Part shown: piece by piece, positions 1 through 64,000 of the stretch
Layout: each line of letters begins with the position of its first letter
Numbering within the stretch: the first letter of the stretch is position 1
DNA from: Antarcticirhabdus aurantiaca
GTDB lineage: Bacteria > Pseudomonadota > Alphaproteobacteria > Rhizobiales > Rhizobiaceae
Assembly (NCBI RefSeq): GCF_009765365.1
Contig: NZ_VTOM01000004.1
Coordinates: 248,001 to 312,000, forward strand
Length of the DNA stretch: 64,000 nt
Reading direction: 5' to 3'
Program-made: the position numbers and the translations under genes
Notes under the pieces: model-generated
What the model was told of the DNA's origin: nothing
The model's database searches: none
What the model saw: the letters and a program-made list of their open reading frames with translations, nothing else

Positions 1-1140
1 GTTCTCCTGCGGCATGGAAGCCTGATAGCCGTTGAGGCTGTCGATCACGACGGTCTTCGCCTGCGCCTTGTCGACGTAATCGCGAACGCGCTGGGCGAAC
101 TCCCCCGGCGAGAGTTCGGCGGCGTCGACCTGCTCGATGTGCAGGAGGCCGGCGGCTCGCATGGCTTCGAAGTCGAAGCCGAGAGCTCGCGTGCGGTCGA
201 GAAGCAGTCCCAGCTCCTCGTCGAACACGAAAATGGCCGCCCGCTCGCCGCGCGCGATCGCGGCGGCGACGAACTGGAAGCTGAAGGTGCTCTTCCCCGT
301 CCCCGCCGGACCGAGAACCAGCGTGCTCGAGCCCTGCTCGATGCCGCCGCCCAGAAGAGCATCGAGTTCCGGGATGTCGCTCGTGTTCTGGGTGCGATCG
401 AAGTGCGTCCTGTGCTCGGCCGACACCAGGCGCGGAAACACGGCGACGCCGCCGCGCCGGATGGCGAAGTCGTGATAGCCGCCCCGGAAGCGCTGGCCGC
501 GGTACTTCATGACGCGCAGGCGCCGGCGCTCGGCACCGTAGTCGGGCGCGAGCTCCTCCAGCTTGACCACTCCGTGCGCGACGCTGTGCACCGTCTTGTC
601 CATCGACTCCGACGTGAGATCGTCGAGAAGGAGCACGGTCGCGCCCTGGCGGGCGAAGTAGTGCTTGATGGACAGGATCTGGCGGCGGTAGCGCAGGGAG
701 CTTTGGGCGAGGAGACGGATCTCCGACAGGCTGTCGAGAACGACGCGGGCGGGCTTGACTCGCTCGAAGGCCTGGAAGATCGCCCTCGTGGCTTCGCCCA
801 GCTCCAGGTCGGACGAGTAGAGGAGGCTCTGCTCGCGATCAGTATCGAGCAGGGCGTCGGGCGGGATCAGCTCGAAGACCTCGACGTTGTCGTCGATCGT
901 CCAGCCGTGCGAGGCGGCGGTTTCCCGAAGCTCCTGCTCGGTTTCCGAGAGCGTGATGTAGAGGCCCGTCTCGCCGTCCTCGGCGCCGGTCAGGAGGAAG
1001 CGGAGCGCGATGGTGGTCTTGCCCGTGCCCGGGCTTCCCTCGAGCAGGAAGACGTGGCCCTGCGACAAGCCTCCCGACAGAATGTCGTCGAGACCGGGAA
1101 CGCCCGTCCTGGCCATGGGCCGCAAGCCGTCGCTAGTCAC
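1..1140 (-). CDS. kaiC: KaiC-family double RecA-domain ATPase (3' end outside window)
   Basis: The minus strand is open from a GTG at 1140 to the window edge, giving 380 codons with no stop, so the C-terminus is missing. Two RecA/KaiC domains are visible. The first has Walker A GSPGTGKT near residue 35 and a following SETEQ strand; the second has GPAGTGKS near residue 276 and an FDEE catalytic-glutamate motif. The start codon lies inside the 3' end of the HigA-like gene (8-nt overlap), which suggests translational coupling. Cyanobacterial KaiC is the clock autokinase; proteobacterial relatives are linked to stress or signalling and their roles are less clear. No kaiB is visible here. Confidence 0.88.
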   Translation of the reverse strand, partial: MTSDGLRPMARTGVPGLDDILSGGLSQGHVFLLEGSPGTGKTTIALRFLLTGAEDGETGLYITLSETEQELRETAASHGWTIDDNVEVFELIPPDALLDTDREQSLLYSSDLELGEATRAIFQAFERVKPARVVLDSLSEIRLLAQSSLRYRRQILSIKHYFARQGATVLLLDDLTSESMDKTVHSVAHGVVKLEELAPDYGAERRRLRVMKYRGQRFRGGYHDFAIRRGGVAVFPRLVSAEHRTHFDRTQNTSDIPELDALLGGGIEQGSSTLVLGPAGTGKSTFSFQFVAAAIARGERAAIFVFDEELGLLLDRTRALGFDFEAMRAAGLLHIEQVDAAELSPGEFAQRVRDYVDKAQAKTVVIDSLNGYQASMPQEN

Positions 1141-1480
1141 CAAAGCCTCCGATCAACTTCAGCATCTCGGGCGGAAGCGTATGAATGGGATAATCGGTCG
1201 TCTCGACCGCGGCCGGGTCCAACCGGTCGAGGTCATGTTCATTCTGGCGCATGAGCCAGACGCGTCCAGGCACGCCGCAGAAGCGCTGGAGGCGCAGGGC
1301 CATGTCCGGCGAGATACCCGCCTGCCCGCTCAGGATCCGGTGGAGGGTCTGGCGGGTGACGCCGAGGTCGCGCGAGGCCTGGGTCACCGAGAGGCTCAGA
1401 ACCGGCAGGACGTGACGGCGCAGCAGGGTTCCCGGATGCGCCGCCCGGCCGACCCACTCCCTTGGTTCCACAGTGTTCAT
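1133..1480 (-). CDS. HigA-like XRE-family antitoxin/regulator without visible HigB
   Basis: A 115-residue protein of the HigA addiction-module antidote type. Its helix-turn-helix lies at about residues 30-65 (VTQASRDLGVTRQTLHRIL), followed by the family's ISPDMALRLQ segment. The ATG at 1480 is preferred to an upstream in-frame start because AGGAAG sits just before it and family homology begins here. HigB toxin genes normally lie directly upstream of higA, but no RelE/HigB-like frame is seen between 1481 and 1706. The stop overlaps the start of the KaiC gene, so it may act as a transcriptional regulator of that gene rather than as half of a toxin-antitoxin pair. Confidence 0.8.
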   Translation of the reverse strand: MNTVEPREWVGRAAHPGTLLRRHVLPVLSLSVTQASRDLGVTRQTLHRILSGQAGISPDMALRLQRFCGVPGRVWLMRQNEHDLDRLDPAAVETTDYPIHTLPPEMLKLIGGFGD

Positions 1481-1706
1481 CGCTTCCTGTAACGTTTGGC
1501 GCGACAGCTGGCAATGCGAGCGGGAGCCCGCAGCCTCGGCCGCGCTCCGGCTCGCGGACACGTCCCGGACGACGTGTCGGCTCCATCGATTTTCCGGGGG
1601 GCGCTCGCCCGATCTTCCTCTCCGTCAAGGCCGATCCGGCCGAGAGGACCGTGGCGACGGCCGCTGCTGCCCATACACCCTCGAGCCGGCGGCTGGACGA
1701 GGGTGC

Positions 1707-2471
1707 TCAGTCCCCGCGACCCGGAGATCGCAGCATCTGCAGAAGCTCCAGGGCGTTCTGGGTGGCGGCCCCGTGCATGGTGTTGTCGTAGATGGTCCAC
1801 ACCTCCGCTCCACCTGCGCCGAGCGCCGCGACGGCCTCCGCGTGGCTCTCGATCCGGCGCCGGTCATACGGCGAGTCGTAGATCCGCGGCGAGCCGTGCA
1901 GACGGAAGTAGACGATCCCCGCCCAGCCTCCGGGCTGGGCCGCATCCGCCGAGAGGGCTGGATCGGCCGCGACCCGCGCCACGCCGTGCCGCTGCAGGAG
2001 ATGGTCGATATCCGGCGTGAACCAGCTCGCATGTCGGGGCTCCAGGACGGCCTGCCCTCCGACGATCGACCGGAACGCCTCCAGGAACTCGGTCGCGAGG
2101 CCGCCGGGATAGGTGAAGCTCGGAGGCAGCTGCACGAGAACCGGGCCGCGCTTCATGCCGAGGCCGGCGGTCTCGTCCGCGAAGGCCTGCAGGAGCGGTT
2201 CGCAGTCCTTGAAGCGGCGCTCGTGGGTGATGGCGCCGGGAAGCTTGACCGCGAACCTGAAGTGATCCGGCACGCTGGCCGCCCACCGCTCGTAGGTCGA
2301 GCGGCGATGCGGTCGATAGAAGCTGCTGTTGATCTCGACGGCCGGGAGGCGAGCGCCGTAGCGCTCGAGATGGCTTCCCGCGCTTGGGAAATCCTCCTTG
2401 GAGGACGCCGGGATCGACCAGCCTGCGACGCCGACGATCAAGGGCATCGGTGACGAGCCAGCGACCTGCAA
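1707..2471 (-). CDS. DUF72 (YecE-like) TIM-barrel protein
   Basis: A 254-residue protein with the DUF72 signature: VGVAGWSIP at the N-terminus, VEINSSFYRPHRRSTYERWA, FAVKLPGAITHE, LPPSF, and EPRHASW in the middle. The family has a TIM-barrel fold and no firmly established biochemical role. The start is either a TTG at 2471 with a GAGGC-type ribosome site or an ATG at 2447; the first 8 residues are therefore uncertain. It follows a small gene by 10 nt and is probably co-transcribed with it. Confidence 0.85.
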   Translation of the reverse strand: MQVAGSSPMPLIVGVAGWSIPASSKEDFPSAGSHLERYGARLPAVEINSSFYRPHRRSTYERWAASVPDHFRFAVKLPGAITHERRFKDCEPLLQAFADETAGLGMKRGPVLVQLPPSFTYPGGLATEFLEAFRSIVGGQAVLEPRHASWFTPDIDHLLQRHGVARVAADPALSADAAQPGGWAGIVYFRLHGSPRIYDSPYDRRRIESHAEAVAALGAGGAEVWTIYDNTMHGAATQNALELLQMLRSPGRGD

Positions 2472-2481
2472 GGCTGCCGCC

Positions 2482-2751
2482 TCATTCCTCCGTCTCAGCG
2501 GGCGTTATGATCTCCGCGCCGCGCAGCAGGCGCAAGGCGGCTGCCGCGTCGCGGACGCCTTGCGGAAGCCCCGCCACGTGCCCGAGATGGATGAGGCGGT
2601 AAAGGCGCCCCAGTTCCGCCGCGTCGGCCTGAACCATGTCGCGAACGCCCGATGCCTTCTCCTCCACCTCCTCCCGGCTCTGGCCCAGGATGCGGGCGGC
2701 TTCGTCGATGCCGAGGCCGCATTGGGCGATACATGCAGAAAAGACGGTCAT
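2482..2751 (-). CDS. small helix-turn-helix-like protein of unknown function
   Basis: An 89-residue protein. The N-terminal half (ACIAQCGLGIDEAARILG followed by SREEVEEKASG) reads like a compact helix-turn-helix in which a CGL.EAA.LLG helix precedes a recognition helix. The C-terminal half is an Ala/Leu-rich helix ending EIITPAETEE. Codon use is typical of neighbours. It lies 10 nt upstream of the DUF72 gene on the same strand. I do not recognise a named family; a small DNA-binding regulator is only a guess. Confidence 0.6.
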   Translation of the reverse strand: MTVFSACIAQCGLGIDEAARILGQSREEVEEKASGVRDMVQADAAELGRLYRLIHLGHVAGLPQGVRDAAAALRLLRGAEIITPAETEE

Positions 2752-2959
2752 CGAGGCACCTCATGCATGGTCGTTCCGGGCGGATGCGAGAACTCCTGGC
2801 GCGGCCCGGATGTTTCATCGATCGACCCGCTTAAACCATCTCACGAAACCATTTCTCGACGAAGTGAAAGGTGACGGGAGCGACCCGGCCCACCGGGTCA
2901 GGACCGGCCTTTTCCTGGAGTTTCGGGAACACGATCGCCGGCCTCGGCGGCGGACGACC

Positions 2960-3976
2960 TCACAGCGGGAAGTGGCAGGCGGCGAGGGTGCCGCCGTCCT
3001 TGGCCTCCAGGCGCGGGCGCTCGGTGCGGCAGCGATCCCGCGCGCGCGGGCAGCGCGGCTCGAAGCGGCAGCCGGCGGAGATCTTCGTCGGGCTCGGCGG
3101 CTCCTTGGCGGGCAGGCGGGCGCCGCGCGCCTTGCGGATGCCGAGGTGCGGCTCCGGGATCGCGTCGAGGAGCGCCGCCGTATAGGGATGGCGCGGCGCC
3201 TCGAAGATGGCGTCGACATCGCCGATCTCGACGATCGCGCCGAGATACATGACCGCCACCCGCGTCGAGATCTGCCGCACCACCGCGAGGTCGTGGGCGA
3301 TGAAGACGTAGGTAAGGTTGAAGCGGTCGCGCAGATCGCAGAAGAGGTTGACGATCTGCGCCTGGACCGAGACGTCGAGCGCGGAGACCGGCTCGTCCGC
3401 GACGATGAGCTTCGGCCGCAGCGCGAGGGCGCGCGCGATGCCGATGCGCTGACGCTGGCCGCCGGAGAGCTCGTGGGGATAGCGCCGGGAAAAGTCCGCC
3501 GGCAGCTCGACGCTGGCCAGAAGCTCGGCGACGCGGCCTTCGATCTCGGACGAGGCGGCGAGACGGTGGACGCGCAAGGGCTCGGCCAGAAGGTCGCCGA
3601 TCCGCCGGCGCGGGTTCAGCGAAGCGTAGGGGTCCTGGAAGACCATCTGCAGCTCGGCGCGCAGCGGGCGCATTTGGCGCATGGGCAGCGCGCCGATGTC
3701 CCGGCCGTCGAACTCCAGCCGGCCGCCGGACAGGTCGTGGAGCCGCGTCAGGCAGCGCCCGAGGGTGGACTTGCCGCAGCCGGACTCGCCGACGAGCCCG
3801 AGCGTTTCGCCGGGCATGACGGCGAAGGACACGTCGTCGACCGCCGTCAGCACGCGGCGCCGGGACGGGAACCAGGAGCCGCCGGTCACGAAGCGCTTGG
3901 TGAGGCCGCTCGCGCGCACCAGCGGGCGCGGTTCGGCAGCGACAGCGGCGGGAGCGAGGGGGCCGAGGGCGGGCAT
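2960..3976 (-). CDS. oligopeptide/dipeptide ABC transporter ATPase (OppF/DppF type)
   Basis: A 338-residue ABC ATPase with Walker A GESGCGKST, Q-loop FQDPYASLNP, signature LSGGQRQR, Walker B LIVADEPVSALD and an H-loop histidine (FIAHDL). The C-terminal oligopeptide-transporter extension has HPYTAALLDAIPEP and a cysteine-rich GCRFEPRCPRA segment, as usual for OppF/DppF. The ATG at 3976 is used; a GTG at 3985 would give a 4-nt overlap with the preceding ATPase gene and is equally possible. It is the last gene of the leftward five-gene transporter operon. Confidence 0.92.
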   Translation of the reverse strand: MPALGPLAPAAVAAEPRPLVRASGLTKRFVTGGSWFPSRRRVLTAVDDVSFAVMPGETLGLVGESGCGKSTLGRCLTRLHDLSGGRLEFDGRDIGALPMRQMRPLRAELQMVFQDPYASLNPRRRIGDLLAEPLRVHRLAASSEIEGRVAELLASVELPADFSRRYPHELSGGQRQRIGIARALALRPKLIVADEPVSALDVSVQAQIVNLFCDLRDRFNLTYVFIAHDLAVVRQISTRVAVMYLGAIVEIGDVDAIFEAPRHPYTAALLDAIPEPHLGIRKARGARLPAKEPPSPTKISAGCRFEPRCPRARDRCRTERPRLEAKDGGTLAACHFPL

Positions 3977-3981
3977 CGCGG

Positions 3982-4989
3982 TCACGCGGCGAGATCCCCG
4001 GCGCGGCGGAAGCCCTGCTTGGTCTCGCCCGGCAGGAAGCAGGCGACGCGCTGCGCGCCCTCGGGAGCGAGCGGCGGGCGCGCCGCGCACGGGGCGAAGG
4101 CGTAGGCGCAGCGGGGCGCGAAGGCGCAGCCCGTTTCCGGGGCGCCGCGCGAGGGCGGCAGGCCGGGAATGCCGGTGAGCCGCGCCGGCCGGGGGCCGCG
4201 CAGGGGCGGGATCGAGTTGAACAGGCCGTGGGTGTAGGGGTGGCGGGGCGCCGCGAACAGCGCCTGCACCGGCCCGCTCTCGACGATCCGGCCGGCATAC
4301 ATGACCGCGACCGTGTCGGCGATCTCGGAGACCACGCCGAGATCGTGGGTGACGAAGACGATTCCCGTGCCGTGGTCGCGGCGCAGCCGGTCGAGAAGCG
4401 CCAGGATCTGCGCCTGAACCGTCACGTCGAGCGCCGTCGTCGGCTCGTCGGCGACGATGAGCTTGGGCTCGCAGGACACGGCCATGGCGATCACGACGCG
4501 CTGTCGCATGCCGCCGGACAATTCGTGGGGATAGCGCTCGACGACGCGGGCCGGATCGGGAATGCCGCATTCGGCCAAAAGCGCCACGGCCTTGTCGCGG
4601 GCCGCGCGGTTTGAAAGCGAGGAATGGGCGCGGATCTGCTCGACGATCTGCCAGCCCACCGTGTGGACGGGGGTGAGCGCCGTCATCGGGTCCTGGAAGA
4701 TCATCGCCGCCTTGGCGCCGCGGATGCGGCGCAGGCGCCGGTTCGGCATGCCGACGAGTTCCTCCCCGTCGAGCCGCACCGAGCCGGAGAGAACCGCGTT
4801 CGGATCGAGGATCAGGCCGAGGATGGAGAGCAGCGTCTGCGTCTTGCCCGAGCCGGATTCGCCGACGAGGCCGAGGACCCGGCCGGCTTCGACCTCGAGG
4901 GAAACGCCCTCGACGGCCTGGACCAGCCCGCGCTCGGTGCGGAAGGCGACGGACAGGTCGCGGATCTGGAGAAGCGGCTCAGCCGGCAC
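3982..4989 (-). CDS. oligopeptide/dipeptide ABC transporter ATPase (OppD/DppD type)
   Basis: A 335-residue ATPase with GESGSGKTQT (Walker A), FQDPMTALTPVHTV (Q-loop), LSGGMRQR (signature), LIVADEPTTALD (Walker B) and FVTHDL (H-loop). The C-terminal HPYTHGLFNSIPPL and Cys-containing GCAFAPRCAYAF extension define the OppD/DppD subfamily. It overlaps the upstream permease gene by 11 nt and almost touches the OppF-type gene, so the two ATPases are translated together and presumably form the heterodimeric motor of one importer. Confidence 0.93.
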   Translation of the reverse strand: MPAEPLLQIRDLSVAFRTERGLVQAVEGVSLEVEAGRVLGLVGESGSGKTQTLLSILGLILDPNAVLSGSVRLDGEELVGMPNRRLRRIRGAKAAMIFQDPMTALTPVHTVGWQIVEQIRAHSSLSNRAARDKAVALLAECGIPDPARVVERYPHELSGGMRQRVVIAMAVSCEPKLIVADEPTTALDVTVQAQILALLDRLRRDHGTGIVFVTHDLGVVSEIADTVAVMYAGRIVESGPVQALFAAPRHPYTHGLFNSIPPLRGPRPARLTGIPGLPPSRGAPETGCAFAPRCAYAFAPCAARPPLAPEGAQRVACFLPGETKQGFRRAGDLAA

Positions 4990-5953
4990 GGCGCACCCTC
5001 GGATCGATCACGGCATAGAGCGCGTCGACGAGCGCGTTGGCCGCGACGACGAAGAAGGAGGCGTAGAGCACGGTCGTCAGGATCACCGGCAGGTCGAGCG
5101 TCTGGAGCGCGTCGTAGGTCAGCTTGCCGACGCCGCGCAGGCCGAAGACCACCTCGGTGAGGAGCGCCCCGCCTCCGATGAGAGCCCCGAAGTCGAGGCC
5201 GAACATGGTGACGAAGGCGATCAGCGAGGAGCGGACCCCGTGGCGCAGGAGGATGCGGCTCTCGGGCAGGCCCTTGGCGCGGGCGGTGCGCACGAAGTCC
5301 TCCTGCATGGTCTCGATGAGGTCGGCGCGCAGGATCCGGCCGTAGAGCCCGATATAGAGGATCGCGAGCGTCACCCAGGGAATGACGAGCGCCTTGAACC
5401 AGCCGGCGGGGTCGGTGAGGAGCGGCTTGTAGCCGAGCGGCGGGACCCAGGAGAACAGAAAGGTGTGGTGCAGCCGGCTCTGGCTGAGGAGGTTCATCAC
5501 CTCGCCCACCCAGAAGACCGGCATCGAGACGCCGACGAGGCTGAGCGCCATCAGCCCGCGATCGGTCCAGCCGCCGCGCGTCGCGGCCGCCGCGACGCCG
5601 ACGATCAGCCCGCCGATCACCCAGAGCACCGCGGCGCCGAGAACGAGGGAGAGCGTGACGGGGATCGCCTTGATCACCGCCGGCACGACCTTCTGACCCC
5701 GGTTCACGAAGGAGGTGAGGTCCTGGGTCACGAAGAGGCGCTTCATCATGACCGCGTATTGGACCGGCAGCGGCTGGTCGAGGCCGAAGCTCTGGCGCAC
5801 CTGGGCGAGCGTCTCGGGCGAGGCGTTGCGGCCGGCGATGCGCGCGGCGGGGTCGCTGCCGGGGGTCGCGAAGAAGATCAGGAAGACGACGACGCTGATG
5901 CCGAACATCACGAAGACGAGCCGGCCGAGGCGGGACAGGATCGCGACGAGCAT
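4979..5953 (-). CDS. peptide ABC transporter permease (DppB/OppB type)
   Basis: A 324-residue inner-membrane permease. The N-terminal segment (ILSRLGRLVFVMFGISVVVF) and FATPGSDP.A..AGRNASPE are the OppB hallmark; the EAA-type cytoplasmic loop (DFVRTARAKGLPESRIL) contacts the ATPases. About six membrane spans are apparent. The start at 5953 shares one base with the stop of the next permease (TGATG), a sign of translational coupling. Confidence 0.92.
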   Translation of the reverse strand: MLVAILSRLGRLVFVMFGISVVVFLIFFATPGSDPAARIAGRNASPETLAQVRQSFGLDQPLPVQYAVMMKRLFVTQDLTSFVNRGQKVVPAVIKAIPVTLSLVLGAAVLWVIGGLIVGVAAAATRGGWTDRGLMALSLVGVSMPVFWVGEVMNLLSQSRLHHTFLFSWVPPLGYKPLLTDPAGWFKALVIPWVTLAILYIGLYGRILRADLIETMQEDFVRTARAKGLPESRILLRHGVRSSLIAFVTMFGLDFGALIGGGALLTEVVFGLRGVGKLTYDALQTLDLPVILTTVLYASFFVVAANALVDALYAVIDPRVRRAG

Positions 5954-7017
5954 CAGGCGATCCTGACCTTGGCGCGGGGATCGAAGGCATCGCGCACGCC
6001 GTCGCCGAGGATGTTGAGGCAGAGGACGGTCAGCGCCACGGCGAGGCCCGGCGCCAGCGCCACGATGGGCCGCGAATAAAGGAGCCCCTGCCCGTCCTGG
6101 ATGATCGTGCCCCAGGAGGCGTCCGGCGGCTGGACGCCGATCGACAGGAAGGAGAGCGAGGACTCCGTGATCATGTTCAGCGCGAGAAGGATCGGCACGA
6201 GGACGATGACCCGCGGCATGATGTTGGGCAGGAGGTCCTTGACGAAGATGCGCCAGGGCGGGACGCCCAGCGCGATGGCGGCGGCGATGAACTCCGAGCG
6301 CATGAGGCTCAGCGTCTGTCCGCGGATCGGCCGGGCGACGTAGGGAACGTAGACCACGCCGATGATGGCGATGGGCAGCCAGAGGCTGCCGGCGCGGATG
6401 TCGATCGGGCCGATCGTCAGGCCTTCCGCGATGAGGACGATCGAGAGCGAGATCGCGAGAAGATAGATCGGGAAGGCCCAGAGGACGTCGAGGACGCGGT
6501 TGAGCACCCCGTCGACGATGCCGCCGAAGAAGCCGCAGAGAAGGCCGATCGCGACCGCGAAGACGAGCGTCAGCACCGTCGCCGCGCCGGCGATGAGCAG
6601 CGAATTGCGCCCGCCATAGAGCATGCGCGCGGCCACGTCCCGGCCCTGGTTGTCGGCGCCGAGCATGTAGGGGCCGAGCGCCCAGGTCGGGCCGATCGGC
6701 GTGACGCCGAGGCCGAGGCCGGTGGTCGAGGGCGCGAGCACGGGCTGCGCCGTGCCGTCGATCGTCACCTCGCCGTTGAGGTTGGTGGCGAAGGGGTTGG
6801 TGCCGGAAACGGCCGAGGCGTAGAGGGGCGCCGCGGCGCAGGCGAGCGCGACGAGGCAGAGAATGGCGAGCGCCACCATGGCGCCCCGGTCGCGCCTCAG
6901 CCGCCGCCAGGCCGTCGCCCAGGGACCAAACGACGCCTCCTTCGCACCCCCAAGAGCGGGGTCCGGCAGCGGAGCGGCGGCGGGCAGAGCGGACGGGTCG
7001 AGGATGCGGTCGGTCAC
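5953..7017 (-). CDS. peptide ABC transporter permease (DppC/OppC type)
   Basis: A 354-residue permease. The N-terminal cytoplasmic region is followed by the DppC membrane anchor (GAMVALAILCLVALACAA), a long periplasmic loop, the GADNQGRDVAARMLYGGRNSL motif region, and the EAA loop near EFIAAAIALGVPPWRIF. The GTG at 7017 is chosen because the frame further upstream loses homology. The periplasmic loop contains a roughly 50-residue insert (NPFATNLNGEVTIDG to GPTWALGPY), longer than in many DppC proteins. Confidence 0.9.
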   Translation of the reverse strand: MTDRILDPSALPAAAPLPDPALGGAKEASFGPWATAWRRLRRDRGAMVALAILCLVALACAAAPLYASAVSGTNPFATNLNGEVTIDGTAQPVLAPSTTGLGLGVTPIGPTWALGPYMLGADNQGRDVAARMLYGGRNSLLIAGAATVLTLVFAVAIGLLCGFFGGIVDGVLNRVLDVLWAFPIYLLAISLSIVLIAEGLTIGPIDIRAGSLWLPIAIIGVVYVPYVARPIRGQTLSLMRSEFIAAAIALGVPPWRIFVKDLLPNIMPRVIVLVPILLALNMITESSLSFLSIGVQPPDASWGTIIQDGQGLLYSRPIVALAPGLAVALTVLCLNILGDGVRDAFDPRAKVRIA

Positions 7018-7085
7018 GAGGCGCCGTGTTCCTGTGGCGGCGGCAAGCGCGGGGACGAAGACCGCCCGCGCTCGCTGCCAAAAGC

Positions 7086-8750
7086 TTACTGGACCGCGAG
7101 CTTGGAGAAGATCGCGTAGAATTGCGGGCTGAAGGTGAAGTTCTGGACCCGCGAGGAGACGAAGTCGACGCGCTTCGGGGTGAAGAGCACGGCGGCGGGC
7201 GCCGCGTCCGTGACTTGTCTGTCGACCTCCGTCCAGATCGGCAGGGCCGAGGCCGGATCCGTCACGGCGGCGGCGAAAGCCTCCTTCATCTTGGCCTCGA
7301 CGGCCTCGTCGCAGAAGCCGGCGATGTTGACCGAGGCGTCCGAGCCCGGGTGGAAGGAGCCGCAGGAGAACAGGACGTTCAGGAAGTTCGAGGGCGAGGG
7401 ATAGTCCTGGAACCACTGCGAGATCGAGATCTGCACCTTGTTGTTGGTGTTCTGGATGTAGGTGAACTGGAGGTTCTGCGAGATCGGCTGGACGCTCGCC
7501 TTGTAGCCGAGCTCGGTCAGGACGTCCTGGAGGTAGACGCCGATGGCGCGCGACACCACCGTGTCCTCGGCGATGATCTTCACCTCCTGGCCCGCCGTCC
7601 CGGATTCGGCGACGAGGGCCTTCGCCTTCTCCATGTCCGGCGCGCTCCAGGTCGTGCCGGGATTGGCCGTGTAGGGGCAGTAGGGCTCATAGCCGGGAAA
7701 GCCCGGCGGCAGGATCTGGCAGGCCGGCTGGGCGAGGTTGGCGCCGCCGAAGAGCTTGACGATGGCGTCGCGGTCGATGGCGAAGTTCACGGCTTGGCGC
7801 ACCTTCGGATTGTCGAAGGGCGCAAGGTTCGTGTTCATCGGCGCGTACCACATGGCCGAGAGCGGGTGCAGCGACACCTGGCTCTCGTACTGCGTGCCGA
7901 TCTCGGCGAGGCGGTCGGGCGGGGGCGGGTCGAACATCCAGTCGGCGTCGCCGTTCTGGATGGCGGTGACGGCCGCCTCCTCGGTCAGGCCGAAATCGTA
8001 CGAGATGTCGTCGACGAAGCCCTCGGGCTGGGCATCGGCGCTCCATTCCTTGAACTGAGGGTTGCGCACGAGCTTCAGCGAGGCGTTGGGGTCGTAGGAC
8101 TGGACGGCATAGGCGCCGGTGCCGGGGATCGGGGTCGTGCCCTGGTCGCTGGCCGGCGTCGCGGCCGGCAGGATGTAGGCGTGGGGCACGGCGAGCTTCT
8201 GGAGGAACTCGCCGTCCGGGGCGGTCAGGTTGATCGTGACCGTGCCCGCCGCCTTGTCGGCGACGACGCCGCCCTCCAGCGTGCAGTCGGCGGGCGCCGA
8301 GAGGCATTTGTCGGCGCCGACGATGCCGTTGTAGAAGGTGCCCGCGGTCGGGCCGGAGACCTTGAAGATGCGCTGGAGCGAGGCGACGACGTCGTCCGTC
8401 GTCAGGTCCTGCCCGTTCGAGAACTTGATGCCCGGACGGAGCTTGAAGGTGTAGGTCTTGCCCTCGTTCGTCGCCTCGGGCAGCGCCTCGGCGAGATCCG
8501 CCACGACCTCGAAGCCCGTCTCGTCGCCGACCTTCCGGAAGGTCACGAGGCCGTCATAGGCGATGTAGAAGACCTGCCACTGCTGCAGCGTGTAGTTGAT
8601 GTGCGGGTCGATCGTGCCGGAGGCCGCGCGGGCGAGCAGGCGCAGCGAGCCGCCCTTCTCCTGCGCGCTCGCGGGCGCGATGGCCACGCCGAAGAGGACG
8701 GCACCGCCCGCCAGGGCGGCGGCAAGGGCTCGAAGTCTCAGCCGGTGCAT
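7086..8750 (-). CDS. peptide ABC transporter substrate-binding protein (SBP_bac_5)
   Basis: A 554-residue periplasmic binding protein. A signal peptide ends near SAQEKG (residue ~30), followed by the family-5 start GGSLRLLARAASGTIDPHINY, the KLRPGIKFSNGQDLTTDDVV segment and VRQAVNFAIDRDAIV. Cysteine pairs occur (CLSAPADC, CQILPP..YCPY). It is the first transporter gene of the operon, 110 nt downstream of the LuxR-family gene, with its own promoter-like motif. By analogy with PipR-linked transporters it may import a plant-derived amide or peptide-like signal; that is inference. Confidence 0.92.
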   Translation of the reverse strand: MHRLRLRALAAALAGGAVLFGVAIAPASAQEKGGSLRLLARAASGTIDPHINYTLQQWQVFYIAYDGLVTFRKVGDETGFEVVADLAEALPEATNEGKTYTFKLRPGIKFSNGQDLTTDDVVASLQRIFKVSGPTAGTFYNGIVGADKCLSAPADCTLEGGVVADKAAGTVTINLTAPDGEFLQKLAVPHAYILPAATPASDQGTTPIPGTGAYAVQSYDPNASLKLVRNPQFKEWSADAQPEGFVDDISYDFGLTEEAAVTAIQNGDADWMFDPPPPDRLAEIGTQYESQVSLHPLSAMWYAPMNTNLAPFDNPKVRQAVNFAIDRDAIVKLFGGANLAQPACQILPPGFPGYEPYCPYTANPGTTWSAPDMEKAKALVAESGTAGQEVKIIAEDTVVSRAIGVYLQDVLTELGYKASVQPISQNLQFTYIQNTNNKVQISISQWFQDYPSPSNFLNVLFSCGSFHPGSDASVNIAGFCDEAVEAKMKEAFAAAVTDPASALPIWTEVDRQVTDAAPAAVLFTPKRVDFVSSRVQNFTFSPQFYAIFSKLAVQ

Positions 8751-8814
8751 CGGGCGTGTCTCCTGGTGGCGCGGACGTCCTGGCGGCGGAGCGCGGCCCG
8801 GATCGGTTCCGAAG

Positions 8815-8860
8815 CTTTAATCCGGCAGGGCGTTCGAGCTAGCTATCAAAAGCGATAGGG
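8815..8860 (-). promoter_or_regulatory. putative LuxR-box promoter of the binding-protein operon
   Basis: On the minus strand CCCT, nine bases, GATAGCT, 20 bases, then TTAAAGCT. The same arrangement with a 21-base spacer lies upstream of the proline iminopeptidase gene. Here CTATC and GATAG also form a 5-bp dyad around six bases. TTAAAG would be a -10-like element about 60 nt before the ATG, and the dyad would sit next to the -35 position, as lux boxes do. Inferred binding site for the adjacent LuxR protein. Confidence 0.5.
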
Positions 8861-9625
8861 TCAGAGCGCCGCGTCGAGCAGGCGGTAATGCGCGGCGCGC
8901 GCGACGGCCTGGAAGCGGTTCTTCGCGCCGAGCTTCCGGCCGGCGCTGTTGAGGTGGAGGGTGACGGTCGGCACCGAGCGGTCGAGCTTTCGCGCGATCT
9001 CCTTGGCCGTCAGGCCCTCGGCGCAGAGGCTGAGGCACTGCGCCTCGCGCGGCGACAGGCGCATGTGGCGCGAGCGGCGCGTTTCCCCCGAGAAGCCGGC
9101 GCGCGCGATCTCGTGGAAGCTCTGGCCGATCACGCCGACGAGGGGCGCGAGGGCGCCCGCGCGCTCCGAGAAGTCGGTGTCCGGATCGATGCAGATGGCG
9201 GTGAAGGTTGCGAGGTCCCCGCCGGGATGGTGGATCGGGACCGTCACGCCGCAGGAGAAGCGCATGTCGCGCATGTAGCCGAGCACGGGATCGTGGCGCC
9301 GGCACAGCACGGTCTCCATCACCCGGCTCTGCCGCCCGAGGCCGGACCAGACGAAGGGCGCGGCGGTGGCGAGCGCGGCGTCCTGCACCGGATCGAGCTG
9401 ATAGAAGCCGGAGCGCCAGAGCTGCATCATGTCGGCCGGCACGCGCCGCGCCTCCAGGATGTTCGGCGTGATCAGAACCCCGTCATGGGTGCGCGGCACG
9501 GGCGTGTAGTCGTAGATGACGGCGGTGAAGCCCGCATCCCCGACGAGCCCGAGGGCGGCGTCGAGCGCGGCGTCGAAGCCCATGCCGGGCGTCAGGCGAG
9601 TCTGGATATCGGGCAGGTGTGGCAT
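8861..9625 (-). CDS. LuxR-family solo regulator of the plant-responsive OryR/PipR type
   Basis: 254 residues: an N-terminal autoinducer-binding domain (about 10-165) and a C-terminal GerE helix-turn-helix (LSPREAQCLSLCAEGLTAKE, ~190-250). In the binding domain M66 and W70 occupy the places held by W57 and Y61 in AHL-binding TraR/LuxR, while D78-P79 and W93 are kept. This M/W replacement is the published mark of the subfamily that senses plant compounds rather than AHLs. No luxI is present. The gene is flanked by a proline iminopeptidase gene (divergent) and a peptide importer, the known context of this subfamily. Start set at ATG 9625, where homology begins. Confidence 0.88.
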   Translation of the reverse strand: MPHLPDIQTRLTPGMGFDAALDAALGLVGDAGFTAVIYDYTPVPRTHDGVLITPNILEARRVPADMMQLWRSGFYQLDPVQDAALATAAPFVWSGLGRQSRVMETVLCRRHDPVLGYMRDMRFSCGVTVPIHHPGGDLATFTAICIDPDTDFSERAGALAPLVGVIGQSFHEIARAGFSGETRRSRHMRLSPREAQCLSLCAEGLTAKEIARKLDRSVPTVTLHLNSAGRKLGAKNRFQAVARAAHYRLLDAAL

Positions 9626-9673
9626 GAGGCTTCGAGGACAGGCGGCATGACGGGGATGCTGGCACCTTCCCGC

Positions 9674-9709
9674 CTGCCCGTCAATTATGCGCGCCCAGAT
9701 AACGGGCAG
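9674..9709. repeat. inverted repeat in the luxR-pip intergenic region
   Basis: CTGCCCGT (9674-9681) and its exact complement ACGGGCAG (9702-9709) are separated by 20 bases in the divergent promoter region. The spacing is larger than a classical 20-bp lux box. It could be a binding site for luxR autoregulation or a chance dyad in GC-rich DNA. Confidence 0.35.
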
Positions 9710-9733
9710 AAGAGCCGGCCGCGCGAGGCTCAC

Positions 9734-9780
9734 CCCTCTTCTTTTCGATAGCTGTCGGCGAACCGGCTCGGTGCTTAAAG
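9734..9780 (+). promoter_or_regulatory. putative LuxR-box promoter of the proline iminopeptidase gene
   Basis: Plus-strand CCCT, nine bases, GATAGCT (9747-9753), 21 bases, TTAAAGCT (from 9775). It matches the element in front of the transporter binding-protein gene in motif, order and spacing. The -10-like TTAAAG lies about 31 nt before the ATG at 9811. Inferred activation site for the divergent LuxR-family protein. Confidence 0.5.
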
Positions 9781-9810
9781 CTCGCAGGACCATTCGAGGG
9801 AGGCCCTGCC

Positions 9811-10731
9811 ATGTCCGCCGCCGCTGCAACCGCCGCCACGCCGTCCGCGACCGAAGGCTTCGCGCCGCACGGTTCCTACCAGACCTGGTACCGCGTGACG
9901 GGGGATCTCGCCTCGCCGCGCCTGCCCCTCGTCGTCGCCCATGGCGGGCCGGGCTGCACGCACGACTACGTCGACAGCTTCAAGGAGCTGGCGGGACACG
10001 GCCGGGCGGTGATCCATTACGACCAGATCGGCAACGGCCGCTCGACCCACCTGCCCGACAAGGGCGGCGACTTCTGGACGGTTGACTTCTTCCTGGGCGA
10101 GCTCGACAACCTCCTCGCCCATCTCGGGATCCAGGACCGCTACGCGCTTCTCGGCCAGTCCTGGGGCGGCATGCTCGCCGCCGAGCACGCGGTGCGCCGG
10201 CGCGCGGGCCTGAAGGCGCTGATCCTCGCCAACTCGCTCGCCTCGATGGAGCTCTGGGTTCGGGGCTGCAACAAGCTGCGCTCGGAACTGCCCGAGGCGG
10301 TTCAGGAGGCCCTCGACCGCCACGAGGCGGCGGGCACGACGCAGGACCCGGAATATCTGACGGCCTCCCGCGTCTTCTACGACCGCCACGTCTGCCGGGT
10401 GACGCCCTGGCCGGAGGAGGTCGCCCGCACCTTCCTGGCCGTCGAGAGCGACCCGACCGTCTACCACACGATGAACGGTCCGAACGAGTTCCACGTCGTC
10501 GGCACCATGCGCGACTGGACGGTGATCGATCGTCTGGACCGGATCGAGGCCCCGACCCTGGTGTTTCGCGGCGCCTATGACGAGGCGACGGCCGAGTGCG
10601 TCCAGCCCTTCATCGATCGTATTCCGAAGGTCGAATCCGAGGTCTTCCCGCAGTCCAGCCACATGCCCCACGTCGAGGAGAAGGAGGCCTGCCTGTCGCG
10701 CGTCGAAACATTCCTCCGGCTCCATGACTGA
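9811..10731 (+). CDS. pip: proline iminopeptidase-type alpha/beta hydrolase
   Basis: A 306-residue S33 peptidase-type hydrolase with the oxyanion motif [10 protein letters not shown] (~43-52), a nucleophile elbow GQSWGG (~115), a late aspartate (FRGAYDEAT) and a C-terminal histidine (SSHMPHVEE). This is the tricorn/PIP subfamily that removes N-terminal proline or cleaves related amides. GAGGGAGG precedes the ATG. Divergent from the LuxR solo and the peptide importer: in the PipR system the neighbouring peptidase PipA is the regulated gene, so this is the likely target here. Confidence 0.88.
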
Positions 10732-10996
10732 CCGGACCCGCCCTGCCCGGCATCAGCCGCCGGCGGGCACGGGGACGTGCGCGAAGCTCGCCCGCAGCAT
10801 CTCAGAACGCCCTCGCGCGGAAAGGCCGGGCACCTGCGGTCCTGATCGCGAATGCGGGACCGCTTGCGAGATGCCGTCGCGGCCGTTCCGATCGCTGGAC
10901 GGGTGTTAAGCGGCCCGGCAGCTTTCCGGACACGACATCGTGGGAAGCGGACGCTTGGAGACGATGGGGGCAGCTTGGCCGCGGGGTCACTCCTGC
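10732..10996. other. intergenic region without recognised gene
   Basis: Lies between the convergent proline iminopeptidase and RraA-like genes. No frame in it shows a family match or a plausible start with ribosome site; the only clear structure is the hairpin that follows at 10997-11024. Confidence 0.6.
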
Positions 10997-11024
10997 GTCC
11001 GGGCGAAGACCCCTTCGCCCGGAC
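10997..11024. terminator. strong hairpin between convergent genes
   Basis: GTCCGGGCGAAG (10997-11008) pairs perfectly with CTTCGCCCGGAC (11013-11024) across a four-base ACCC loop, giving a 12-bp stem. It sits 14 nt beyond the stop of the RraA-like gene and downstream of the convergent peptidase gene. There is no T-tract on either side, so it is either a bidirectional Rho-assisted terminator or an mRNA 3'-end stabiliser. Confidence 0.65.
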
Positions 11025-11038
11025 GGTCGGACCGCGTT

Positions 11039-11719
11039 TCAGCCTTCGACGGCGCAGCCGAGCTTCTGCAGGGCGGCGTCCACCCAGGCGCGGTCGTTGC
11101 GACCGGCCCTGATCGCCTCCATCTGGCGCGTCTCGGCCTCGTGCTTGGCCGAGGCCGCGGCATGGATCGTGGCGACGTGGTCGAAGGGCACGACGAGGAG
11201 GCCGTCGCCGTCGCCGCAGACGAGGTCGCCGGGCTCGATCACCATGCCGTCGATGGCGATGGGCACGTTCACCTCGCCGGGACCGTCCTTGTAGGGGCCG
11301 CGATGCGTGACGCCGGCGGCGAAGACGGGGAAGGAGCCCTGGGCGATTTCCTCGCTGTCGCGGATCGCGCCGAAGATCACGATGCCCGCGAGGCCGCGCG
11401 TCTCGGCATGGGCGACCATCAGCTCGCCGATGATCGCGTTGGTGAGGTCGCCCCCCGCGTCCACCACCACGACGTCGCCGGGCGCGGCGATGTCGAGGGC
11501 CTTGTGGACCATGAGGTTGTCGCCCGGCCGCGTCTTCACCGTCACGGCCGGGCCGATCATCCGGCCGCCGCGATGCATGGCGTGGAGCGAGGCGCCGCCC
11601 GCCGTCATGCGGGACATCACGTCGCTGAGGTTGGCGACGGGCAGGTCGCGGAACTTCGCGACCCAGGCGGCGTCGACGCGGCGACGAACGGGCAGTACCC
11701 GGAAACCGATCATATCCAT
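11039..11719 (-). CDS. RraA-like 4-hydroxy-4-methyl-2-oxoglutarate aldolase family protein
   Basis: 226 residues of the RraA/HMG-aldolase family. The core motif GELMVAHAETRGLAGIVIFG leading to the AIRDSEE segment contains the G...R-D arrangement that distinguishes catalytic class II pyruvate aldolases from the RNase E inhibitor RraA, so an aldolase or oxaloacetate decarboxylase activity is more likely. PGDNLMVHKALDIAAPGDVVVVD is also typical. It is 36 nt downstream of the dehydrogenase gene on the same strand. Probable substrates are 4-hydroxy-2-oxo acids; the exact one is unknown. Confidence 0.85.
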   Translation of the reverse strand: MDMIGFRVLPVRRRVDAAWVAKFRDLPVANLSDVMSRMTAGGASLHAMHRGGRMIGPAVTVKTRPGDNLMVHKALDIAAPGDVVVVDAGGDLTNAIIGELMVAHAETRGLAGIVIFGAIRDSEEIAQGSFPVFAAGVTHRGPYKDGPGEVNVPIAIDGMVIEPGDLVCGDGDGLLVVPFDHVATIHAAASAKHEAETRQMEAIRAGRNDRAWVDAALQKLGCAVEG

Positions 11720-11755
11720 TCTCCCTTGGGTGATCTTTCGGCGGTGCCGGCCCGC

Positions 11756-12778
11756 TCAGCCGGCGGCCCGCGGCTCGTTGGCGCAGGCGCGCGCATCGAA
11801 GCCGCGGCCTTGGAGCACCCCGATGATCGCGCCGGCACTCCCGACGGCCATGTTGCGCAGGGCCGAGCGGCTGGCGCCGGCGACGTGGGGCGTGGCGAGG
11901 ACGTTGGGCAGCGACCAGAGCGGATGATCGGCGCGGGGCGGCTCCTCCTCGAAGCTGTCGAGCCCGGCGCCGGCGATGGTGCCCTCCCGTAGCGCCGCGA
12001 CCAGCGCCGCCTCGTCGACGACGGCGCCGCGCGCCGTGTTCACGAGAAAGGCGTTGCGCTTCATCAGCGCGAGGCGCTCCGCGTTCATCAGGTGGCGCGT
12101 CTCGTCCGTCAGCGGGCAGTGGAGGCTGACGACGTCCGCCTGACGCAGCAGCTCGGGCAAGTCGCCCAGAACCGGCGTGCCGTCGGCCGCCGTTCCCGGC
12201 GCCGCGACGGGGTCGTAGGCAAGCGGGCGCATGCCGAGGCCCCGGGCAAGGGCGGCCGCGCGTCGGCCGATCTCGCCGAAGCCGACGATGCCGAAGACGG
12301 CGTCGCCGAGGTCGCGGCCGACATAGGTCGTCTTCGGCCACGTGCCGCCCTTCACCGCCGCGTCGAGGGGACGGATGTCCTTCATGAGGGCGACGGACAG
12401 GGTGATCGCCAGTTCAGCGACCGACTGGGCGTTGGCGGCGAGCGCGCGAAGAACCGGAATGCCGAGGGCGCTGGCGGCGGCGAGGTCGATGTTGTCGACA
12501 CCGCTGCCGTGCTTGGCGATCACCTTGAGGCGCGGCGAGGCGCCGATCACGCCGGCGTCGATCCTGCCCTGGCGCACCAGGAGCCCGTCGATGGCCTCGG
12601 CGCGGGCGAGCGCGGCTAGGTCCGCCGGCGAGGCGTAGCCGTTCGCGTAGACCGCGCGGACGCCGTTGTCGGCCAGAAGCGCGCGCGCCTCCTCCACCAG
12701 TTCGGCGCCGGTGACGAGCACGGTGAACGCGCCCGTTTCTCCGCGCCCTTCGTCCTGACAAGCTTCGACCATCCGCAC
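11756..12778 (-). CDS. D-isomer-specific 2-hydroxyacid dehydrogenase
   Basis: 340 residues resembling phosphoglycerate/hydroxypyruvate dehydrogenases. KHGSGVDNIDLAAA lies in the catalytic domain, GIVGFGEIGRRAA is the NAD-binding glycine motif (~165), NTARGAVVDEAAL carries the catalytic arginine region, and TPHVAGAS the catalytic histidine. There is no ACT domain, so a catabolic 2-hydroxyacid dehydrogenase is favoured over serine biosynthesis. Divergent from the iclR gene and followed by the aldolase-like gene. Confidence 0.87.
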   Translation of the reverse strand: MRMVEACQDEGRGETGAFTVLVTGAELVEEARALLADNGVRAVYANGYASPADLAALARAEAIDGLLVRQGRIDAGVIGASPRLKVIAKHGSGVDNIDLAAASALGIPVLRALAANAQSVAELAITLSVALMKDIRPLDAAVKGGTWPKTTYVGRDLGDAVFGIVGFGEIGRRAAALARGLGMRPLAYDPVAAPGTAADGTPVLGDLPELLRQADVVSLHCPLTDETRHLMNAERLALMKRNAFLVNTARGAVVDEAALVAALREGTIAGAGLDSFEEEPPRADHPLWSLPNVLATPHVAGASRSALRNMAVGSAGAIIGVLQGRGFDARACANEPRAAG

Positions 12779-12796
12779 GCGACCTCCTCCCTCGGG

Positions 12797-12854
12797 TTGA
12801 CGCGTACCGGATAACAGCTATTGTACTAGCTGAAAAGATGTTGTACTCAGTACA
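12797..12854 (+). promoter_or_regulatory. iclR promoter with two dyad operators
   Basis: TTGACG (12797-12802) and TATTGT (12819-12824) are spaced like a sigma-70 promoter reading toward iclR. Two dyads overlap or follow it: CAGCTA-N6-TAGCTG (12815-12832) and TGTACTCAGTACA (12842-12854), sharing a TTGTACT core. IclR-family proteins usually bind short palindromes in their own divergent promoter region; these are the best candidates for control of both the iclR/tct side and the dehydrogenase side. Confidence 0.5.
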
Positions 12855-12879
12855 GCGTACATCACCTTGGGAGGTCAAC

Positions 12880-13581
12880 ATGCCGGGAAACGCGAATGGG
12901 GTCGCCGCGGTGGAGCGCGCGGTCTCGCTTCTGGAGGCATTCACCGAGCGCGACGCGTCGCTGTCGCTCGGCGAGCTTTCGCGCCGCGTCGAGCTCGACA
13001 AGGCGACGGTGCTGCGCATCGCGCGCTCGCTGGCGAAATCCAGCATGCTCGTGCGCAACGAGGATGCGAGCTGGCGCCTCGGGCCCAAGCTCATGCGGCT
13101 CGGCGCGATCTACCAGTCGACCTTCCAGCCGGCCGCCATCGTCGAGCCGCTGCTGGCGGACCTGAGCGAGCGCACCGGCGAGAGCGCCGCCCTCTACGCC
13201 CGCGAGGGCGACAAGCGCGTCTGCCTGTTCCGGCACGATTCCAGCCAATCGATCCGCCATTCGGCGCGGGTCGGCGACACGTTTCCGCTCGACCGGGGCG
13301 CCCCCGGCCGCGTGATCCTCGTCTTCGCGGGCGAGCCGGATCCGCAGGCCGAGGAGATCCGCGCCCGCGGCTGGCACTGCACGCACGGCGAGCGCGACCC
13401 GCAGGTCGCCAGCCTCGCAGCGCCCGTCTTCCGCGACGGGCGCGACCTGTTCGGCTCGCTCGCCCTCACCGGCCCGCCGAGCCGCTTCACCGAGGAAGCG
13501 GTCGCGAGCCACCTGCCCATTCTCCTCGAAGGCGCCGCCAAGCTGTCGGCGGCCATGGGAGCAAGCCCGGAAACCGAATAG
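12880..13581 (+). CDS. IclR-family transcriptional regulator
   Basis: 233 residues from the ATG at 12880, which has GGGAGG seven bases upstream; an in-frame ATG at 12838 would overlap the operator dyads and is rejected. The N-terminal winged helix (VERAVSLLEAF, LGELSRRVELDKATVLRIAR, ~6-60) is followed by the IclR ligand-binding domain (RLGPKLMRLGAIYQ, GAPGRVILVFAG, LAAPVFRDGRDLFGSLALTG). It lies between the TTT transport genes and the divergent dehydrogenase/aldolase genes and probably represses both until the hydroxy-acid substrate is present. Confidence 0.9.
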   Translation: MPGNANGVAAVERAVSLLEAFTERDASLSLGELSRRVELDKATVLRIARSLAKSSMLVRNEDASWRLGPKLMRLGAIYQSTFQPAAIVEPLLADLSERTGESAALYAREGDKRVCLFRHDSSQSIRHSARVGDTFPLDRGAPGRVILVFAGEPDPQAEEIRARGWHCTHGERDPQVASLAAPVFRDGRDLFGSLALTGPPSRFTEEAVASHLPILLEGAAKLSAAMGASPETE

Positions 13582-13600
13582 CGGCGCGCCGGGGCGCCGC
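13581..13600. terminator. hairpin between iclR and tctC
   Basis: GCGGCGC and GCGCCGC form a 7-bp stem around a six-base GCCGGG loop, starting on the last base of the iclR stop codon. No T-tract follows, so it more likely attenuates or separates expression levels of the regulator and transporter than stops transcription. Confidence 0.4.
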
Positions 13601-13626
13601 ATCCACCCCTGTCTGGGAGGACATGC

Positions 13627-14586
13627 ATGAAGACCTTGATGAAGACGGCGCTGCTCGCCGCCACCATGCTCGCCACCGCCGCGGGCGCCGCCCGCGCCGA
13701 ATGGCCGAACGACCGTCCGATCCAGATGATCGTCGCCTTCGCCCCCGGCGGCTCGACGGACGTCATGGCCCGCGCCATGGAGCCCTATCTCGAGAAGCGG
13801 CTCGGCGCCGACATCGTCATCGAGAACCGCCCCGGCGCGTCCGGCGAGATCGCCTATACCGCGCTCGCCAAGGCCGATCCCGACGGCTACACCTTCTCCT
13901 TCATCAACACGCCCGGCTTCCTGTCCATGCAGGTCCAGCGCGAGCTCGGCTACGATCCGCAGGACATCAAGCCGATCGCGCGCATCGTCGACGATCCCTC
14001 GGCGGTCGTGGTGCCGGCGGGCTCCGAGATCCAGACGCTGAAGGACTTCGTCGAGGCGGCCAAGGCCGCTCCGGGCTCGGTCTCCTTCGGCACCTCGGGC
14101 GTCGGCACCGACGACCACCTCGCGATCATCCTTCTCGGCGCGCAGGCCGGCGCGACGTTCACCCACATCCCCTTCAGCGGCGCGGGCGAGACGCGGACTG
14201 CGATCCTCGGCTCGCAGATCACCGCCGGCGGCCTCAACGTCAGCGAGTTCGGCGGCAACGACACCTCGGGCCTCAGGATGGTCGCCCATTTCGGCCGCGA
14301 GCGCTCGGCGCAGCTTCCCGACGTGCCGACCGCGGCCGAGCAGGGCTACGAGGTCTTCATGACCTCCGAGCGCGGCATCGCCGCTCCGCGCGCGACGCCG
14401 GACGACATCTCCGCGAAGTTCGCCGACGCCGTGAAGGCGACGCTCGACGATCCCGAGTTTCAGAAGCAGGCCGAGCAGCTCGCCTTGCCGCTCGCCTACC
14501 TGCCGGGCGCCGAGTGGGAGGCGCAGATGCCCGCCCGCCTCGAGGAGTTCCGCAAGATCTGGGCGGCGACGCCCTGGGTGCAGTGA
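13627..14586 (+). CDS. tctC: TctC/Bug-family periplasmic binding protein
   Basis: 319 residues with a cleavable signal peptide (cut near ARA-EW, residue ~24). The family motifs are IQMIVAFAPGGSTDVMAR, VIENRPGASGEIAYTALAKADPDGYT, and FGTSGVGTDDHLA. Bug proteins bind carboxylates through the PGG and GA/SG loops, which are present. This is the substrate-binding subunit of the tripartite tricarboxylate transporter encoded with the next two genes, coupled to tctB by a TGATG overlap. Confidence 0.92.
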   Translation: MKTLMKTALLAATMLATAAGAARAEWPNDRPIQMIVAFAPGGSTDVMARAMEPYLEKRLGADIVIENRPGASGEIAYTALAKADPDGYTFSFINTPGFLSMQVQRELGYDPQDIKPIARIVDDPSAVVVPAGSEIQTLKDFVEAAKAAPGSVSFGTSGVGTDDHLAIILLGAQAGATFTHIPFSGAGETRTAILGSQITAGGLNVSEFGGNDTSGLRMVAHFGRERSAQLPDVPTAAEQGYEVFMTSERGIAAPRATPDDISAKFADAVKATLDDPEFQKQAEQLALPLAYLPGAEWEAQMPARLEEFRKIWAATPWVQ

Positions 14587-15047
14587 TGCGCGCGGCGGGA
14601 GCGACGGGAAAGCGCGACCGTCCCGACATTCTCGCCGGCGGCCTCATGGTCGGCATCGGCGCGCTCGGCCTTTGGGCCGGGCGCAGCCTGGCCTTCGGCA
14701 CGCCCGCGATGATGGGTCCCGGCTTCCTGCCGGGGGTGATGTGCGGCCTCCTGATCCTGATCGGCGGCTTCGTCCTCCTCAAGGGCATCGCCAAGCCGGC
14801 CGAGGGGCTCGGCCTCCTCAACATGAAGCCGCTCGCGATCCTCGTCGTCGCCATCGCCGGTTTCGCCTTCGCCTCCGAAACGCTCGGCTTCGTGGTGGCG
14901 ACCGTCTGGCTCCTCGTCATCGGCAGCCTCGCCGACCAGGAGTCGCGATGGAAGGAGATCGCCATCTCGACGGCGCTCCTCACGGTCGCCGGCGCGCTGG
15001 TCTTCATCGAGGGCCTCGGCGTCCAGATGCCGATCTGGCCGTTCTGA
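14586..15047 (+). CDS. tctB: TctB-family small membrane subunit
   Basis: 153 residues and about four membrane helices (GGLMVGIGALGLWAGRSLAF; GFLPGVMCGLLILIGGFVLL; PLAILVVAIAGFAFASETLG; AISTALLTVAGALVFIEGLG). Length, position between tctC and tctA, and the MMGPGFLP motif identify it as TctB. It shares one base with the tctC stop. Confidence 0.88.
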   Translation: MRAAGATGKRDRPDILAGGLMVGIGALGLWAGRSLAFGTPAMMGPGFLPGVMCGLLILIGGFVLLKGIAKPAEGLGLLNMKPLAILVVAIAGFAFASETLGFVVATVWLLVIGSLADQESRWKEIAISTALLTVAGALVFIEGLGVQMPIWPF

Positions 15048-15081
15048 CAGCCCTCTTCCGCCACCGACCGGATTCGAACCC

Positions 15082-16590
15082 ATGCAGTTCCTCGACCTCC
15101 TCATGCTGGGGTTCTCGGAGGCGTTCACGCCGACGAACCTTCTCTTCTGCTTCATCGGCGCGCTTCTCGGCACCCTGATCGGCGTCCTGCCGGGCATCGG
15201 CCCGACGGCGACGGTGGCGATCCTCCTGCCGATCACCTTCTTTCTGCCGCCGCTCGCCGCGCTCATCATGCTGTCGGGCATCTTCTACGGCGCGCAGTAC
15301 GGCGGCTCGACGACGGCGATCCTCGTCAACCTGCCCGGCGAGGCCTCGGCGGTGGTCACCGCCATCGACGGCTACCAGATGGCGCGGAAAGGCCGGGCGG
15401 GGGCCGCCCTCGCCGTCGCCGCGCTCGGCTCCTTCTTCGCCGGCACGGTCGCGACGATCGCGCTCGCCGTCGCGGGGCCGACGCTCTCCTCCTTCGCCCT
15501 GTCCTTCGGGCCGGCGGAATACGTCGCGCTCTGCATCTTCGGCCTGCTCGCCGCGACGATCCTCGCCCACGGCTCGGTGATCAAGGCGATCGGCATGGTC
15601 TGCCTCGGCCTCCTCCTCGGCATGGTCGGCATCGACGTCAATTCCGGCTCGACGCGCCTGACCTTCGGCTCGACCGAGCTCTACGACGGCATCGAGTTCG
15701 TGGTGATCGCCGTCGGCCTCTTCGGCGTCGCCGAGATCGCGGTGAACCTCGAATCCAAGGAGCAGCGCGGCATCCTCCAGAGCACCATCGGCCGGCTCTG
15801 GCCGACCAAACAGGAGTTCAAGGAGAGCTGGGCGGCCGTCCTGCGCGGCACCGGCGTCGGCACCATCCTCGGCGTCCTGCCGGGCGGCGGGGCGACGCTC
15901 TCGGCCTTCTCCGCCTATTCGGTGGAGAAGAAGATCTCGCGCACGCCCGAGAAGTTCGGCCACGGGGCGATCGCCGGCGTCGCCGGTCCCGAGGCGGCGA
16001 ACAATGCGGGCGCCCAGTCCTCGTTCATCCCGCTCCTCACCCTCGGCATTCCGTCGAACTCGATCATGGCCATGATGCTCGGCGCCATGACCATCCACGG
16101 CATCACGCCGGGGCCGGGCGTCATCCAGAACCAGCCCGAGCTCTTCTGGGGCCTCGTCGCCTCGATGTGGCTCGGCAACGCGATGCTGCTCGTCATCAAC
16201 CTGCCGCTGATCGGCCTCTGGGTCCGGCTCCTGAAGGTGCCCTACCGGCTGATGTATCCGGCGATCCTGATGTTCTGCTGCATCGGGGTTTATTCCGTCA
16301 GCAATCGCGGCTTCGACGTGGCCCTGGTGATCCTGTTCGGCGTCCTCGGCTACGTCCTGCGGAAAGCCAAGTGCGAGCCCGGCCCGCTGCTTCTGGGCTT
16401 CGTGCTCGGGCCCCTCCTGGAAACGAACCTGCGCCGCGCGCTCCTCCTCTCGCAGGGCGACCCCCTGGTCTTCGTCGAGCGTCCGATCAGCGGCATCCTC
16501 CTCGCCGTGACCGCGGTCATGCTCCTGATGCTGGTGCTGCCCTCGATCCGGAAGAGCCGGAAGGTCGCCTTCGAGGAAAGCGAGAACTGA
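15082..16590 (+). CDS. tctA: TctA-family large permease subunit
   Basis: 502 residues with about a dozen membrane spans. The TctA signatures are GTLIGVLPGIGPTATVAILL, GIFYGAQYGGSTTAILVNLP, GVLPGGGATLSAFSAY, and FGHGAIAGVAGPEAANNAGA. Together with TctB it forms the secondary transporter that takes carboxylates delivered by TctC across the inner membrane. Confidence 0.94.
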   Translation: MQFLDLLMLGFSEAFTPTNLLFCFIGALLGTLIGVLPGIGPTATVAILLPITFFLPPLAALIMLSGIFYGAQYGGSTTAILVNLPGEASAVVTAIDGYQMARKGRAGAALAVAALGSFFAGTVATIALAVAGPTLSSFALSFGPAEYVALCIFGLLAATILAHGSVIKAIGMVCLGLLLGMVGIDVNSGSTRLTFGSTELYDGIEFVVIAVGLFGVAEIAVNLESKEQRGILQSTIGRLWPTKQEFKESWAAVLRGTGVGTILGVLPGGGATLSAFSAYSVEKKISRTPEKFGHGAIAGVAGPEAANNAGAQSSFIPLLTLGIPSNSIMAMMLGAMTIHGITPGPGVIQNQPELFWGLVASMWLGNAMLLVINLPLIGLWVRLLKVPYRLMYPAILMFCCIGVYSVSNRGFDVALVILFGVLGYVLRKAKCEPGPLLLGFVLGPLLETNLRRALLLSQGDPLVFVERPISGILLAVTAVMLLMLVLPSIRKSRKVAFEESEN

Positions 16591-16626
16591 TCCGGCGGGG
16601 CGGGCGCGCCGCCCGCTTCGAACGAC

Positions 16627-16662
16627 GCGGCCTGCGGGGGGTGCCCGATGCCCGCAGGCCGC
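16627..16662. terminator. 12-bp stem-loop after tctA
   Basis: GCGGCCTGCGGG (16627-16638) pairs perfectly with CCCGCAGGCCGC (16651-16662) across a 12-base loop in the tctA-oxidase gap. There is no T-tract. It may partially terminate or protect the tctCBA message and lower expression of the oxidase gene that follows. Confidence 0.5.
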
Positions 16663-16714
16663 CGCATGCGAGACGGGACGCTTCGGCGCCCGGAACGATG
16701 AAGGAGCATGAGGA

Positions 16715-17962
16715 ATGACGACGAGCACGCCTGGCGGGCCGAGCACCTTCGTCGAGACGCGCCGGGAGGTCCTTCCGCGAGCCGGGAAGCGGTTGCCCGG
16801 GCGCTTGCGGGATGTGCTGTGCCTCGAGGACTTTGAGCCGCATGCCCGACGGATGCTGCCGCGGCCCTTGTTCGGCTACATCGCGGGCGCCAGCGAGACG
16901 GGCGCTTCGCTGCGGGAGAACGCCACCTCGTTCAAGCGACACGCCTTTCGCCCGCGCGTCCTCACGAACGTGTCGAAGCGCAGCCAGCGCACGCGCCTCC
17001 TCGGCCGCGACTACGACGCCCCCTTCGGCATCGCGCCGATGGGGATCAGCGCGCTCATGGCCTATCGCGGCGACCTCGTTCTCGCCGAGGCGGCCGAGGC
17101 CGCGGGCATCCCGATGATCATGAGCGGCTCCTCCCTGATCCCCCTGGAGGAGGTCGCGGCGGCCGCACCCTCGGCCTGGTTCCAGGCCTATCTTCCCGGC
17201 GAGCCCGACCGCATCGACGCGCTCGTCGACCGGGTGGCCGTCGCTGGCTTCGAAACGCTCGTCCTCACCGTCGACACGGCGACGCTCGCCAACCGCGAGA
17301 ACAACGTGCGGGCCGGCTTCTCGACGCCGCTGCGCCCGAGCCTCGCGCTCGCCTGGCAGGGCGTCTCGCACCCCCGCTGGACGGCCCTCACCTTCCTGCG
17401 AACGATCGCGCGCCACGGCGTTCCGCACTTCGAGAATTCCTATGCCACGCGCGGCGCGCCGATCCTCGCCCGCTCGGTGATGCGCGATTTCGGGAAGCGC
17501 GACCATCTCGACTGGCGCCATCTCGAGCAGATCCGCCGACGCTGGCCGGGCAAGCTGGTCGTGAAGGGCATCATCAGCGCCGAGGACGCCGTCGCCGCCG
17601 TCGAGCGGGGCGTCGACGGCATCGTCGTGTCGAACCATGGCGGGCGCCAGCTCGACGGCACGATGGCGCCTCTCGACGCGCTTCCCGCCGTCGCCGATGC
17701 CGTCTCCGGACACGCAGCCGTCATGATCGACGGCGGCGTGCGGCGCGGCAGCGACGTCCTGAAGGCCCTCGCCCTCGGCGCCGACTTCGTCTTCGTCGGC
17801 CGCCCCTTCCTTTACGCCGCCGCCGCCTTCGGCCGAGCCGGGGCGGACCGCGCCGGGGCCATCCTCAAGGAGGAGATCCACCGAAACATGGCGCTCCTCG
17901 GCATCAACAGCGTCGGCGAACTGGACGCGACCGCGCTCACGCGCAGCCGGCTGCCGCGGTGA
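16715..17962 (+). CDS. FMN-dependent alpha-hydroxy-acid oxidase/dehydrogenase
   Basis: 415 residues of the lactate/glycolate oxidase family. Flavin-site motifs include FGIAPMGISALM, the catalytic-histidine segment VSNHGGRQLDG (~308), and the phosphate-binding IDGGVRRGSDVLKALALGAD. PYVGRPFLYA-type ending is present. It oxidises an L-2-hydroxy acid to the 2-oxo acid. Lying downstream of tctCBA and opposite a D-2-hydroxyacid dehydrogenase, it suggests oxidation of an imported hydroxy acid, possibly both stereoisomers. Confidence 0.88.
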   Translation: MTTSTPGGPSTFVETRREVLPRAGKRLPGRLRDVLCLEDFEPHARRMLPRPLFGYIAGASETGASLRENATSFKRHAFRPRVLTNVSKRSQRTRLLGRDYDAPFGIAPMGISALMAYRGDLVLAEAAEAAGIPMIMSGSSLIPLEEVAAAAPSAWFQAYLPGEPDRIDALVDRVAVAGFETLVLTVDTATLANRENNVRAGFSTPLRPSLALAWQGVSHPRWTALTFLRTIARHGVPHFENSYATRGAPILARSVMRDFGKRDHLDWRHLEQIRRRWPGKLVVKGIISAEDAVAAVERGVDGIVVSNHGGRQLDGTMAPLDALPAVADAVSGHAAVMIDGGVRRGSDVLKALALGADFVFVGRPFLYAAAAFGRAGADRAGAILKEEIHRNMALLGINSVGELDATALTRSRLPR

Positions 17963-17967
17963 GGCCG

Positions 17968-17996
17968 AAGCGCAGCGTACCGGCGTCGCTGCGCTT
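17968..17996 (+). terminator. hairpin terminator after the hydroxy-acid oxidase gene
   Basis: AAGCGCAGCG (17968-17977) and CGCTGCGCTT (17987-17996) form a perfect 10-bp stem with a nine-base loop, six bases after the stop codon. Only a short T run follows. It probably ends the iclR-tctCBA-oxidase transcription unit and could also serve the convergent LysR pseudogene. Confidence 0.6.
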
Positions 17997-18104
17997 TCCA
18001 AGCGGCCTGACCGCCGATGCCGGGCTTCAGAGGATCGTCGTGCCCGCTCATCTTCGGAGTCGGAGCCTGAAGGCGCGTTGCATCCGCCGGGGCGGAGCCG
18101 CCGC

Positions 18105-19007
18105 TCAGGATCGTTCCGGGCGGTGTCTCCTGACATGGTCCACGAAGGCGCGCAGTCTCGAGGGCATGTTCCGGCGGCTCGGATAGTAAAGGAAGAAGCC
18201 GGGAAAGGGCGGGCAGTAGGCATCGAGCACGGAGACGAGAGCACCGCTTTCGAGGTCGGGCCGGAAGGTGTCCTCCATGCCGAAGGTGATGCCCGCCCCG
18301 GCCCGCGCCAGCTTCACCATCAGATGCATGTCGTTCGTCGTGACCTCCGGCTCGACCGCCACCGCGAAGTCGCGGCCATCGTCCGTGAACTCCCATCGAT
18401 AGGGCGCGGCGCGAGGCGCCGGCCGCCAGCCGATGCAGCGGTGCGACGCCAGATCGCGCGGATGGGACGGCGCGCCCGCGCGCGCCAGATAGGACGGCGC
18501 GCAGACGGCAGCCTGGCGCTGGTCGGCCGAGACGGGCACGGCGATCATGTCCTGCTCGATCACCTCGCCGAGCCGCACGCCGGCATCGAAGCCGTGGGCC
18601 ACGATGTCGAACTCCTCGTCCGTCACGAGCACGTCGAGCTGCACGTCGGGGCAGGCCAGGCAGAACTCGGCGAGAAGCGTGCCGGACAGGATGCTCTCGG
18701 CGATCGACGACACGGCCAGCCGCAGCTGCCCTCGCACCTCGGCCCGATGGGCGCGGGCGCCGTCCAGCGCCGCCCGCATCTCGGCGATGGCCGGCGCGAT
18801 CTACTCGCGCAGCCGTGCCCCCTCCTCGGTGAGGCTCATGCTGCGGGTCGTGCGCCGCACGAGCGTCACGCCGAGCTCCTCCTCCAGGCGCCGCAAGGTC
18901 TGGCTGACCGCCGAGCGCGTCACGCCCAGGCGGTCGGCGGCGCCGCGAAAGCTCGTCTCCTCGGCCACGACGGCGAACACGGCGAGGGCGTTGAGATCGG
19001 CGCGCAT
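18105..19007 (-). pseudogene. LysR-family regulator interrupted by an in-frame amber codon
   Basis: Reading 19007 to 18105 gives a normal 300-residue LysR protein except that codon 69 (18803-18801) is TAG. The N-terminal helix-turn-helix (LNALAVFAVVAEETSFRGAA, VTRSAVSQTLRRLEEELGV) ends LTEEGARLRE before the stop. The same frame continues with IAPAIAEMRAALDG, the linker-helix sequence usual at this position, and a full substrate-binding domain. The frame is intact, so one base change restores it; read-through or sequencing error is possible. It is divergent from the SDR gene it probably regulated. Confidence 0.82.
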
Positions 19008-19154
19008 CGGTTAGTTCTGCTTTCCAGCCTGTCAAGCATGAGGCGTCTTCCGACGACAATGGCGCAGGTCTACATCCACGGCAACCGCTGCGGAGCGTCA
19101 TCGATCGCTCCCGCGACGGGCCAGCGAACAACCAGACCACCAAGGAGACTTCCC

Positions 19155-19883
19155 ATGGCACTCGACAAGGTCGTTCTCATCACCGGCGCGTCCTCTGGCA
19201 TCGGCGTGGGCATCGCCCGCGAGCTCGCCGCGGCCGGCGCCACCCTCATGCTCGGCGCCCGTCGCACCGACCGGCTCGACGCCCTGGCCGACGAACTCCG
19301 CCAGAACGGCGCCGCCGTCGCCACGCGCAGGCTCGACGTCACCGACCGCGCCGACGTGTCCGCCTTCGCGAACGCCGCGCGCGAGGCCTTCGGGCGCGTC
19401 GACGCGATCGTCAACAATGCCGGCGTCATGCCCCTGTCCCCCATGGCCTCGCTCAAGGTGGACGAGTGGGACCAGATGATCGACGTCAACGTGAAGGGCG
19501 TTCTCTACGGCATCGCCGCCGTTCTGCCGGAGATGACGGCGCGCGGCTCCGGCCACGTCGTCAACATCGCCTCGATCGGCGCGCTCGCCGTCTCCCCGAC
19601 GGCCGCCGTCTACTGCGCGACGAAGTTCGCGGTGCGGGCGATCTCGGACGGATTGCGCCAGGAGCGGCAGGACATCCGCGTCACCTGCATCCATCCGGGC
19701 GTGGTGGAAAGCGAGCTGGCCTCCACCATCACCGACCGGCAGGCGGCCGAGCTGATGGAAACTTATCGCTCGATCGCCCTCAAGCCGGACGCGATCGGCC
19801 GGGCCGTCCGGTTCGCGCTGGAGCAGCCCGAGGACGTCGACGTCAACGAGATCGTCGTGCGCCCGCTTCGGTCGGCCCATTGA
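19155..19883 (+). CDS. short-chain dehydrogenase/reductase
   Basis: 242 residues of classical SDR type: cofactor motif TGASSGIG (~12), NNAGV (~88), catalytic Ser in NIASIG and the YCATK motif (~153). A basic GARRTDR segment after beta-2 suggests NADP(H). AAGGAG precedes the ATG at 19155. It shares one base with the next gene (TGATG) and is divergent from the LysR pseudogene. Substrate unknown. Confidence 0.9.
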   Translation: MALDKVVLITGASSGIGVGIARELAAAGATLMLGARRTDRLDALADELRQNGAAVATRRLDVTDRADVSAFANAAREAFGRVDAIVNNAGVMPLSPMASLKVDEWDQMIDVNVKGVLYGIAAVLPEMTARGSGHVVNIASIGALAVSPTAAVYCATKFAVRAISDGLRQERQDIRVTCIHPGVVESELASTITDRQAAELMETYRSIALKPDAIGRAVRFALEQPEDVDVNEIVVRPLRSAH

Positions 19884-20206
19884 TGCGCCGGCTCGCCCTC
19901 ATCGGCCTCGCTCTCGCGGCGGCCTCGATCGACCCGTCGACGGCGGAGGAGACCACCATGTCCGCAACGGACCATCCCTATGTCGGCCTTTGGGTGACCG
20001 ACGACGGCCATGTGCGCCACGCGCTCCTGCCGAACGGGCGCTACGACGAGGCGCGGGGCACGCGCGAGAGCGCTTATCGCGGGCGCTACGAGGTGACCGG
20101 GACCCACATCGAATACTGGGACGATACCGGCTTCACCGCCGACGGCGACTTCGTCGACGCGAACACCCTCCACCACGGCGGCATGGTTCTGCGCCGACGG
20201 CCCTGA
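19883..20206 (+). CDS. Atu4866-domain protein with signal peptide
   Basis: 107 residues. Residues 1-23 look like a signal peptide (RRLALIGLALAAASID), followed by the Atu4866 domain: YVGLWVTDDGHVRHALLPNG, YDEARGTRESAYRGRYEVTG, YWDDTGFTADGDF. This small beta-barrel family was named from Agrobacterium and has no settled function. The ATG overlaps the SDR stop, so the two are co-translated. An alternative ATG at 19958 would give a cytosolic form starting at the domain. Confidence 0.8.
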   Translation: MRRLALIGLALAAASIDPSTAEETTMSATDHPYVGLWVTDDGHVRHALLPNGRYDEARGTRESAYRGRYEVTGTHIEYWDDTGFTADGDFVDANTLHHGGMVLRRRP

Positions 20207-20320
20207 CAGTCGCGTGCCTCCCGCCGGACCGGTTTGGCAGACCCGCGCCACGGATCCGCCGCTCCGGCTCGGCGGGCGGCACGCGGCCATCGGCCCCGAC
20301 TTGCAACAGGTGCTTCGCGC

Positions 20321-21427
20321 CTATCGCCAACCCTTTGCCGAGGCGACGCCGAAGCGCATCGCGGGCGGAAGCTGGAAGATGAAGTAGGGGTTGAGCATCG
20401 GCACGGCGCTGATCTGGTCGAGGCGTCGTTCCTGATCCTCCGTCAAGGTGATGTCGAGCGAGGCGATGTTCTGGGCGATCTGCTCGGCACGGCTCGCACC
20501 GATCAGCACGGAGGAAACCCCGCGACGCGTGACAGTCCAAGCCAGCGCGACCTCGGCCATCGAGCGACCGATCTCGCCGGCAACGGCTCGAAGCGTGTCC
20601 ACCACGTCGAAGTTGCGCGCCGTGAACAGCATGCCGCCGAACGGGTTGTCGCCCTTCAGTCGTTCGCGACCCTGCTCCGCCTCGCCTTGGCTCGGCGCTC
20701 CCTTGTCGGGGAGGCTCGATGAGCGGCCGGCCTCGCTCAGCATCTCGCGCCCGTACTTGCCGGTCAGCATGCCGCCGCCGAGCGGGCTCCAGGGCATCAA
20801 GCCGAGGCCGAACTCGTGCCCGACGGGCAGGATGTCGAGCTCCACGCCGCGATCAAGCAGCGAGTACTGGTACTGAAGCCCGATCGGAACGGGCAGGCCA
20901 TGGGCCTCGGCCAAGGTTGCGATCTTGGCGACGTACCAGCCCGGCGCGTTCGAGAAGCCGTAATACAGGATCTTGCCGGCCTTGACGGCACCGGCCAGCG
21001 TCTGAAGAACCTCCTCCGCGGGCGTGATGCGGTCCCAGACATGAACCCAGTACAGGTCGATGTAGTCGGTGCCGAGACGGCGCAGCGACCCGTCGAGGCC
21101 GGCGCGGATGGCCTTCGCGCCGTTGCCGCCACTGTGCGGATTGCCGTCCTGACTGCGGGCGAACCCGGCCTTGGTGGCGATCACCGTGCGGTCGCGCGCG
21201 CCCGTCTCGCGGACGAACGCACCGACCATCTCCTCGCTGCGCCCGCCCGCGTAGATATCGGCCGTATCGATGAAGTTGCCGCCGGCCTCGACATAGGCGT
21301 CGAACACGGCGCGTGATTGTTCGCGTCCCGAACCCCAACGCTCGGCGCCGAATGTCATCGTTCCCAAGGCCAGCGGGCTGACGAGAAGACCTGAGCGGCC
21401 AAGCGTGCGGTAATGTGTCAGATCCAT
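20321..21427 (-). CDS. aldo/keto reductase
   Basis: 368 residues of the AKR superfamily: YRTLGRSGLLVSPLALGTMT start, catalytic Asp and Tyr in FIDTADIYAGGRSE, Lys in VIATKAGF and His in YWVHVWD. The C-terminal GVSSVLIGASRAEQIAQN is the NADPH-binding segment. The ATG at 21427 is chosen over an upstream in-frame start since the family begins at MDLTHYRTLG. It is divergent from a LysR gene that is its probable regulator. Confidence 0.9.
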   Translation of the reverse strand: MDLTHYRTLGRSGLLVSPLALGTMTFGAERWGSGREQSRAVFDAYVEAGGNFIDTADIYAGGRSEEMVGAFVRETGARDRTVIATKAGFARSQDGNPHSGGNGAKAIRAGLDGSLRRLGTDYIDLYWVHVWDRITPAEEVLQTLAGAVKAGKILYYGFSNAPGWYVAKIATLAEAHGLPVPIGLQYQYSLLDRGVELDILPVGHEFGLGLMPWSPLGGGMLTGKYGREMLSEAGRSSSLPDKGAPSQGEAEQGRERLKGDNPFGGMLFTARNFDVVDTLRAVAGEIGRSMAEVALAWTVTRRGVSSVLIGASRAEQIAQNIASLDITLTEDQERRLDQISAVPMLNPYFIFQLPPAMRFGVASAKGWR

Positions 21428-21529
21428 CGATCGGCTCCGTGCGAGTTGTGCTCGCTCGAAGAGATAGATGGCGTCGCCCGTCGTGATTAGCGGTTGCTGC
21501 CCGCATGATCTTGTGAGCAGCATGCAGGA

Positions 21530-22426
21530 ATGCAGCGAACCGAACTCAACGATCTCATGGCGTTCGAGGCGATTGCTCGCGAGCGCAGCTTCACCCGCGC
21601 GGCGGCTCGCCTCGGCATGTCGGCGTCAGCGCTCAGTCATGCCATGCGCGGGCTCGAAGCTCGCTTGGGCGTGCGCCTGCTCGCGCGAACGACGCGCAGC
21701 GTTTCGCCGACGGAAGCGGGCGAGCACCTGCTGCGCTCTCTGACGCCGGCTCTTGCCGAGATCGAGAACGGTCTGACGAGCCTTGCCGACTGGCGCGAGA
21801 TGCCGTCCGGCACGGTGAGGCTGACCACCTTCTCCTATGCCGCCGAGACCATCCTGCGCCCGAAGCTTCCGGCCTTCCTGCTCGCCAATCCAAACGTCAA
21901 CGTCGAGATCGACGTCAACGACGCGCTGACCGATATCGTCGAGGCCGGCTTCGATGCCGGCATCCGCTTCAACGAAACGGTTCCGAAGGACATGATCGCC
22001 GTCAAGGTCGGTCCCGACCTTCGCACGGCCGTCGTCGGCACGCCGGACTATTTCAAGCGCCATCCGATCCCCGAGACACCGGACGACCTGCGCCGGCACG
22101 TTTGCATCAACTACCGCCTGCGGACGAGCGGCGGACTTCTGCCATGGGAGTTCGAGTCCGGGAGACGCGACATCAATGTCCGCCCCAGCGGTCAGCTGAT
22201 CACCAATGACGGCCCTCTCGTGGCGGCGGCCGTGCGCGCCGGCGCAGGCCTCGGCTACATGATGGAGCACGAGGTCGCCGATGATGTCGCCGCGGGCCGC
22301 CTCGTCCAGGCCTTGACCGATTACTGCCCCGTCTTCCCGGGATGCCGGCTCTATCATTCGAGCCGCCGGCAGATGCCGCCGGCCTTGCGGGCCTTGGTCG
22401 ACGCCCTGCGCCACACCGAAGCCTGA
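21530..22426 (+). CDS. LysR-family transcriptional regulator
   Basis: 298 residues: N-terminal winged helix ([40 protein letters not shown], ~4-62) and a LysR substrate-binding domain ([39 protein letters not shown]). It starts 102 nt from the divergent aldo/keto reductase gene, the usual position for LysR control of that gene. It resembles the pseudogenised LysR at 18105-19007 in its DAGVR/DAGIR and VEQDMIAVPV-type segments, so the two loci may be paralogous. Confidence 0.9.
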
Positions 22427-22646
22427 GCGTCCCTTGAAGGGTCGCGCGTCGTCGGGCATCCCCAGCCATCCTCGCTATCACCGAACGGCGGCGTCCATCA
22501 CATGACCAAGCGCGCGATCGTCGTGATCGGCGGCAAGACCGTTCCGGCCGCCGGTGTGCACACAGCCGACATGGCGGGGCTCGGCCGGGCTTGCGGCAAG
22601 GCCATGTCGGCTCGGGGCCGTCGGTCGGCCGCTCCTCCGCGCCATC

Positions 22647-22961
22647 TCAGGCGCCGCCCCTTCCCTTTCCGTCGATCAAGACCGCCTGCTGCCACCGGCC
22701 TGGCGCTTTGTCCGTCCGGTGGATGCAGCCCGCCCAGCAGCAAGGCCGCCGTTTTCCCTCCGAGAGTTCTTCGAGGGTCCGCCGGATGCGGCGCTCACGC
22801 GTCGCCGGCTGCTTCGCATCCTCAACCCAGCAGATGAATTCGTTCCGGCCGAGCGGCGTCAGGCGCTGCCAGAGCGCATAGACCACCGGATCCGATCGCA
22901 GCGCGACCTGAAGATCGTCCTGCGCTTCGTGGACGGTTCCATGCGGGAATGCTGCCTCCAC
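22647..22961 (-). CDS. YdeI/OmpD-associated family protein
   Basis: 104 residues matching the C-terminal YdeI/OmpD-associated domain: VALRSDPVVYALWQRLTPLG, NEFICWVEDAKQPATRERRI, RRTLEELSEGKRRPCCW. Related proteins are 90-200 residues long and have no proven enzymatic role; some members are linked to resistance to antimicrobial peptides. It stands alone, with no gene within 200 nt on its strand. The C-terminal 15 residues (QQAVLIDGKGRGGA) look unconserved. Confidence 0.7.
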   Translation of the reverse strand: MEAAFPHGTVHEAQDDLQVALRSDPVVYALWQRLTPLGRNEFICWVEDAKQPATRERRIRRTLEELSEGKRRPCCWAGCIHRTDKAPGRWQQAVLIDGKGRGGA

Positions 22962-23265
22962 GGGAGCCTCCGATCACCCCGGCCCGACAGTCGATCGTCT
23001 CGGTCCGGCTTCGATCAACAGGCTCGGAGACTGCTCGCAAAATGGCGGCATGTCGATGACCGCTCGATCAACGCGTCCGGCGTCACGAAGGAGCCGTCGG
23101 CACCTTGCGCCGAGACGAGGGGCCCGCCTCGCCTCGTCGGCTGGGTCGAAGAACGCGGCGGCGCTTGCCGCGAGCCGCGCGGTACTGGCACCATTCCTTC
23201 CGGCGGCAGCGACCTGGCCCTGAAATGCGGGCCGGAATGGCTCCGGCGCGGCGACGGAGAATGCG
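22962..23265. other. intergenic region without supported gene
   Basis: A basic, Arg/Ala-rich frame at about 23049-23222 on the plus strand has an ATG but no ribosome site and no recognisable family. I see no dyad or promoter worth calling. Confidence 0.4.
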
Positions 23266-23622
23266 ATGGTGTTGATTCTTCTGTTCCCGATGGCCGTTCT
23301 CGGCGCCGCGGTGCTGCTTCTCCTGTCGCGGCACCGGACGGGGACGTGGAAGGCCGCCCGCGGCGGCCCGCTCCTGCTGCTTCTGACGCTTCTCGCCAGC
23401 TACGCCCTGGCCTTCGCCGCCTTGAACGCGGATCCCTATTACGAGGACAACGGGGCGGCGGAGTTCATCGAGTTTCGGTATCGCTGGACCTGGGCGGCGG
23501 TGATCGGCGGCCTCGTCTCCATGTTCAGCGTGCCCGGCGTCTTCGCCCTGCGTGCCCTCTGGCTCTGGTGGCGGTGCCGGAACGCGCGGGGTACGGACGG
23601 ACCGCCCCGGGAGCGCGCCTGA
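23266..23622 (+). CDS. small membrane protein of unknown function
   Basis: 118 residues with three hydrophobic spans (LILLFPMAVLGAAVLLLL ~3-20; GGPLLLLLTLLASYALAFAA ~33-52; WAAVIGGLVSMFSVPGVFAL ~75-95) and an acidic periplasmic loop (NADPYYEDNGAAEFIE). GGAGA lies upstream of the ATG. I do not recognise the family. The gene is isolated. Confidence 0.55.
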   Translation: MVLILLFPMAVLGAAVLLLLSRHRTGTWKAARGGPLLLLLTLLASYALAFAALNADPYYEDNGAAEFIEFRYRWTWAAVIGGLVSMFSVPGVFALRALWLWWRCRNARGTDGPPRERA

Positions 23623-23706
23623 AGCGGCGTCGGACCCGACGCGCCGAGCATCGGGGGAACGTGCGGCATCCTCGATCGCCCCGACCGCCCGGGATGAGGT
23701 CGCGGC

Positions 23707-24621
23707 TCATCGCGGTCCGAGGATGCTCGCAAGGATGCCGGCCGCCAGGCAGAGCGGGAGGCAGAGGACGGCGCGAAACCCGGCCCAGGCGAAAACCTGC
23801 AGGGCAAGGCCGGCAAAGGACGCCGTCGCCAGCGCCATGATCAGGGCGAGCGACTGGTCGAGACCGTCGATGCCGATGCCGGCCAGGATCGCCGCCGCGA
23901 GCACCGCGGTCGCGAGACCGCCGCTCCAGAGCGCGGATCGGTAGACGCGTGCGAACTCGCCGCGCTCGCGGCCCCGTCCCCAGCGGCGGCGCGCCCGGCC
24001 GCGCCAAAGGGCGGCCGAGCGGCGCCATCGGGCCCGCGCCGGCCGACCGAACAAGCGCAGGGCGGCCGCCAGCGCGAACACGGCGCCGAAGAACAGCATC
24101 GAGCCCGCCTCCGGCAGCCACGTTCGATCGAGCCCCTGCCCGGACCCGCTCGCGAACACCACACCGACCCACCAGCCGGCGAGGGCCAGCGGCGCGCCGG
24201 CAAGCAGCAGGAGGGCTTCGCGAAGGGGGCGCGATCGGGCGGCGCGCCGCTCCTCGATCATCCGCCTGCGCTCCTCCCCCTCGGCTCCATCGAACCAAGG
24301 TTCGCGCCAGGCGGAGGGCCAGCCGTCGAAGTCCCGCGCCAGCCATATCGCCTCCCCTTCCAGGACGAACAGGGCGTAGGTCGGCGGGTCGGGCCAGCCG
24401 CTCCAGGTCCGTTCCATGACGATCCAGCGCCGCTCCCCCCAGTCGGCGAGCGCCACGGCGTCGTCGGCGAAGCGACCGAAGGTCGGATGGGCGCAGATCG
24501 AACGGCGCTCCTGCGGCGTCGGGGAGCGCCAGGGAACGGGAAGACGCCGGACCTGGCGGAATCGACGGGCCCAGCGCAGGTCGTCGCACAGGCTCTGTCC
24601 CAACCCATCCTCGCCTCCCAT
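23707..24621 (-). CDS. hypothetical membrane protein
   Basis: 304 residues. The N-terminal ~115 residues are soluble and Trp/Arg-rich (SAWREPWFDGAEGEERRRMI); the C-terminal part holds about four membrane spans (REALLLLAGAPLALAGWWVG; AGSMLFFGAVFALAAALRLF; LATAVLAAAILAGIGIDGL; SFAGLALQVFAWAGFRAVLC) around a very Arg-rich loop. Its ATG directly follows the stop of the upstream gene (TAGATG), so the two are a translational pair. Family not recognised. Confidence 0.6.
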   Translation of the reverse strand: MGGEDGLGQSLCDDLRWARRFRQVRRLPVPWRSPTPQERRSICAHPTFGRFADDAVALADWGERRWIVMERTWSGWPDPPTYALFVLEGEAIWLARDFDGWPSAWREPWFDGAEGEERRRMIEERRAARSRPLREALLLLAGAPLALAGWWVGVVFASGSGQGLDRTWLPEAGSMLFFGAVFALAAALRLFGRPARARWRRSAALWRGRARRRWGRGRERGEFARVYRSALWSGGLATAVLAAAILAGIGIDGLDQSLALIMALATASFAGLALQVFAWAGFRAVLCLPLCLAAGILASILGPR

Positions 24622-25362
24622 CTACGTCCCGCAGTCCACCGACGCCATCAGGTCCCAGGCCTCGCTCAGGTCCGGCTCGCCGCCGTCTTCGGCCTGGCCG
24701 CGCCATTCGAACCGAAGGATCCCCGTCGCTGTCGCCCGCTCCGCCCGCAGGGTGATCTCGTCGCCTCCCGAGCCGCCGCTCTCGCGGGCGAGAGCGTAGC
24801 GCACGATGTCGGCGCCGACGCGGCGCCGCTGCCCGAGACCGGGCGTCGCCTCGCCGGGCGGATGAAGCGAGACCGTCATCTCGCGGACCGCGCGCTGCGT
24901 CCGCCAGCCCAGGGGACGGAGCCGGAAGCCGCTTGCCGTCCGCTCCGTCTCGTAGCCGGCGAGATCGGCGGGCGGGCAACCGCTGCCGGTGCCGGTGCCG
25001 GTGCCGGTGGTGATCCGCAGGGTCGTATCCGGGAACACGAACTCCACGAAGCTTCCGTCCTCGCTCCAGCGGATCACCCGGTGCGCGGAGCGCGAGCCGA
25101 AGAAGGGGCCGGGGACGGGAGTGCCGATCAACGCGTGCCGCACGCCCGGCCCCTCGAGCCGGTATTCGAACCAGCGGCGGGGCGTGCCGGTCAGGAAGGA
25201 GCGCTCCGACCAGTCGGTGACCGAGGTGGTGAAGCGCCCGTCGGGCGAGGCGCGCGTCTCGCCGGTGCCGACCGGCATGACCTCGAGGTAGCGCCACGCG
25301 CCGCCCGCCGCGAGGCCGACAACGAGAAGGCAGAGGAGCGCGACGCTTCGCCGGCTTATCAA
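24622..25362 (-). CDS. hypothetical exported or membrane-anchored protein
   Basis: 246 residues from a TTG at 25362 with GGAGG seven bases upstream; a longer ATG frame from 25539 overlaps the neighbouring gene and is rejected. An uncleaved or cleaved N-terminal helix (SVALLCLLVVGLAAGGAW) precedes a beta-rich domain with SPDGRFTTSV and RVIRWSEDGSFVEFVFPDTT, reminiscent of repeats that describe string or sensor beta-sandwiches. A (Gly-Thr) run is encoded by four GCCGGT hexamers. Adjacent to the membrane-protein gene with no spacing. Confidence 0.55.
   Translation of the reverse strand: MISRRSVALLCLLVVGLAAGGAWRYLEVMPVGTGETRASPDGRFTTSVTDWSERSFLTGTPRRWFEYRLEGPGVRHALIGTPVPGPFFGSRSAHRVIRWSEDGSFVEFVFPDTTLRITTGTGTGTGSGCPPADLAGYETERTASGFRLRPLGWRTQRAVREMTVSLHPPGEATPGLGQRRRVGADIVRYALARESGGSGGDEITLRAERATATGILRFEWRGQAEDGGEPDLSEAWDLMASVDCGT
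24985..25008. repeat. hexanucleotide microsatellite (GCCGGT)x4
   Basis: Four perfect GCCGGT units inside the hypothetical exported-protein gene, encoding alternating Gly-Thr on the minus strand. Copy-number change would keep the reading frame. Confidence 0.9.
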
Positions 25363-25400
25363 GACGCGCCCTCCGGATCCTGTCTGCGATCGCCGGTGCT

Positions 25401-26456
25401 CTACTCCTCCGCCGAGATGGCGCGCGTGTAGAGCACCGGCCAGTCGCTCGCGGACACGCCGCGGCACTCGCCCATGCTGGACAGGCCGACGAGCTGGAAG
25501 GTCTCGCCGTCGAAGCTCCAACTGCTCGTCGAGCCGCAATCGCCGATCCCCCAGCCCTTGGAAAAGTCGATCAGGGTGAGGCCGTGCTCGTCGAGCCCGG
25601 CATTCACCAGCCCGGCAAAGGCGTCGGAGCCCGGTTGGCCAGGGATCCGGAAGTCGAGAGGCCGCACGCCCGTCGCGTCGGACAGCCAGTAGTCGACGCC
25701 GAAATTATAGGCGCCGGAAAAGCTGCAGGAGCCGAAGATGCGCGTCCCGTTCGACGCCTCGTAGGCTTCCGGTTCGATGCCGTCGGGACACTCGTCGCTC
25801 GGCGCGGGAATGCCTTGCGGCAGCGGAGGAGCGGGGTCGAGCGCCACCAGCTTGAGCGCGCGCGCCGGTGCGGATGCCGCGGGCTTGGCAACCGCGTCGG
25901 CGGGCGCGGCGCCCTTCGCCACGATCGCCGTGACGCCCCCGGCGCGGCCCTGCTCGGCATCCATGTAGCGCAGCGCGGCGCTCATGCCGCGCAGCGAAAC
26001 CGGCGCCGTCTCCCCCTTCGTCCCATCGCCGACGCGAAGCGCATCGCCCGTCAGGAGCGCGTCGAGGAACGGGCCGACATCCGCCGCACCGATGGGCGCG
26101 GCGAGATAGCTGTCCGAAGCTCTCGCGTTTAGGTGCTCGACGGCGAGCGTCGCGTCCGTGCCGGCGAGTTCGAGATCGAGGACGGCCTCGGCCGTGTCCA
26201 CCTGCGGCAGGAAAACGACGGACACCTGCGGGCGCGCCTCGGGGCCGGCCTGACGATGCACTTTGATGTAGGCGATCGCGGCCGCGCCGTCGGCGGTCGT
26301 GCCGATCGCCGTGCAGGCCCGCAGGTTGTCGCAGCCCACGATCCAGTCGTTGAAGCTGCGGGACTGGCCGACGTCCGGCCGCGACGGGGCGTTCTCGGCG
26401 ACGACCGGCTGCAGCGCCGGCACGGCGAGGAGAAGCGCGGCGGGGATCATGCGCAT
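25401..26456 (-). CDS. DUF1176 periplasmic protein
   Basis: 351 residues with a signal peptide (AALLLAVPALQPVVAENA) and the DUF1176 pattern: FNDWIVGCDNLRACTAIG near the N-terminus, SDSYLAAPIGAADVGPFLDA in the middle, and late GDCGSTSSWSFDGETFQLVG. Paired cysteines suggest disulfides. DUF1176 proteins of alphaproteobacteria are exported and lack a known role. An unpaired Ala/Pro-rich linker (~190-210) separates two halves. Confidence 0.85.
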   Translation of the reverse strand: MRMIPAALLLAVPALQPVVAENAPSRPDVGQSRSFNDWIVGCDNLRACTAIGTTADGAAAIAYIKVHRQAGPEARPQVSVVFLPQVDTAEAVLDLELAGTDATLAVEHLNARASDSYLAAPIGAADVGPFLDALLTGDALRVGDGTKGETAPVSLRGMSAALRYMDAEQGRAGGVTAIVAKGAAPADAVAKPAASAPARALKLVALDPAPPLPQGIPAPSDECPDGIEPEAYEASNGTRIFGSCSFSGAYNFGVDYWLSDATGVRPLDFRIPGQPGSDAFAGLVNAGLDEHGLTLIDFSKGWGIGDCGSTSSWSFDGETFQLVGLSSMGECRGVSASDWPVLYTRAISAEE

Positions 26457-26544
26457 GGGGATGCCTCTCGGCTATAGCATCGATGCGGGCGACTTTTGTT
26501 CCTATATGCTGTGTTCCGCACCATTGTCGCCATGAGGAGGCCAG

Positions 26545-26685
26545 ATGCCAAAAAAGCCGAACTACAACTTCGAGCGTCAGGAACGCGACAAGGCCAAGGC
26601 CGCGAAGAAGGACGCCAAGGCCGAGGCCAAGGCCGCCAAGAAGGACAGGGACGCGCCTGCCGACAAAGCGGATGACGCGAATTAG
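26545..26685 (+). CDS. 46-residue Lys/Ala-rich protein
   Basis: A short frame starting MPKKPNYNFERQERDKAKAA and ending DKADDAN, with GAGGAGG five bases before the ATG. It is highly charged and helical, without cysteine, and it resembles the short basic proteins often annotated only as hypothetical in Rhizobiales. It lies just upstream of another charged helical protein (DUF6481) and may share its stress-type regulation. Confidence 0.65.
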   Translation: MPKKPNYNFERQERDKAKAAKKDAKAEAKAAKKDRDAPADKADDAN

Positions 26686-26775
26686 GTGTTTGGGCTATCT
26701 CGCTGCTGAGGCAGCTGCCGCCAGGTCACTGGCGGCACCTTCGAGGCCCGTTGACTGCTATCATGAGGACCAGTT

Positions 26776-27138
26776 TTGAAGCACAGGAACGACGATTTCG
26801 CCGAGCGGCGCGAGGTTGCGAAGAACGCCAAGGCGGCGCTGTTGGAGAAGGCGAAGGCTCGTCAGAGTGATCCCGCGCTTGAGGCTCGCCGCAGCGAGCG
26901 TGCCGCCGTGGCGGCCGCCCGGACGGAGCGCGAGGCCGCCAAGCGCGCGGAGGCGGAGGCCAGGAAGGCGGAGCGACAGGCTGCCCTTCTTGCTCAGAAG
27001 GCCGCCGATGACGAGGCCGCGGAGAATGCGAAGAAGTCCGCGACGGACAAGCTGATCGCACAGGCCGTCGAGGACGAGGCCGCGCGCAAGGCGAAGCGCG
27101 ACGAACGCTATGCCGCACGGCAGGCACGAAAGCGGTAA
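26776..27138 (+). CDS. DUF6481 family charged helical protein
   Basis: 120 residues, almost entirely Ala/Arg/Lys/Glu, predicted long helix (FAERREVAKNAKAALLEKAK; RSERAAVAAARTEREAAKRA). The pattern matches the DUF6481 family of alphaproteobacteria. No ATG is in frame; a TTG at 26776 with GAGGAC upstream is the most likely start. Function unknown. Confidence 0.7.
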   Translation: MKHRNDDFAERREVAKNAKAALLEKAKARQSDPALEARRSERAAVAAARTEREAAKRAEAEARKAERQAALLAQKAADDEAAENAKKSATDKLIAQAVEDEAARKAKRDERYAARQARKR

Positions 27139-27824
27139 CGCTCCGAACGACCATCTCGCCTCGTCTCCTTCCGTCTTGTGAAGGACACGCCAGGCGCAAC
27201 GGCTTCGAGGCAAGGCGACACTTCGCGGTGTCGCCTGCGGGTCCGCAGAGGCGGCACGATATCCGGATCCCTCAGGCCGGCGGATGCTCAATGCCTCCGG
27301 GCCTTTTCCGTGCGGCCTGGGCGGCGTGTCGAACGTCACGCGCTGGCCTCGGGTCGACCTTGACCGAATGCGGGACGCCGCGCTGCTGCGAGATGAGCCG
27401 CTGGCGGTTCGAATGCTCCGACCGCGCCTGCGAGAAGGTGTTCAGCCTTGGTGCCGAAGGCCGCCGCCCTCGGCTTCGCGCCGCGGCGGCGCGCCGATGG
27501 CCGTCAGCGCCCTGGAAGCTTTCGGATCGTCGCCACTACACCTTTTGGTAGTATATCGACAATATCGAGGACGCCGATACGACGACACCGTCGATTTTGA
27601 GCGCCAGCCAATCTTTAGAACGGTCGACTAGGCAAGATTTTAAGCTGTTTTTATCCATATTCAATCACGGTGATCGCGCCCTGGGGAGAGGGGCGCGGCT
27701 GATTTCGAGGAGAGCTCGGACATGAATGTGAGCTCGACCTCCGCCGAATGAAGCGGATCATCGCCTGCTCCCCGATGACGTCCATTGCTGATGAAGGCGG
27801 TCCGCTCGATCGCCCGGAGCCTCC
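27139..27824. other. long intergenic region with hairpin and AT-rich stretch
   Basis: No supported gene. GGCGACAC (27214-27221) and GTGTCGCC (27228-27235) make an 8-bp hairpin 75 nt after the DUF6481 stop. From about 27540 to 27665 the base composition falls sharply toward AT (tagtatatcgacaatatcg, gattttaagctgtttttat), unlike anything else in the window. This AT-rich block lies 160-290 nt before the chemoreceptor start and probably holds its promoter or a protein-binding region. Confidence 0.55.
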
Positions 27825-29927
27825 ATGCGCCTGACCGTGACCACCAAGATCCTCGTCGCCGCCGCCGCCAGCATCACCCTCACGGTCGGCGCAACGATGA
27901 GCTTCATCGCCTACGAGGCGATCGGCCAGGCCGGGGAGATGGTCGCCACGGCCACCCATTCCGAAGCCCAAGCAATGGCGGGCATCATAACGACGCCGGT
28001 CGTCGAGCTCGCCGGGGCGGCGCGCTCCATGGCCAATTCCATCGGCGAGCGCCATGCGTTCGGCGATCGAGATCGCAAGGCGCTGGGTTTGAGCCTGCGT
28101 CCCAACCTCGTGGATCACCCGCTTTCGGTCGGCAGCTGGTTCATGGAGGCGGACGATCGCCCCTTCGACGGCCAGACCATCACCGACGTCGCGGAACTCG
28201 GCGCGGACAAGGACGGCTACTTCAACCCGATCTGGACGCGCACGCCGGACGGAGCGGTCGCCTACGGAGCCTACGACAACACCTACCAGGACTCCTTCTG
28301 GAGGTTGCCGGCCGAGACGCGGAAGGGAGCCGCAACACCGCCTTATCTGGATACGTCCGCCGAGCAGCCGCAGCTCATGTTCAGCGTCGTGTTTCCCGTG
28401 ATGTCGGGGGATACGTTTCTGGGCGTTTCCGGCATCGATATCGGTCTCGGCAAGATTTCGGAGAAGCTTGCCGATGTCAGACCCTTCGGCAGCGGGCGCG
28501 TCACACTCTTGTCGGGCGATGGCAGCTGGATTGCTCATCCCGACGCCACGCGCTTGACCAAGCCTTACGGCAGCGAAGCTGGGGCGGAAGCACTGGCTGC
28601 AGCCTTGTCGGATGGAAAGCCCCACACGGCCGAAGGCATGTTCGACACGCTGTCGGAGGCCGCAGAGCGCACGTTCCTTCCGTTCGACCTGCCGGGCCTC
28701 AATGCGCGCTGGGTCGTCGCCGTCGATGTTCCCTTGTCGGTCGCTACCGGACCCGTTCGGGACCAGATCTGGACGATGGTCGCCGGCGGCATCGCCATTC
28801 TCATCTCGACGCTCGTTCTGCTGGCGCTGATCATCGATCGCGTGGTGCGCCGGCCGGTCGCCCGGGCCGTGCGCCTGGCGGATGCCATCGGCGCGGGCGA
28901 CGTGTCGCAGCGCGCCGCAGCCACGAGCGCCGACGAGCTCGGCGACCTCCTGCGCTCGATGAACACGATGAGCGCCAAGCTGTCGGAGATCGTCGGCGAC
29001 GTCCTCGGCTCGGCCGCTCAGGTGGCGTCCGGCTCCCGTCAGTCGGCGGCGACGGCCGAGCAGCTCTCGTCGGGCTCGACCGAGCAGGCCGCGGCTTCCG
29101 AGGAAACCTCGGCGGCCGTCGAGGAGATGACGGCGAACGTGCGCCAGAACGCCGAGAACGCGGCCCAGGCGGAGACGATCGCCGCCCAGTCCGCCACCAG
29201 CGCCGAGAAGAGCCAGGCGGCCATCACCGGCTCGCTGGAAGCCATGCGCTCGATCGCCGAGCGCGTCCGCGTCGTCCAGGAGATCGCGCGCCAGACCGAC
29301 CTTCTGGCCCTGAACGCGGCGATCGAGGCCGCGCGTGCCGGCGCCCATGGCAAGGGCTTCGCCGTCGTGGCTTCGGAAGTGCGAAAGCTCGCCGAGCGCA
29401 GCCAACAGGCGGCGGCCGAGATCGGCGAGATGTCGATCTCGACGCTGCAGATTTCGGAGGAAGCCGGGCGCGAATTCGACCGCCTGCTTCCCGACATCCG
29501 CCGGACCGCCGAACTGATCTCGGAGATTTCGGCCGCCTGCCGCGAGCAGTCGATCGGCATCGAGCAGATCAACCAGGCCGTGGTTCAGCTCGACCAGGTG
29601 ACGCAGGCGAACGCAGGGGCTGCCAACGAGATGACGGCGACCGCCGAGGCGCTGTCGGGCGAGGCCGTCTCCCTCAACGAGCGCGCCGCCTTCTTCAAGC
29701 TCGACACGGCCCGCGGCATGGGCTCGGTCATGGCGCCAGGAGCTCCGGCCCGTCGCCCGGACGCTCCGCTGCGCGCCGGCGCTGCGCCCCGGCAGGACGT
29801 TCGCGCGCTTCAGGCACGGGCAGTGAACTTCCAACCGGCGCGCCGCCCCGCCGATCCTGCGCGCGGCGCCGCGCTGGACTCCGATGGCGGCCGCGACGAG
29901 GCCGGCTTCGTGCGCATGAGCGGCTGA
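27825..29927 (+). CDS. methyl-accepting chemotaxis protein with dCache-type sensor
   Basis: 700 residues: TM1 (~8-30), a periplasmic double-Cache-like domain (~35-300; [36 protein letters not shown]), TM2 ([20 protein letters not shown]), HAMP (~340-390) and a cytoplasmic signalling domain with hairpin tip [17 protein letters not shown] and [18 protein letters not shown]. The extracytoplasmic domain binds the attractant directly or via a binding protein; ligand unknown. The C-terminus is a Pro/Arg/Ala-rich tail without the NWETF-type CheR tether. It stands alone, away from che genes. Confidence 0.92.
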
Positions 29928-30047
29928 GGATCCCGACCGTTCAGCCCGCATGACCGCCTCGACCGGCGGCCAGCTTCAACCCCGCTCGGCGCGGCGCCTG
30001 TCGAGCCGGTCGATCCGAAGCGGACCAGCAGGCGAAGCCGATGAAAA

Positions 30048-30755
30048 CTAAGCCGCCTCCCGATCGGGCGCTTCGCTGACGCTTCGGCCCGCGCCGCCAT
30101 GCAGGTCCAAGCATCGTTCGAACCAGGCGAGAACGGGGTCGTCGACAGCCAGGATCTTGAAGGAGGTGGTGACGCGCGCCCATTGCAGCGCGGAGAAGAC
30201 GATGTAGTCGGCGAACAGCGGCGCCTCGCCCCCGAGGAAGGGCTGGCGCTTCAAGACGTCCCGCACGACCCCGAGCCGCGCCCCGAGCGCCTCGCGCGCC
30301 TCCGCCCGTCCGTCCCGCAGCGCTTCCAACCGTTGGCCGAAGCGCTTCTCGCGACTCTGCCGACAATAGGCCTGGTCGGCCGGGCCCAGCATGTCGTGGA
30401 TGTCCGGAACCGCGCAGGCGGCGATCAAAGGATGCAGCATCCCGTTCGCATAGGCTTCCACGAAGCGCGCGGATGCTTGTCCGCCCTCGCCGCCGAACAG
30501 GGTGGGACGATCCGGGTAAGCGCGCTCGAGATATTCGGCGATGGCGAAGGAATCGGACACCACCGCATCCCCGTCCCGGATCACCGGAACGATGCTCGAG
30601 GCACCGTTCTCGATCGCGGGGATGGCCGTGAAGGTCGTCGGGATCGACTCGAACGCCAAGCCCTTGTGGAGGAGCGCCATCCGCACCTTCCAGCAATGCG
30701 GGGAGAAGGGCCGCGACGTGTCGGAGCCGACGAGGTCGTAGAGCGCGACGGGCAT
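30048..30755 (-). CDS. glutathione S-transferase family protein (LigE-like)
   Basis: 235 residues. The N-terminal thioredoxin-fold motif FSPHCWKVRMALLHKGLAFE (Ser/Cys region at ~20) and SIVPVIRDGDAVVSDSFAIAEYLE are followed by an all-helical C-terminal domain. The SPHCW..MAL..KGL pattern is shared with beta-aryl-etherase-like and other bacterial fungal-type GSTs, so ether cleavage is possible but not shown. GGAGGATCC precedes the ATG. It follows the MFS gene by about 30 nt. Confidence 0.85.
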   Translation of the reverse strand: MPVALYDLVGSDTSRPFSPHCWKVRMALLHKGLAFESIPTTFTAIPAIENGASSIVPVIRDGDAVVSDSFAIAEYLERAYPDRPTLFGGEGGQASARFVEAYANGMLHPLIAACAVPDIHDMLGPADQAYCRQSREKRFGQRLEALRDGRAEAREALGARLGVVRDVLKRQPFLGGEAPLFADYIVFSALQWARVTTSFKILAVDDPVLAWFERCLDLHGGAGRSVSEAPDREAA

Positions 30756-30784
30756 GGATCCTCCATCGGAATGCATCGAACTCG

Positions 30785-31993
30785 TCACCGTCGCGTCTCC
30801 AGTTTCGGCAGGAAGATGGTCAGAAGGCCCGCCACCGGCAGGAAGGAACAGGCGGTATAAACGGCCTCGATCCCGACGCTGTCCGCCCAGCCGCCGAGCA
30901 GGGCGGCCGCGATGCCGCTCAGGCCGAAGTTGAGACCGTAGAACAGGCCGCCGATGAGACCGATCCGATGCGGCACCAGCTCCATGGCGTAGATCATGAT
31001 CGAGGCGAAGGCGCTCGCCATGACGAGGTTGATCGCCACGGTCAGGACGCCCGTCCAGGCGAGGTCCGCGTAGGGAAGAAGGAGCGTGAGAGGCAGCGGG
31101 CCGAGCACCGAGATCCAGATGATACGGTAGCGCCCGATCCGGTCCCCGAGAATGCCGCCGATCAGCACGCCGGCAGCCGAGGCGACGAAGAAGACGAAGA
31201 GCATCATCTGCGACTGGGGGATCGACACGCCGAAGCGGTCGATGAGGTAGAAGGTATAGAAGGAGCGGAAGCTCTCGAGATAGGCGATCTTCGAGAACAT
31301 CAGGATCGTCAGCACCACGAGGCCGAGCCCGACGACGCGCGGCGCGTGGGCGGGGGGTCCGCGGCTGCCGGCCGCGCCGCCGGCGCTCGCGTCCATGACG
31401 TGCGACCGAAGCGTTTCGTGGTGGCGGGCCGTCCAGCCCATCAGAGCCATGGCGAGAAGCACGAGGGCGGCGAACCATGCAAGGCTCGGCCGTCCCTGGG
31501 GCACGATGACGAGGGCGGCGAAGAGCGGCCCGAGCGCGCCGCCGAGCTGGCCGCCGACCTGGAAGATGCCCTGCGCCAGACCCTGCCGGCCGCCGGATGC
31601 GTGGCGCGCCGAGCGCGTCGCTTCCGGGTGGAAGACCGAGGAGCCGATGCCGATCAGCGCGACGGCGACGAGGATCTGCGCGTAGCTCTGTGCCTGCGCC
31701 AGCCAGACCACGCCGCCGAGGCTGAAGGCGAGCCCGAGGACGGTCGAATAGGGCAGCGGATGCCGATCGGTGGTGAAGCCGACCAGCGGCTGGAGCATCG
31801 AGCCCGCGAGTTGGAAGGTCAGGGTGATCATCCCGATCTGGGCGAGGTCGAGGGTGAACTCCTCGCGCAGGATCGGATAGACGGCCGGGATCAGCGACTG
31901 GACCGTGTCGTTGAGGAGGTGCGAGGCGCCGAGCGCGAAAAGAATGCCCAGGAAGACCTTCGGGCGCGTCGGTGCCCTTGCGATGCTGTCCAA
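30785..31993 (-). CDS. fsr: MFS efflux transporter, fosmidomycin-resistance type
   Basis: 402 residues, about 12 membrane helices. Sequence features match Fsr: HLLNDTVQSLIPAVYPILRE, LQPLVGFTTDRHPLPYSTVL, IGIGSSVFHPEATRSARHAS. These proteins export fosmidomycin and other drugs by proton antiport. The start is a TTG at 31993 with GGAAGG nine bases upstream; no ATG fits. Upstream of, and probably co-transcribed with, the GST gene. Confidence 0.87.
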   Translation of the reverse strand: MDSIARAPTRPKVFLGILFALGASHLLNDTVQSLIPAVYPILREEFTLDLAQIGMITLTFQLAGSMLQPLVGFTTDRHPLPYSTVLGLAFSLGGVVWLAQAQSYAQILVAVALIGIGSSVFHPEATRSARHASGGRQGLAQGIFQVGGQLGGALGPLFAALVIVPQGRPSLAWFAALVLLAMALMGWTARHHETLRSHVMDASAGGAAGSRGPPAHAPRVVGLGLVVLTILMFSKIAYLESFRSFYTFYLIDRFGVSIPQSQMMLFVFFVASAAGVLIGGILGDRIGRYRIIWISVLGPLPLTLLLPYADLAWTGVLTVAINLVMASAFASIMIYAMELVPHRIGLIGGLFYGLNFGLSGIAAALLGGWADSVGIEAVYTACSFLPVAGLLTIFLPKLETRR

Positions 31994-32172
31994 GTCGTGT
32001 CGCCTTCCGGCCGGTTGGGTGTCGACGGCGGACCAAGCCGTTCCGCTCGAACGGTCGGGGCGATCGTTCGCGCATCTCTCCCCCGCTCTGTCTCAAGCGT
32101 TTCAGCACGCAGGCGGCGGAACGTCCAGCGCATGGATGTTTCGCCGCCTCACGCGACCCGTCGCGCGGCGGC

Positions 32173-32331
32173 TCAGGGGCTCGTCACCATGCGCTCCTCG
32201 ATTGGGGTGAGGAAGGTGTCGGAACAACCGTCCGAGACCTTGATCTCGCTCCAACCGAAAAGGTCGCGCATCGTATCGATGGAATGCTGCATCCGCGCCT
32301 CGTCGACCGTACTGAGGTCGACCGCCCGCAC
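32173..32331 (-). CDS. small ORF or gene remnant of unknown function
   Basis: A 52-codon frame with strong GC third-position bias: VRAVDLSTVDEARMQHSIDT then MRDLFGWSEIKVSDGC and TFLTPIEERMVTSP. It reads like the C-terminus of a real protein, but only a weak GTG start with no ribosome site is present, and the frame runs back into the tautomerase gene in another phase. It is probably a remnant or an unrecognised short gene. Confidence 0.3.
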   Translation of the reverse strand: MRAVDLSTVDEARMQHSIDTMRDLFGWSEIKVSDGCSDTFLTPIEERMVTSP

Positions 32332-32408
32332 GCGCGATGTCGAGGGCGGAAGATCGGTCGCCGAGGCGACATGCCGGCCGCCGACCGAAGCTATCCCTGG
32401 TGCGACGC

Positions 32409-32798
32409 TCAGGCGGCGGCCGCCCGGCGCATGGCCTGCGTTGATCCACCATAACCCCAGGCATCGGCCGGCACCTCGTCGACGACGACGTAGGTCGCGA
32501 GCGGAAGATCGGGGCCGACGACCCTGGCGAGCAGGCCATGGGCCTGCCGAATGAACTCGGCCTTCTCGTCCTCGCTGTTGGTGCCCTCCGTCACCCTGAC
32601 GTCGAGATGGGCCGCCGCCGGAACCGGCCGGCCGCCGATGCTCCAGCGCGCCGCATCATGAATCTCGACGAGGACGGCGGTCAGCTCGGCCTTCTTGCCC
32701 ATCGCGTCCGCCATGAGCCGGGTCGCCTCCCTTTGGAGGGTTTCGACCTGGGGCGGCGCGAGGTCGAGGCCTGCGACGCGGATATGGACGAAAGGCAT
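32409..32798 (-). CDS. 4-oxalocrotonate tautomerase superfamily protein
   Basis: 129 residues. It begins MPFVHIRVAG, so an N-terminal Pro (catalytic Pro1 after Met removal) is present. Two related halves are visible: ~1-65 with LVEIHDAARWSIGGRPV and ~66-125 with LATYVVVDEVPADAWGYGG, a fused-dimer arrangement. Substrate unknown. It is divergent from a LysR gene that probably controls it. Confidence 0.8.
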   Translation of the reverse strand: MPFVHIRVAGLDLAPPQVETLQREATRLMADAMGKKAELTAVLVEIHDAARWSIGGRPVPAAAHLDVRVTEGTNSEDEKAEFIRQAHGLLARVVGPDLPLATYVVVDEVPADAWGYGGSTQAMRRAAAA

Positions 32799-32895
32799 GA
32801 GGGCGGCTCCCGATCTTGGTTGACGGGATGATCATGCCGCGCCACGATCGTCGCGAAAATCGCGAAGTTCAAAAGCCATGATCGAGGAAAGCTGA

Positions 32896-33783
32896 ATGGT
32901 TGTGGCCCGGCTCAACCTCGACATGGACGTCCTGCGCACCTTCGTCACCGGCGTGGATCTCGGCAGCTTCGCCAAGGCCGCCGACCGGCTCGGGCGCTCG
33001 CCCTCAGCCGTCAGCCTGCACCTGCGCAAGCTGGAGAGCCAGGTCGGCCAACCGCTCATGCGCAAGCAGGGCCGAGGACTCGCGCTGACCGAGGCCGGCG
33101 AGACGCTGATGGCCTATGCGCGCCGCATCCTTGAGCTCAACGACGAGGCGCGCCTGGCGCTCGGCGGCCTGGCCGGTCTGGACGGCTGGGTGCGCGTCGG
33201 CGTTCCGCAGGACTTCGCCGAGACCTGGCTGCCCCCTCTCCTCGCGCGCTTCCAGCGGGCCTACCCCCAGGTGCGCGTGGAGGCGCGCGTCGATCGCGGT
33301 GCGTCGATGGCCGACGCGGTGAGTGCTGGCGCCCTCGACCTCGCTTTGACCTGGGGGACGCTGGGCAGGCCGACTTGCGAGACCGTTGCCGACGTGCGCC
33401 TCGCCTGGATCGCCGCGGAGGATTATCGCGCGACCGAGGGAGAGCCGGTCGCGCTCGTCGCCTTCGACGACCCTTGCGCCTTCCGCCGCCGCGCGACGGA
33501 CGCCTTGGAAGCGGCGGGCCTGCCGTGGCGGCACGTCTTCGCGACGTCGAGCCTCGTTGGGGTCTGGGCGGCCGTCCGGGCAGGCCTCGGGATCACGGCG
33601 CGGTGCGCGGACATGATCCCGCCCGATCTGCGCGCGTTCGGCCCGTCCGCCAGGCATCTCCCCGATCTCGGATCGATCGAGCTCGTGCTGCATCGCTCGC
33701 CCAAGATCACCGCCGCAGCGGGGGCCTTCACAGAGCTTCTCCTCGAAGCCGCCGGTTCCCGGCTCCAAGAGCAGACCACCTGA
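32896..33783 (+). CDS. LysR-family transcriptional regulator
   Basis: 295 residues: winged helix at ~8-66 (MDVLRTFVTGVDLGSFAKAA, RSPSAVSLHLRKLESQVGQP) and an effector domain (WVRVGVPQDFAETWLPPLLA, RAGLGITARCADMIPPDLRA). It starts about 100 nt from the divergent tautomerase gene, its likely target. GAGGAAA lies before the ATG. Confidence 0.88.
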   Translation: MVVARLNLDMDVLRTFVTGVDLGSFAKAADRLGRSPSAVSLHLRKLESQVGQPLMRKQGRGLALTEAGETLMAYARRILELNDEARLALGGLAGLDGWVRVGVPQDFAETWLPPLLARFQRAYPQVRVEARVDRGASMADAVSAGALDLALTWGTLGRPTCETVADVRLAWIAAEDYRATEGEPVALVAFDDPCAFRRRATDALEAAGLPWRHVFATSSLVGVWAAVRAGLGITARCADMIPPDLRAFGPSARHLPDLGSIELVLHRSPKITAAAGAFTELLLEAAGSRLQEQTT

Positions 33784-33837
33784 CGCTGCGTTATGGGCGG
33801 CGCAGCGGCCGGCGTCCGGTGCCGGCCGGCGTTCGAC

Positions 33838-33915
33838 TCACCCGTGGAAGCGGTCGCGATAAGCGCTCGGACCGATCCCGAGATGGCGCAGGAAGACGCG
33901 CCGCATGGTCTCCGT
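33838..33915 (-). pseudogene. 3' fragment of GlxA-type AraC regulator cut by IS21
   Basis: The minus-strand frame TETMRRVFLRHLGIGPSAYR ending DRFHG is the end of an AraC helix-turn-helix domain. It completes the truncated regulator at 36424-37325. Removing the IS and one 8-bp target copy joins 902 nt and 70 nt into 972 nt, a clean 323-codon frame. Confidence 0.88.
33908..33915. repeat. left 8-bp target site duplication of the IS21 element
   Basis: GTCTCCGT immediately before the IS (TG...) and again immediately after it at 36424-36431, in the same orientation. Confidence 0.9.
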
Positions 33916-33920
33916 TGTCA

Positions 33921-33966
33921 ATCGGCATCCAAAAGGGACCCAGGATCGGCGTCCAAAAGGGACCCA
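33921..33966. repeat. left terminal 22-bp repeats of IS21 element
   Basis: Two tandem copies, 33921-33942 and 33945-33966, differing at one base; a single-mismatch inverted copy lies at 36363-36384 near the right end. These are expected transposase (IstA) binding sites. Confidence 0.85.
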
Positions 33967-34065
33967 CCTTCAACGCTGATCCAGCCGCTCCGTAGAGGTC
34001 GGCGACGCGGAGCCTCCCAATCAGCGCAGCGGCGCCGACCTCGTCTCCAGACCGCCGCCTGCTCC

Positions 34066-34800
34066 TCAAGCGCGTGTCTTGAGCCGCCAGCTCGCGTTGC
34101 CGGTTTCCAGGATCTCGCAGTGGTGCGTCAGCCGGTCGAGAAGCGCCGTGGTCATCTTGGCGTCGCCGAACACGCTCGGCCACTCGGCAAAGGGAAGATT
34201 GGTCGTCACGATCACCGAGGTGCGCTCGTAGAGGCGGCTGATCAGGTGGAACAGCATCTGACCGCCCGCACGCGGGAACGGCAGGTAGCCGAGTTCGTCC
34301 AGGATCACGAGGTCGGTTCGGCCGAGCTGTGCGGCCAGCCGGCCCGTCTTGCCCGCCCGGCTCTCCGCGTCCAACTGGTTGACGAGATCGACCGTGTTGA
34401 AGAAGCGCACACGCGCCTCACGCTCGCGCACGCAGTTGGCGCCGATCGCAATCGCCAGATGCGTCTTGCCAGATCCCGTGCCCCCGATCAGCACCGCGTT
34501 GCGGCTTTCGGCCAGAAAGGCTCCCTTGTGCAGCTCCCGCACAATGGGCTCGCCCACGGGTGAGCCGGCGAAGTCGAACTCGCCTAGCGTCTTCATCACG
34601 GGAAAGCGCGCATTGGCCAGCCGATGGGCGGTCGCCCGCGTCTGGGTTTCGGCCAGTTGCGCCGCGAGAAGCTCGCCCACGACGTGCTCGGGCGAGTGAT
34701 GGCGCTTGGCAGCGAGCGTCATCACCTCGTCATAGGCCGTCCGCATGCCGCGCAGCTTCAGCTTGACCATCATCTCGAGAATGGCCGGACGCTCCATCAC
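34066..34800 (-). CDS. istB: IS21 transposition helper ATPase IstB
   Basis: 244 residues of the AAA+ IstB/DnaC-like family: Walker [16 protein letters not shown] (~95), Walker [14 protein letters not shown], sensor region [17 protein letters not shown]. IstB binds target DNA and activates the IstA transposase. The ATG overlaps the istA stop by 4 nt. Length is normal for the family, and no frameshift is seen. Confidence 0.95.
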
Positions 34801-36347
34801 GCCCTCACCGCGGCACGAAGAGAGTCGTAGCGGGCACAGTCAGCCTCGGGCAAAAGGCCCAGCGTCAGGGATGCCGGCGTGAGGATGGGGGCTGGCGGTT
34901 CTGGATCGCGGGCACGAGCCAAGCAGTTCAGAACCGCATCGGCGCTGTTCAAGCGAGCCTCCAGAGCACTTGTGCAGGCTGCTTCCACGGCCTCAAGGCC
35001 GGCTTCCGGCACGGCCGAGAGGATCGTGACGAACTGCCTGTCGCCATCTGGATGCACAGCCAAGCGTTGGCGGATCCGGCGAAGAGCATCGGGCAGGTCC
35101 CAGTCACGGAAGGGCTCGCCGTTGCGCAAGGCGCCGGGCTTGCGGGCGAGGACGGGCAGGTAGTGCCAGGGATCGTAGACCGTCGCGTGGCGAGCGAACG
35201 AGCGTGGATGCTGGGCAACGATCTCGCCGTTCAGGAAGATGGCGATGCGTTCGGCATAGGCACGAAGCTGCACCTGACGCCCGGCGGCGCGAGCCGCCAC
35301 GGAGTAGCGGTTGTGATCGAAGCGCACGAGGCAGGTCGAAGACGCGACCGCTTCGACCTCGTGGAAGCCATCGAAGGGAAGGCGCAGCGGCACGAGCGCG
35401 GGCTGATCCTCGCGGGTGAAGACCTCCATCACCGTTCGATCGCGCTGGACAGGGTGAGCGGCCGTTCGCGCCCAGGTCAGGCAGCGTGCCTCGAGCCACT
35501 CGTTCAGCTCTGCCAGCGAGCCGCACCGAGGCGGCGGCTTGAAGAAGCGGTTGCGGGCGGTGCGCACCTGGTTCTCCACCTGACCCTTCTCCCAGCCCGC
35601 ACCTGGGTTGCAGGCGGTGGGCTCGACGAGATGGTGGGAGCAGAACTGCTCGAAGCGCCGGTTGAAGATGCGCTGGCGGCCTATGAAGATCGTGGCAACG
35701 GCCGTGCGCATGTTGTCGTAGATGCCGCGCCGGCAGGCGCCACCGAAGAAGCGGAATGCCTGTTCGTGGGCGTCGAAGACCATCTCCTGCGTCTCGCGAG
35801 GATAGGCGCGCACCAGGAAGAAGCGGCTGTGACAAAGCCGAACGTGTGCGACCTTGATCTGCGTGGTGGTGCCGTCGATGATTGCGGTCTCGTGGCTCCA
35901 GTCGAACTGATAGGCCTCGCCGGGCGCGAAGGCGAGCGGCACGAAGACGCCTTGCGCTGACACGGCGCGCTCCTTGAACCAACGCTGAGCATAGCGGCGC
36001 ACGCTGTCATAGCCGCCGGCATAACCGTTCTCGCGCAGCATCTCGAACAAGCGCGTGTAGCTCAGGCGCTGTCGCTTGGGCTTGGGCAGCTCCTCGGCCA
36101 GCAGCGCTTCGAGCTGCCCGATGTGGGTGTCGAGCTGAGGGCGGGGCTGACGCTTGCGCTTGTAGGTGAAGGCGGTGACGTCTGGGCGCAGCGCCTTACG
36201 AACGACCTTGCGAGACAAACGCAGCTCTCGCGAGATCTCACGGATGGTCATGCGTTCGACGTTGGCCAGACGTCGTATCTTGGCGATGGTTTCCACGATC
36301 ATCATCCCGGCTGGCTCCCACCTTCTTGGATCGGCGGGAGCATGCAT
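34797..36347 (-). CDS. istA: IS21 transposase IstA
   Basis: 516 residues as called; the first ATG may be at 36305 ([20 protein letters not shown]), where IstA homology begins. An N-terminal helix-turn-helix ([20 protein letters not shown]) is followed by the DDE integrase core: Asp in YQFDWSHE, Asp in [11 protein letters not shown], Glu in [16 protein letters not shown]. The C-terminal beta-barrel and tail are present. The element appears competent for transposition. Confidence 0.94.
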
Positions 36348-36362
36348 CCATTGTGCCGGGGG

Positions 36363-36384
36363 TGGGTCCCTTTTGGGCGCCGAT
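36363..36384. repeat. right internal inverted 22-bp repeat of IS21 element
   Basis: Reads TGGGTCCCTTTTGGGCGCCG and on, the reverse complement of the left terminal repeats with a single mismatch. Confidence 0.85.
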
Positions 36385-36423
36385 CAGCCCGTCAGCCGGG
36401 TCCTTCTTCCATGCTTAACCGCA

Positions 36424-37325
36424 GTCTCCGTCGAGCCGAAGCCGCATCGGGCGGCGGTTCGGGTCACGCTGGCGCCCTCCTCCAGAAGCTGGCGGGCGCC
36501 GTCCAGCCGGATCATCTCGACGCCTTCGGCAGGCGTGCGCCCCGTTCCGCTTTTGTAGCGGCGGGAGAAGGTACGAAGACTCATGCCGGCTTGGCTTGCC
36601 AAGGTCGCCAGCGAGAGGTCGCGATCGAGATGGGCCGCGATCCATCCGTGCAGTTCCTCGAAGGTCTCGTCCGCCGACTGAAGCGCCAGCGTGGCGCTGA
36701 ACTGCGCCTGACCGCCCGGCCGCTTGAGAAAGACGACGAGTTGCCGTGCCACGGCGAGCGCCAGCCGCCGGCCGTGATCCGCCTCCACCATGGCAAGCGC
36801 CAGATCGATGCCCGCCGTGACGCCGGCCGAGGTCCAGACGGTTCCGTCCCGGATGAATATGGGGTCCGGGTCGAGCAGCACCGAGGGATAGCGGGTGCGG
36901 AACTCCGCGCAGCGCTGCCAGTGCGTCACCGCCCGGCGCCCGTCGAGCAGGCCGGCCTCGGCGAGGATGAGGGCGCCGCTGCACACGGAGGCCGTCCGCC
37001 CGGCCGACGCCGATCGCCGCCGGACCCAGTCGATCAGCGCCCGGTCGCGGCGCGCCGCATCCACCCCGTAGCCGCCCGACACGATCAGCGTCCCGAGCGC
37101 GCCGTTGCGCTCTGCCGCCGGCTCGGCCTTCAGCGTGAGGCCGGAACTCGTGGCGATCTCGACGTCGAGCGAAACGAGGGCGACCTCGTAGGGCCTCGGT
37201 GCGCCGGGCGGCGACAGGTCGTTGGCGGTAGCGAAGACCTGCGCCGGCCCGGTCACGTCCAGGATCTGCGCGTCGGCGAAGGCGAGGATCTCGACGCGGT
37301 GGGGAGGCGAAGGACGTGTTGGCAT
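36424..37325 (-). pseudogene. GlxA-family AraC regulator, 5' part truncated by IS21
   Basis: Starting at ATG 37325 the frame encodes a DJ-1/PfpI-like ligand domain (VEILAFADAQILDVTGPAQV, SVCSGALILAEAGLLDGRRA, ~10-190) and most of an AraC helix-turn-helix (LATLASQAGMSLRTFSRRYK, GARQLLEEGASVTRTAARCG). After CGFGSTET the sequence changes to IS DNA and stops 14 residues later. The missing 24 residues are found at 33838-33915. Loss of the second recognition helix should abolish or weaken DNA binding. It is divergent from a DJ-1/PfpI gene it probably regulated. Confidence 0.9.
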
Positions 37326-37399
37326 GAAACGAGCGATGATTGGCGCAACGGCCAAGTCGTCCCGCGCTAGGCTCCTCCCGTCAAGACAGGAGCGCACCC

Positions 37400-38062
37400 A
37401 TGACCCTTCGCTTCGGCATCCTCTGCTTTCCCGGCGTGCAGCAGCTCGATCTCACCGGCCCCTACGAGGTCTTCGCCTCGGCCAGGGGCGCGGCCGTCCA
37501 CCTCGTCTGGAAGGACCTCCGGCCGGTCCGCTCGGCGACGGGACTGATGCTGACGCCCGACACGACCTTTGCCGAAGCGCCGGACTTCGACGTCCTCTGC
37601 ATCCCCGGCGGCAGCGGCGTGAACGCGCTCCTCACCGACGAGACGGTGCTCGCCTTCATCCGGACCAAGGCGGCGACGGCGCGCTTCGTCACCTCCGTCT
37701 GCACCGGCGCCCTCGTCCTGGGGCAGGCCGGGCTCCTTGCCGGCAAGCGCGCGGCCACACATTGGAACGCGATGGACTTCCTGCCCGCCTTCGGTGCGAT
37801 CCCGGTCTCCGAGCGCGTCGTGCAGGACGGATCGCTCATCACCGCGGGCGGCGTGACGTCGGGCATCGACTTCGGGCTGACGGTGGTCGCCGAACTTCTC
37901 GGCCGCGAGGAAGCCGAGACGATCCAGCTCGCCCTGGAATATGCCCCCGCCCCGCCCTTCGACGCCGGCCTGCCCGCGACCGCATCGGGCGCGGTCGTCG
38001 AGGCGGCGAAGGCGCGCATGGCGGGCTCGCGCCGAGAGCGGGAAGCACTCCTGCGGCCGTGA
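37400..38062 (+). CDS. DJ-1/PfpI family protein, isonitrile hydratase-like
   Basis: 220 residues with the nucleophile elbow SVCTGALVLGQAGLLAGKRA (Cys at ~101), LDLTGPYEVFASARG near the N-terminus and THWNAMDFLPAFGAIPV. The pattern matches isonitrile hydratase and GlxA-type DJ-1 domains rather than chaperone DJ-1. It lies 74 nt from the divergent, IS-interrupted GlxA regulator and may now be unregulated. Substrate not predictable. Confidence 0.85.
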   Translation: MTLRFGILCFPGVQQLDLTGPYEVFASARGAAVHLVWKDLRPVRSATGLMLTPDTTFAEAPDFDVLCIPGGSGVNALLTDETVLAFIRTKAATARFVTSVCTGALVLGQAGLLAGKRAATHWNAMDFLPAFGAIPVSERVVQDGSLITAGGVTSGIDFGLTVVAELLGREEAETIQLALEYAPAPPFDAGLPATASGAVVEAAKARMAGSRREREALLRP

Positions 38063-38257
38063 CGGCGCCGGCCGGAGGCGCTGAGACGCGAGCGGTCGAG
38101 ACAGCTTCGACCCCGGCCTGTTGCGCGACCCGGCGGCTCGGCCCATAGTGAGTCGATCCGCGTGACTGGCGAGAACGGATGGATCACCATCGGGGAGCGC
38201 GGATCGTTCGCGACGCCGCTCGCCTGGGCACTCCACTTTTCCCAAGGAGCCTGCCCC

Positions 38258-38896
38258 ATGTCCGCGTCCATCGCCCTTCTCGGCATTCTCGGAGCCCTCC
38301 TCGTCGGGGCCGTCAGTCCCGGCCCGAGCTTCGTCCTCGTGTCGCGCATCGCCGTCACCGCGTCCCGGCGGGACGGGCTGGCCGCGGCGCTTGGCATGGG
38401 CGTCGGCGGCGCGGTCTTCGCGACGCTGGCGCTGCTCGGCCTCGTCACCCTCCTTCTCCAGGTGGACTGGCTGCACCTGACGCTGCGCGTCCTCGGCGGC
38501 CTCTACCTCCTCTATCTCGGCATCCGCATCTGGCGCGGAGCATCCGAGCCGCTCGACGTCTCGAACCTCGACGCGCCCCGCCCCTCGACCGCGCTGCGGT
38601 CCTTCGGAATCGGTCTGGTCACGCAGCTCAGCAATCCGAAGACGGCGATCGTCTATGCCAGTATCTTCGCCGCCCTCCTGCCGGCCCCGGCTCCGGCATG
38701 GCTGGTCCTGTCCCTGCCCCTGCAGGTCCTGGCGCTGGAAGCATCATGGTACGCCGTCGTCGCCTCGGCCTTCTCGGCGCGACGGCCGCGCTCGGCCTAC
38801 CTGCGCTCGAAGACCTGGGTCGACCGTGCCGCCGGGGCCGTGATGGGCGCTCTCGGCACGCGCCTCCTGTCGGAAGCGCTGCTGCCGCGGACTTGA
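38258..38896 (+). CDS. LysE-family amino-acid/threonine exporter
   Basis: 212 residues with about six membrane helices: ALLGILGALLVGAVSPGPSF (the PGP motif), LAAALGMGVGGAVFATLALL, LRVLGGLYLLYLGIRIWRGA, and FGIGLVTQLSNPKTAIVYAS (NPK motif). The ATG at 38258 follows AAGGAG; an upstream GTG at 38162 adds 32 non-homologous residues and is rejected. Substrate could be an amino acid or homoserine lactone-type compound. Confidence 0.87.
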   Translation: MSASIALLGILGALLVGAVSPGPSFVLVSRIAVTASRRDGLAAALGMGVGGAVFATLALLGLVTLLLQVDWLHLTLRVLGGLYLLYLGIRIWRGASEPLDVSNLDAPRPSTALRSFGIGLVTQLSNPKTAIVYASIFAALLPAPAPAWLVLSLPLQVLALEASWYAVVASAFSARRPRSAYLRSKTWVDRAAGAVMGALGTRLLSEALLPRT

Positions 38897-39076
38897 TGGC
38901 GATACGTCGATCGGGTGTCCGCTTCCTACAATACCGAGACGGTTAGCGGACATTTCGCAACCGATCCGTTTGAACCGCGCAGTTGACCCGAAGCGATCTC
39001 GGAAGCTGACGTGGCCGAAACTCAAGTCCTGAGCTGTTCGTGTTCCTTGTCAGGTCGGAGGGCGGTCGTGAAAATT

Positions 39077-40605
<1,529 letters not shown>

Positions 40606-40672
40606 GGGCAAGACTCCTTATTCCCCGCTCATGCGCCTCGCCTCGCGTGTCCGGATTGAAGGAAATTGACCT

Positions 40673-41479
40673 TCAGTGCCGGATCATCGCGCCCGGCGTC
40701 ACCCCGAAGTGCCGGCGGAACAGGCGGATCATGTGCGTCTGGTCGCTGAAGCCCGCGGCGGCCGCGGCCTGCGCCGCCGGCATGCCCTGCACGAGAAGGT
40801 CGCGCGCCCGCCCGACCCGTCGCTGGATCACCAGCGCGTGCGGCGTGAGACCCGTGCTCCGGCGCACGCTGCGCACGAGATAGGACGGGTGGAGACCGAC
40901 GCCGGCCGCGAGCTCGCCGAGCGACAGCGATCGGCCGTCCTCGACGGCGGCCGCGATTCGCTCGCGCAGCTCCGTCACGGCGCGCGTCTCCCGTCCCGGC
41001 GCTCGAAGCTCGGCGCGGCCATGACGAACGAAGGCGGCGCCGAGAACGGACTGCACGCCCTCCTCGACGGCGAGGCGGCGATCCGCACGTCGATCGGCGT
41101 TCAGCGCAGCAGCGAGACGGCACAGCCGCCGGGCCAGCTCTCCGCCGCGATCCTGCGGCGCGACGTCCGAGAAGCCGGCGAGGTCGCGCAGCCCGAGGAG
41201 CGCGCGAACCGCGTCCTCGCTTGCATAGAGCATGTCGTAGCGCAGCGCGCCGGACGCGGCGTGGCCGGTATGGGCCTCGTCCGGATTCATCAGGGACAAC
41301 GAGCCTTGGGGCAGGAGGACGTCCGCGCCCCGGAGCCTGTAGCCGCCCACGCCGGCCGAGATCGCGCCGATGGCGAAGCCCTCGTGCGAATGGCGGCCGA
41401 AGGTCTGCGAGCGCAGATCGGCCTCGAAGACCTCGACGCCGTGCAGCCAGCTCAGATGATGCAACCGCCCCTTCGTCAT
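40673..41479 (-). CDS. AraC-family transcriptional regulator with cupin sensor
   Basis: 268 residues from the ATG at 41479 (an upstream in-frame start at 41512 is possible). The N-terminal AraC_binding cupin (EADLRSQTFGRHSHEGFAIG, LLPQGSLSLMNPDEAHTGHA, ~15-95) and C-terminal double helix-turn-helix (SLGELAAGVGLHPSYLVRSV, AAQAAAAAGFSDQTHMIRLF) are intact. It is just upstream of the DUF2000 gene and likely regulates it or the exporter beyond. Confidence 0.88.
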   Translation of the reverse strand: MTKGRLHHLSWLHGVEVFEADLRSQTFGRHSHEGFAIGAISAGVGGYRLRGADVLLPQGSLSLMNPDEAHTGHAASGALRYDMLYASEDAVRALLGLRDLAGFSDVAPQDRGGELARRLCRLAAALNADRRADRRLAVEEGVQSVLGAAFVRHGRAELRAPGRETRAVTELRERIAAAVEDGRSLSLGELAAGVGLHPSYLVRSVRRSTGLTPHALVIQRRVGRARDLLVQGMPAAQAAAAAGFSDQTHMIRLFRRHFGVTPGAMIRH

Positions 41480-41680
41480 GGCTCCGCTGTGCGGCCCCGC
41501 GCGTCGGAACACAACGGCTTTCCGCTTCTGGCGCCCTTCCGGCCTCTCGGTTGACGCGAAAGGCCTTCCCGTTTGAGACCATTTCGTGCCCGGCCCCGGG
41601 TTTCCCTCGGCGGAGGCACGACCGCCGGCATACGGGCGGCCCCCATCGTCGCGCTTCGAACGCGCGCGATGGCGCGGCGG

Positions 41681-42538
41681 CTATGATCGCGCGCGCGCCG
41701 CCCGCTGACCGAACCAGATGCTGGCGATCACCATCCCGATGCCGAGGATCTGCGGGAGCGACAGGGTCTCGCCGAGGACGAGCCAGCCGAGAAGAATCGC
41801 CGTCACCGGGCTCAGGAAGCCCAGCGAGGAGACCACCGACGGCTCCAGCCGGGCGATCCCCCTGAACCAGAGGATATAGGTCATCGCCGCCCCGACGAGG
41901 CCGATCCACGCGAGCGCGAGGGCGTTCGCCCTGTCGAAGGCGGCCGGGATCGGCTCCAGGAACAGGACGGGCGGCAAGAGGAGGAGCCCGCCGGCGGCGA
42001 GCTGCCAGGCGGTGAACGTCACGAGCGGCACCGGCGGCTGCCAGCGCCGCGTCAGGACCGTGCCCGCCGCCATGCAGGTCGTCCCGATCAGCGCCGCCGC
42101 CACGCCCACCGGATCGAGCGCGGCCGCCGGCGACAGGACGAGGAGCGCGACGCCCAGAAGCCCGATCGCGGCCGCCAGAAGGGCCGAGGCCCGGATCGGC
42201 GTCGCCAGCGCGACGCGCGCCATCAGGATCACGATTAGGGGCTGCACGGCGCCGACCGTCGCGGCGACGCCGCCCGGCAGGCGGTAGGCGGCGACGAACA
42301 GGAAGAACCAGAAGAGCGAGAAGTTCAGCGCGCCGAGCACGAAGCAGCGCGTCCACCACGGCCCCCAGGGCAATCGGCGCACGATCAGGAGGAGCAGGAG
42401 CCCCGCCGGGAGAGCCCGCAGCATCGCCACCGTCAGCGGCGGGAATCCGGCGAGGAAGCTGGTCGTGACGAGATAGGTGCTGCCCCAGATCATGGGCGCC
42501 AGGGCGGTGAGGACGATGTCGGTCGCGCGGGCGCTCAT
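41681..42538 (-). CDS. EamA/DMT-family transporter
   Basis: 285 residues with ten hydrophobic spans in two EamA repeats: LTALAPMIWGSTYLVTTSFL, LRALPAGLLLLLIVRRLPWG (first half) and LIGTTCMAAGTVLTRRWQPP, GFLSPVTAILLGWLVLGETL (second half). It starts 82 nt from the divergent LysR gene, which is its likely regulator. Confidence 0.88.
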   Translation of the reverse strand: MSARATDIVLTALAPMIWGSTYLVTTSFLAGFPPLTVAMLRALPAGLLLLLIVRRLPWGPWWTRCFVLGALNFSLFWFFLFVAAYRLPGGVAATVGAVQPLIVILMARVALATPIRASALLAAAIGLLGVALLVLSPAAALDPVGVAAALIGTTCMAAGTVLTRRWQPPVPLVTFTAWQLAAGGLLLLPPVLFLEPIPAAFDRANALALAWIGLVGAAMTYILWFRGIARLEPSVVSSLGFLSPVTAILLGWLVLGETLSLPQILGIGMVIASIWFGQRAARARS

Positions 42539-42620
42539 GTCGGCGATCCTGTACCTCGCGGCGCCTTGAGGATAATGGGCTTCATAGTCACGACTTCATC
42601 CACTCGGACGAACGGATCGC

Positions 42621-43532
42621 ATGGACCGCTACACCGCCCTTCGCGTGTTCCGGGCGATCGCCGAGCGCGGCAGCTTCGTCGAAGCCGGGCGCCGGCTGTC
42701 GCTGTCCGCCTCGGCGGTGAGCAAGAACCTCGCCGAGCTCGAGGCCGACCTCGGCGTGCGGCTGATCCAACGGACGACGCGGCGCATGGCGCTGACGGAG
42801 GAGGGCCGCCTTTATCTGGAGGCCGTGTCCTCTGCCCTCGACGCTCTAGAGGAGGCCGGGCAGGCCGTGTCGCCGGAAGGCGGCGAGCCGAGCGGCCTTT
42901 TGCGGGTCAGCGCGCCGCTGACGGTCACGCTGACCTGGCTGTCGCACGCCATTCCGGGCTTCCTGGCGAAGCACCCGGCGCTCAGGCTCGATCTTCACCT
43001 GGACGACCGACGCGTGGATCTCGTGCGCGAGGGCTTCGACCTCGCGATCCGCGGCAGCGATCGCCTGGAGGACTCCAGCCTCGTCGCGCGGCGCCTCGCG
43101 ACCATGCGGCACGTCCTTTGCGCCTCGCCCGACTATCTCGCCGCCGCGGGACGCCCCGCTGCCCCGGCGGACCTGCGCGCGCACGAATGCGTCCGCTTCA
43201 GCCTGTCGGGCCACGCCGACGTCTGGGAGTTCACGAAGGACGGGCAGAGCCAGAGGATCGCGATCGAAGGGCGCTACGTGGCCGGCTCCAGCCTCGCGGT
43301 GCGCGACGCGCTCCTCGCCGGCTTCGGCATCCACCTCATTCCCCGCGCCTATGTCGAGCCCGACATCGCGGCCGGGCGCCTGGTGCCGCTGCTGACCGAA
43401 TGGACCCCGAACGAGACGGTCCTCTACGCCGTCTACCCTTCGCGCCGCTTCACCGCGCCGAAGGTGCGCTGCTTCGTGGATTTCCTGGTCGAGACGTTCG
43501 GGGACGACGGATCGGAACGCCACGGTGCCTGA
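42621..43532 (+). CDS. LysR-family transcriptional regulator
   Basis: 303 residues. The winged helix (YTALRVFRAIAERGSFVEAG, LSASAVSKNLAELEADLGVR, ~3-62) is followed by a CrgA/PBP2-type effector domain (GLLRVSAPLTVTLTWLSHAI, GFDLAIRGSDRLEDSSLVAR, FGIHLIPRAYVEPDIAAGRL). Divergent from the EamA exporter. Confidence 0.9.
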   Translation: MDRYTALRVFRAIAERGSFVEAGRRLSLSASAVSKNLAELEADLGVRLIQRTTRRMALTEEGRLYLEAVSSALDALEEAGQAVSPEGGEPSGLLRVSAPLTVTLTWLSHAIPGFLAKHPALRLDLHLDDRRVDLVREGFDLAIRGSDRLEDSSLVARRLATMRHVLCASPDYLAAAGRPAAPADLRAHECVRFSLSGHADVWEFTKDGQSQRIAIEGRYVAGSSLAVRDALLAGFGIHLIPRAYVEPDIAAGRLVPLLTEWTPNETVLYAVYPSRRFTAPKVRCFVDFLVETFGDDGSERHGA

Positions 43533-43756
43533 CCGGCGCCTCAGGGGCGGACGGCAGATCGTCGACGCTCGGTTTCGGAGCTGACGTCACATGCCCAGCC
43601 GGCCGAGCCGATCAAGCGCTGTTCAAGCGAACAGCTGGACGCCGCCGGACGGATTTCGGCCCGGTTTCCACCTTGCTCCGCATGCTCGCGCTTTTCACAG
43701 GCCGCCCGGTGTCCGAGCGGCCACCACGGCGATCCTCCAAGTGCCGGGCTTACCGC

Positions 43757-44524
43757 CTACGCCGAACGCGAAGCGGAGGCCTCGCACCGACGCAGCGTGT
43801 CGGCCGCGGCGTCGAAGGCGGCCCAGGCTCGTTTGGCGAGGCTGCCGCCGACGCTGCAGCGGCGGACGCCGATCGCGGCCAAGCGCTGGATGCTGTCGTC
43901 GTAGTCGTGGACGACCACGTTGACGGGCTTGGGCGCGACGGCCGCGACGAGCTCGGCCACCGCGCCCGGATCGAGGACGAGCGGCACGAACAGGCAGTCG
44001 GCCCCGGCCTCGGCATAGGCGACGGCCCGGGCGATGCTCTCGCTCACCGGCATATCGGGCACCTGGTAGTTCTCGTTGCGCCCGACCAGCATGGCGCTCG
44101 GGTCCACCGCGTCGATGGCGGCGCGGGCGGCGGCGATGCGCTCGACGGCGAGGCCCTGCTCGTACATGAAGCTGCCCGACCAGTCCTCGATCGACAGCGC
44201 CGCGACGCCCGTGTCGAGCGCCCGCGCGACGTTCACCGCCACGTCTTTCGGATCGTCGGCAAAGCCGTTCTCGAAGTCGGCATTGACCGGCAGGGGAGTG
44301 GCCGCGACGAGCGTGCGAAGGTTGGCGAGCGTCGCCTCGAGCCCGAGTTCCCCGTCGTCCCGGCCCGCGCCCCACGCCGCGCCCGAACTCGTGGAGGCGA
44401 TCGCCTTGAAGCCCAGCTTGGTCAGGCGCGCCGCGCTGCCGGCGTCCCAAGCATTGGGAAGGACGAAGAAGCCGCTCTCGTGCAGTTTTCGAAAGGCCGT
44501 TCGCTTCTCTGCCGTCGTGGTCAT
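43757..44524 (-). CDS. isocitrate lyase/PEP mutase superfamily protein
   Basis: 255 residues from ATG 44524. Motifs are FVLPNAWDAGSAARLTKLGF (substrate phosphate side), IASTSSGAAWGAGRDDGELG, VNADFENGFADDPKDVAVNV (Mg2+-binding acidic residues), GVAALSIEDWSGSFMYEQGL and LVGRNENY. The family cleaves or rearranges carbon-carbon or phosphorus-carbon bonds of 2-oxo acids. The lyase-type members lack the mutase KTNS motif; none is seen here, so a carboxy(methyl)isocitrate-lyase-like or oxaloacetate-related role is likelier than phosphonate synthesis. Confidence 0.83.
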   Translation of the reverse strand: MTTTAEKRTAFRKLHESGFFVLPNAWDAGSAARLTKLGFKAIASTSSGAAWGAGRDDGELGLEATLANLRTLVAATPLPVNADFENGFADDPKDVAVNVARALDTGVAALSIEDWSGSFMYEQGLAVERIAAARAAIDAVDPSAMLVGRNENYQVPDMPVSESIARAVAYAEAGADCLFVPLVLDPGAVAELVAAVAPKPVNVVVHDYDDSIQRLAAIGVRRCSVGGSLAKRAWAAFDAAADTLRRCEASASRSA

Positions 44525-44627
44525 CGCTTTCTCCCGTTCCAGATCGGATGACATTCAGCCCCTCTCGGCGTTCGAAATCGCTGCCTCGGGACGACGCTTG
44601 GATCCATCCCGGGATCGCCGTTCAGCG

Positions 44628-45314
44628 TCATCGAAGCCGGCCCGAGCTCATGAGGTGTACGAGTTCCTCCGGGAGGTCCAGTCCGGCGGAAAGGTCCGGC
44701 GCGGGGCAAGCCGGGGCGAAGCGTGTTTCGAGCGGCAGGACGCCCGCCCAGACCGGATGATCGGCCTCGTCGCCGTCGCCCGGCGGGGCGTCGCGCGTCT
44801 TGGCGGTGGCCTCCTCGATGTCGAGAAAGAGGACGCTCGTCGCCTTCAGCTCCTGGGGCGTCATCGGGCGCAGCCTCTCCCAGCGGCCGGGAAAGAGCCC
44901 GTCGGTGAAGCGGCGAAGGGCCTCGGCGACGGCGTCGGGCTCCTCCAGAAGCCGAGCCCGGCCGAACACCATGGCGGAGCGGTAGTTGACCGAATGGTTG
45001 AAGGCCGAGCGCGCCAGCACGTAGCCGTCCATCAGGCTGACGGTCAGGCAGACGCGCTCGCCCTCGACTTGGCGCAGGAAGCGGCTCGCCGCCGAGCCGT
45101 GCCAATAGACGCGCTCCCCCTCGCGCCAGTGGATCGTCGGCGTGACATAGGGCTGGCCGTCGATGACGTAGCCGACATGGCAGATCGGGGCGGCGTCGAG
45201 GACGGCGTGGACCGCGTCCCGCTCGTAAGCGACGCGCTTGTGGAGGCGCCGGGCGCGGCTGCGCGCGGTGACCGGGTAGGTCGAACCGTCGGTGGGTTGG
45301 GCGGAACGGGGCAT
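44628..45314 (-). CDS. pyridoxamine 5'-phosphate oxidase-like flavin reductase family protein
   Basis: 228 residues of the PNPOx-like family (PF12900 group): RVAYERDAVHAVLDAAPICH, VGYVIDGQPYVTPTIHWREG, VYWHGSAASRFLRQVEGERV, SVNYRSAMVFGRARLLEEPD. FMN or F420 binding is expected; substrate unknown. It is divergent from a PdxR/MocR-type gene, a common pairing for regulation of vitamin B6-related functions. Confidence 0.85.
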   Translation of the reverse strand: MPRSAQPTDGSTYPVTARSRARRLHKRVAYERDAVHAVLDAAPICHVGYVIDGQPYVTPTIHWREGERVYWHGSAASRFLRQVEGERVCLTVSLMDGYVLARSAFNHSVNYRSAMVFGRARLLEEPDAVAEALRRFTDGLFPGRWERLRPMTPQELKATSVLFLDIEEATAKTRDAPPGDGDEADHPVWAGVLPLETRFAPACPAPDLSAGLDLPEELVHLMSSGRLR

Positions 45315-45415
45315 GGCGGCGTCCTCGGGCTGGATGCTGGAAGGTCATGACCCGAAACCGGACGCCTCGCGCCGGCCACTTGCGCGATTGTGTCCAGTCC
45401 AGTTCACTGGTCGTC

Positions 45416-46858
45416 ATGCCGGCCCCGATCCTTCCACCTGCCAGCGCCTGGCTTCCCCTGGACCGCGCCGCGGGCAAGCTCGAGCAGCAGATCCACGCGG
45501 CGATCCGCGATCGCATCCTCGACGGCCGTCTGCGGCCGGGCGAGCGCCTGCCGTCCTCGCGCGCCCTGGCGCGATCGCTCGGGCTCGCGCGCTCCACGGT
45601 CGTCGGCGGCTTCGAGCGCCTGCGGGCGGAAGGCTTCGTGCGAGGGCATCCCGGATCGGCCATGCGCGTCGCCGACCTGTCCGCGCCTCCGGCGGGTGCC
45701 CGGGTCGAGGCCCGCGCGGAGACCCAGAGCGGCTCCGCCCGTGCCCACGTCCCCGACGAGCCGGAACGCTTTCTCCCCTTTCGCCCCGGCCTGCCCGATC
45801 TCGACAGCTTTCCGCACGCGACCTGGGCGCGCTGCCTGGCCGCGCGGGCCCGCGCCCCGCGCATCCACGATCTCGGCTATGGCGAGGAGAACGGCTTGGC
45901 CGAGCTGCGGCACGCCATCCTCCGGCACGTGGTGCGGGCCCGCGCCGTCCTGGCCGATCCCGAGCAGGTCGTGGTCATGCCCTCCGCGGCGTCCATTCTG
46001 TCGATGCTCTCGCGCGTCGAGCGGGTCGGGCCTGACCGCCCGGTCTGGCTGGAGGAGCCAGCTTACGGGATCGCGCGCGAAACCTTCCGCGCGGCGGGGG
46101 CCGCGCTCGTGCCCGTTCCGTGCGACGAGGAGGGCATCGCGATCGGCCGTGCCGAGGGTCACGGGCCGCCGCCCTGCCTCGTCTACGTCACGCCCTCGCA
46201 CCAGTATCCGACCGGCGTGTCCATGAGCCTGCCGCGCCGGCTGAAGCTTCTGGAGTTCGCGGCCTCGGTCGGGGCCGTCGTGATCGAGGACGACTACGAC
46301 AGCGAGTTCCATTACGCCTCGCGCCCGCTGGCGGCCCTTCAAGGCATCGACCGGGCGGGCTGCGTCGCCTATGTCGGCACCTTTTCGAAGGTCCTGGCGC
46401 CGGCCTTGCGCGTCGCCTATGCGGTGCTGCCGCCGCGCCTCGTCGGCCCCGTGCGCGCCGTCCTGCGACGGGAGGGCGGATCGGTCCCGATCCACGTGCA
46501 GGCCGCGCTCGCCGACTTCCTGAACGAGGGGCACCTGCGCGCCCACATCCGGCGCATGCACGCCGTCTACGAGGAACGCATGCGGGCCACGCGCGACGCC
46601 TTGCGGGACGTGGGCGGCGGCCTGTTCGAGGTCGGCTCCGGCAGCGGCGGCTTGCAACTGCCGATCTGGTTCCGCGACCAAGCCGACGACGACGACGCGT
46701 GGGCCCGAGCTCTTCACGCACAAGGGCTCGGTCCGATGGCCTTGTCGCCGTTCCATATCAGTTCGCCGCGCCCGGGGCTCCTGTTCGGCATCGGCGCCGC
46801 GACGGAGGAGCGGATCGCCAGGCTGAAAACGGCGATCGGCAGACACCGGCCCGCATGA
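45416..46858 (+). CDS. MocR/PdxR-family regulator (GntR domain fused to aminotransferase fold)
   Basis: 480 residues from ATG 45416 (an in-frame start at 45347 would add a non-homologous tail). N-terminal GntR winged helix (LEQQIHAAIRDRILDGRLRP, SLGLARSTVVGGFERLRAEG, ~15-80) is joined by a linker to a type I aminotransferase domain with GYGEENGLAELRHAILRHVV, EPAYGIARETFRAAGAALVP and the PLP-lysine segment VGTFSKVLAPALRVAYAVLP. Divergent from the PNPOx-like gene. Confidence 0.9.
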   Translation: MPAPILPPASAWLPLDRAAGKLEQQIHAAIRDRILDGRLRPGERLPSSRALARSLGLARSTVVGGFERLRAEGFVRGHPGSAMRVADLSAPPAGARVEARAETQSGSARAHVPDEPERFLPFRPGLPDLDSFPHATWARCLAARARAPRIHDLGYGEENGLAELRHAILRHVVRARAVLADPEQVVVMPSAASILSMLSRVERVGPDRPVWLEEPAYGIARETFRAAGAALVPVPCDEEGIAIGRAEGHGPPPCLVYVTPSHQYPTGVSMSLPRRLKLLEFAASVGAVVIEDDYDSEFHYASRPLAALQGIDRAGCVAYVGTFSKVLAPALRVAYAVLPPRLVGPVRAVLRREGGSVPIHVQAALADFLNEGHLRAHIRRMHAVYEERMRATRDALRDVGGGLFEVGSGSGGLQLPIWFRDQADDDDAWARALHAQGLGPMALSPFHISSPRPGLLFGIGAATEERIARLKTAIGRHRPA

Positions 46859-47274
46859 GCTGGCTCGATGCGCGATCATCGATGGGCTGATGCGCCCGCT
46901 TTGACCCATGAAGCCGGCCGTCTCGGCGTCGCTCACGGCTGACAACCACTGCAAGAACAGGCGTCATGCCAAGATGTGCAGTGCGCCCCTCGCTCTCAGA
47001 TGTGGAACGGCGGGCTCGGAGGCCCCGATCCGGGAGCAGTGACCGGCCAGGACGCGCCGTCCTCGCTCGCCTGCATGCCAGATGCCCGTGCAGAGGACGT
47101 GGCCCGTCAGGCCGCCGCGAGGGGGATGGTGCCCGGCATGACAGCTTCGAACGCGATCGTCATACCTAGCATCCATCCCGCAAACGGCGTTTGCATCGGG
47201 ATCGGTTGGCCGGAGAGCGGAAGCGCCTCCCCACGATCCATGGGGCCCACCACAGCGTCGCTTCCGCGTCTCGT
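46859..47274. other. intergenic region with a possible small ORF
   Basis: Only a 44-codon minus-strand frame at 47107-47241 (MDRGEALPLSGQPIPMQTPF, AGWMLGMTIAFEAVMPGTIP) stands out. It has an ATG, a plausible transmembrane stretch and a stop upstream, but no ribosome site and no family I recognise, and codon bias is weak. Otherwise nothing. Confidence 0.3.
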
Positions 47275-48033
47275 TCAGTGCTGCCGCTCCACTGCGCGTC
47301 TTGCCTCGGCCGCATCGGGCGCGTGCCAGACCGGCTCGCAGCGGAAGACGTCCACGAAGCCTCGCTCGCCGGCCGGGGTGATCGCCAGCGTCCGGCTCTT
47401 CGGCGCGCGGGCGACCCAGCCGAGTTCGAGCGAGCGCGCGAGCAGCGCGGCGCCGAGGCGGCCGGCCAGATGCGGGCGCCGCTCGCTCCAGTCGAGGCAG
47501 GTCCGGCAGAGGGGCCGGCGCGCGGTGGCCGGCCCGGCGAGGTCGATCCCGAACGCGGGGAAGACGGCCTCGCCCGCCGGCGTGACGAGCCCCGCGCCGC
47601 TGTCCAGCCGCAGCCGCCCGTCGCGCTCCAGGGCATCCGCGAGCGCGACGCCGAGGCGACCGGCCATGTGGTCGTAGCAGGTGCGGGCGAGCCGCATGGC
47701 CGCGTCCCTTGGGCCGCGCGGTCGCCGTGTCGCGGTCGTCGTCACTGCCGGAGACGCCAGCGCCATCAGCCCCTCCAGCGCCTCGGCGACCGCGGGCGAT
47801 GCGAGGCGCACGTAGCGGTGCCGGCCCTGGCGCTCGACGGCGACGAGGCCGCCCTCGACCAGCCGCACGAGATGGCTGCTCGCGGTCTGGGCGGTGATGC
47901 CGGCCTCGGCCGCGAGCTCGCCCGCCGTCAGCGCCTGGCCGCCGAGGAGCGCGGCCAGCATCGCGGCCCGGGCGGGATCGCCCATCAGGAAGGCGGTGGC
48001 GGCGATGCCGCCGCCGGTGCGAAGATCGGTCAT
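47275..48033 (-). CDS. ArsR-family transcriptional regulator
   Basis: 252 residues from ATG 48033; an upstream start at 48144 adds a non-homologous tail. The winged helix (AAMLAALLGGQALTAGELAA, GITAQTASSHLVRLVEGGLV, VERQGRHRYVRLASPAVAEA, ~12-95) is followed by a long C-terminal region with CYDHMAGRLGVALADALERD and LCRTCLDWSERRPHLAGRLG, a Cys-containing domain that may bind metal or heme. Divergent from the DMT transporter gene, its probable target. Confidence 0.85.
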   Translation of the reverse strand: MTDLRTGGGIAATAFLMGDPARAAMLAALLGGQALTAGELAAEAGITAQTASSHLVRLVEGGLVAVERQGRHRYVRLASPAVAEALEGLMALASPAVTTTATRRPRGPRDAAMRLARTCYDHMAGRLGVALADALERDGRLRLDSGAGLVTPAGEAVFPAFGIDLAGPATARRPLCRTCLDWSERRPHLAGRLGAALLARSLELGWVARAPKSRTLAITPAGERGFVDVFRCEPVWHAPDAAEARRAVERQH

Positions 48034-48152
48034 GGCGCGAGGATAGGCGCGGCCCTCGTGCTTGTCAGGCCGGAACGCTTCGGCCAAGAGCGAAGCATCC
48101 GGCGCCCGCGAGCGGGTAGACCCGAGCCACCGATCCCGTCTCACCCGAAAGC

Positions 48153-49067
48153 ATGCTCCTCATGGCGGACACGCAGCCGCGCCTTCTCGTCAGCCTCGCG
48201 ATGCTGCTCGCGCTCGCGACGCTCTGGGGCGCCTCCTATTCCTTCATCAAGCTCGGCGTCGAGACGATCCCGCCGGTGACGCTGATCGCCGCGCGAACGC
48301 TGATCGCCGGCTCGCTTCTCCTCCTGATCCTGCGGCTTCGGGGCCTCAGGCTCCCGACCGACGCGCGCAATACGAAGCGCTTCCTCATCCAGGCCGGGCT
48401 CAACTCTGTCCTGCCCTTCACGCTCGTCGCCTGGGGCGAGCAGTATGTCGACGCGGGGCTGGCGGTGATCCTCAACTCGCTCACTCCCGTCTTCGCCTTC
48501 CTGATCAATGCCGGCATCACCCGCCACGAGGCGGTCACAGGCCCGAAGATCTTCGGCGTCGCCGCCGGGCTTCTCGGCATCTGCCTGGTGATCGGCCCCT
48601 CGGCGCTCGCCGGCTTCGGCACGGAGCTGACGGCACAGCTCGCCATCGTCCTCGCCGCCGCCCTCTACGGCGCGGCCGTCACCTTCGGACGCACCTTTCG
48701 CAACCTCGACCCGATGATGCCGGCGGCGGGCTCCTTGATCTGGGGCGCGGCGGTCCTCATCCCCGTCAGCCTCATCCTCGACCGACCCTGGACGCTGCAG
48801 CCCTCCTCCGCCTCGGTGCTGGCGCTGATCGCCCTCGCGGTCTTCTCGACGGCGCTCGCCTTCGTGATCTACTTCACGCTGCTGAAGCGCCTCGGCTCGG
48901 TCGGCACCACGGCGCAGGCCTATCTCCGGGTGCCGATCGGCGTCGGCATCGGCATCCTCTTCCTCGGCGAGACGCCGCAGCCCACCGCCTGGATCGGCCT
49001 CGCCTTCGTCATCGTCAGCGTCGTCGCCATGACGCTGCCGGCACGGCGGCAGGCGCCAGCGGCCTGA
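48153..49067 (+). CDS. EamA/DMT-family transporter
   Basis: 304 residues; the ATG at 48153 is used, and 48162 is an equally good start. Ten spans in two repeats: LAMLLALATLWGASYSFIKL, TLIAARTLIAGSLLLLILRL, GAAVTFGRTFRNLDPMMPAA, and the C-terminal LRVPIGVGIGILFLGETPQP. Likely exports small organic solutes. Divergent from the ArsR regulator. Confidence 0.88.
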   Translation: MLLMADTQPRLLVSLAMLLALATLWGASYSFIKLGVETIPPVTLIAARTLIAGSLLLLILRLRGLRLPTDARNTKRFLIQAGLNSVLPFTLVAWGEQYVDAGLAVILNSLTPVFAFLINAGITRHEAVTGPKIFGVAAGLLGICLVIGPSALAGFGTELTAQLAIVLAAALYGAAVTFGRTFRNLDPMMPAAGSLIWGAAVLIPVSLILDRPWTLQPSSASVLALIALAVFSTALAFVIYFTLLKRLGSVGTTAQAYLRVPIGVGIGILFLGETPQPTAWIGLAFVIVSVVAMTLPARRQAPAA

Positions 49068-49226
49068 TCGGCAATCGCAGCAGGAGGGCGAAGCGAACGG
49101 CTCAAGCGCGCCCTCCGTCGCCAAGCCGATGCGCTCGGCGAGTATCACCCCGACAAGCTTGGAGCGGGCGGCGCATCCTCCATCGACGAGCCATGCCGAT
49201 GGCGAAGCTGGCCGATCGGCAGGCGG

Positions 49227-50126
49227 TCAAGACGAGGGTAGATGGGCCTGGCGCACGAGGTCGGCCTTGAGGCGGGCGGTCTCCATGCCGAGCGTGATGA
49301 AGCGGCGCGCATGCTCCGCCAGCGCGACATTGTCGCTCCAGAGATCGCGCCAGATCGCGGTCTTCAGCGACAGGTCCCGGTCGACGATCGCCGAGGAGAA
49401 GGATTCGAAGGTCACGACGTCGTCCCAGCCGATCGCGACCAGCGCGTCGAAGATCTTGGGAAAGTCGATCGAGCCCGTGCCGAGATAGCCGCGATGGCTC
49501 TCGCCGATGTGGACGTAGCCGATCTTGTCGCCCGCATGGCGGATGGCAAGACCGACATCGGCCTCCTCGATGTTCATGTGGAACGTGTCGAGGTGCAGAA
49601 GGACGTTGGAGGCGCCGGTCGCCTCAATGAAGGCGAGGCCCTGCGCCGCCGTGTTGAGCATGTTGCTCTCGAAGCGGTTGACGATCTCGAGGTTCAGCGT
49701 GACACCGGCCTGCTTTGCGCGGTTTGCAGCGCGCGAGACGGCGGCGACGCTCGTGTCCCAGCCGCGCTTCGTCACCGCCTGCTCCTGCTTGCCGTGCGAG
49801 GAGGACAGGATGCCGGCGAGCTTGGTGCCGCCGAGGTCGCGGGTGAGCGCGACCGCCGCGTCGAGGATCGCCTCGCCGTTCGTCACGACGGCCGGATCCT
49901 CGCTCGACACGTCGCCCTCCGGGGGCAGGCCCATGGAGATCGCGACGCCGAGGTTCAGCTCGCGCAGGCGCCCGGCGAGCCAGGAGACCTCGACCTGTTT
50001 GGGGTCGATATAGGAGAATTCGACGAGGTCGAAGCCGAGCTCGTGGCTGCGGGTCAGCACCGCGTCGAGCGCCTCGCGCGAGGAGCCGGCGCTCCAGACG
50101 AAGGAGTGCACGCCGATCTTGGTCAT
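49227..50126 (-). CDS. sugar phosphate isomerase/epimerase (ketose 3-epimerase-like)
   Basis: 299 residues of the AP_endonuc_2/DTE TIM-barrel family. Metal-binding positions are visible: Glu in LNLEIVNRFESN, Asp-His in LLHLDTFHMNIEE, His-Glu in GYVHIGESHRGY, Glu in VVTFESFSSAI. This layout (E, D, H, E) matches D-tagatose 3-epimerase-type enzymes. It is the last gene of the leftward sugar operon, 69 nt after the binding-protein gene, and probably converts the imported sugar to the form phosphorylated by the kinase. Confidence 0.87.
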   Translation of the reverse strand: MTKIGVHSFVWSAGSSREALDAVLTRSHELGFDLVEFSYIDPKQVEVSWLAGRLRELNLGVAISMGLPPEGDVSSEDPAVVTNGEAILDAAVALTRDLGGTKLAGILSSSHGKQEQAVTKRGWDTSVAAVSRAANRAKQAGVTLNLEIVNRFESNMLNTAAQGLAFIEATGASNVLLHLDTFHMNIEEADVGLAIRHAGDKIGYVHIGESHRGYLGTGSIDFPKIFDALVAIGWDDVVTFESFSSAIVDRDLSLKTAIWRDLWSDNVALAEHARRFITLGMETARLKADLVRQAHLPSS

Positions 50127-50194
50127 GGAAAGCCTCGCCTTCGAGGAATGATGCTGGAATGGGAGCCGCCCGCCCGGGGCGGCTCCCTTCGATG

Positions 50195-51136
50195 TCAGCG
50201 GGCGGCGGTCCAGCCCTTGTAGTCCTTGAGATTCTCCGAGGTGATGAGCTGCGGGTCGAGCAGCACCGTCGCCTCGGCCGGCTTGTTGCCGTTCAGCACT
50301 TCGACGGCCATCTGCAGCGACTGGCCGGCCATGACGTAGGGGTCCTGCGAGGCCGAGGCCTTGATCAGCGAGCTGCCGCCCTCCAGCGCCTTCTCGATGT
50401 CCGGCGCGCCGTCGACGGCGGTGATGATGAACTCGTTGCGGCCGAGCTGCTTGGCCGCGAGCTCGGCGCCGATCGCCGTCGGATCGTTGATGGCGAAGAC
50501 GCCGTCGATCTTGTCGAAGCGGGTCAGGAGCCCCTGCATGACAGCGAGGCCGCCGTCGCGCGAGCCTTGCGCGTTCTGGTCGTCGGACAGGATCTTCATG
50601 TCGGGATGCTGCGAGAGGACGTTCTTGCAGCCCTGGACACGGTCGATGATCGAGGAGGAGGCCGGGCCGTTGATGATGACGACGTCGCCCTTTCCGCCGA
50701 GATTGTCGACGAGGTACTGGCAGGCCTCTTCGCCGGCCTTGACGTTGTTGGTCATGACGGTGACGTCGGCGCCCGGCGCCGAGACGTCGAAGGCCGCGAC
50801 GATGACGCCGGCGTCCTGCGCCTTCTTCACCGCCGGGGCGATGGCCTGCGCGTCCACCGCGTTCAGCATGATGATGTCGACGCCGGCGGCGACGAAGCTG
50901 TCGATCTGCGAGACCTGCTTGTTGAGGTCGTAGTCGGCCGAGACCGAGATCACCTCGACGTTCGGGTTGATCTCCTTGGCGCGGTCCTCGATGCCCTTGA
51001 TGGTGGCGACGAAGAAGGGGTTGCCGAGAAGGCCGACGGAGATGCCGATCTTCTGGAGCTCCTTGGCGGAAGCCGGGGTGGCGGCGGCCAGGGCCAGAAG
51101 GGCGGCGCCGGCGGCGAGTGTCTTCAGGATGCGCAT
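50195..51136 (-). CDS. sugar ABC transporter substrate-binding protein (RbsB type)
   Basis: 313 residues: signal peptide (LAAGAALLALAAATPASAKE), then the periplasmic-binding fold with IGISVGLLGNPFFVATIKGI, NAVDAQAIAPAVKKAQDAGV, FAINDPTAIGAELAAKQLGR, and FIITAVDGAPDIEKALEGGS. The ribose/allose-type family binds pyranose or polyol sugars. It lies downstream of the permease gene with a 104-nt gap, which may contain a stabilising structure allowing higher expression. Confidence 0.92.
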   Translation of the reverse strand: MRILKTLAAGAALLALAAATPASAKELQKIGISVGLLGNPFFVATIKGIEDRAKEINPNVEVISVSADYDLNKQVSQIDSFVAAGVDIIMLNAVDAQAIAPAVKKAQDAGVIVAAFDVSAPGADVTVMTNNVKAGEEACQYLVDNLGGKGDVVIINGPASSSIIDRVQGCKNVLSQHPDMKILSDDQNAQGSRDGGLAVMQGLLTRFDKIDGVFAINDPTAIGAELAAKQLGRNEFIITAVDGAPDIEKALEGGSSLIKASASQDPYVMAGQSLQMAVEVLNGNKPAEATVLLDPQLITSENLKDYKGWTAAR

Positions 51137-51240
51137 GGGTTTCAGGTCTCCTCCCAGGTGGATCTGCGGCCGGTTGTTGGCGGCGCGTCAGGGTTTCTCC
51201 GGCGCCCAAGCGGCGCGGAAAGCGGGTGATGCGGGGGGCT

Positions 51241-52230
51241 TCAGGTGCGGCCGAGGCCCCCCAGCCGGTAGCGGTCGAGCGCCACGGCGACGATGATGAC
51301 GAGGCCCTTGATGATGTACTGCCAGATGTCGGACACCCCGACGAGGATCAGGCCGTTGGACAGGACCGCGATGATGAGGGCGCCGATCAGCGTGCCCCAG
51401 ATCGAGCCGACGCCGCCGACGAAGCTCGTGCCCCCGAGGATCACGGCGGCGATGGCGTCGAGCTCGTAGGCCTGGCCGAGCTGGAGGCCGTTGGCGGCGT
51501 AGAGGCGGGCGGCCGACATCGCGCCGCCGAGGCCCGCCAGCAGCCCGGACATGGCGTAGACGAAGAGGAGGACGAGCGAGACCTTGATGCCGGTCAGCCG
51601 CGCCGCCTCGACGTTGCCGCCGACCGCGTAGATCCAGGTGCCGAGCACGGTCCGCTTCAGGATGAACCAGGACACGAGGATCGTCGCCAGCGCGATGATC
51701 GCCAGCCAGGGCACGCCGAAGAGCGTGCCGTTGCCGATGAAGGCGAAGGGGAGATCCGCGTTGAAGACGGTGGTGTCGCCGCCCAGCAGCCGCGCCAGGC
51801 CGCGCACGGCGGTGAGCGAGCCCAGCGTCACGATGAAGGGCGGCAGCTTCAGGAAGGCGATGACGACGCCGTTGGCGAGGCCGCAGGCGAGGCCGACGAG
51901 GATCGCGGCCGGGATGCCGAGCAGCCCCAAGTCGGGCCAGAGCGAGACGATGACGCCGACCATGGCGGCGACGGCGAGGATCGAGCCGACCGACAGGTCG
52001 ATGCCGCCGGTGAGGATGACGAAGGTCATGCCGGCGGCGAGCACGGTGTTGATCGAGGCCTGCTGGGTGACGATCGACAGGTTGTTGACGGTCAGGAACC
52101 GGCCGGACAGGAGGTGGAAGCCGACCGCCAGGATCACGAGCACGGGCAGCATGCCGAGCGCGGTCATCGCCGAGCGGAAGCGGGCCTTGTCCATGCGCGC
52201 GGCGGAGGCGGCGCTGTCGGTGGCGGTCAT
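51241..52230 (-). CDS. sugar ABC transporter permease (RbsC type)
   Basis: 329 residues with about eight to ten membrane spans. [40 protein letters not shown] and [20 protein letters not shown] are the RbsC hallmarks. The ATG overlaps the ATPase stop by 4 nt (ATGA), so permease and ATPase are co-translated. Confidence 0.92.
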
Positions 52231-53816
52231 GGGGTTCCTCCGATTGGCCCGAGCTCCGGCCGCGCGCCGGCCTCGGGCACGCCGCCCGTCGAGAGCGCCA
52301 TGATGGTTTCCTGGTCGATGGGCCGTCCCGGCGCGGCCGACACCTCGCCGGCGATCCGTCCCTCGCGCATCACGAGGACGCGGTCGGCGATGCCGATGAT
52401 CTCCGGCAGGTCGCTGGAGATGGCGAGGATCGCGATGCCGCGCGCGGCGAGCGCGTCGACGATGCGGTAGATCTCGGACTTGGCGCCGACGTCGACGCCG
52501 CGCGTCGGCTCGTCGAGGATGACGACCTTCGGCTCGGTCTCGAGGAGGCGGGCGAGCAGCACCTTCTGCTGGTTGCCGCCCGACAGCGCGCCGACGTTGA
52601 GGGCGGCCGAGCGGGTGCGGACCGACAGGTCGTGGATCGCCTTGTCGGCCCGGGCCCTGGCTTTGGCGAAGTCGAGGACACCGCCGGGCTTGGCGTCCTT
52701 GCCGAGGACGCCGATGTTGACGTTGTCGGAGATCGACATGTCGAGGAAGAGGCCGAGCCCTTTGCGGTCCTCGGTGAGGTAGGCGATGCCGGCGTCGAGC
52801 GCGTCGCGCGGGGATCGGATCGCGAGCTCCCGCCCGTCGAGCGAGACCGTGCCGGCGGTTCTCGCGTCCGCGCCGAAGATCAGGCGGGCGAGCTCCGTGC
52901 GGCCCGCCCCGACGAGGCCGGCGATGCCCAGCACCTCGCCGGCATGGACGTCGAGGGAGCAGTCGTGGACGCGCCGGCCGTCGGACAGGCCGCGCACCGA
53001 CAGGACCGCGCGCCGCGTCGCCGAGGGCGGCCGGTGCTCCTTCTTGTAGAACGAGGACAGGTCGCGTCCGACCATCATCGAGACGAGGCGCTGGGCCGAC
53101 AGCTCGCTCCGGTCGAGGGTTCCGACCGAGGCGCCGTCGCGCAGCACGCTGACGCGGTCGGCGAGGCGATAGACCTCCTCCATGCGGTGGCTGATGTAGA
53201 CGGTGGCGATTCCATCCGCCTTGAGGCCGGCGATGACGTCGAAGAGGCGCTCGGTCTCACGCGAGGTCAGCGAGGTCGTCGGCTCGTCCATGACGATGAT
53301 GCGGGCGCGAGTGGTGAGCGCCCGGGCGATCTCGACCATCTGCCGCTCGCCGAGCGAGAGCGAAGACACCTGCGTGTCGGGCGAGAAGCCGATGCCGAGG
53401 CGCCTGAGGATCGGCTCGGCGAGGCGCCGCATGCCGGCCCGGTCGACGAGGCCGAAGCGGCGTGGCTCGGCGCCGAGAAACATGTTCTGGGCGACGGACA
53501 GGTTCGGGCTGAGCGACAGCTCCTGGTAGATCACCGCGATGCCGGCGGCGCGCGAGGCGATCGGATCGCCCATCGGCGCGGGGCGCCCGTCGATGAGGAT
53601 CTCGCCGCCGGGATCGGCCCGGTAGGCGCCGGACAGGATCTTCATCAGCGTCGACTTGCCGGCGCCGTTCTCGCCCATGAGGGCGTGGACCTCGCCGGCG
53701 GCGACGTCGAAGGATACGCCCGACAGCGCCCGCGCCGCGCCGAAGGTCTTGGTGATGCCGCGCATCTCCAGGAGGCGCGGGGCGGCGGGTGAAACGGGCG
53801 CGGGGGCGGCGGTCAT
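52227..53816 (-). CDS. sugar ABC transporter ATPase with two ATPase domains (RbsA type)
   Basis: 529 residues with two ABC domains. The first has [16 protein letters not shown] (Walker A), [14 protein letters not shown] (signature), and [12 protein letters not shown] (Walker B); the second has [31 protein letters not shown] and [16 protein letters not shown]. The degenerate second Walker A is normal for RbsA. It overlaps both neighbours by 4 nt. Confidence 0.93.
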
Positions 53817-55195
53817 CGCGGGTCTCCCATCGCGTCGGCGAGCGCCCGCCAGCGGGCACGGTAATTGGCAAGGCCCGGCAGCCCGGCCGGCGCGACGCGG
53901 CGGCCGGGATCGCGGGTGGCGGGCACGCCGATCGCGTCGAAGACGAGGCGGGCGGCGCCGAGCGCGCTGCCTTCCGCGTTGGCGCTGGCGAGCACCGGCT
54001 GGCCGGGGCGCAGAGCCGCGAGGAGCGCCGGGAACAGGTCGGAGCGGGCGAGGCCCCCGTCGACCACGATCGGGTTCGCGGACCCGATGAGGTCGAGCGA
54101 GAGGTCCGTCATCAGCGCGACGTAGAGGAGCGCCGCGGCCGCGCGGGCCTCCCCCTCGACCGGGGGACCGTCGAAGCGCCCGGCATGGCCCGGCATCGGC
54201 CCGCCGGGCGCGAAGGACGGCAGCGCCATCGCGCCCGACGAAAGGACCGACGCCACCGCATCGAGGCCGATCGGCCCCTGCCAGCCGCCGGAGGCGAGAT
54301 CGAACTCGCGCCCGCCCATGAAGCGGATGGTCGGCACCGGCTGCCCGTCGACGGCGACGTTGGCGAGCATGTCGCGCCGCTCGTCGAGGCGCTCCAGCGG
54401 GCAGTCCGGGTTGAAGACGATGACCCAGGTGCCGGTGGAAACGAGGGTGAAGCTCCCTTCGCGCTGCGCGCGGTGGAAGGCGAGCGAGGCGTTGCTGTCG
54501 TGGACGCCGTTGTGGACGGCGATCCGCGCCGAGCCGCCGGAGGGGAGGCCGATCTCCAGCGCGCCGATCTCCTGGCCGGCGGGAACAAGCGGCGGCATCT
54601 TGGCGCGCCAGCCCCTTATGTCGACGAGGCTCGAATAGTCGTGTCCGAGCGGCGCCCAGAGATGCGAGTGGCAGCCGAGATAGGACACCTCGGAGACCTT
54701 CTCGCCCGACAGGCGCCAGGACCAGAACTGCGGATAGGACAGGATCGCGTCGGCCCGCGCGAAGGCTTGCGGGCGCGCGGCCTCCAGCCAGAGCATGTGC
54801 CGGCCGTAGTTGAAGCCGAGCGGGAGGGCCGGCGAGAAGGTCTCGGCGAAGGGCGGGGCCAGCGCGTCGATCTCGGCGGCGATGCCCGCCGGGGGCTCCT
54901 GCTCGTAGTCGAGAACGGGATGAGCAAGGTCGTCGCCGTCGGTGAGCGCGAAGGTGCAGCCGTGGCCGGACACGATGACCCGGCGCGCGCCGTGAGCTTC
55001 CGCCGCCTCGCCGAGGCTTTCGAGGATCCAGCCGTGAAGGTGGGCGTCGTCGAGGACGCAGAAGCCGTCGGCCATGCGCCAGACCGGCCGGGTGCGCGCC
55101 TCCGACAGGATCGCGCCTTCGGCCGAGACCACGAAGAGCTTGGAGTTCGTCTTGCCGAGGTCGACGACGGCGACCGGATCCCGCGCCGCGCTCAT
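53813..55195 (-). CDS. FGGY-family carbohydrate kinase (RhaK-like)
   Basis: 460 residues. [20 protein letters not shown] (phosphate 1 motif of the RhaK/rhamnulokinase-like subgroup), [53 protein letters not shown] and [20 protein letters not shown] identify an FGGY sugar kinase. It overlaps the deoR gene above and the ATPase below by 4 nt. Substrate likely a ketose; the R. leguminosarum rhamnose kinase RhaK shares the DIGKTNAK start, but the rest of that pathway is missing here. Confidence 0.87.
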
Positions 55196-56004
55196 GCCGC
55201 CTCTCCCGCGCTGGCGGAACCGGCGGAACCGGCGGAACCGGCGGGAACGGTGACGACGGAGATGCCCGCGGCTTCCATGACCTGCGCGTCGGCATCGGCG
55301 AGGTTCTCGTCGGTGACGAGCGTCGAGATACGCGACAAGGGCAGGGCGACGTTGCGGGGCTGGATCGCGAACTTGCGGCTGTCGGCGAGGAGCACGATCT
55401 CGTCGGCGCAGGAGGAGAGTTCGCCGATCACCTTGACGAGGAGCGGATGCGATTCGAGCACGCCCTCCGGCCCGATCCCCTGTGCGCCGAGAAAGAAGCG
55501 CGAGGCGAAGACGTCGGGCGCGCCGGCCGTCGGATCGTGGATGATGCCGGGCTCGCGGTAGAGGATGCCGCCGGCGACCGTCAGGTGGCAGGTGCCGCCC
55601 GCTCCGAGCGCGGCGGCGAGCGGCATGGAGTTGGTGAACAGGCTGACCGGCCGCCGGGCGACCCGGATGCCGAGCTCGAAGCAGGTCGTGCCGGCATGGA
55701 CGATGATCGAATCGCCGTCGCGCACCAGGGTCTCGGCGAAGGCGGCGATGGCGCGCTTGGCCTCCACCGCCATGTCGCGGTTCTCGTCGTAGGGGCGTGC
55801 GGAAAGCCGGCCGGCGCCGGGCGTCTCGGCGGCGGAAATGCCGCCATAGACCTTCCGCGCCACCCCGAAGCTGTGGAGCTTGTCGATGTCGCGCCGCACG
55901 GTCGCGGCGGAAACGCCGAGATGGAGCTGAAGGTCGCGCACCGAGGCGAAGGGCTGCTCGCGCAGGAACTCGGTGATCAGGCGATGGCGCTCGTGATCGC
56001 TCAA
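55192..56004 (-). CDS. DeoR-family transcriptional repressor
   Basis: 270 residues from a TTG at 56004, which has GGGAGG six bases upstream; an upstream ATG at 56112 lies in the divergent promoter and gives a non-homologous Cys-rich tail. N-terminal DeoR helix-turn-helix ([40 protein letters not shown], ~5-60) and a DeoR-C sugar-phosphate-sensing domain ([40 protein letters not shown]). The C-terminus carries GSAGSAGS encoded by a 9-bp repeat. It controls both divergent sugar operons. Confidence 0.9.
55213..55239. repeat. tandem 9-bp repeat (GGCGGAACC)x3
   Basis: Three perfect units plus an imperfect fourth in the 3' end of the deoR gene, coding for a Gly-Ser-Ala run; length changes keep the frame. 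Confidence 0.9.
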
Positions 56005-56180
56005 GATTGCCTCCCTGCCTCTTGCGCGTCGATGAGCGAGAATAATCATCTGTCGAGCTGATTTGCAAGCGTTCGCCCCTTCGCAGCTGCAGCATTGACG
56101 CATGATGATCATTTCGCCTAGTTGTTTGCTCGATATCGCTCATCCACGAGGTCCGAGCGAGATCCAGGGAGGACCGTGAC
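56005..56180. promoter_or_regulatory. divergent control region of the sugar operons with ATGATCAT palindrome
   Basis: A comparatively AT-rich gap between deoR and the aldolase gene. ATGATCAT at about 56106-56113, the flanking GATGATCATTTCG, and a related ATAATCATC near 56043-56051 are candidate DeoR operators. A TTGACG (56095-56100) is a possible -35. No other dyad is clear. Confidence 0.4.
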
Positions 56181-57254
56181 ATGCCCTTGCCGGACGCCGT
56201 GCCGCCGCCCGAGGATTTCGCCGCCTTCCTGGGTCTCTCCGCCCGTCTCGGCCGCGACATCCGCCGGACGCAGGGAGCCGGCGGCAACACCTCGATCAAG
56301 CAGGATGGGGTGATGTGGGTGAAGGCCTCCGGCACCTGGCTCGCGGAGGCGGAGGCGCGCCCGATCACCGTTCCGGTGCGCCTCGATCCGCTCGCCCGGG
56401 CGCTGCGCGAGAACGATCCGCGGGCCGAGACGGCGGTGGATTTCGTGCTCGCCGAAGGCAACGCGGCGGGACTGCGCCCCTCGATCGAGACGAGCTTCCA
56501 CGCCGTCCTGCCGCAGCGGGTCGTCGCTCATTTCCATTGCGTCGACACGATCGCGCTCGCCGTGCGCACCGACCGCGAGGCGCTGATCGCCGAGCGCCTG
56601 GACGCCCTTCCCGGGCTCGCCTGGACGAGCGTGCCCTATCGCCGGCCGGGAACGCCGCTCGCGCGGGCCATCGACGAGCGCATGGGCGAGCGGCCGGACG
56701 TCCTGGTCCTGTTCAACCACGGCCTCGTCGTCTGCGGCGAGAGCGTCGAGGAGGTGGCCGCGCGCATCGAGGCGGTGACGGCGGCGCTCGCCGTTCCGCC
56801 CGCGCCGGCGCCCGCGCCGGACCGCGCGGCCCTGGAGGCGCTCGCGGCAGGCTCGCCTTGGCAGCCGGCCGAGGAGGATGCGGCCCACGCCCCGGCGCTC
56901 GTGCCCGCGGCCCTGCGCTTCGCCACCGCCGGCGCTTTCTATCCCGACCACGTCATCTTTCTCGGCGAGCGAGTGAGAGTGGCCGAGGACCGCGCCGGCC
57001 TCGACCGTCTTGCGGCCGAGGCCGAGCCGTCGCGCCTCGTGCTCGTGCCCGGCCGCGGCGTGCTTCAGTCCCGCACCCTCACCCTCGGCGGCGCGGCCAT
57101 GGTGCGCTGCCTCGCCGAGGTGGCACGGCGCGTCCCCGCCGAAGCGCCGCTCGTGCCGCTCGGGCCCGCCGACCTCCACGCCCTCCTGAACTGGGAGGCC
57201 GAGCAGTACCGCCAGACGCTGGATCGCGCCGCCCCGCAGGCCGCGGCGCGATGA
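56181..57254 (+). CDS. class II aldolase/adducin family protein
   Basis: 357 residues. QGAGGNTSIKQDGVMWVKAS (phosphate-binding N-motif), zinc ligands in VAHFHCVDTIALAVRTDREA (HxH) and the NHGLVVCGE histidine mark a class II (fuculose-phosphate-type) aldolase. After an Ala/Pro linker the C-terminal ~140 residues are longer than in simple FucA. GGGAGG precedes the ATG. First gene of the rightward operon; it would cleave a ketose phosphate made by one of the kinases. Confidence 0.87.
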   Translation: MPLPDAVPPPEDFAAFLGLSARLGRDIRRTQGAGGNTSIKQDGVMWVKASGTWLAEAEARPITVPVRLDPLARALRENDPRAETAVDFVLAEGNAAGLRPSIETSFHAVLPQRVVAHFHCVDTIALAVRTDREALIAERLDALPGLAWTSVPYRRPGTPLARAIDERMGERPDVLVLFNHGLVVCGESVEEVAARIEAVTAALAVPPAPAPAPDRAALEALAAGSPWQPAEEDAAHAPALVPAALRFATAGAFYPDHVIFLGERVRVAEDRAGLDRLAAEAEPSRLVLVPGRGVLQSRTLTLGGAAMVRCLAEVARRVPAEAPLVPLGPADLHALLNWEAEQYRQTLDRAAPQAAAR

Positions 57255-58519
57255 GTGGGACTGCCGTCGCGGTCGGGCTCGACCTCGGCACGAGCGGCGT
57301 GCGGGCCGCGGCGCTGGACGCCGCCGGCGACCTCGTCGGCTTCGCCGCCGCGCCCTTCGCCGACGCCGCCGAGACGCGGAGCCCCGCGGCCTGGTGGCGG
57401 GGCGTCTCCGCCTGCCTCGCGGACCTCGCGGCCGCCTGTCCGCTCGCCGCTGTGCGGGGCCTTGCCGTCGACGGCACCTCCGGCACGGTGCTCGCGGTGG
57501 ACGAGGCCGACGCACCCGTGGGCGACGTCCTGATGTACAACGACCCCTGTCCCGACGCGGCGGTGGTGGCGGCCGTCGACGCCGCGGCGCCGGGGTCGAG
57601 CCCGGCACGGGGGGCGAGTTCGGGCCTTGCCCGCGCCGTCCATCTGTCGCGCGCGCCCGGCGCCGCGCGGGTTCTCCACCAGGCCGACTGGATCCTGATG
57701 CGCCTGTCCGGCGCGGCGCCCTTGACGGACGAGAACAACGCTCTCAAGACCGGCTACGACCTCGACGCGGAAGCCTGGCCGGAGTGGATCGAGGCGGCGG
57801 GGCTCGACCGCGCCCGGCTGCCGCAGGTCGTGCGGGCCGGTGCGCCGCTCGGGCTCGCCGGCTCCCAGGGGCGCGCGCTCGGCCTGCCCGAGGCCTGCCG
57901 CCTCCATGCCGGCACCACGGACGGCTGCGCGTCGTTTCTGGCGACCGGCGCGGCGCGGCCGGGTGAGGCGGTGACGGCGCTCGGCTCGACGCTCGTCGTC
58001 AAGCTCGCCTCGGCCCGCCCCGTCAACGCCCCGGCCTACGGCATCTACAGCCACCGCGTCGGCGATGCCTGGCTGGCGGGCGGCGCCTCGAATTCCGGCG
58101 GCGCGGTGATCCGCGCGCTGTTCGGCGACGAGCGCCTCGACGCGCTGACCGCCCGGCTCGACCCCGACCGCCCGACCGGCCTCGACTACTATCCCCTGCT
58201 GAAGCCCGGCGAGCGCTTTCCCGTGTCCGACCCGAACTTCGCCCCGCGCCTGGAGCCGCGCCCGGCGGACGATGCCGTCTTCTTCCAGGCGGTGCTGGAA
58301 GGCCTCGCCGGCATCGAGGCGCTCGCCTATCGCCGCCTCGCCGAACTCGGCGCCCCGTCCCCCGTTTCGCTGCGCACCGTCGGCGGGGGCGCGCGCAACC
58401 CGGTGTGGACTCGGATGCGCGAGCGGGCACTCGGCGTGCCCTTCCTGCCGGCCCGCTCCGTCGAGGCCGCAGTCGGCACCGCCGCCCTTGTCCTGTCCCG
58501 CCTGGAGGCGTCGGAATGA
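57251..58519 (+). CDS. FGGY-family carbohydrate kinase (xylulokinase-like)
   Basis: 422 residues: GLDLGTSGVRAAALDAAGDL, LAVDGTSGTVLAVDEADAPV, DWILMRLSGAAPLTDENNAL, LHAGTTDGCASFLATGAARP and VGGGARNPVWTRMRERALGV. It is shorter than typical xylulokinase (~490). Overlaps the aldolase stop by 4 nt and the HAD gene by 4 nt. A second FGGY kinase in one locus suggests two sugars or a two-step route. Confidence 0.87.
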   Translation: MSGTAVAVGLDLGTSGVRAAALDAAGDLVGFAAAPFADAAETRSPAAWWRGVSACLADLAAACPLAAVRGLAVDGTSGTVLAVDEADAPVGDVLMYNDPCPDAAVVAAVDAAAPGSSPARGASSGLARAVHLSRAPGAARVLHQADWILMRLSGAAPLTDENNALKTGYDLDAEAWPEWIEAAGLDRARLPQVVRAGAPLGLAGSQGRALGLPEACRLHAGTTDGCASFLATGAARPGEAVTALGSTLVVKLASARPVNAPAYGIYSHRVGDAWLAGGASNSGGAVIRALFGDERLDALTARLDPDRPTGLDYYPLLKPGERFPVSDPNFAPRLEPRPADDAVFFQAVLEGLAGIEALAYRRLAELGAPSPVSLRTVGGGARNPVWTRMRERALGVPFLPARSVEAAVGTAALVLSRLEASE

Positions 58520-59364
58520 GCGATGCGCCCCCGATCGACCTGTCCGGTCTGATGGAACGCTACGACATTTTCTTCCTCGACCAGTTCGGCGTCCTTCGCG
58601 ACGACGAGGGGCTCTACGAGGGCGCGACAGATGCGCTCCGGGCGCTGAAGGCGGCGGGAAAGACCGTCGCCATCCTGTCCAATTCCGGGCGCGAGGGTGC
58701 CTTCAACGCCGAGCGCATCGCCGCGCTCGGCCTGCCGCGCGAGTGCTTCGACCATTTCGTCACCTCCGGCGACGTCGGTCTCGCCGTGCTCCGGTGGCCC
58801 GGCTCGCCGGCCAGGGCCGGCGGGCGGTGCCTGACGATCGCCGGCGCCGGCGCGCCGGGCTTCGGCGCGAGCCTCGGCATGGCGGAGGCCGCGTCGGGCG
58901 CGGAGGCCGACCTCGTGGTGATCTCCGGCAGCGAGGCCGAACGCATCTCGATGGACGCCTATGCCGATCTCCTGCGGCCCGCCGTGGCACGCGCCGCTCC
59001 CTGCCTCTGCCTCAATCCGGATCAGCACAAGCTCTGGCAGGGCCGCAGCGTGCCGAGCGCCGGCGCCATCGCCGACCTCTACGAGCGCTTGGGCGGCACG
59101 GTGATGCGCCTCGGCAAGCCCTTTCCCGAGATCTACGAGCACGCTCTGCGCCTGTGCGGCGATCCCGACCGGGAGCGCGTCGTCTGCGTCGGCGACAGCA
59201 TCGAGCACGACATCCTCGGCGCGCGACGCGCGGGCCTTGCCTCGGTTCTCGTCTCGACCGGCCTCGCGGCCTGGCAGGCGCCCGCCCGGCAGGCCGCGAT
59301 CATGACGGCTCAGAACGCCTGGCCGACATGGCGGATGCCGGCCTTCGTCGCTGACGTCACCTGA
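58516..59364 (+). CDS. HAD-IIA family phosphatase (TIGR01459-like)
   Basis: 282 residues. FFLDQFGVLRDDEGLYEGAT (motif I), ILSNSGREG (motif II), GKPFPEIYEHAL (Lys motif III), and VVCVGDSIEHDILGARRAGL (motif IV) define a HAD-IIA hydrolase. It ends the rightward operon and may dephosphorylate a dead-end or pathway phosphate. Co-translated with the kinase gene. Confidence 0.88.
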   Translation: MSDAPPIDLSGLMERYDIFFLDQFGVLRDDEGLYEGATDALRALKAAGKTVAILSNSGREGAFNAERIAALGLPRECFDHFVTSGDVGLAVLRWPGSPARAGGRCLTIAGAGAPGFGASLGMAEAASGAEADLVVISGSEAERISMDAYADLLRPAVARAAPCLCLNPDQHKLWQGRSVPSAGAIADLYERLGGTVMRLGKPFPEIYEHALRLCGDPDRERVVCVGDSIEHDILGARRAGLASVLVSTGLAAWQAPARQAAIMTAQNAWPTWRMPAFVADVT

Positions 59365-59837
59365 GTCAGCGGCTTGATCGGGTCGGAGCGACCGCCATCG
59401 CCTGGAGCGGCGGGCGCAGGAGATCGCAGAGCCCGACCATATCGCGAAGGGGCCGCAAAGCTCCCTTCTTGCTTGGGCGCCGGTACGACGAGGCGAGCAC
59501 CCGCGCCCTCGCGGGAGCGCAGACGAGGCCGAACACGACTCCCATAGCGCGGTAGAGGGGCCGAGCCTCATGGGTAAGTCTACCCGCCGCCGCGAGGTTC
59601 GTGGGGATGCGGCTGCGAACCGCCCGCCACTCAAGCCTGTCCCGAGCGAAACGCTGTATGCATCCGCTTTGCCATCATTTCTCGTCGTGACGGGGGTGTA
59701 GACGCCAATGGAAGCATTTCCGCGCGATGCGTGGCTCCTTCCCCGAGTCGAGCAATGCTCCATGCACAGCAGGCGACCAGCCTGTCGCCCGTTGAGGCGT
59801 TCTTCCGAGGCCACGACCGAACCCGGCCCCGTCGGCG
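59365..59837. other. intergenic region with a degraded-looking minus-strand frame
   Basis: A stop-free minus-strand frame at 59366-59674 reads FARDRLEWRAVRSRIPTNLA, then AAGRLTHEARPLYRAMGVVF, but it lacks an ATG near its beginning and a known family. A short ATG frame in another phase starts just before it, as if a frameshift had broken a gene. No RNA or promoter structure seen. Confidence 0.3.
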
Positions 59838-60500
59838 TCAGACGGCGACGGGCACCCAAGCTGCGCGCACGGGGACGTGCGGGAAGTTCGTCCGCAACAC
59901 CATGAAGTGCGCCTCGCGCGGCGTGTTGGCAGTGCCGCCCTGGATCGGGACGATGTCTTGTGGGCAGGCCGAGAAGGCGACGACGCAGTCCATCTCGGCG
60001 CGCAGGCAGACGCTGTCGCCGGGGCGGCAGGGCGTCGGGCCGGTCAGGAGGCTGCGCCCGTCCGGCTGGACGGCGATGTTCATGAAGACGTTGAACGAGG
60101 CGAGGATCGGGGCCGGCGCGTCGAGGCCGAGCTCGGCCAGCGCCTCGTGCATGTTGTCGAGGCAGTTGCGGTGATAGCCCTCGACGCCGAGAAGGCGGTA
60201 GCGGTGGCAGTCGCAGGCGGCCATGAAGGTGTCGTGGACCCCCGGCGAGGTGTCCTCCACCAGCGTCAGGATCGGCCGCCGGCGGGTCGTCACGAACGTG
60301 TCACCGACGATCGGGTTGAGGCGCTGCGTCCAGACCCGGCTCGCCTCCATGGACATGTGCTCGGAGAGATCGGCGGCGTTCCAGGCCCAGCAGTCGACGA
60401 CCTGCGTGCCGTGGGTGTTGATCAGCCGCACGGTCTCGCCGGCCGAGAGGCGCAGGGCGCGGCCGCGGCCGGCGGGAATGGTCTGGAGGCTTTCGCTCAT
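59838..60500 (-). CDS. DUF1989 urea-carboxylase-associated family protein, paralogue 1
   Basis: 220 residues. LRLSAGETVRLINTHGTQVV then DCWAWNAADLSEHMSMEASR form the N-terminal half; FMAACDCHRYRLLGVEGYHR (C96, C98), HRNCLDNMHEALAELGLDAP (C113) and VVAFSACPQDIVPIQGG (C179) carry the conserved cysteine motifs, probable zinc ligands. DUF1989 proteins accompany urea carboxylase, and two of them (CgdAB) form carboxyguanidine deiminase. Last gene of the operon; overlaps paralogue 2 by 4 nt. Confidence 0.9.
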   Translation of the reverse strand: MSESLQTIPAGRGRALRLSAGETVRLINTHGTQVVDCWAWNAADLSEHMSMEASRVWTQRLNPIVGDTFVTTRRRPILTLVEDTSPGVHDTFMAACDCHRYRLLGVEGYHRNCLDNMHEALAELGLDAPAPILASFNVFMNIAVQPDGRSLLTGPTPCRPGDSVCLRAEMDCVVAFSACPQDIVPIQGGTANTPREAHFMVLRTNFPHVPVRAAWVPVAV

Positions 60501-61183
60501 GCCGCGGTGTCCTGCGCTGCTGGATGGAGATGGTTGCGGACCTCGACGCGGAGGTGCCCGCGACCGGTCGCGATGCCGAGGTCGCTTGCGCCGGCCGCGA
60601 CGACGAGGTGGGCATCGATGAGCACGCGGCAGGTGATCGCCCGGCCGGGCAAGGGCGCGGCCTGCCGCGGCACGAGCCGGCCGGTTTCTTCCACCGCGAC
60701 GTCGAGGAAAAGGTTCACCGGGTCGGGCAGCTTGGGCGGAGCGAGGCCGTGCGCGGCGAGGCTGTCGACGAGAAGGTCTGAGAGGCCGAGCTCGCTTGAT
60801 AAGCCGGCCTTTATAAGGCTGTCCCGCGTCGCGCCGGGCATCAGGAGGTCGTGCCCCGCGCCGCCGTCGCGGCCGAGGACCATGATCGGGCGGCGGCGAT
60901 TGGTGACGAGGCGCATGCCGAGGGTCAGGCGGTAGGAATTGCTGAAGACGCGCGTGTGGTGCGGCGACAGGAACTCGGCGAGGTCGGCCTTCGTGAAGGC
61001 GAAGAGCTGGGCGGCGCGGTCGCCGCCGACATCGGTGATCGTCAGGAGCTGGCCGGCCGCGACGGGCAGCAGCGCGGCCGTGCCGTGCGCGACCTCGCGC
61101 ATGGCCTCTTCGGGCTCTGGGCCGGGGACGGGGACGGGGACGGGGACGGGGACGGGGACGGGCGATTTCATCAGAAAGGGCAT
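60497..61183 (-). CDS. DUF1989 family protein, paralogue 2, lacking conserved cysteines
   Basis: 228 residues. It has the same fold pattern (LLPVAAGQLLTITDVGGDRA, AAQLFAFTKADLAEFLSPHH, RLVTNRRRPIMVLGRDGGAG) but MPGATRD replaces the ACD motif, SDLLVDS replaces HxNC, and AGASDLGIATG replaces SxCPQD; only one cysteine remains. A metal site like that of the siblings is therefore unlikely. An N-terminal Pro-Val run (about residues 8-20) is coded by hexamer repeats. A later start at 61102 would remove the run. It may be a structural partner of an active paralogue. Confidence 0.82.
   Translation of the reverse strand: MPFLMKSPVPVPVPVPVPVPGPEPEEAMREVAHGTAALLPVAAGQLLTITDVGGDRAAQLFAFTKADLAEFLSPHHTRVFSNSYRLTLGMRLVTNRRRPIMVLGRDGGAGHDLLMPGATRDSLIKAGLSSELGLSDLLVDSLAAHGLAPPKLPDPVNLFLDVAVEETGRLVPRQAAPLPGRAITCRVLIDAHLVVAAGASDLGIATGRGHLRVEVRNHLHPAAQDTAA
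61124..61159. repeat. hexanucleotide microsatellite (GGGGAC)x6
   Basis: Six perfect GGGGAC units in the 5' end of DUF1989 paralogue 2, read on the minus strand as alternating Val-Pro. Changes in copy number stay in frame but would alter the length of the N-terminal arm. Confidence 0.92.
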
Positions 61184-61190
61184 GGCCGGC

Positions 61191-61859
61191 TCAGTTCTCC
61201 TGACTCGATGGCGGCGTGTCGGAGACGACGACGCGCATGTCGGTGACGACGAGGCCGTTGCCCGGGATGATGTCCTGCGGGCAGGGCGAGAGCGCACAGA
61301 CGACATCCATCAGGGCTTCGAGGACGAGATGGTCGCCGGGCCGGCTGATCGGATCGGTGACCGCCATGCGCCCGTCTGGCGTCACCGGGCCGTTCTGGAA
61401 GAAGTTGAAGGGCTCGGGAACATCGAGAAGGTCGAGGCCGTAGGCCGCGAGCGGCTCGTGCATGTTCTCCAGGCAGTTGCGATGGCCCGGCACGCCGAAG
61501 TCGACGGCGTAGCGCGTCGGATCGCAGGCCGGGACGTTGGAGTCGTGGATGCCGACGGTGTCGGCGACGACGCGGAACATCGGTCGGCCGCGCGAGGACA
61601 TGAGGCAGTCCCCCACCTCGAAGAACAGCGACATGAGGTGCCGCCGCGTGTGGACGGGCGAGAGCACCTCCTTGAGGTTGTGCCGGTTCAGCGCGACGAA
61701 GTCGCCGGCCTGCCGGCCGAAGAGGTCGATCAGCGTGACGAACTGCCCGGCGCCCGCCTCGAAGCCGTGCCCGAAGCCGCCGGGCACGGTGTCGTCGCAG
61801 GCCGTGGCGGCGAAGGCGAGCCGCGGGCAGCCACAGGGGGACGCGGGAACGGGCGTCAT
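61191..61859 (-). CDS. DUF1989 family protein, paralogue 3
   Basis: 222 residues. GAGQFVTLIDLFGRQAGDFV, NLKEVLSPVHTRRHLMSLFF, then VPACDPTRYAVDFGVPGHRN (C112), HRNCLENMHEPLAAYGLDLL (C129) and CALSPCPQDIIPGNGLVVTD (C193) keep the family cysteines. It begins with a Cys-rich SPCGCPRL stretch not seen in the others. The ATG overlaps the stop of paralogue 4 by 4 nt. Confidence 0.88.
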   Translation of the reverse strand: MTPVPASPCGCPRLAFAATACDDTVPGGFGHGFEAGAGQFVTLIDLFGRQAGDFVALNRHNLKEVLSPVHTRRHLMSLFFEVGDCLMSSRGRPMFRVVADTVGIHDSNVPACDPTRYAVDFGVPGHRNCLENMHEPLAAYGLDLLDVPEPFNFFQNGPVTPDGRMAVTDPISRPGDHLVLEALMDVVCALSPCPQDIIPGNGLVVTDMRVVVSDTPPSSQEN

Positions 61860-62458
61860 CCCGTCACCGTGTAGTGCGCCTCGGTCGGCGGGTGGCCGAC
61901 GCCGTTGATCGGCAGAATATCTTGAGGACAGGCGGAGAACGCGATGACGAGGTCCATCTCGGCCTTCAGCGCCACGTAGCTGCCGGGCGTCGAGACCGGC
62001 GCCTCGAAGGAAATCGTGCGGTCGGGCTTGACGGGAATGTTCATGAAGAGGTTGAGCGGGCTGGGCACCTCCGGCGCCTGAAGCCCCAACTCGGCCATGC
62101 CGGCATGGAGGTTGTCGGTGCAGTTGTCGTGGTAGCCCTCGACACCGAGGAACTTGTAGCGGTGGCAGTCGCAGGCCGCGATGATCGTGTCGTGGATGCC
62201 GCCCGACGTGTCCTCGACGAATGTGAGGATCGGCCGGCGCTTGTTGGTCAGCATGGTGTCGCCGACCACCGGGATGATCTTCATGATGTGCGCCCGGCTG
62301 TGCTCCATCGACATGAATTCGTGGAGGTCCGCGGCGTTAAAGGCCCAGGTGTCGACCACCTGGTCGCCGTGGGTGTTGATCACCCGGACGGTCTGCCCCT
62401 TGGCGACGCGATGCGCCTTTCCGCGGCGGGCGGGGATGGTGTGGATCTCGTCGGTCAT
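61856..62458 (-). CDS. DUF1989 urea-carboxylase-associated family protein, paralogue 4
   Basis: 200 residues. It is the closest relative of paralogue 1 (IPARRGKAHRVAKGQTVRVI, NTHGDQVVDTWAFNAADLHE, IIAACDCHRYKFLGVEGYHD, IAFSACPQDILPINGVGHPP) with C96, C98, C113 and C177. First DUF1989 gene after the ureohydrolase; 24 nt separates them. Probably acts on a compound related to carboxyguanidine or allophanate-type amides. Confidence 0.9.
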   Translation of the reverse strand: MTDEIHTIPARRGKAHRVAKGQTVRVINTHGDQVVDTWAFNAADLHEFMSMEHSRAHIMKIIPVVGDTMLTNKRRPILTFVEDTSGGIHDTIIAACDCHRYKFLGVEGYHDNCTDNLHAGMAELGLQAPEVPSPLNLFMNIPVKPDRTISFEAPVSTPGSYVALKAEMDLVIAFSACPQDILPINGVGHPPTEAHYTVTG

Positions 62459-62482
62459 GATGCGTTCGGTCCTCCCTGGGGT

Positions 62483-63433
62483 TCAGGCGATGGGATGGGC
62501 GTCGCGCCAGCGCGGCTGGGCGCAGATCTCGGCAAGAAAGCCGATCACGAGCGTCGCGGCGAGATAGGCGGTGGCCCCGGTCCCGACGTCGAGCGGCGGA
62601 TTGACCTCGACGAGGTCGAAGCCGGCGACTTCGCAGCGCTGCGCCACGGCGGCCAGCGCGTCGCGCAGCTCGGAGTAGGTCATGCCGTCCGGCTCGCCCG
62701 AAACGCAGCCCGGCACGAGCGAGAGATCAAGCGCGTCGATGTCGATCGAGACGTAAACGGGCGCGCCCTCCGGTAGGAGCGCGGCGATGCCCTCGGCACC
62801 GAGGCGGCGCAGCTCGGGCATCGGCACGACGCGGTTGCCCGCCGCCTCGATCGCCTCGTGCTGGCGCCGGTCGGAGCGCAGCGAGCGGATGCCGACCTGG
62901 GTGAGCGAGAGCGCGGTGTCGAGGCCGGCCATGTGGCGGAAGGCGTGACCGTTGGTGAAGCGCATGCCGTCCTCCTCGGCCGCGTAATCCATGTGCGCGT
63001 CGAAGTGGAGGATATGGAGCGGGCGCTCGAAGGCGCGGAAGATGGGATAGCTGATGGAATGGTCGCCGCCGAGCCCGACCGGCAGGGCGCCGGCCGCGAG
63101 GATCGCCCGCACCGTGTCCGTGATGTTGGCGAAGCTCTTCTCGACGTGGGTGGGCGCGATGTCGACGTCGCCGACATCGGCGATCAGCTTGTGCGCCATC
63201 TCGGGACCGAGGAGGTCGCGGCGCGTCGCGGGATCGTAGAGGCCGGCGGCAAAGCGAAGCGAATGCTCGCGGATCGAGCGCGGCCCCATGCGGCTGCCGG
63301 GCAGGAAGGGCGAGCCCTCGTCGAAGGGCACGCCGTAGACGACGATCGGCGCTGTCAGGGCCGAAAGGTCCGTGCAGACCGGCGCGCGCAGAAAGGACGG
63401 GATGCCCGTGAAGGGGCGGTCGATGCGGGTCAT
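62483..63433 (-). CDS. agmatinase/arginase-family ureohydrolase
   Basis: 316 residues. Mn2+-binding motifs are intact: LPVGLGGDHSISYPIFRAFE (His), ILHFDAHMDYAAEEDGMRFT (DAHxD), and VSIDIDALDLSLVPGC (DxDxxD). SpeB-type N-terminus YGVPFDEGSPFLPGSRMGPR. The substrate loop (TNGHAFRHM) is unlike classical agmatinase, so a guanidino compound other than agmatine (guanidinobutyrate, guanidine) is possible. It releases urea or ammonia; the adjacent DUF1989 genes fit nitrogen recovery from guanidino groups. Confidence 0.88.
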   Translation of the reverse strand: MTRIDRPFTGIPSFLRAPVCTDLSALTAPIVVYGVPFDEGSPFLPGSRMGPRSIREHSLRFAAGLYDPATRRDLLGPEMAHKLIADVGDVDIAPTHVEKSFANITDTVRAILAAGALPVGLGGDHSISYPIFRAFERPLHILHFDAHMDYAAEEDGMRFTNGHAFRHMAGLDTALSLTQVGIRSLRSDRRQHEAIEAAGNRVVPMPELRRLGAEGIAALLPEGAPVYVSIDIDALDLSLVPGCVSGEPDGMTYSELRDALAAVAQRCEVAGFDLVEVNPPLDVGTGATAYLAATLVIGFLAEICAQPRWRDAHPIA

Positions 63434-63455
63434 GGCTGGGCGTCCGGATGTGCGG

Positions 63456-64000
63456 TCAGGCAGCGGGGCGGCCGGAGCGGATGAGGTCGAGGAAGGCGGC
63501 GAGGCGGGGATCGGCGGGCGCCTCCATCACCTGCCGCGCCGGTCCGTCCTCGACGATGCGCCCGCCGTCCATGAAGGCGATGCGGTCGGCGACGTGGGCG
63601 GCGAAGCCGATCTCGTGGGTGACGACGACCATGGTCATCCCCTCCCCCGCGAGGCGCCGCAGCAGTTGGAGGACGCCGCCGACGAGCTCGGGATCGAGCG
63701 CCGAGGTCGGCTCGTCGAAGAGCATCAGCGCCGGATCCATGGCGAGCGCGCGGGCGATCGCCGCGCGCTGCTTCTGCCCGCCGGAGAGCGCATAGGGGAA
63801 GCGGTCCTCCAGCCCGCCGAGGCCGAGCCCGGCAAGCAGGTCTTGCGCGCGGGCGACGGCCTCCTCGCGCGGGCGCTTCAGGACGACCACCTGCGGGCGC
63901 ACGACGTTCTCCAGTGCCGAGAGGTGCGGCCAGAGGTGGAGCTGCTGGAACACCATTCCGATCTTCGGGCGGAGCCGGTCGATCTCGCGCCGGCCCTGGC
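63456..64000 (-). CDS. polar amino-acid ABC transporter ATPase (5' end outside window)
   Basis: The minus-strand frame enters from the right edge (REIDRLRPKIGMVFQQLHLW) and ends at 63456. Q-loop FQQLHLW, signature LSGGQKQRAAIARALA, Walker B LMLFDEPTSALDPELVGGVL and H-loop VTHEIGFAAHVADRIAFMDG place it in the GlnQ/HisP/ArtP group. The Walker A and start lie outside. It is 22 nt upstream of the ureohydrolase and presumably part of the same operon, importing its substrate. Confidence 0.9.
   Translation of the reverse strand, partial: QGRREIDRLRPKIGMVFQQLHLWPHLSALENVVRPQVVVLKRPREEAVARAQDLLAGLGLGGLEDRFPYALSGGQKQRAAIARALAMDPALMLFDEPTSALDPELVGGVLQLLRRLAGEGMTMVVVTHEIGFAAHVADRIAFMDGGRIVEDGPARQVMEAPADPRLAAFLDLIRSGRPAA

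Follow-up and report, generated by a model that had tools for sequence, protein, structure and literature searches.

A putative PAB-type LuxR solo adjoining pip and a peptide importer distinct from that of the PipR system in Antarcticirhabdus aurantiaca

Which compound would be sensed by a LuxR solo that stands between a proline iminopeptidase gene (pip) and a five-gene peptide importer, and does the importer bear on the answer? The question is raised by a locus in the 64,000-nucleotide stretch of Antarcticirhabdus aurantiaca DNA analysed here (hereafter the window), which lies on contig C34 of a 5.9 Mb genome assembled in 64 contigs. An earlier note on this DNA described a LuxR solo with M66 and W70 in its ligand pocket positions, no luxI, a divergent pip gene and a five-gene peptide ABC transporter on the other side, and this observation as a whole is confirmed (Table 1). 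The note also likened the importer to that of the PipR system and proposed an ethanolamine derivative as ligand, two claims from which the present data depart.

Table 1. Coordinates of the predicted genes and candidate operators of the locus, in window positions.
Feature	Position	Strand	Basis
Importer ATPase, OppF/DppF-like	2960..3976	-	gene order and conservation
Importer ATPase, OppD/DppD-like	3982..4989	-	profile matches
Importer permease, DppB-like	4979..5953	-	gene order and conservation
Importer permease, DppC-like, start codon uncertain	5953..7089	-	gene order and conservation
Type II family-5 substrate-binding protein (SBP)	7086..8750	-	PF00496, 240 bits; SBP tree
Perfect palindromic lux-type box CTATCAAAAGCGATAG	8843..8858	.	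CTATC-N6-GATAG
PAB-type LuxR solo, 254 aa (predicted)	8861..9625	-	Pfam, alignments, tree, AlphaFold model
Weaker box CTCTTCTTTTCGATAG, 2 mismatches, in the luxR-pip gap	9736..9751	.	consensus scan
Proline iminopeptidase-family hydrolase (Pip)	9811..10731	+	TIGR01250; divergent from luxR

The LuxR protein carries a ligand domain (residues 19-172 approximately) and a helix-turn-helix domain (approximately 189-242), and its matches to Autoind_bind (PF03472, 60.6 bits) and GerE (PF00196, 55.3 bits) both exceed the Pfam cut-offs. Its AlphaFold model (pLDDT 92.9) matches QscR, RhlR, SdiA and TraR; for the first three, Z is 18-19 and the rmsd 5-7 over about 231 aligned residues. In an alignment including TraR of pTiC58, M66 and W70 fall on TraR W57 and Y61, and the AHL-type pair is not kept. 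Both residues are invariant across the 14 rows of a LuxR alignment, and the other seven key residues (D78, P79, W93, G126, E194, L198 and G204) are retained. The same W57M and Y61W replacements and an adjacent pip have been published for OryR, XccR, NesR and PsrR. The earlier note counted PipR among the proteins with this pair, but PipR has W at both positions (PMC4981722, PMC7301841). A PAB-type LuxR with W57M/Y61W has also been reported from an aquifer isolate (PMC8105983).

To describe the relatives we use two labels of our own: type II for the LuxR clade linked to an importer of the window kind, and type I for loci with an AapF-type importer, as in the PipR system. The 15 type II rows comprise the window, an Aurantimonadaceae MAG, five Aureimonas strains, seven Mesorhizobium-like genomes and a Parvibaculaceae MAG. 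The LuxR tree contains 69 of 104 prepared rows, 35 rows of similar organisms (25 of them Pseudomonas) having been omitted and two duplicate loci removed before preparation; it took in Kosakonia, Pseudomonas and Rhizobium relatives, the named OryR, XccR, NesR and PipR being absent. In it the 15 type II LuxRs form a single clade (94/97; one group in 98% of 200 bootstrap trees) nested inside the pip-linked clade, with the outgroup (TraR of pTiC58, SdiA and the two other LuxRs of the window genome) outside, although the rooting is unsure because the outgroup branches are very long (6-7). This phylogeny, which had been proposed as a check, bears out together with the residues the assignment to the plant-signal type of regulator: sequence comparison supports a PAB ("plant-associated", OryR/PipR-type) LuxR, for which non-AHL sensing would be a reasonable expectation.

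At the position of TraR residue 57, M is present throughout type II (15/15 rows) and in type I alternates with W (51 and 33 of the 84 rows, respectively); residue 61 is W in all 99 rows of both types, and the remaining seven key positions are kept throughout type II. Type II rows depart from type I at several positions. One of them is window residue L138, which is L in 15/15 type II rows and F, Y or C in 80/84 type I rows; it lies on the same strand as T142, the equivalent of TraR T129, four residues before it, and may face the ligand pocket. One divergent LuxR from the family (locus L046, genome G007), with L at 57 and W at 61, is encoded beside Pip with neither importer adjoining; it was counted as type I in the LuxR tree and excluded from the residue and box counts.

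Compared by LuxR, the nearest named relatives are the Aurantimonadaceae MAG (98%), Aureimonas psammosilenae (82%), Aureimonas sp. AU20 (plasmid pAU20c, 81%), A. ureilytica (80%), A. leprariae (72%) and A. endophytica (71%). Since the near relatives are Aureimonas, a host-associated lifestyle of the source organism is plausible. A review lists Aureimonas as a PAB genus and describes the arrangement of the flanking genes as very conserved (PMC10134790). Among the papers listed by our literature searches, none was found to describe a type II locus.

The genome has a single LuxI-family match, on contig C2 (66795-67304; 47 bits against a cut-off of 24), where it adjoins another LuxR gene (pair at C2:66795-68087); none adjoins the window luxR. 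A third LuxR-type protein is encoded on C20, and the tree does not show it to be an AHL receptor. The organism thus probably makes an AHL, judging from its genes, and the PAB-type LuxR would coexist with ordinary quorum sensing; because of this LuxI, "solo" here means unpaired at the locus rather than AHL-free.

The neighbouring hydrolase belongs to the Pip family: it scores 261 bits against TIGR01250 (cut-off 168), has the motifs HGGPG at residue 44 and GQSWGG at residue 115, and its best solved relatives are named proline iminopeptidases. A pip gene adjoins luxR in 15/15 type II loci. A Pip tree (64 of 172 rows) did not resolve whether type II Pip goes with type I PipA or with the Pips of modules that have no luxR.

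The importer genes, co-directional and downstream of luxR, are where the locus parts from the PipR system. Against AapF (7kz8) the window SBP scores 58 bits, whereas the type I SBP of Pseudomonas asturiensis scores 849; among solved structures the closest to the window SBP in sequence is 8upi (210 bits), which we take to be a Mesorhizobium protein bound to aminoserine. A search of the window genome with the type I SBP of a Klebsiella plasmid found no AapF orthologue: it matched 13 places at 24-34% identity, the window SBP being the twelfth by E-value, while in named loci the type I SBPs share 68-97% identity with the same query. Likewise no aapA adjoins the window luxR, and the Klebsiella aapA product as query gave no clear orthologue in the genome, its best matches being the window Pip (36%) and a partial match on C22 (41% over about 119 residues). 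The missing aapA is not special to type II, because 12 of 67 type I loci have no aapA match either. In the SBP tree, type II SBPs and those of luxR-free modules form one 26-row clade (99/97), weakly resolved within and far from the type I SBPs. By these sequence comparisons the window importer belongs to a different lineage from that of PipR and is not its orthologue; its cargo perhaps differs as well. The sensor is of a kind already known, and its pairing with this importer is a variation on the PipR system. An AlphaFold model of the SBP, made with nine close relatives, had a pLDDT of 40.5 and was not used.

How widespread is this arrangement? In 151 genomes of the family, 24 matched the LuxR at E <= 1e-15, of which 19 (the window and 18 other loci) were inspected. 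The published PipR arrangement, with an aapA-like peptidase gene and importer divergent from luxR, occurs in 15 of the 19, the SBP gene being seen in 13 of these and a second, PipA-like gene after luxR in 11. The window and two other loci (L029 and L030) have the other importer, another gene order and no aapA; the last of the 19 is L046. Among the best 80 of 310 named relatives, 13 loci have the importer of the window kind, with genes 60-99% identical: the Aurantimonadaceae MAG, four Aureimonas species, the seven Mesorhizobium-like genomes (one titled just "Bacterium") and the Parvibaculaceae MAG, AU20 being the fifth Aureimonas. The type I importer is found in 66 of the remaining 67 loci, including the five Kosakonia loci seen (the genus of PsrR), and the last is cut by a contig end. 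No Xanthomonas is among these 80; the OryR loci of that genus are described with an APC transporter and no ABC importer (PMC4981722), unlike the window. A wider search of 385 genomes of the class at E <= 1e-45 gave two matches besides the window (G190 and G319), G190 being type I by its SBP. Five weak LuxR matches (31-34% identity) were also seen in family genomes.

In the Mesorhizobium and Parvibaculaceae type II loci luxR and the importer genes are transcribed divergently, with pip behind luxR, while in Aureimonas and the window luxR is oriented the opposite way, as would be expected if luxR had been inverted between the genes on either side of it. The window luxR is likewise turned round relative to pip and importer when compared with the PipR system of Pseudomonas sp. 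GM79 (PMC4981722). Downstream of the type II locus of Aureimonas psammosilenae (L051) there is an AmiC/AmiR-like pair (15883-17516), next to permease genes akin to those of the type I importer.

The importer also occurs with pip where no luxR is present. SBP matches at E <= 1e-70 were found in 13 of the 151 family genomes, three linked to luxR and ten not, with no LuxR match in the 14-20 kb inspected around each of the ten. In 10/10 of these luxR-free genomes pip immediately precedes the co-directional SBP gene, and in 8/10 it is itself directly preceded by an AmiC/AmiR-like pair, consisting of a Peripla_BP_5 protein and an AmiR_N/ANTAR protein (assigned by Pfam for seven AmiC-like and two AmiR-like proteins, and by tblastn for the others). 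These eight genomes (L152-L159) share the order amiC-amiR-pip-SBP-permease-permease-ATPase-ATPase, an apparent amide- or peptide-responsive import operon on which no publication was found among the papers listed, and their SBPs are 58-64% identical to that of the window. The best PDB match of one AmiC-like protein (L158) is 8tg1 (186 bits), followed by AmiC (1pea, 167 bits), and the best NCBIfam match of another (L153) is the urea-binding UrtA family, at 188 bits far under the cut-off of 493; AmiC is therefore one reading of this sensor among others, favoured because its partner is an AmiR_N/ANTAR protein.

Other regulators are found as well. In one further family genome (L151) and on a Shinella plasmid, a LysR gene is divergent from leucyl aminopeptidase-pip-SBP. 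On an Agrobacterium vitis plasmid the importer is accompanied by leucyl aminopeptidase, with no pip match in the stretch inspected, and on an Acidiphilium plasmid it is accompanied by pip; four of 11 matching plasmid records were inspected, besides AU20. A leucyl aminopeptidase gene is added in 4 of the 14 luxR-free loci inspected. The pip-importer module thus occurs with at least three unrelated kinds of regulator, from which we infer that what is sensed would be the imported compound or a product of it.

The perfect box of Table 1 lies 2 nt past the luxR stop codon, with its centre about 100 nt before the SBP start, and is one of two perfect CTATC-N6-GATAG copies in the 5.9 Mb; a control with the reversed pattern gave none. 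The other copy (C63:93355-93370) lies a few bases before a 392-aa ORF whose product presumably resembles phosphoserine transaminase. Since 33 of 100 shuffles of the window contained one match with up to 1 mismatch, the significance of the box rests on its position, perfection and conservation. Used with up to 1 mismatch, CTATC-N6-GATAG missed most gammaproteobacterial boxes near luxR and all those of Mesorhizobium and Parvibaculaceae, for which reason it was widened to CTAKC-N6-GMTAG, a consensus derived from the very loci scored. Allowing 1 mismatch, the wide box is found near the luxR stop (beginning 30 nt before to 110 nt after it) in 15/15 type II loci, the window included, and in 66/84 type I loci; at the opposite flank of luxR such a box occurs in 45/84 type I loci but in only 1/15 type II loci.

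Counted by target at the same stringency, the wide box precedes the importer in 7/15 type II and 45/84 type I loci and pip in 9/15 and 63/71, respectively, scores that random windows (150 per locus) reach in 4-16% of draws on average (for type II, about 13% for pip and 10% for the importer). In the luxR-free modules a box with up to 1 mismatch was found before pip in 0/13 and before the SBP gene in 1/14, two of these 14 loci being copies of one sequence. The box behind the window luxR is a probable LuxR-type operator before the importer. The weaker box in the luxR-pip gap is not significant alone, as 21% of random windows of the locus reach its score, and its block recurs almost unchanged in the loci L029, L047, L051 and L052. 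Kosakonia loci (L101 and others) have a clear box, CTAGCATTTTTGCTAG, after the luxR stop and before pip; the lux-box-like pip site printed for Kosakonia KO348, which is outside our set of loci, is a different sequence.

The reading that we consider probable is that the locus is a variant Pip/PAB signalling-and-uptake system, in which a LuxR controls a pip/peptide-import module that is regulated otherwise elsewhere. An imported peptide-like compound, such as a small peptide or an amide, would enter through the ABC importer and bind the LuxR in a pocket altered from the AHL type by M66 and W70. The LuxR would then bind the palindromic box before the importer operon and probably also the weaker box before pip, raising import as well as cleavage of the compound by Pip; import would thus provide positive and hydrolysis negative feedback. 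During evolution a PAB luxR with its boxes would have settled between pip and importer in a module for peptide use; in other genomes of the family this module has an AmiC/AmiR-like pair, or else LysR, instead, and the exchange would perhaps have run in this direction. On the one hand the window resembles the luxR-free modules with the AmiC/AmiR-like pair in its pip and related importer; on the other, those have this pair in place of LuxR and no box with up to 1 mismatch before pip. Because the importer differs from that of the best-studied plant-sensing system, the sensed compound may well differ too; a peptide-like compound brought in by the importer is the probable ligand, and it need not be HEHEAA.

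An ordinary PipR system, responding as in Pseudomonas sp. GM79 to HEHEAA or another ethanolamine-derived plant compound taken up by a linked importer, would share with the window a PAB LuxR, an adjacent Pip, a linked five-gene ABC importer and an inverted-repeat operator, the latter predicted here. PipR activates pipA through an inverted repeat needed before pipA, and an importer mutant does not respond to the PipR inducers (PMC4981722). We nevertheless think it unlikely that the window encodes such a system, given the distance of its SBP from AapF, the low identities returned by the type I query, the lack of aapA beside luxR and M/W in place of W/W. HEHEAA itself, the derivative that the earlier note put forward, is not a good prediction: it is known for PipR, a W/W protein whose importer this is not, and the M/W protein PsrR of Kosakonia gave no pip induction with HEHEAA, ethanolamine or rice root macerate, although the authors allow that psrR was possibly expressed too weakly (PMC7301841); moreover, another species is reported to have a close homologue of AapF that does not bind HEHEAA (PMC10134790). 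PsaR2, too, is described as giving no pip induction with kiwifruit macerate (PMC3909224). Less likely still is a LuxR answering AHLs from the genome's own LuxI or from neighbours, with the pip neighbourhood incidental. The LuxI and two other LuxR-type proteins of the genome would suit this idea, as would the retention of D78, P79, W93 and G126, but it is opposed by W57M/Y61W and the adjoining pip in every type II row and by the pip-linked clade around the LuxR. OryR and PipR are moreover described as unresponsive to AHLs (PMC4471428, PMC4981722); OryR and LasR have been reported to activate each other's target promoters (PMC4471428).

A third possibility, to which we give some weight while thinking it less probable than the variant signalling-and-uptake system, is that the LuxR is a catabolic regulator only, a substrate sensor for peptide scavenging with no role in host signalling, any plant association being a by-product of where peptides occur. 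The same module under AmiC/AmiR-like or LysR regulators and the added leucyl aminopeptidase genes are in keeping with it. Sequence does not separate the two; against the catabolic reading speaks the influence of PAB relatives on virulence or colonisation, known from several plant bacteria (PMC4981722).

To our knowledge, ligands have been identified for only a minority of plant-responsive LuxR solos. A clade with the same type of regulator, box and Pip but another importer amounts to a natural experiment on what sets ligand choice: the type II SBP is a defined protein that can serve as bait for the compound, AmiC-like sensors of this module hint independently at its class, and the box conserved near the stop codon of luxR gives the family a candidate operator that can be tested. 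We tentatively suggest, as a possibility rather than an expectation, that PAB luxR genes with their adjacent boxes are portable sensors joined to unrelated uptake systems (the Xanthomonas APC transporter, the AapF-type ABC importer and the ABC importer of the module), so that the importer, and not the LuxR pocket alone, would set the compound. If so, type II would respond to a peptide-like amide for whose handling related genomes use an AmiC-type sensor, and the range of PAB effectors would be widened beyond HEHEAA.

Elsewhere in the window, a ZMP/ZTP riboswitch lies at 38152-38236 on the forward strand (65.9 bits, gathering threshold 39), the sole Rfam match in the window above its gathering threshold.
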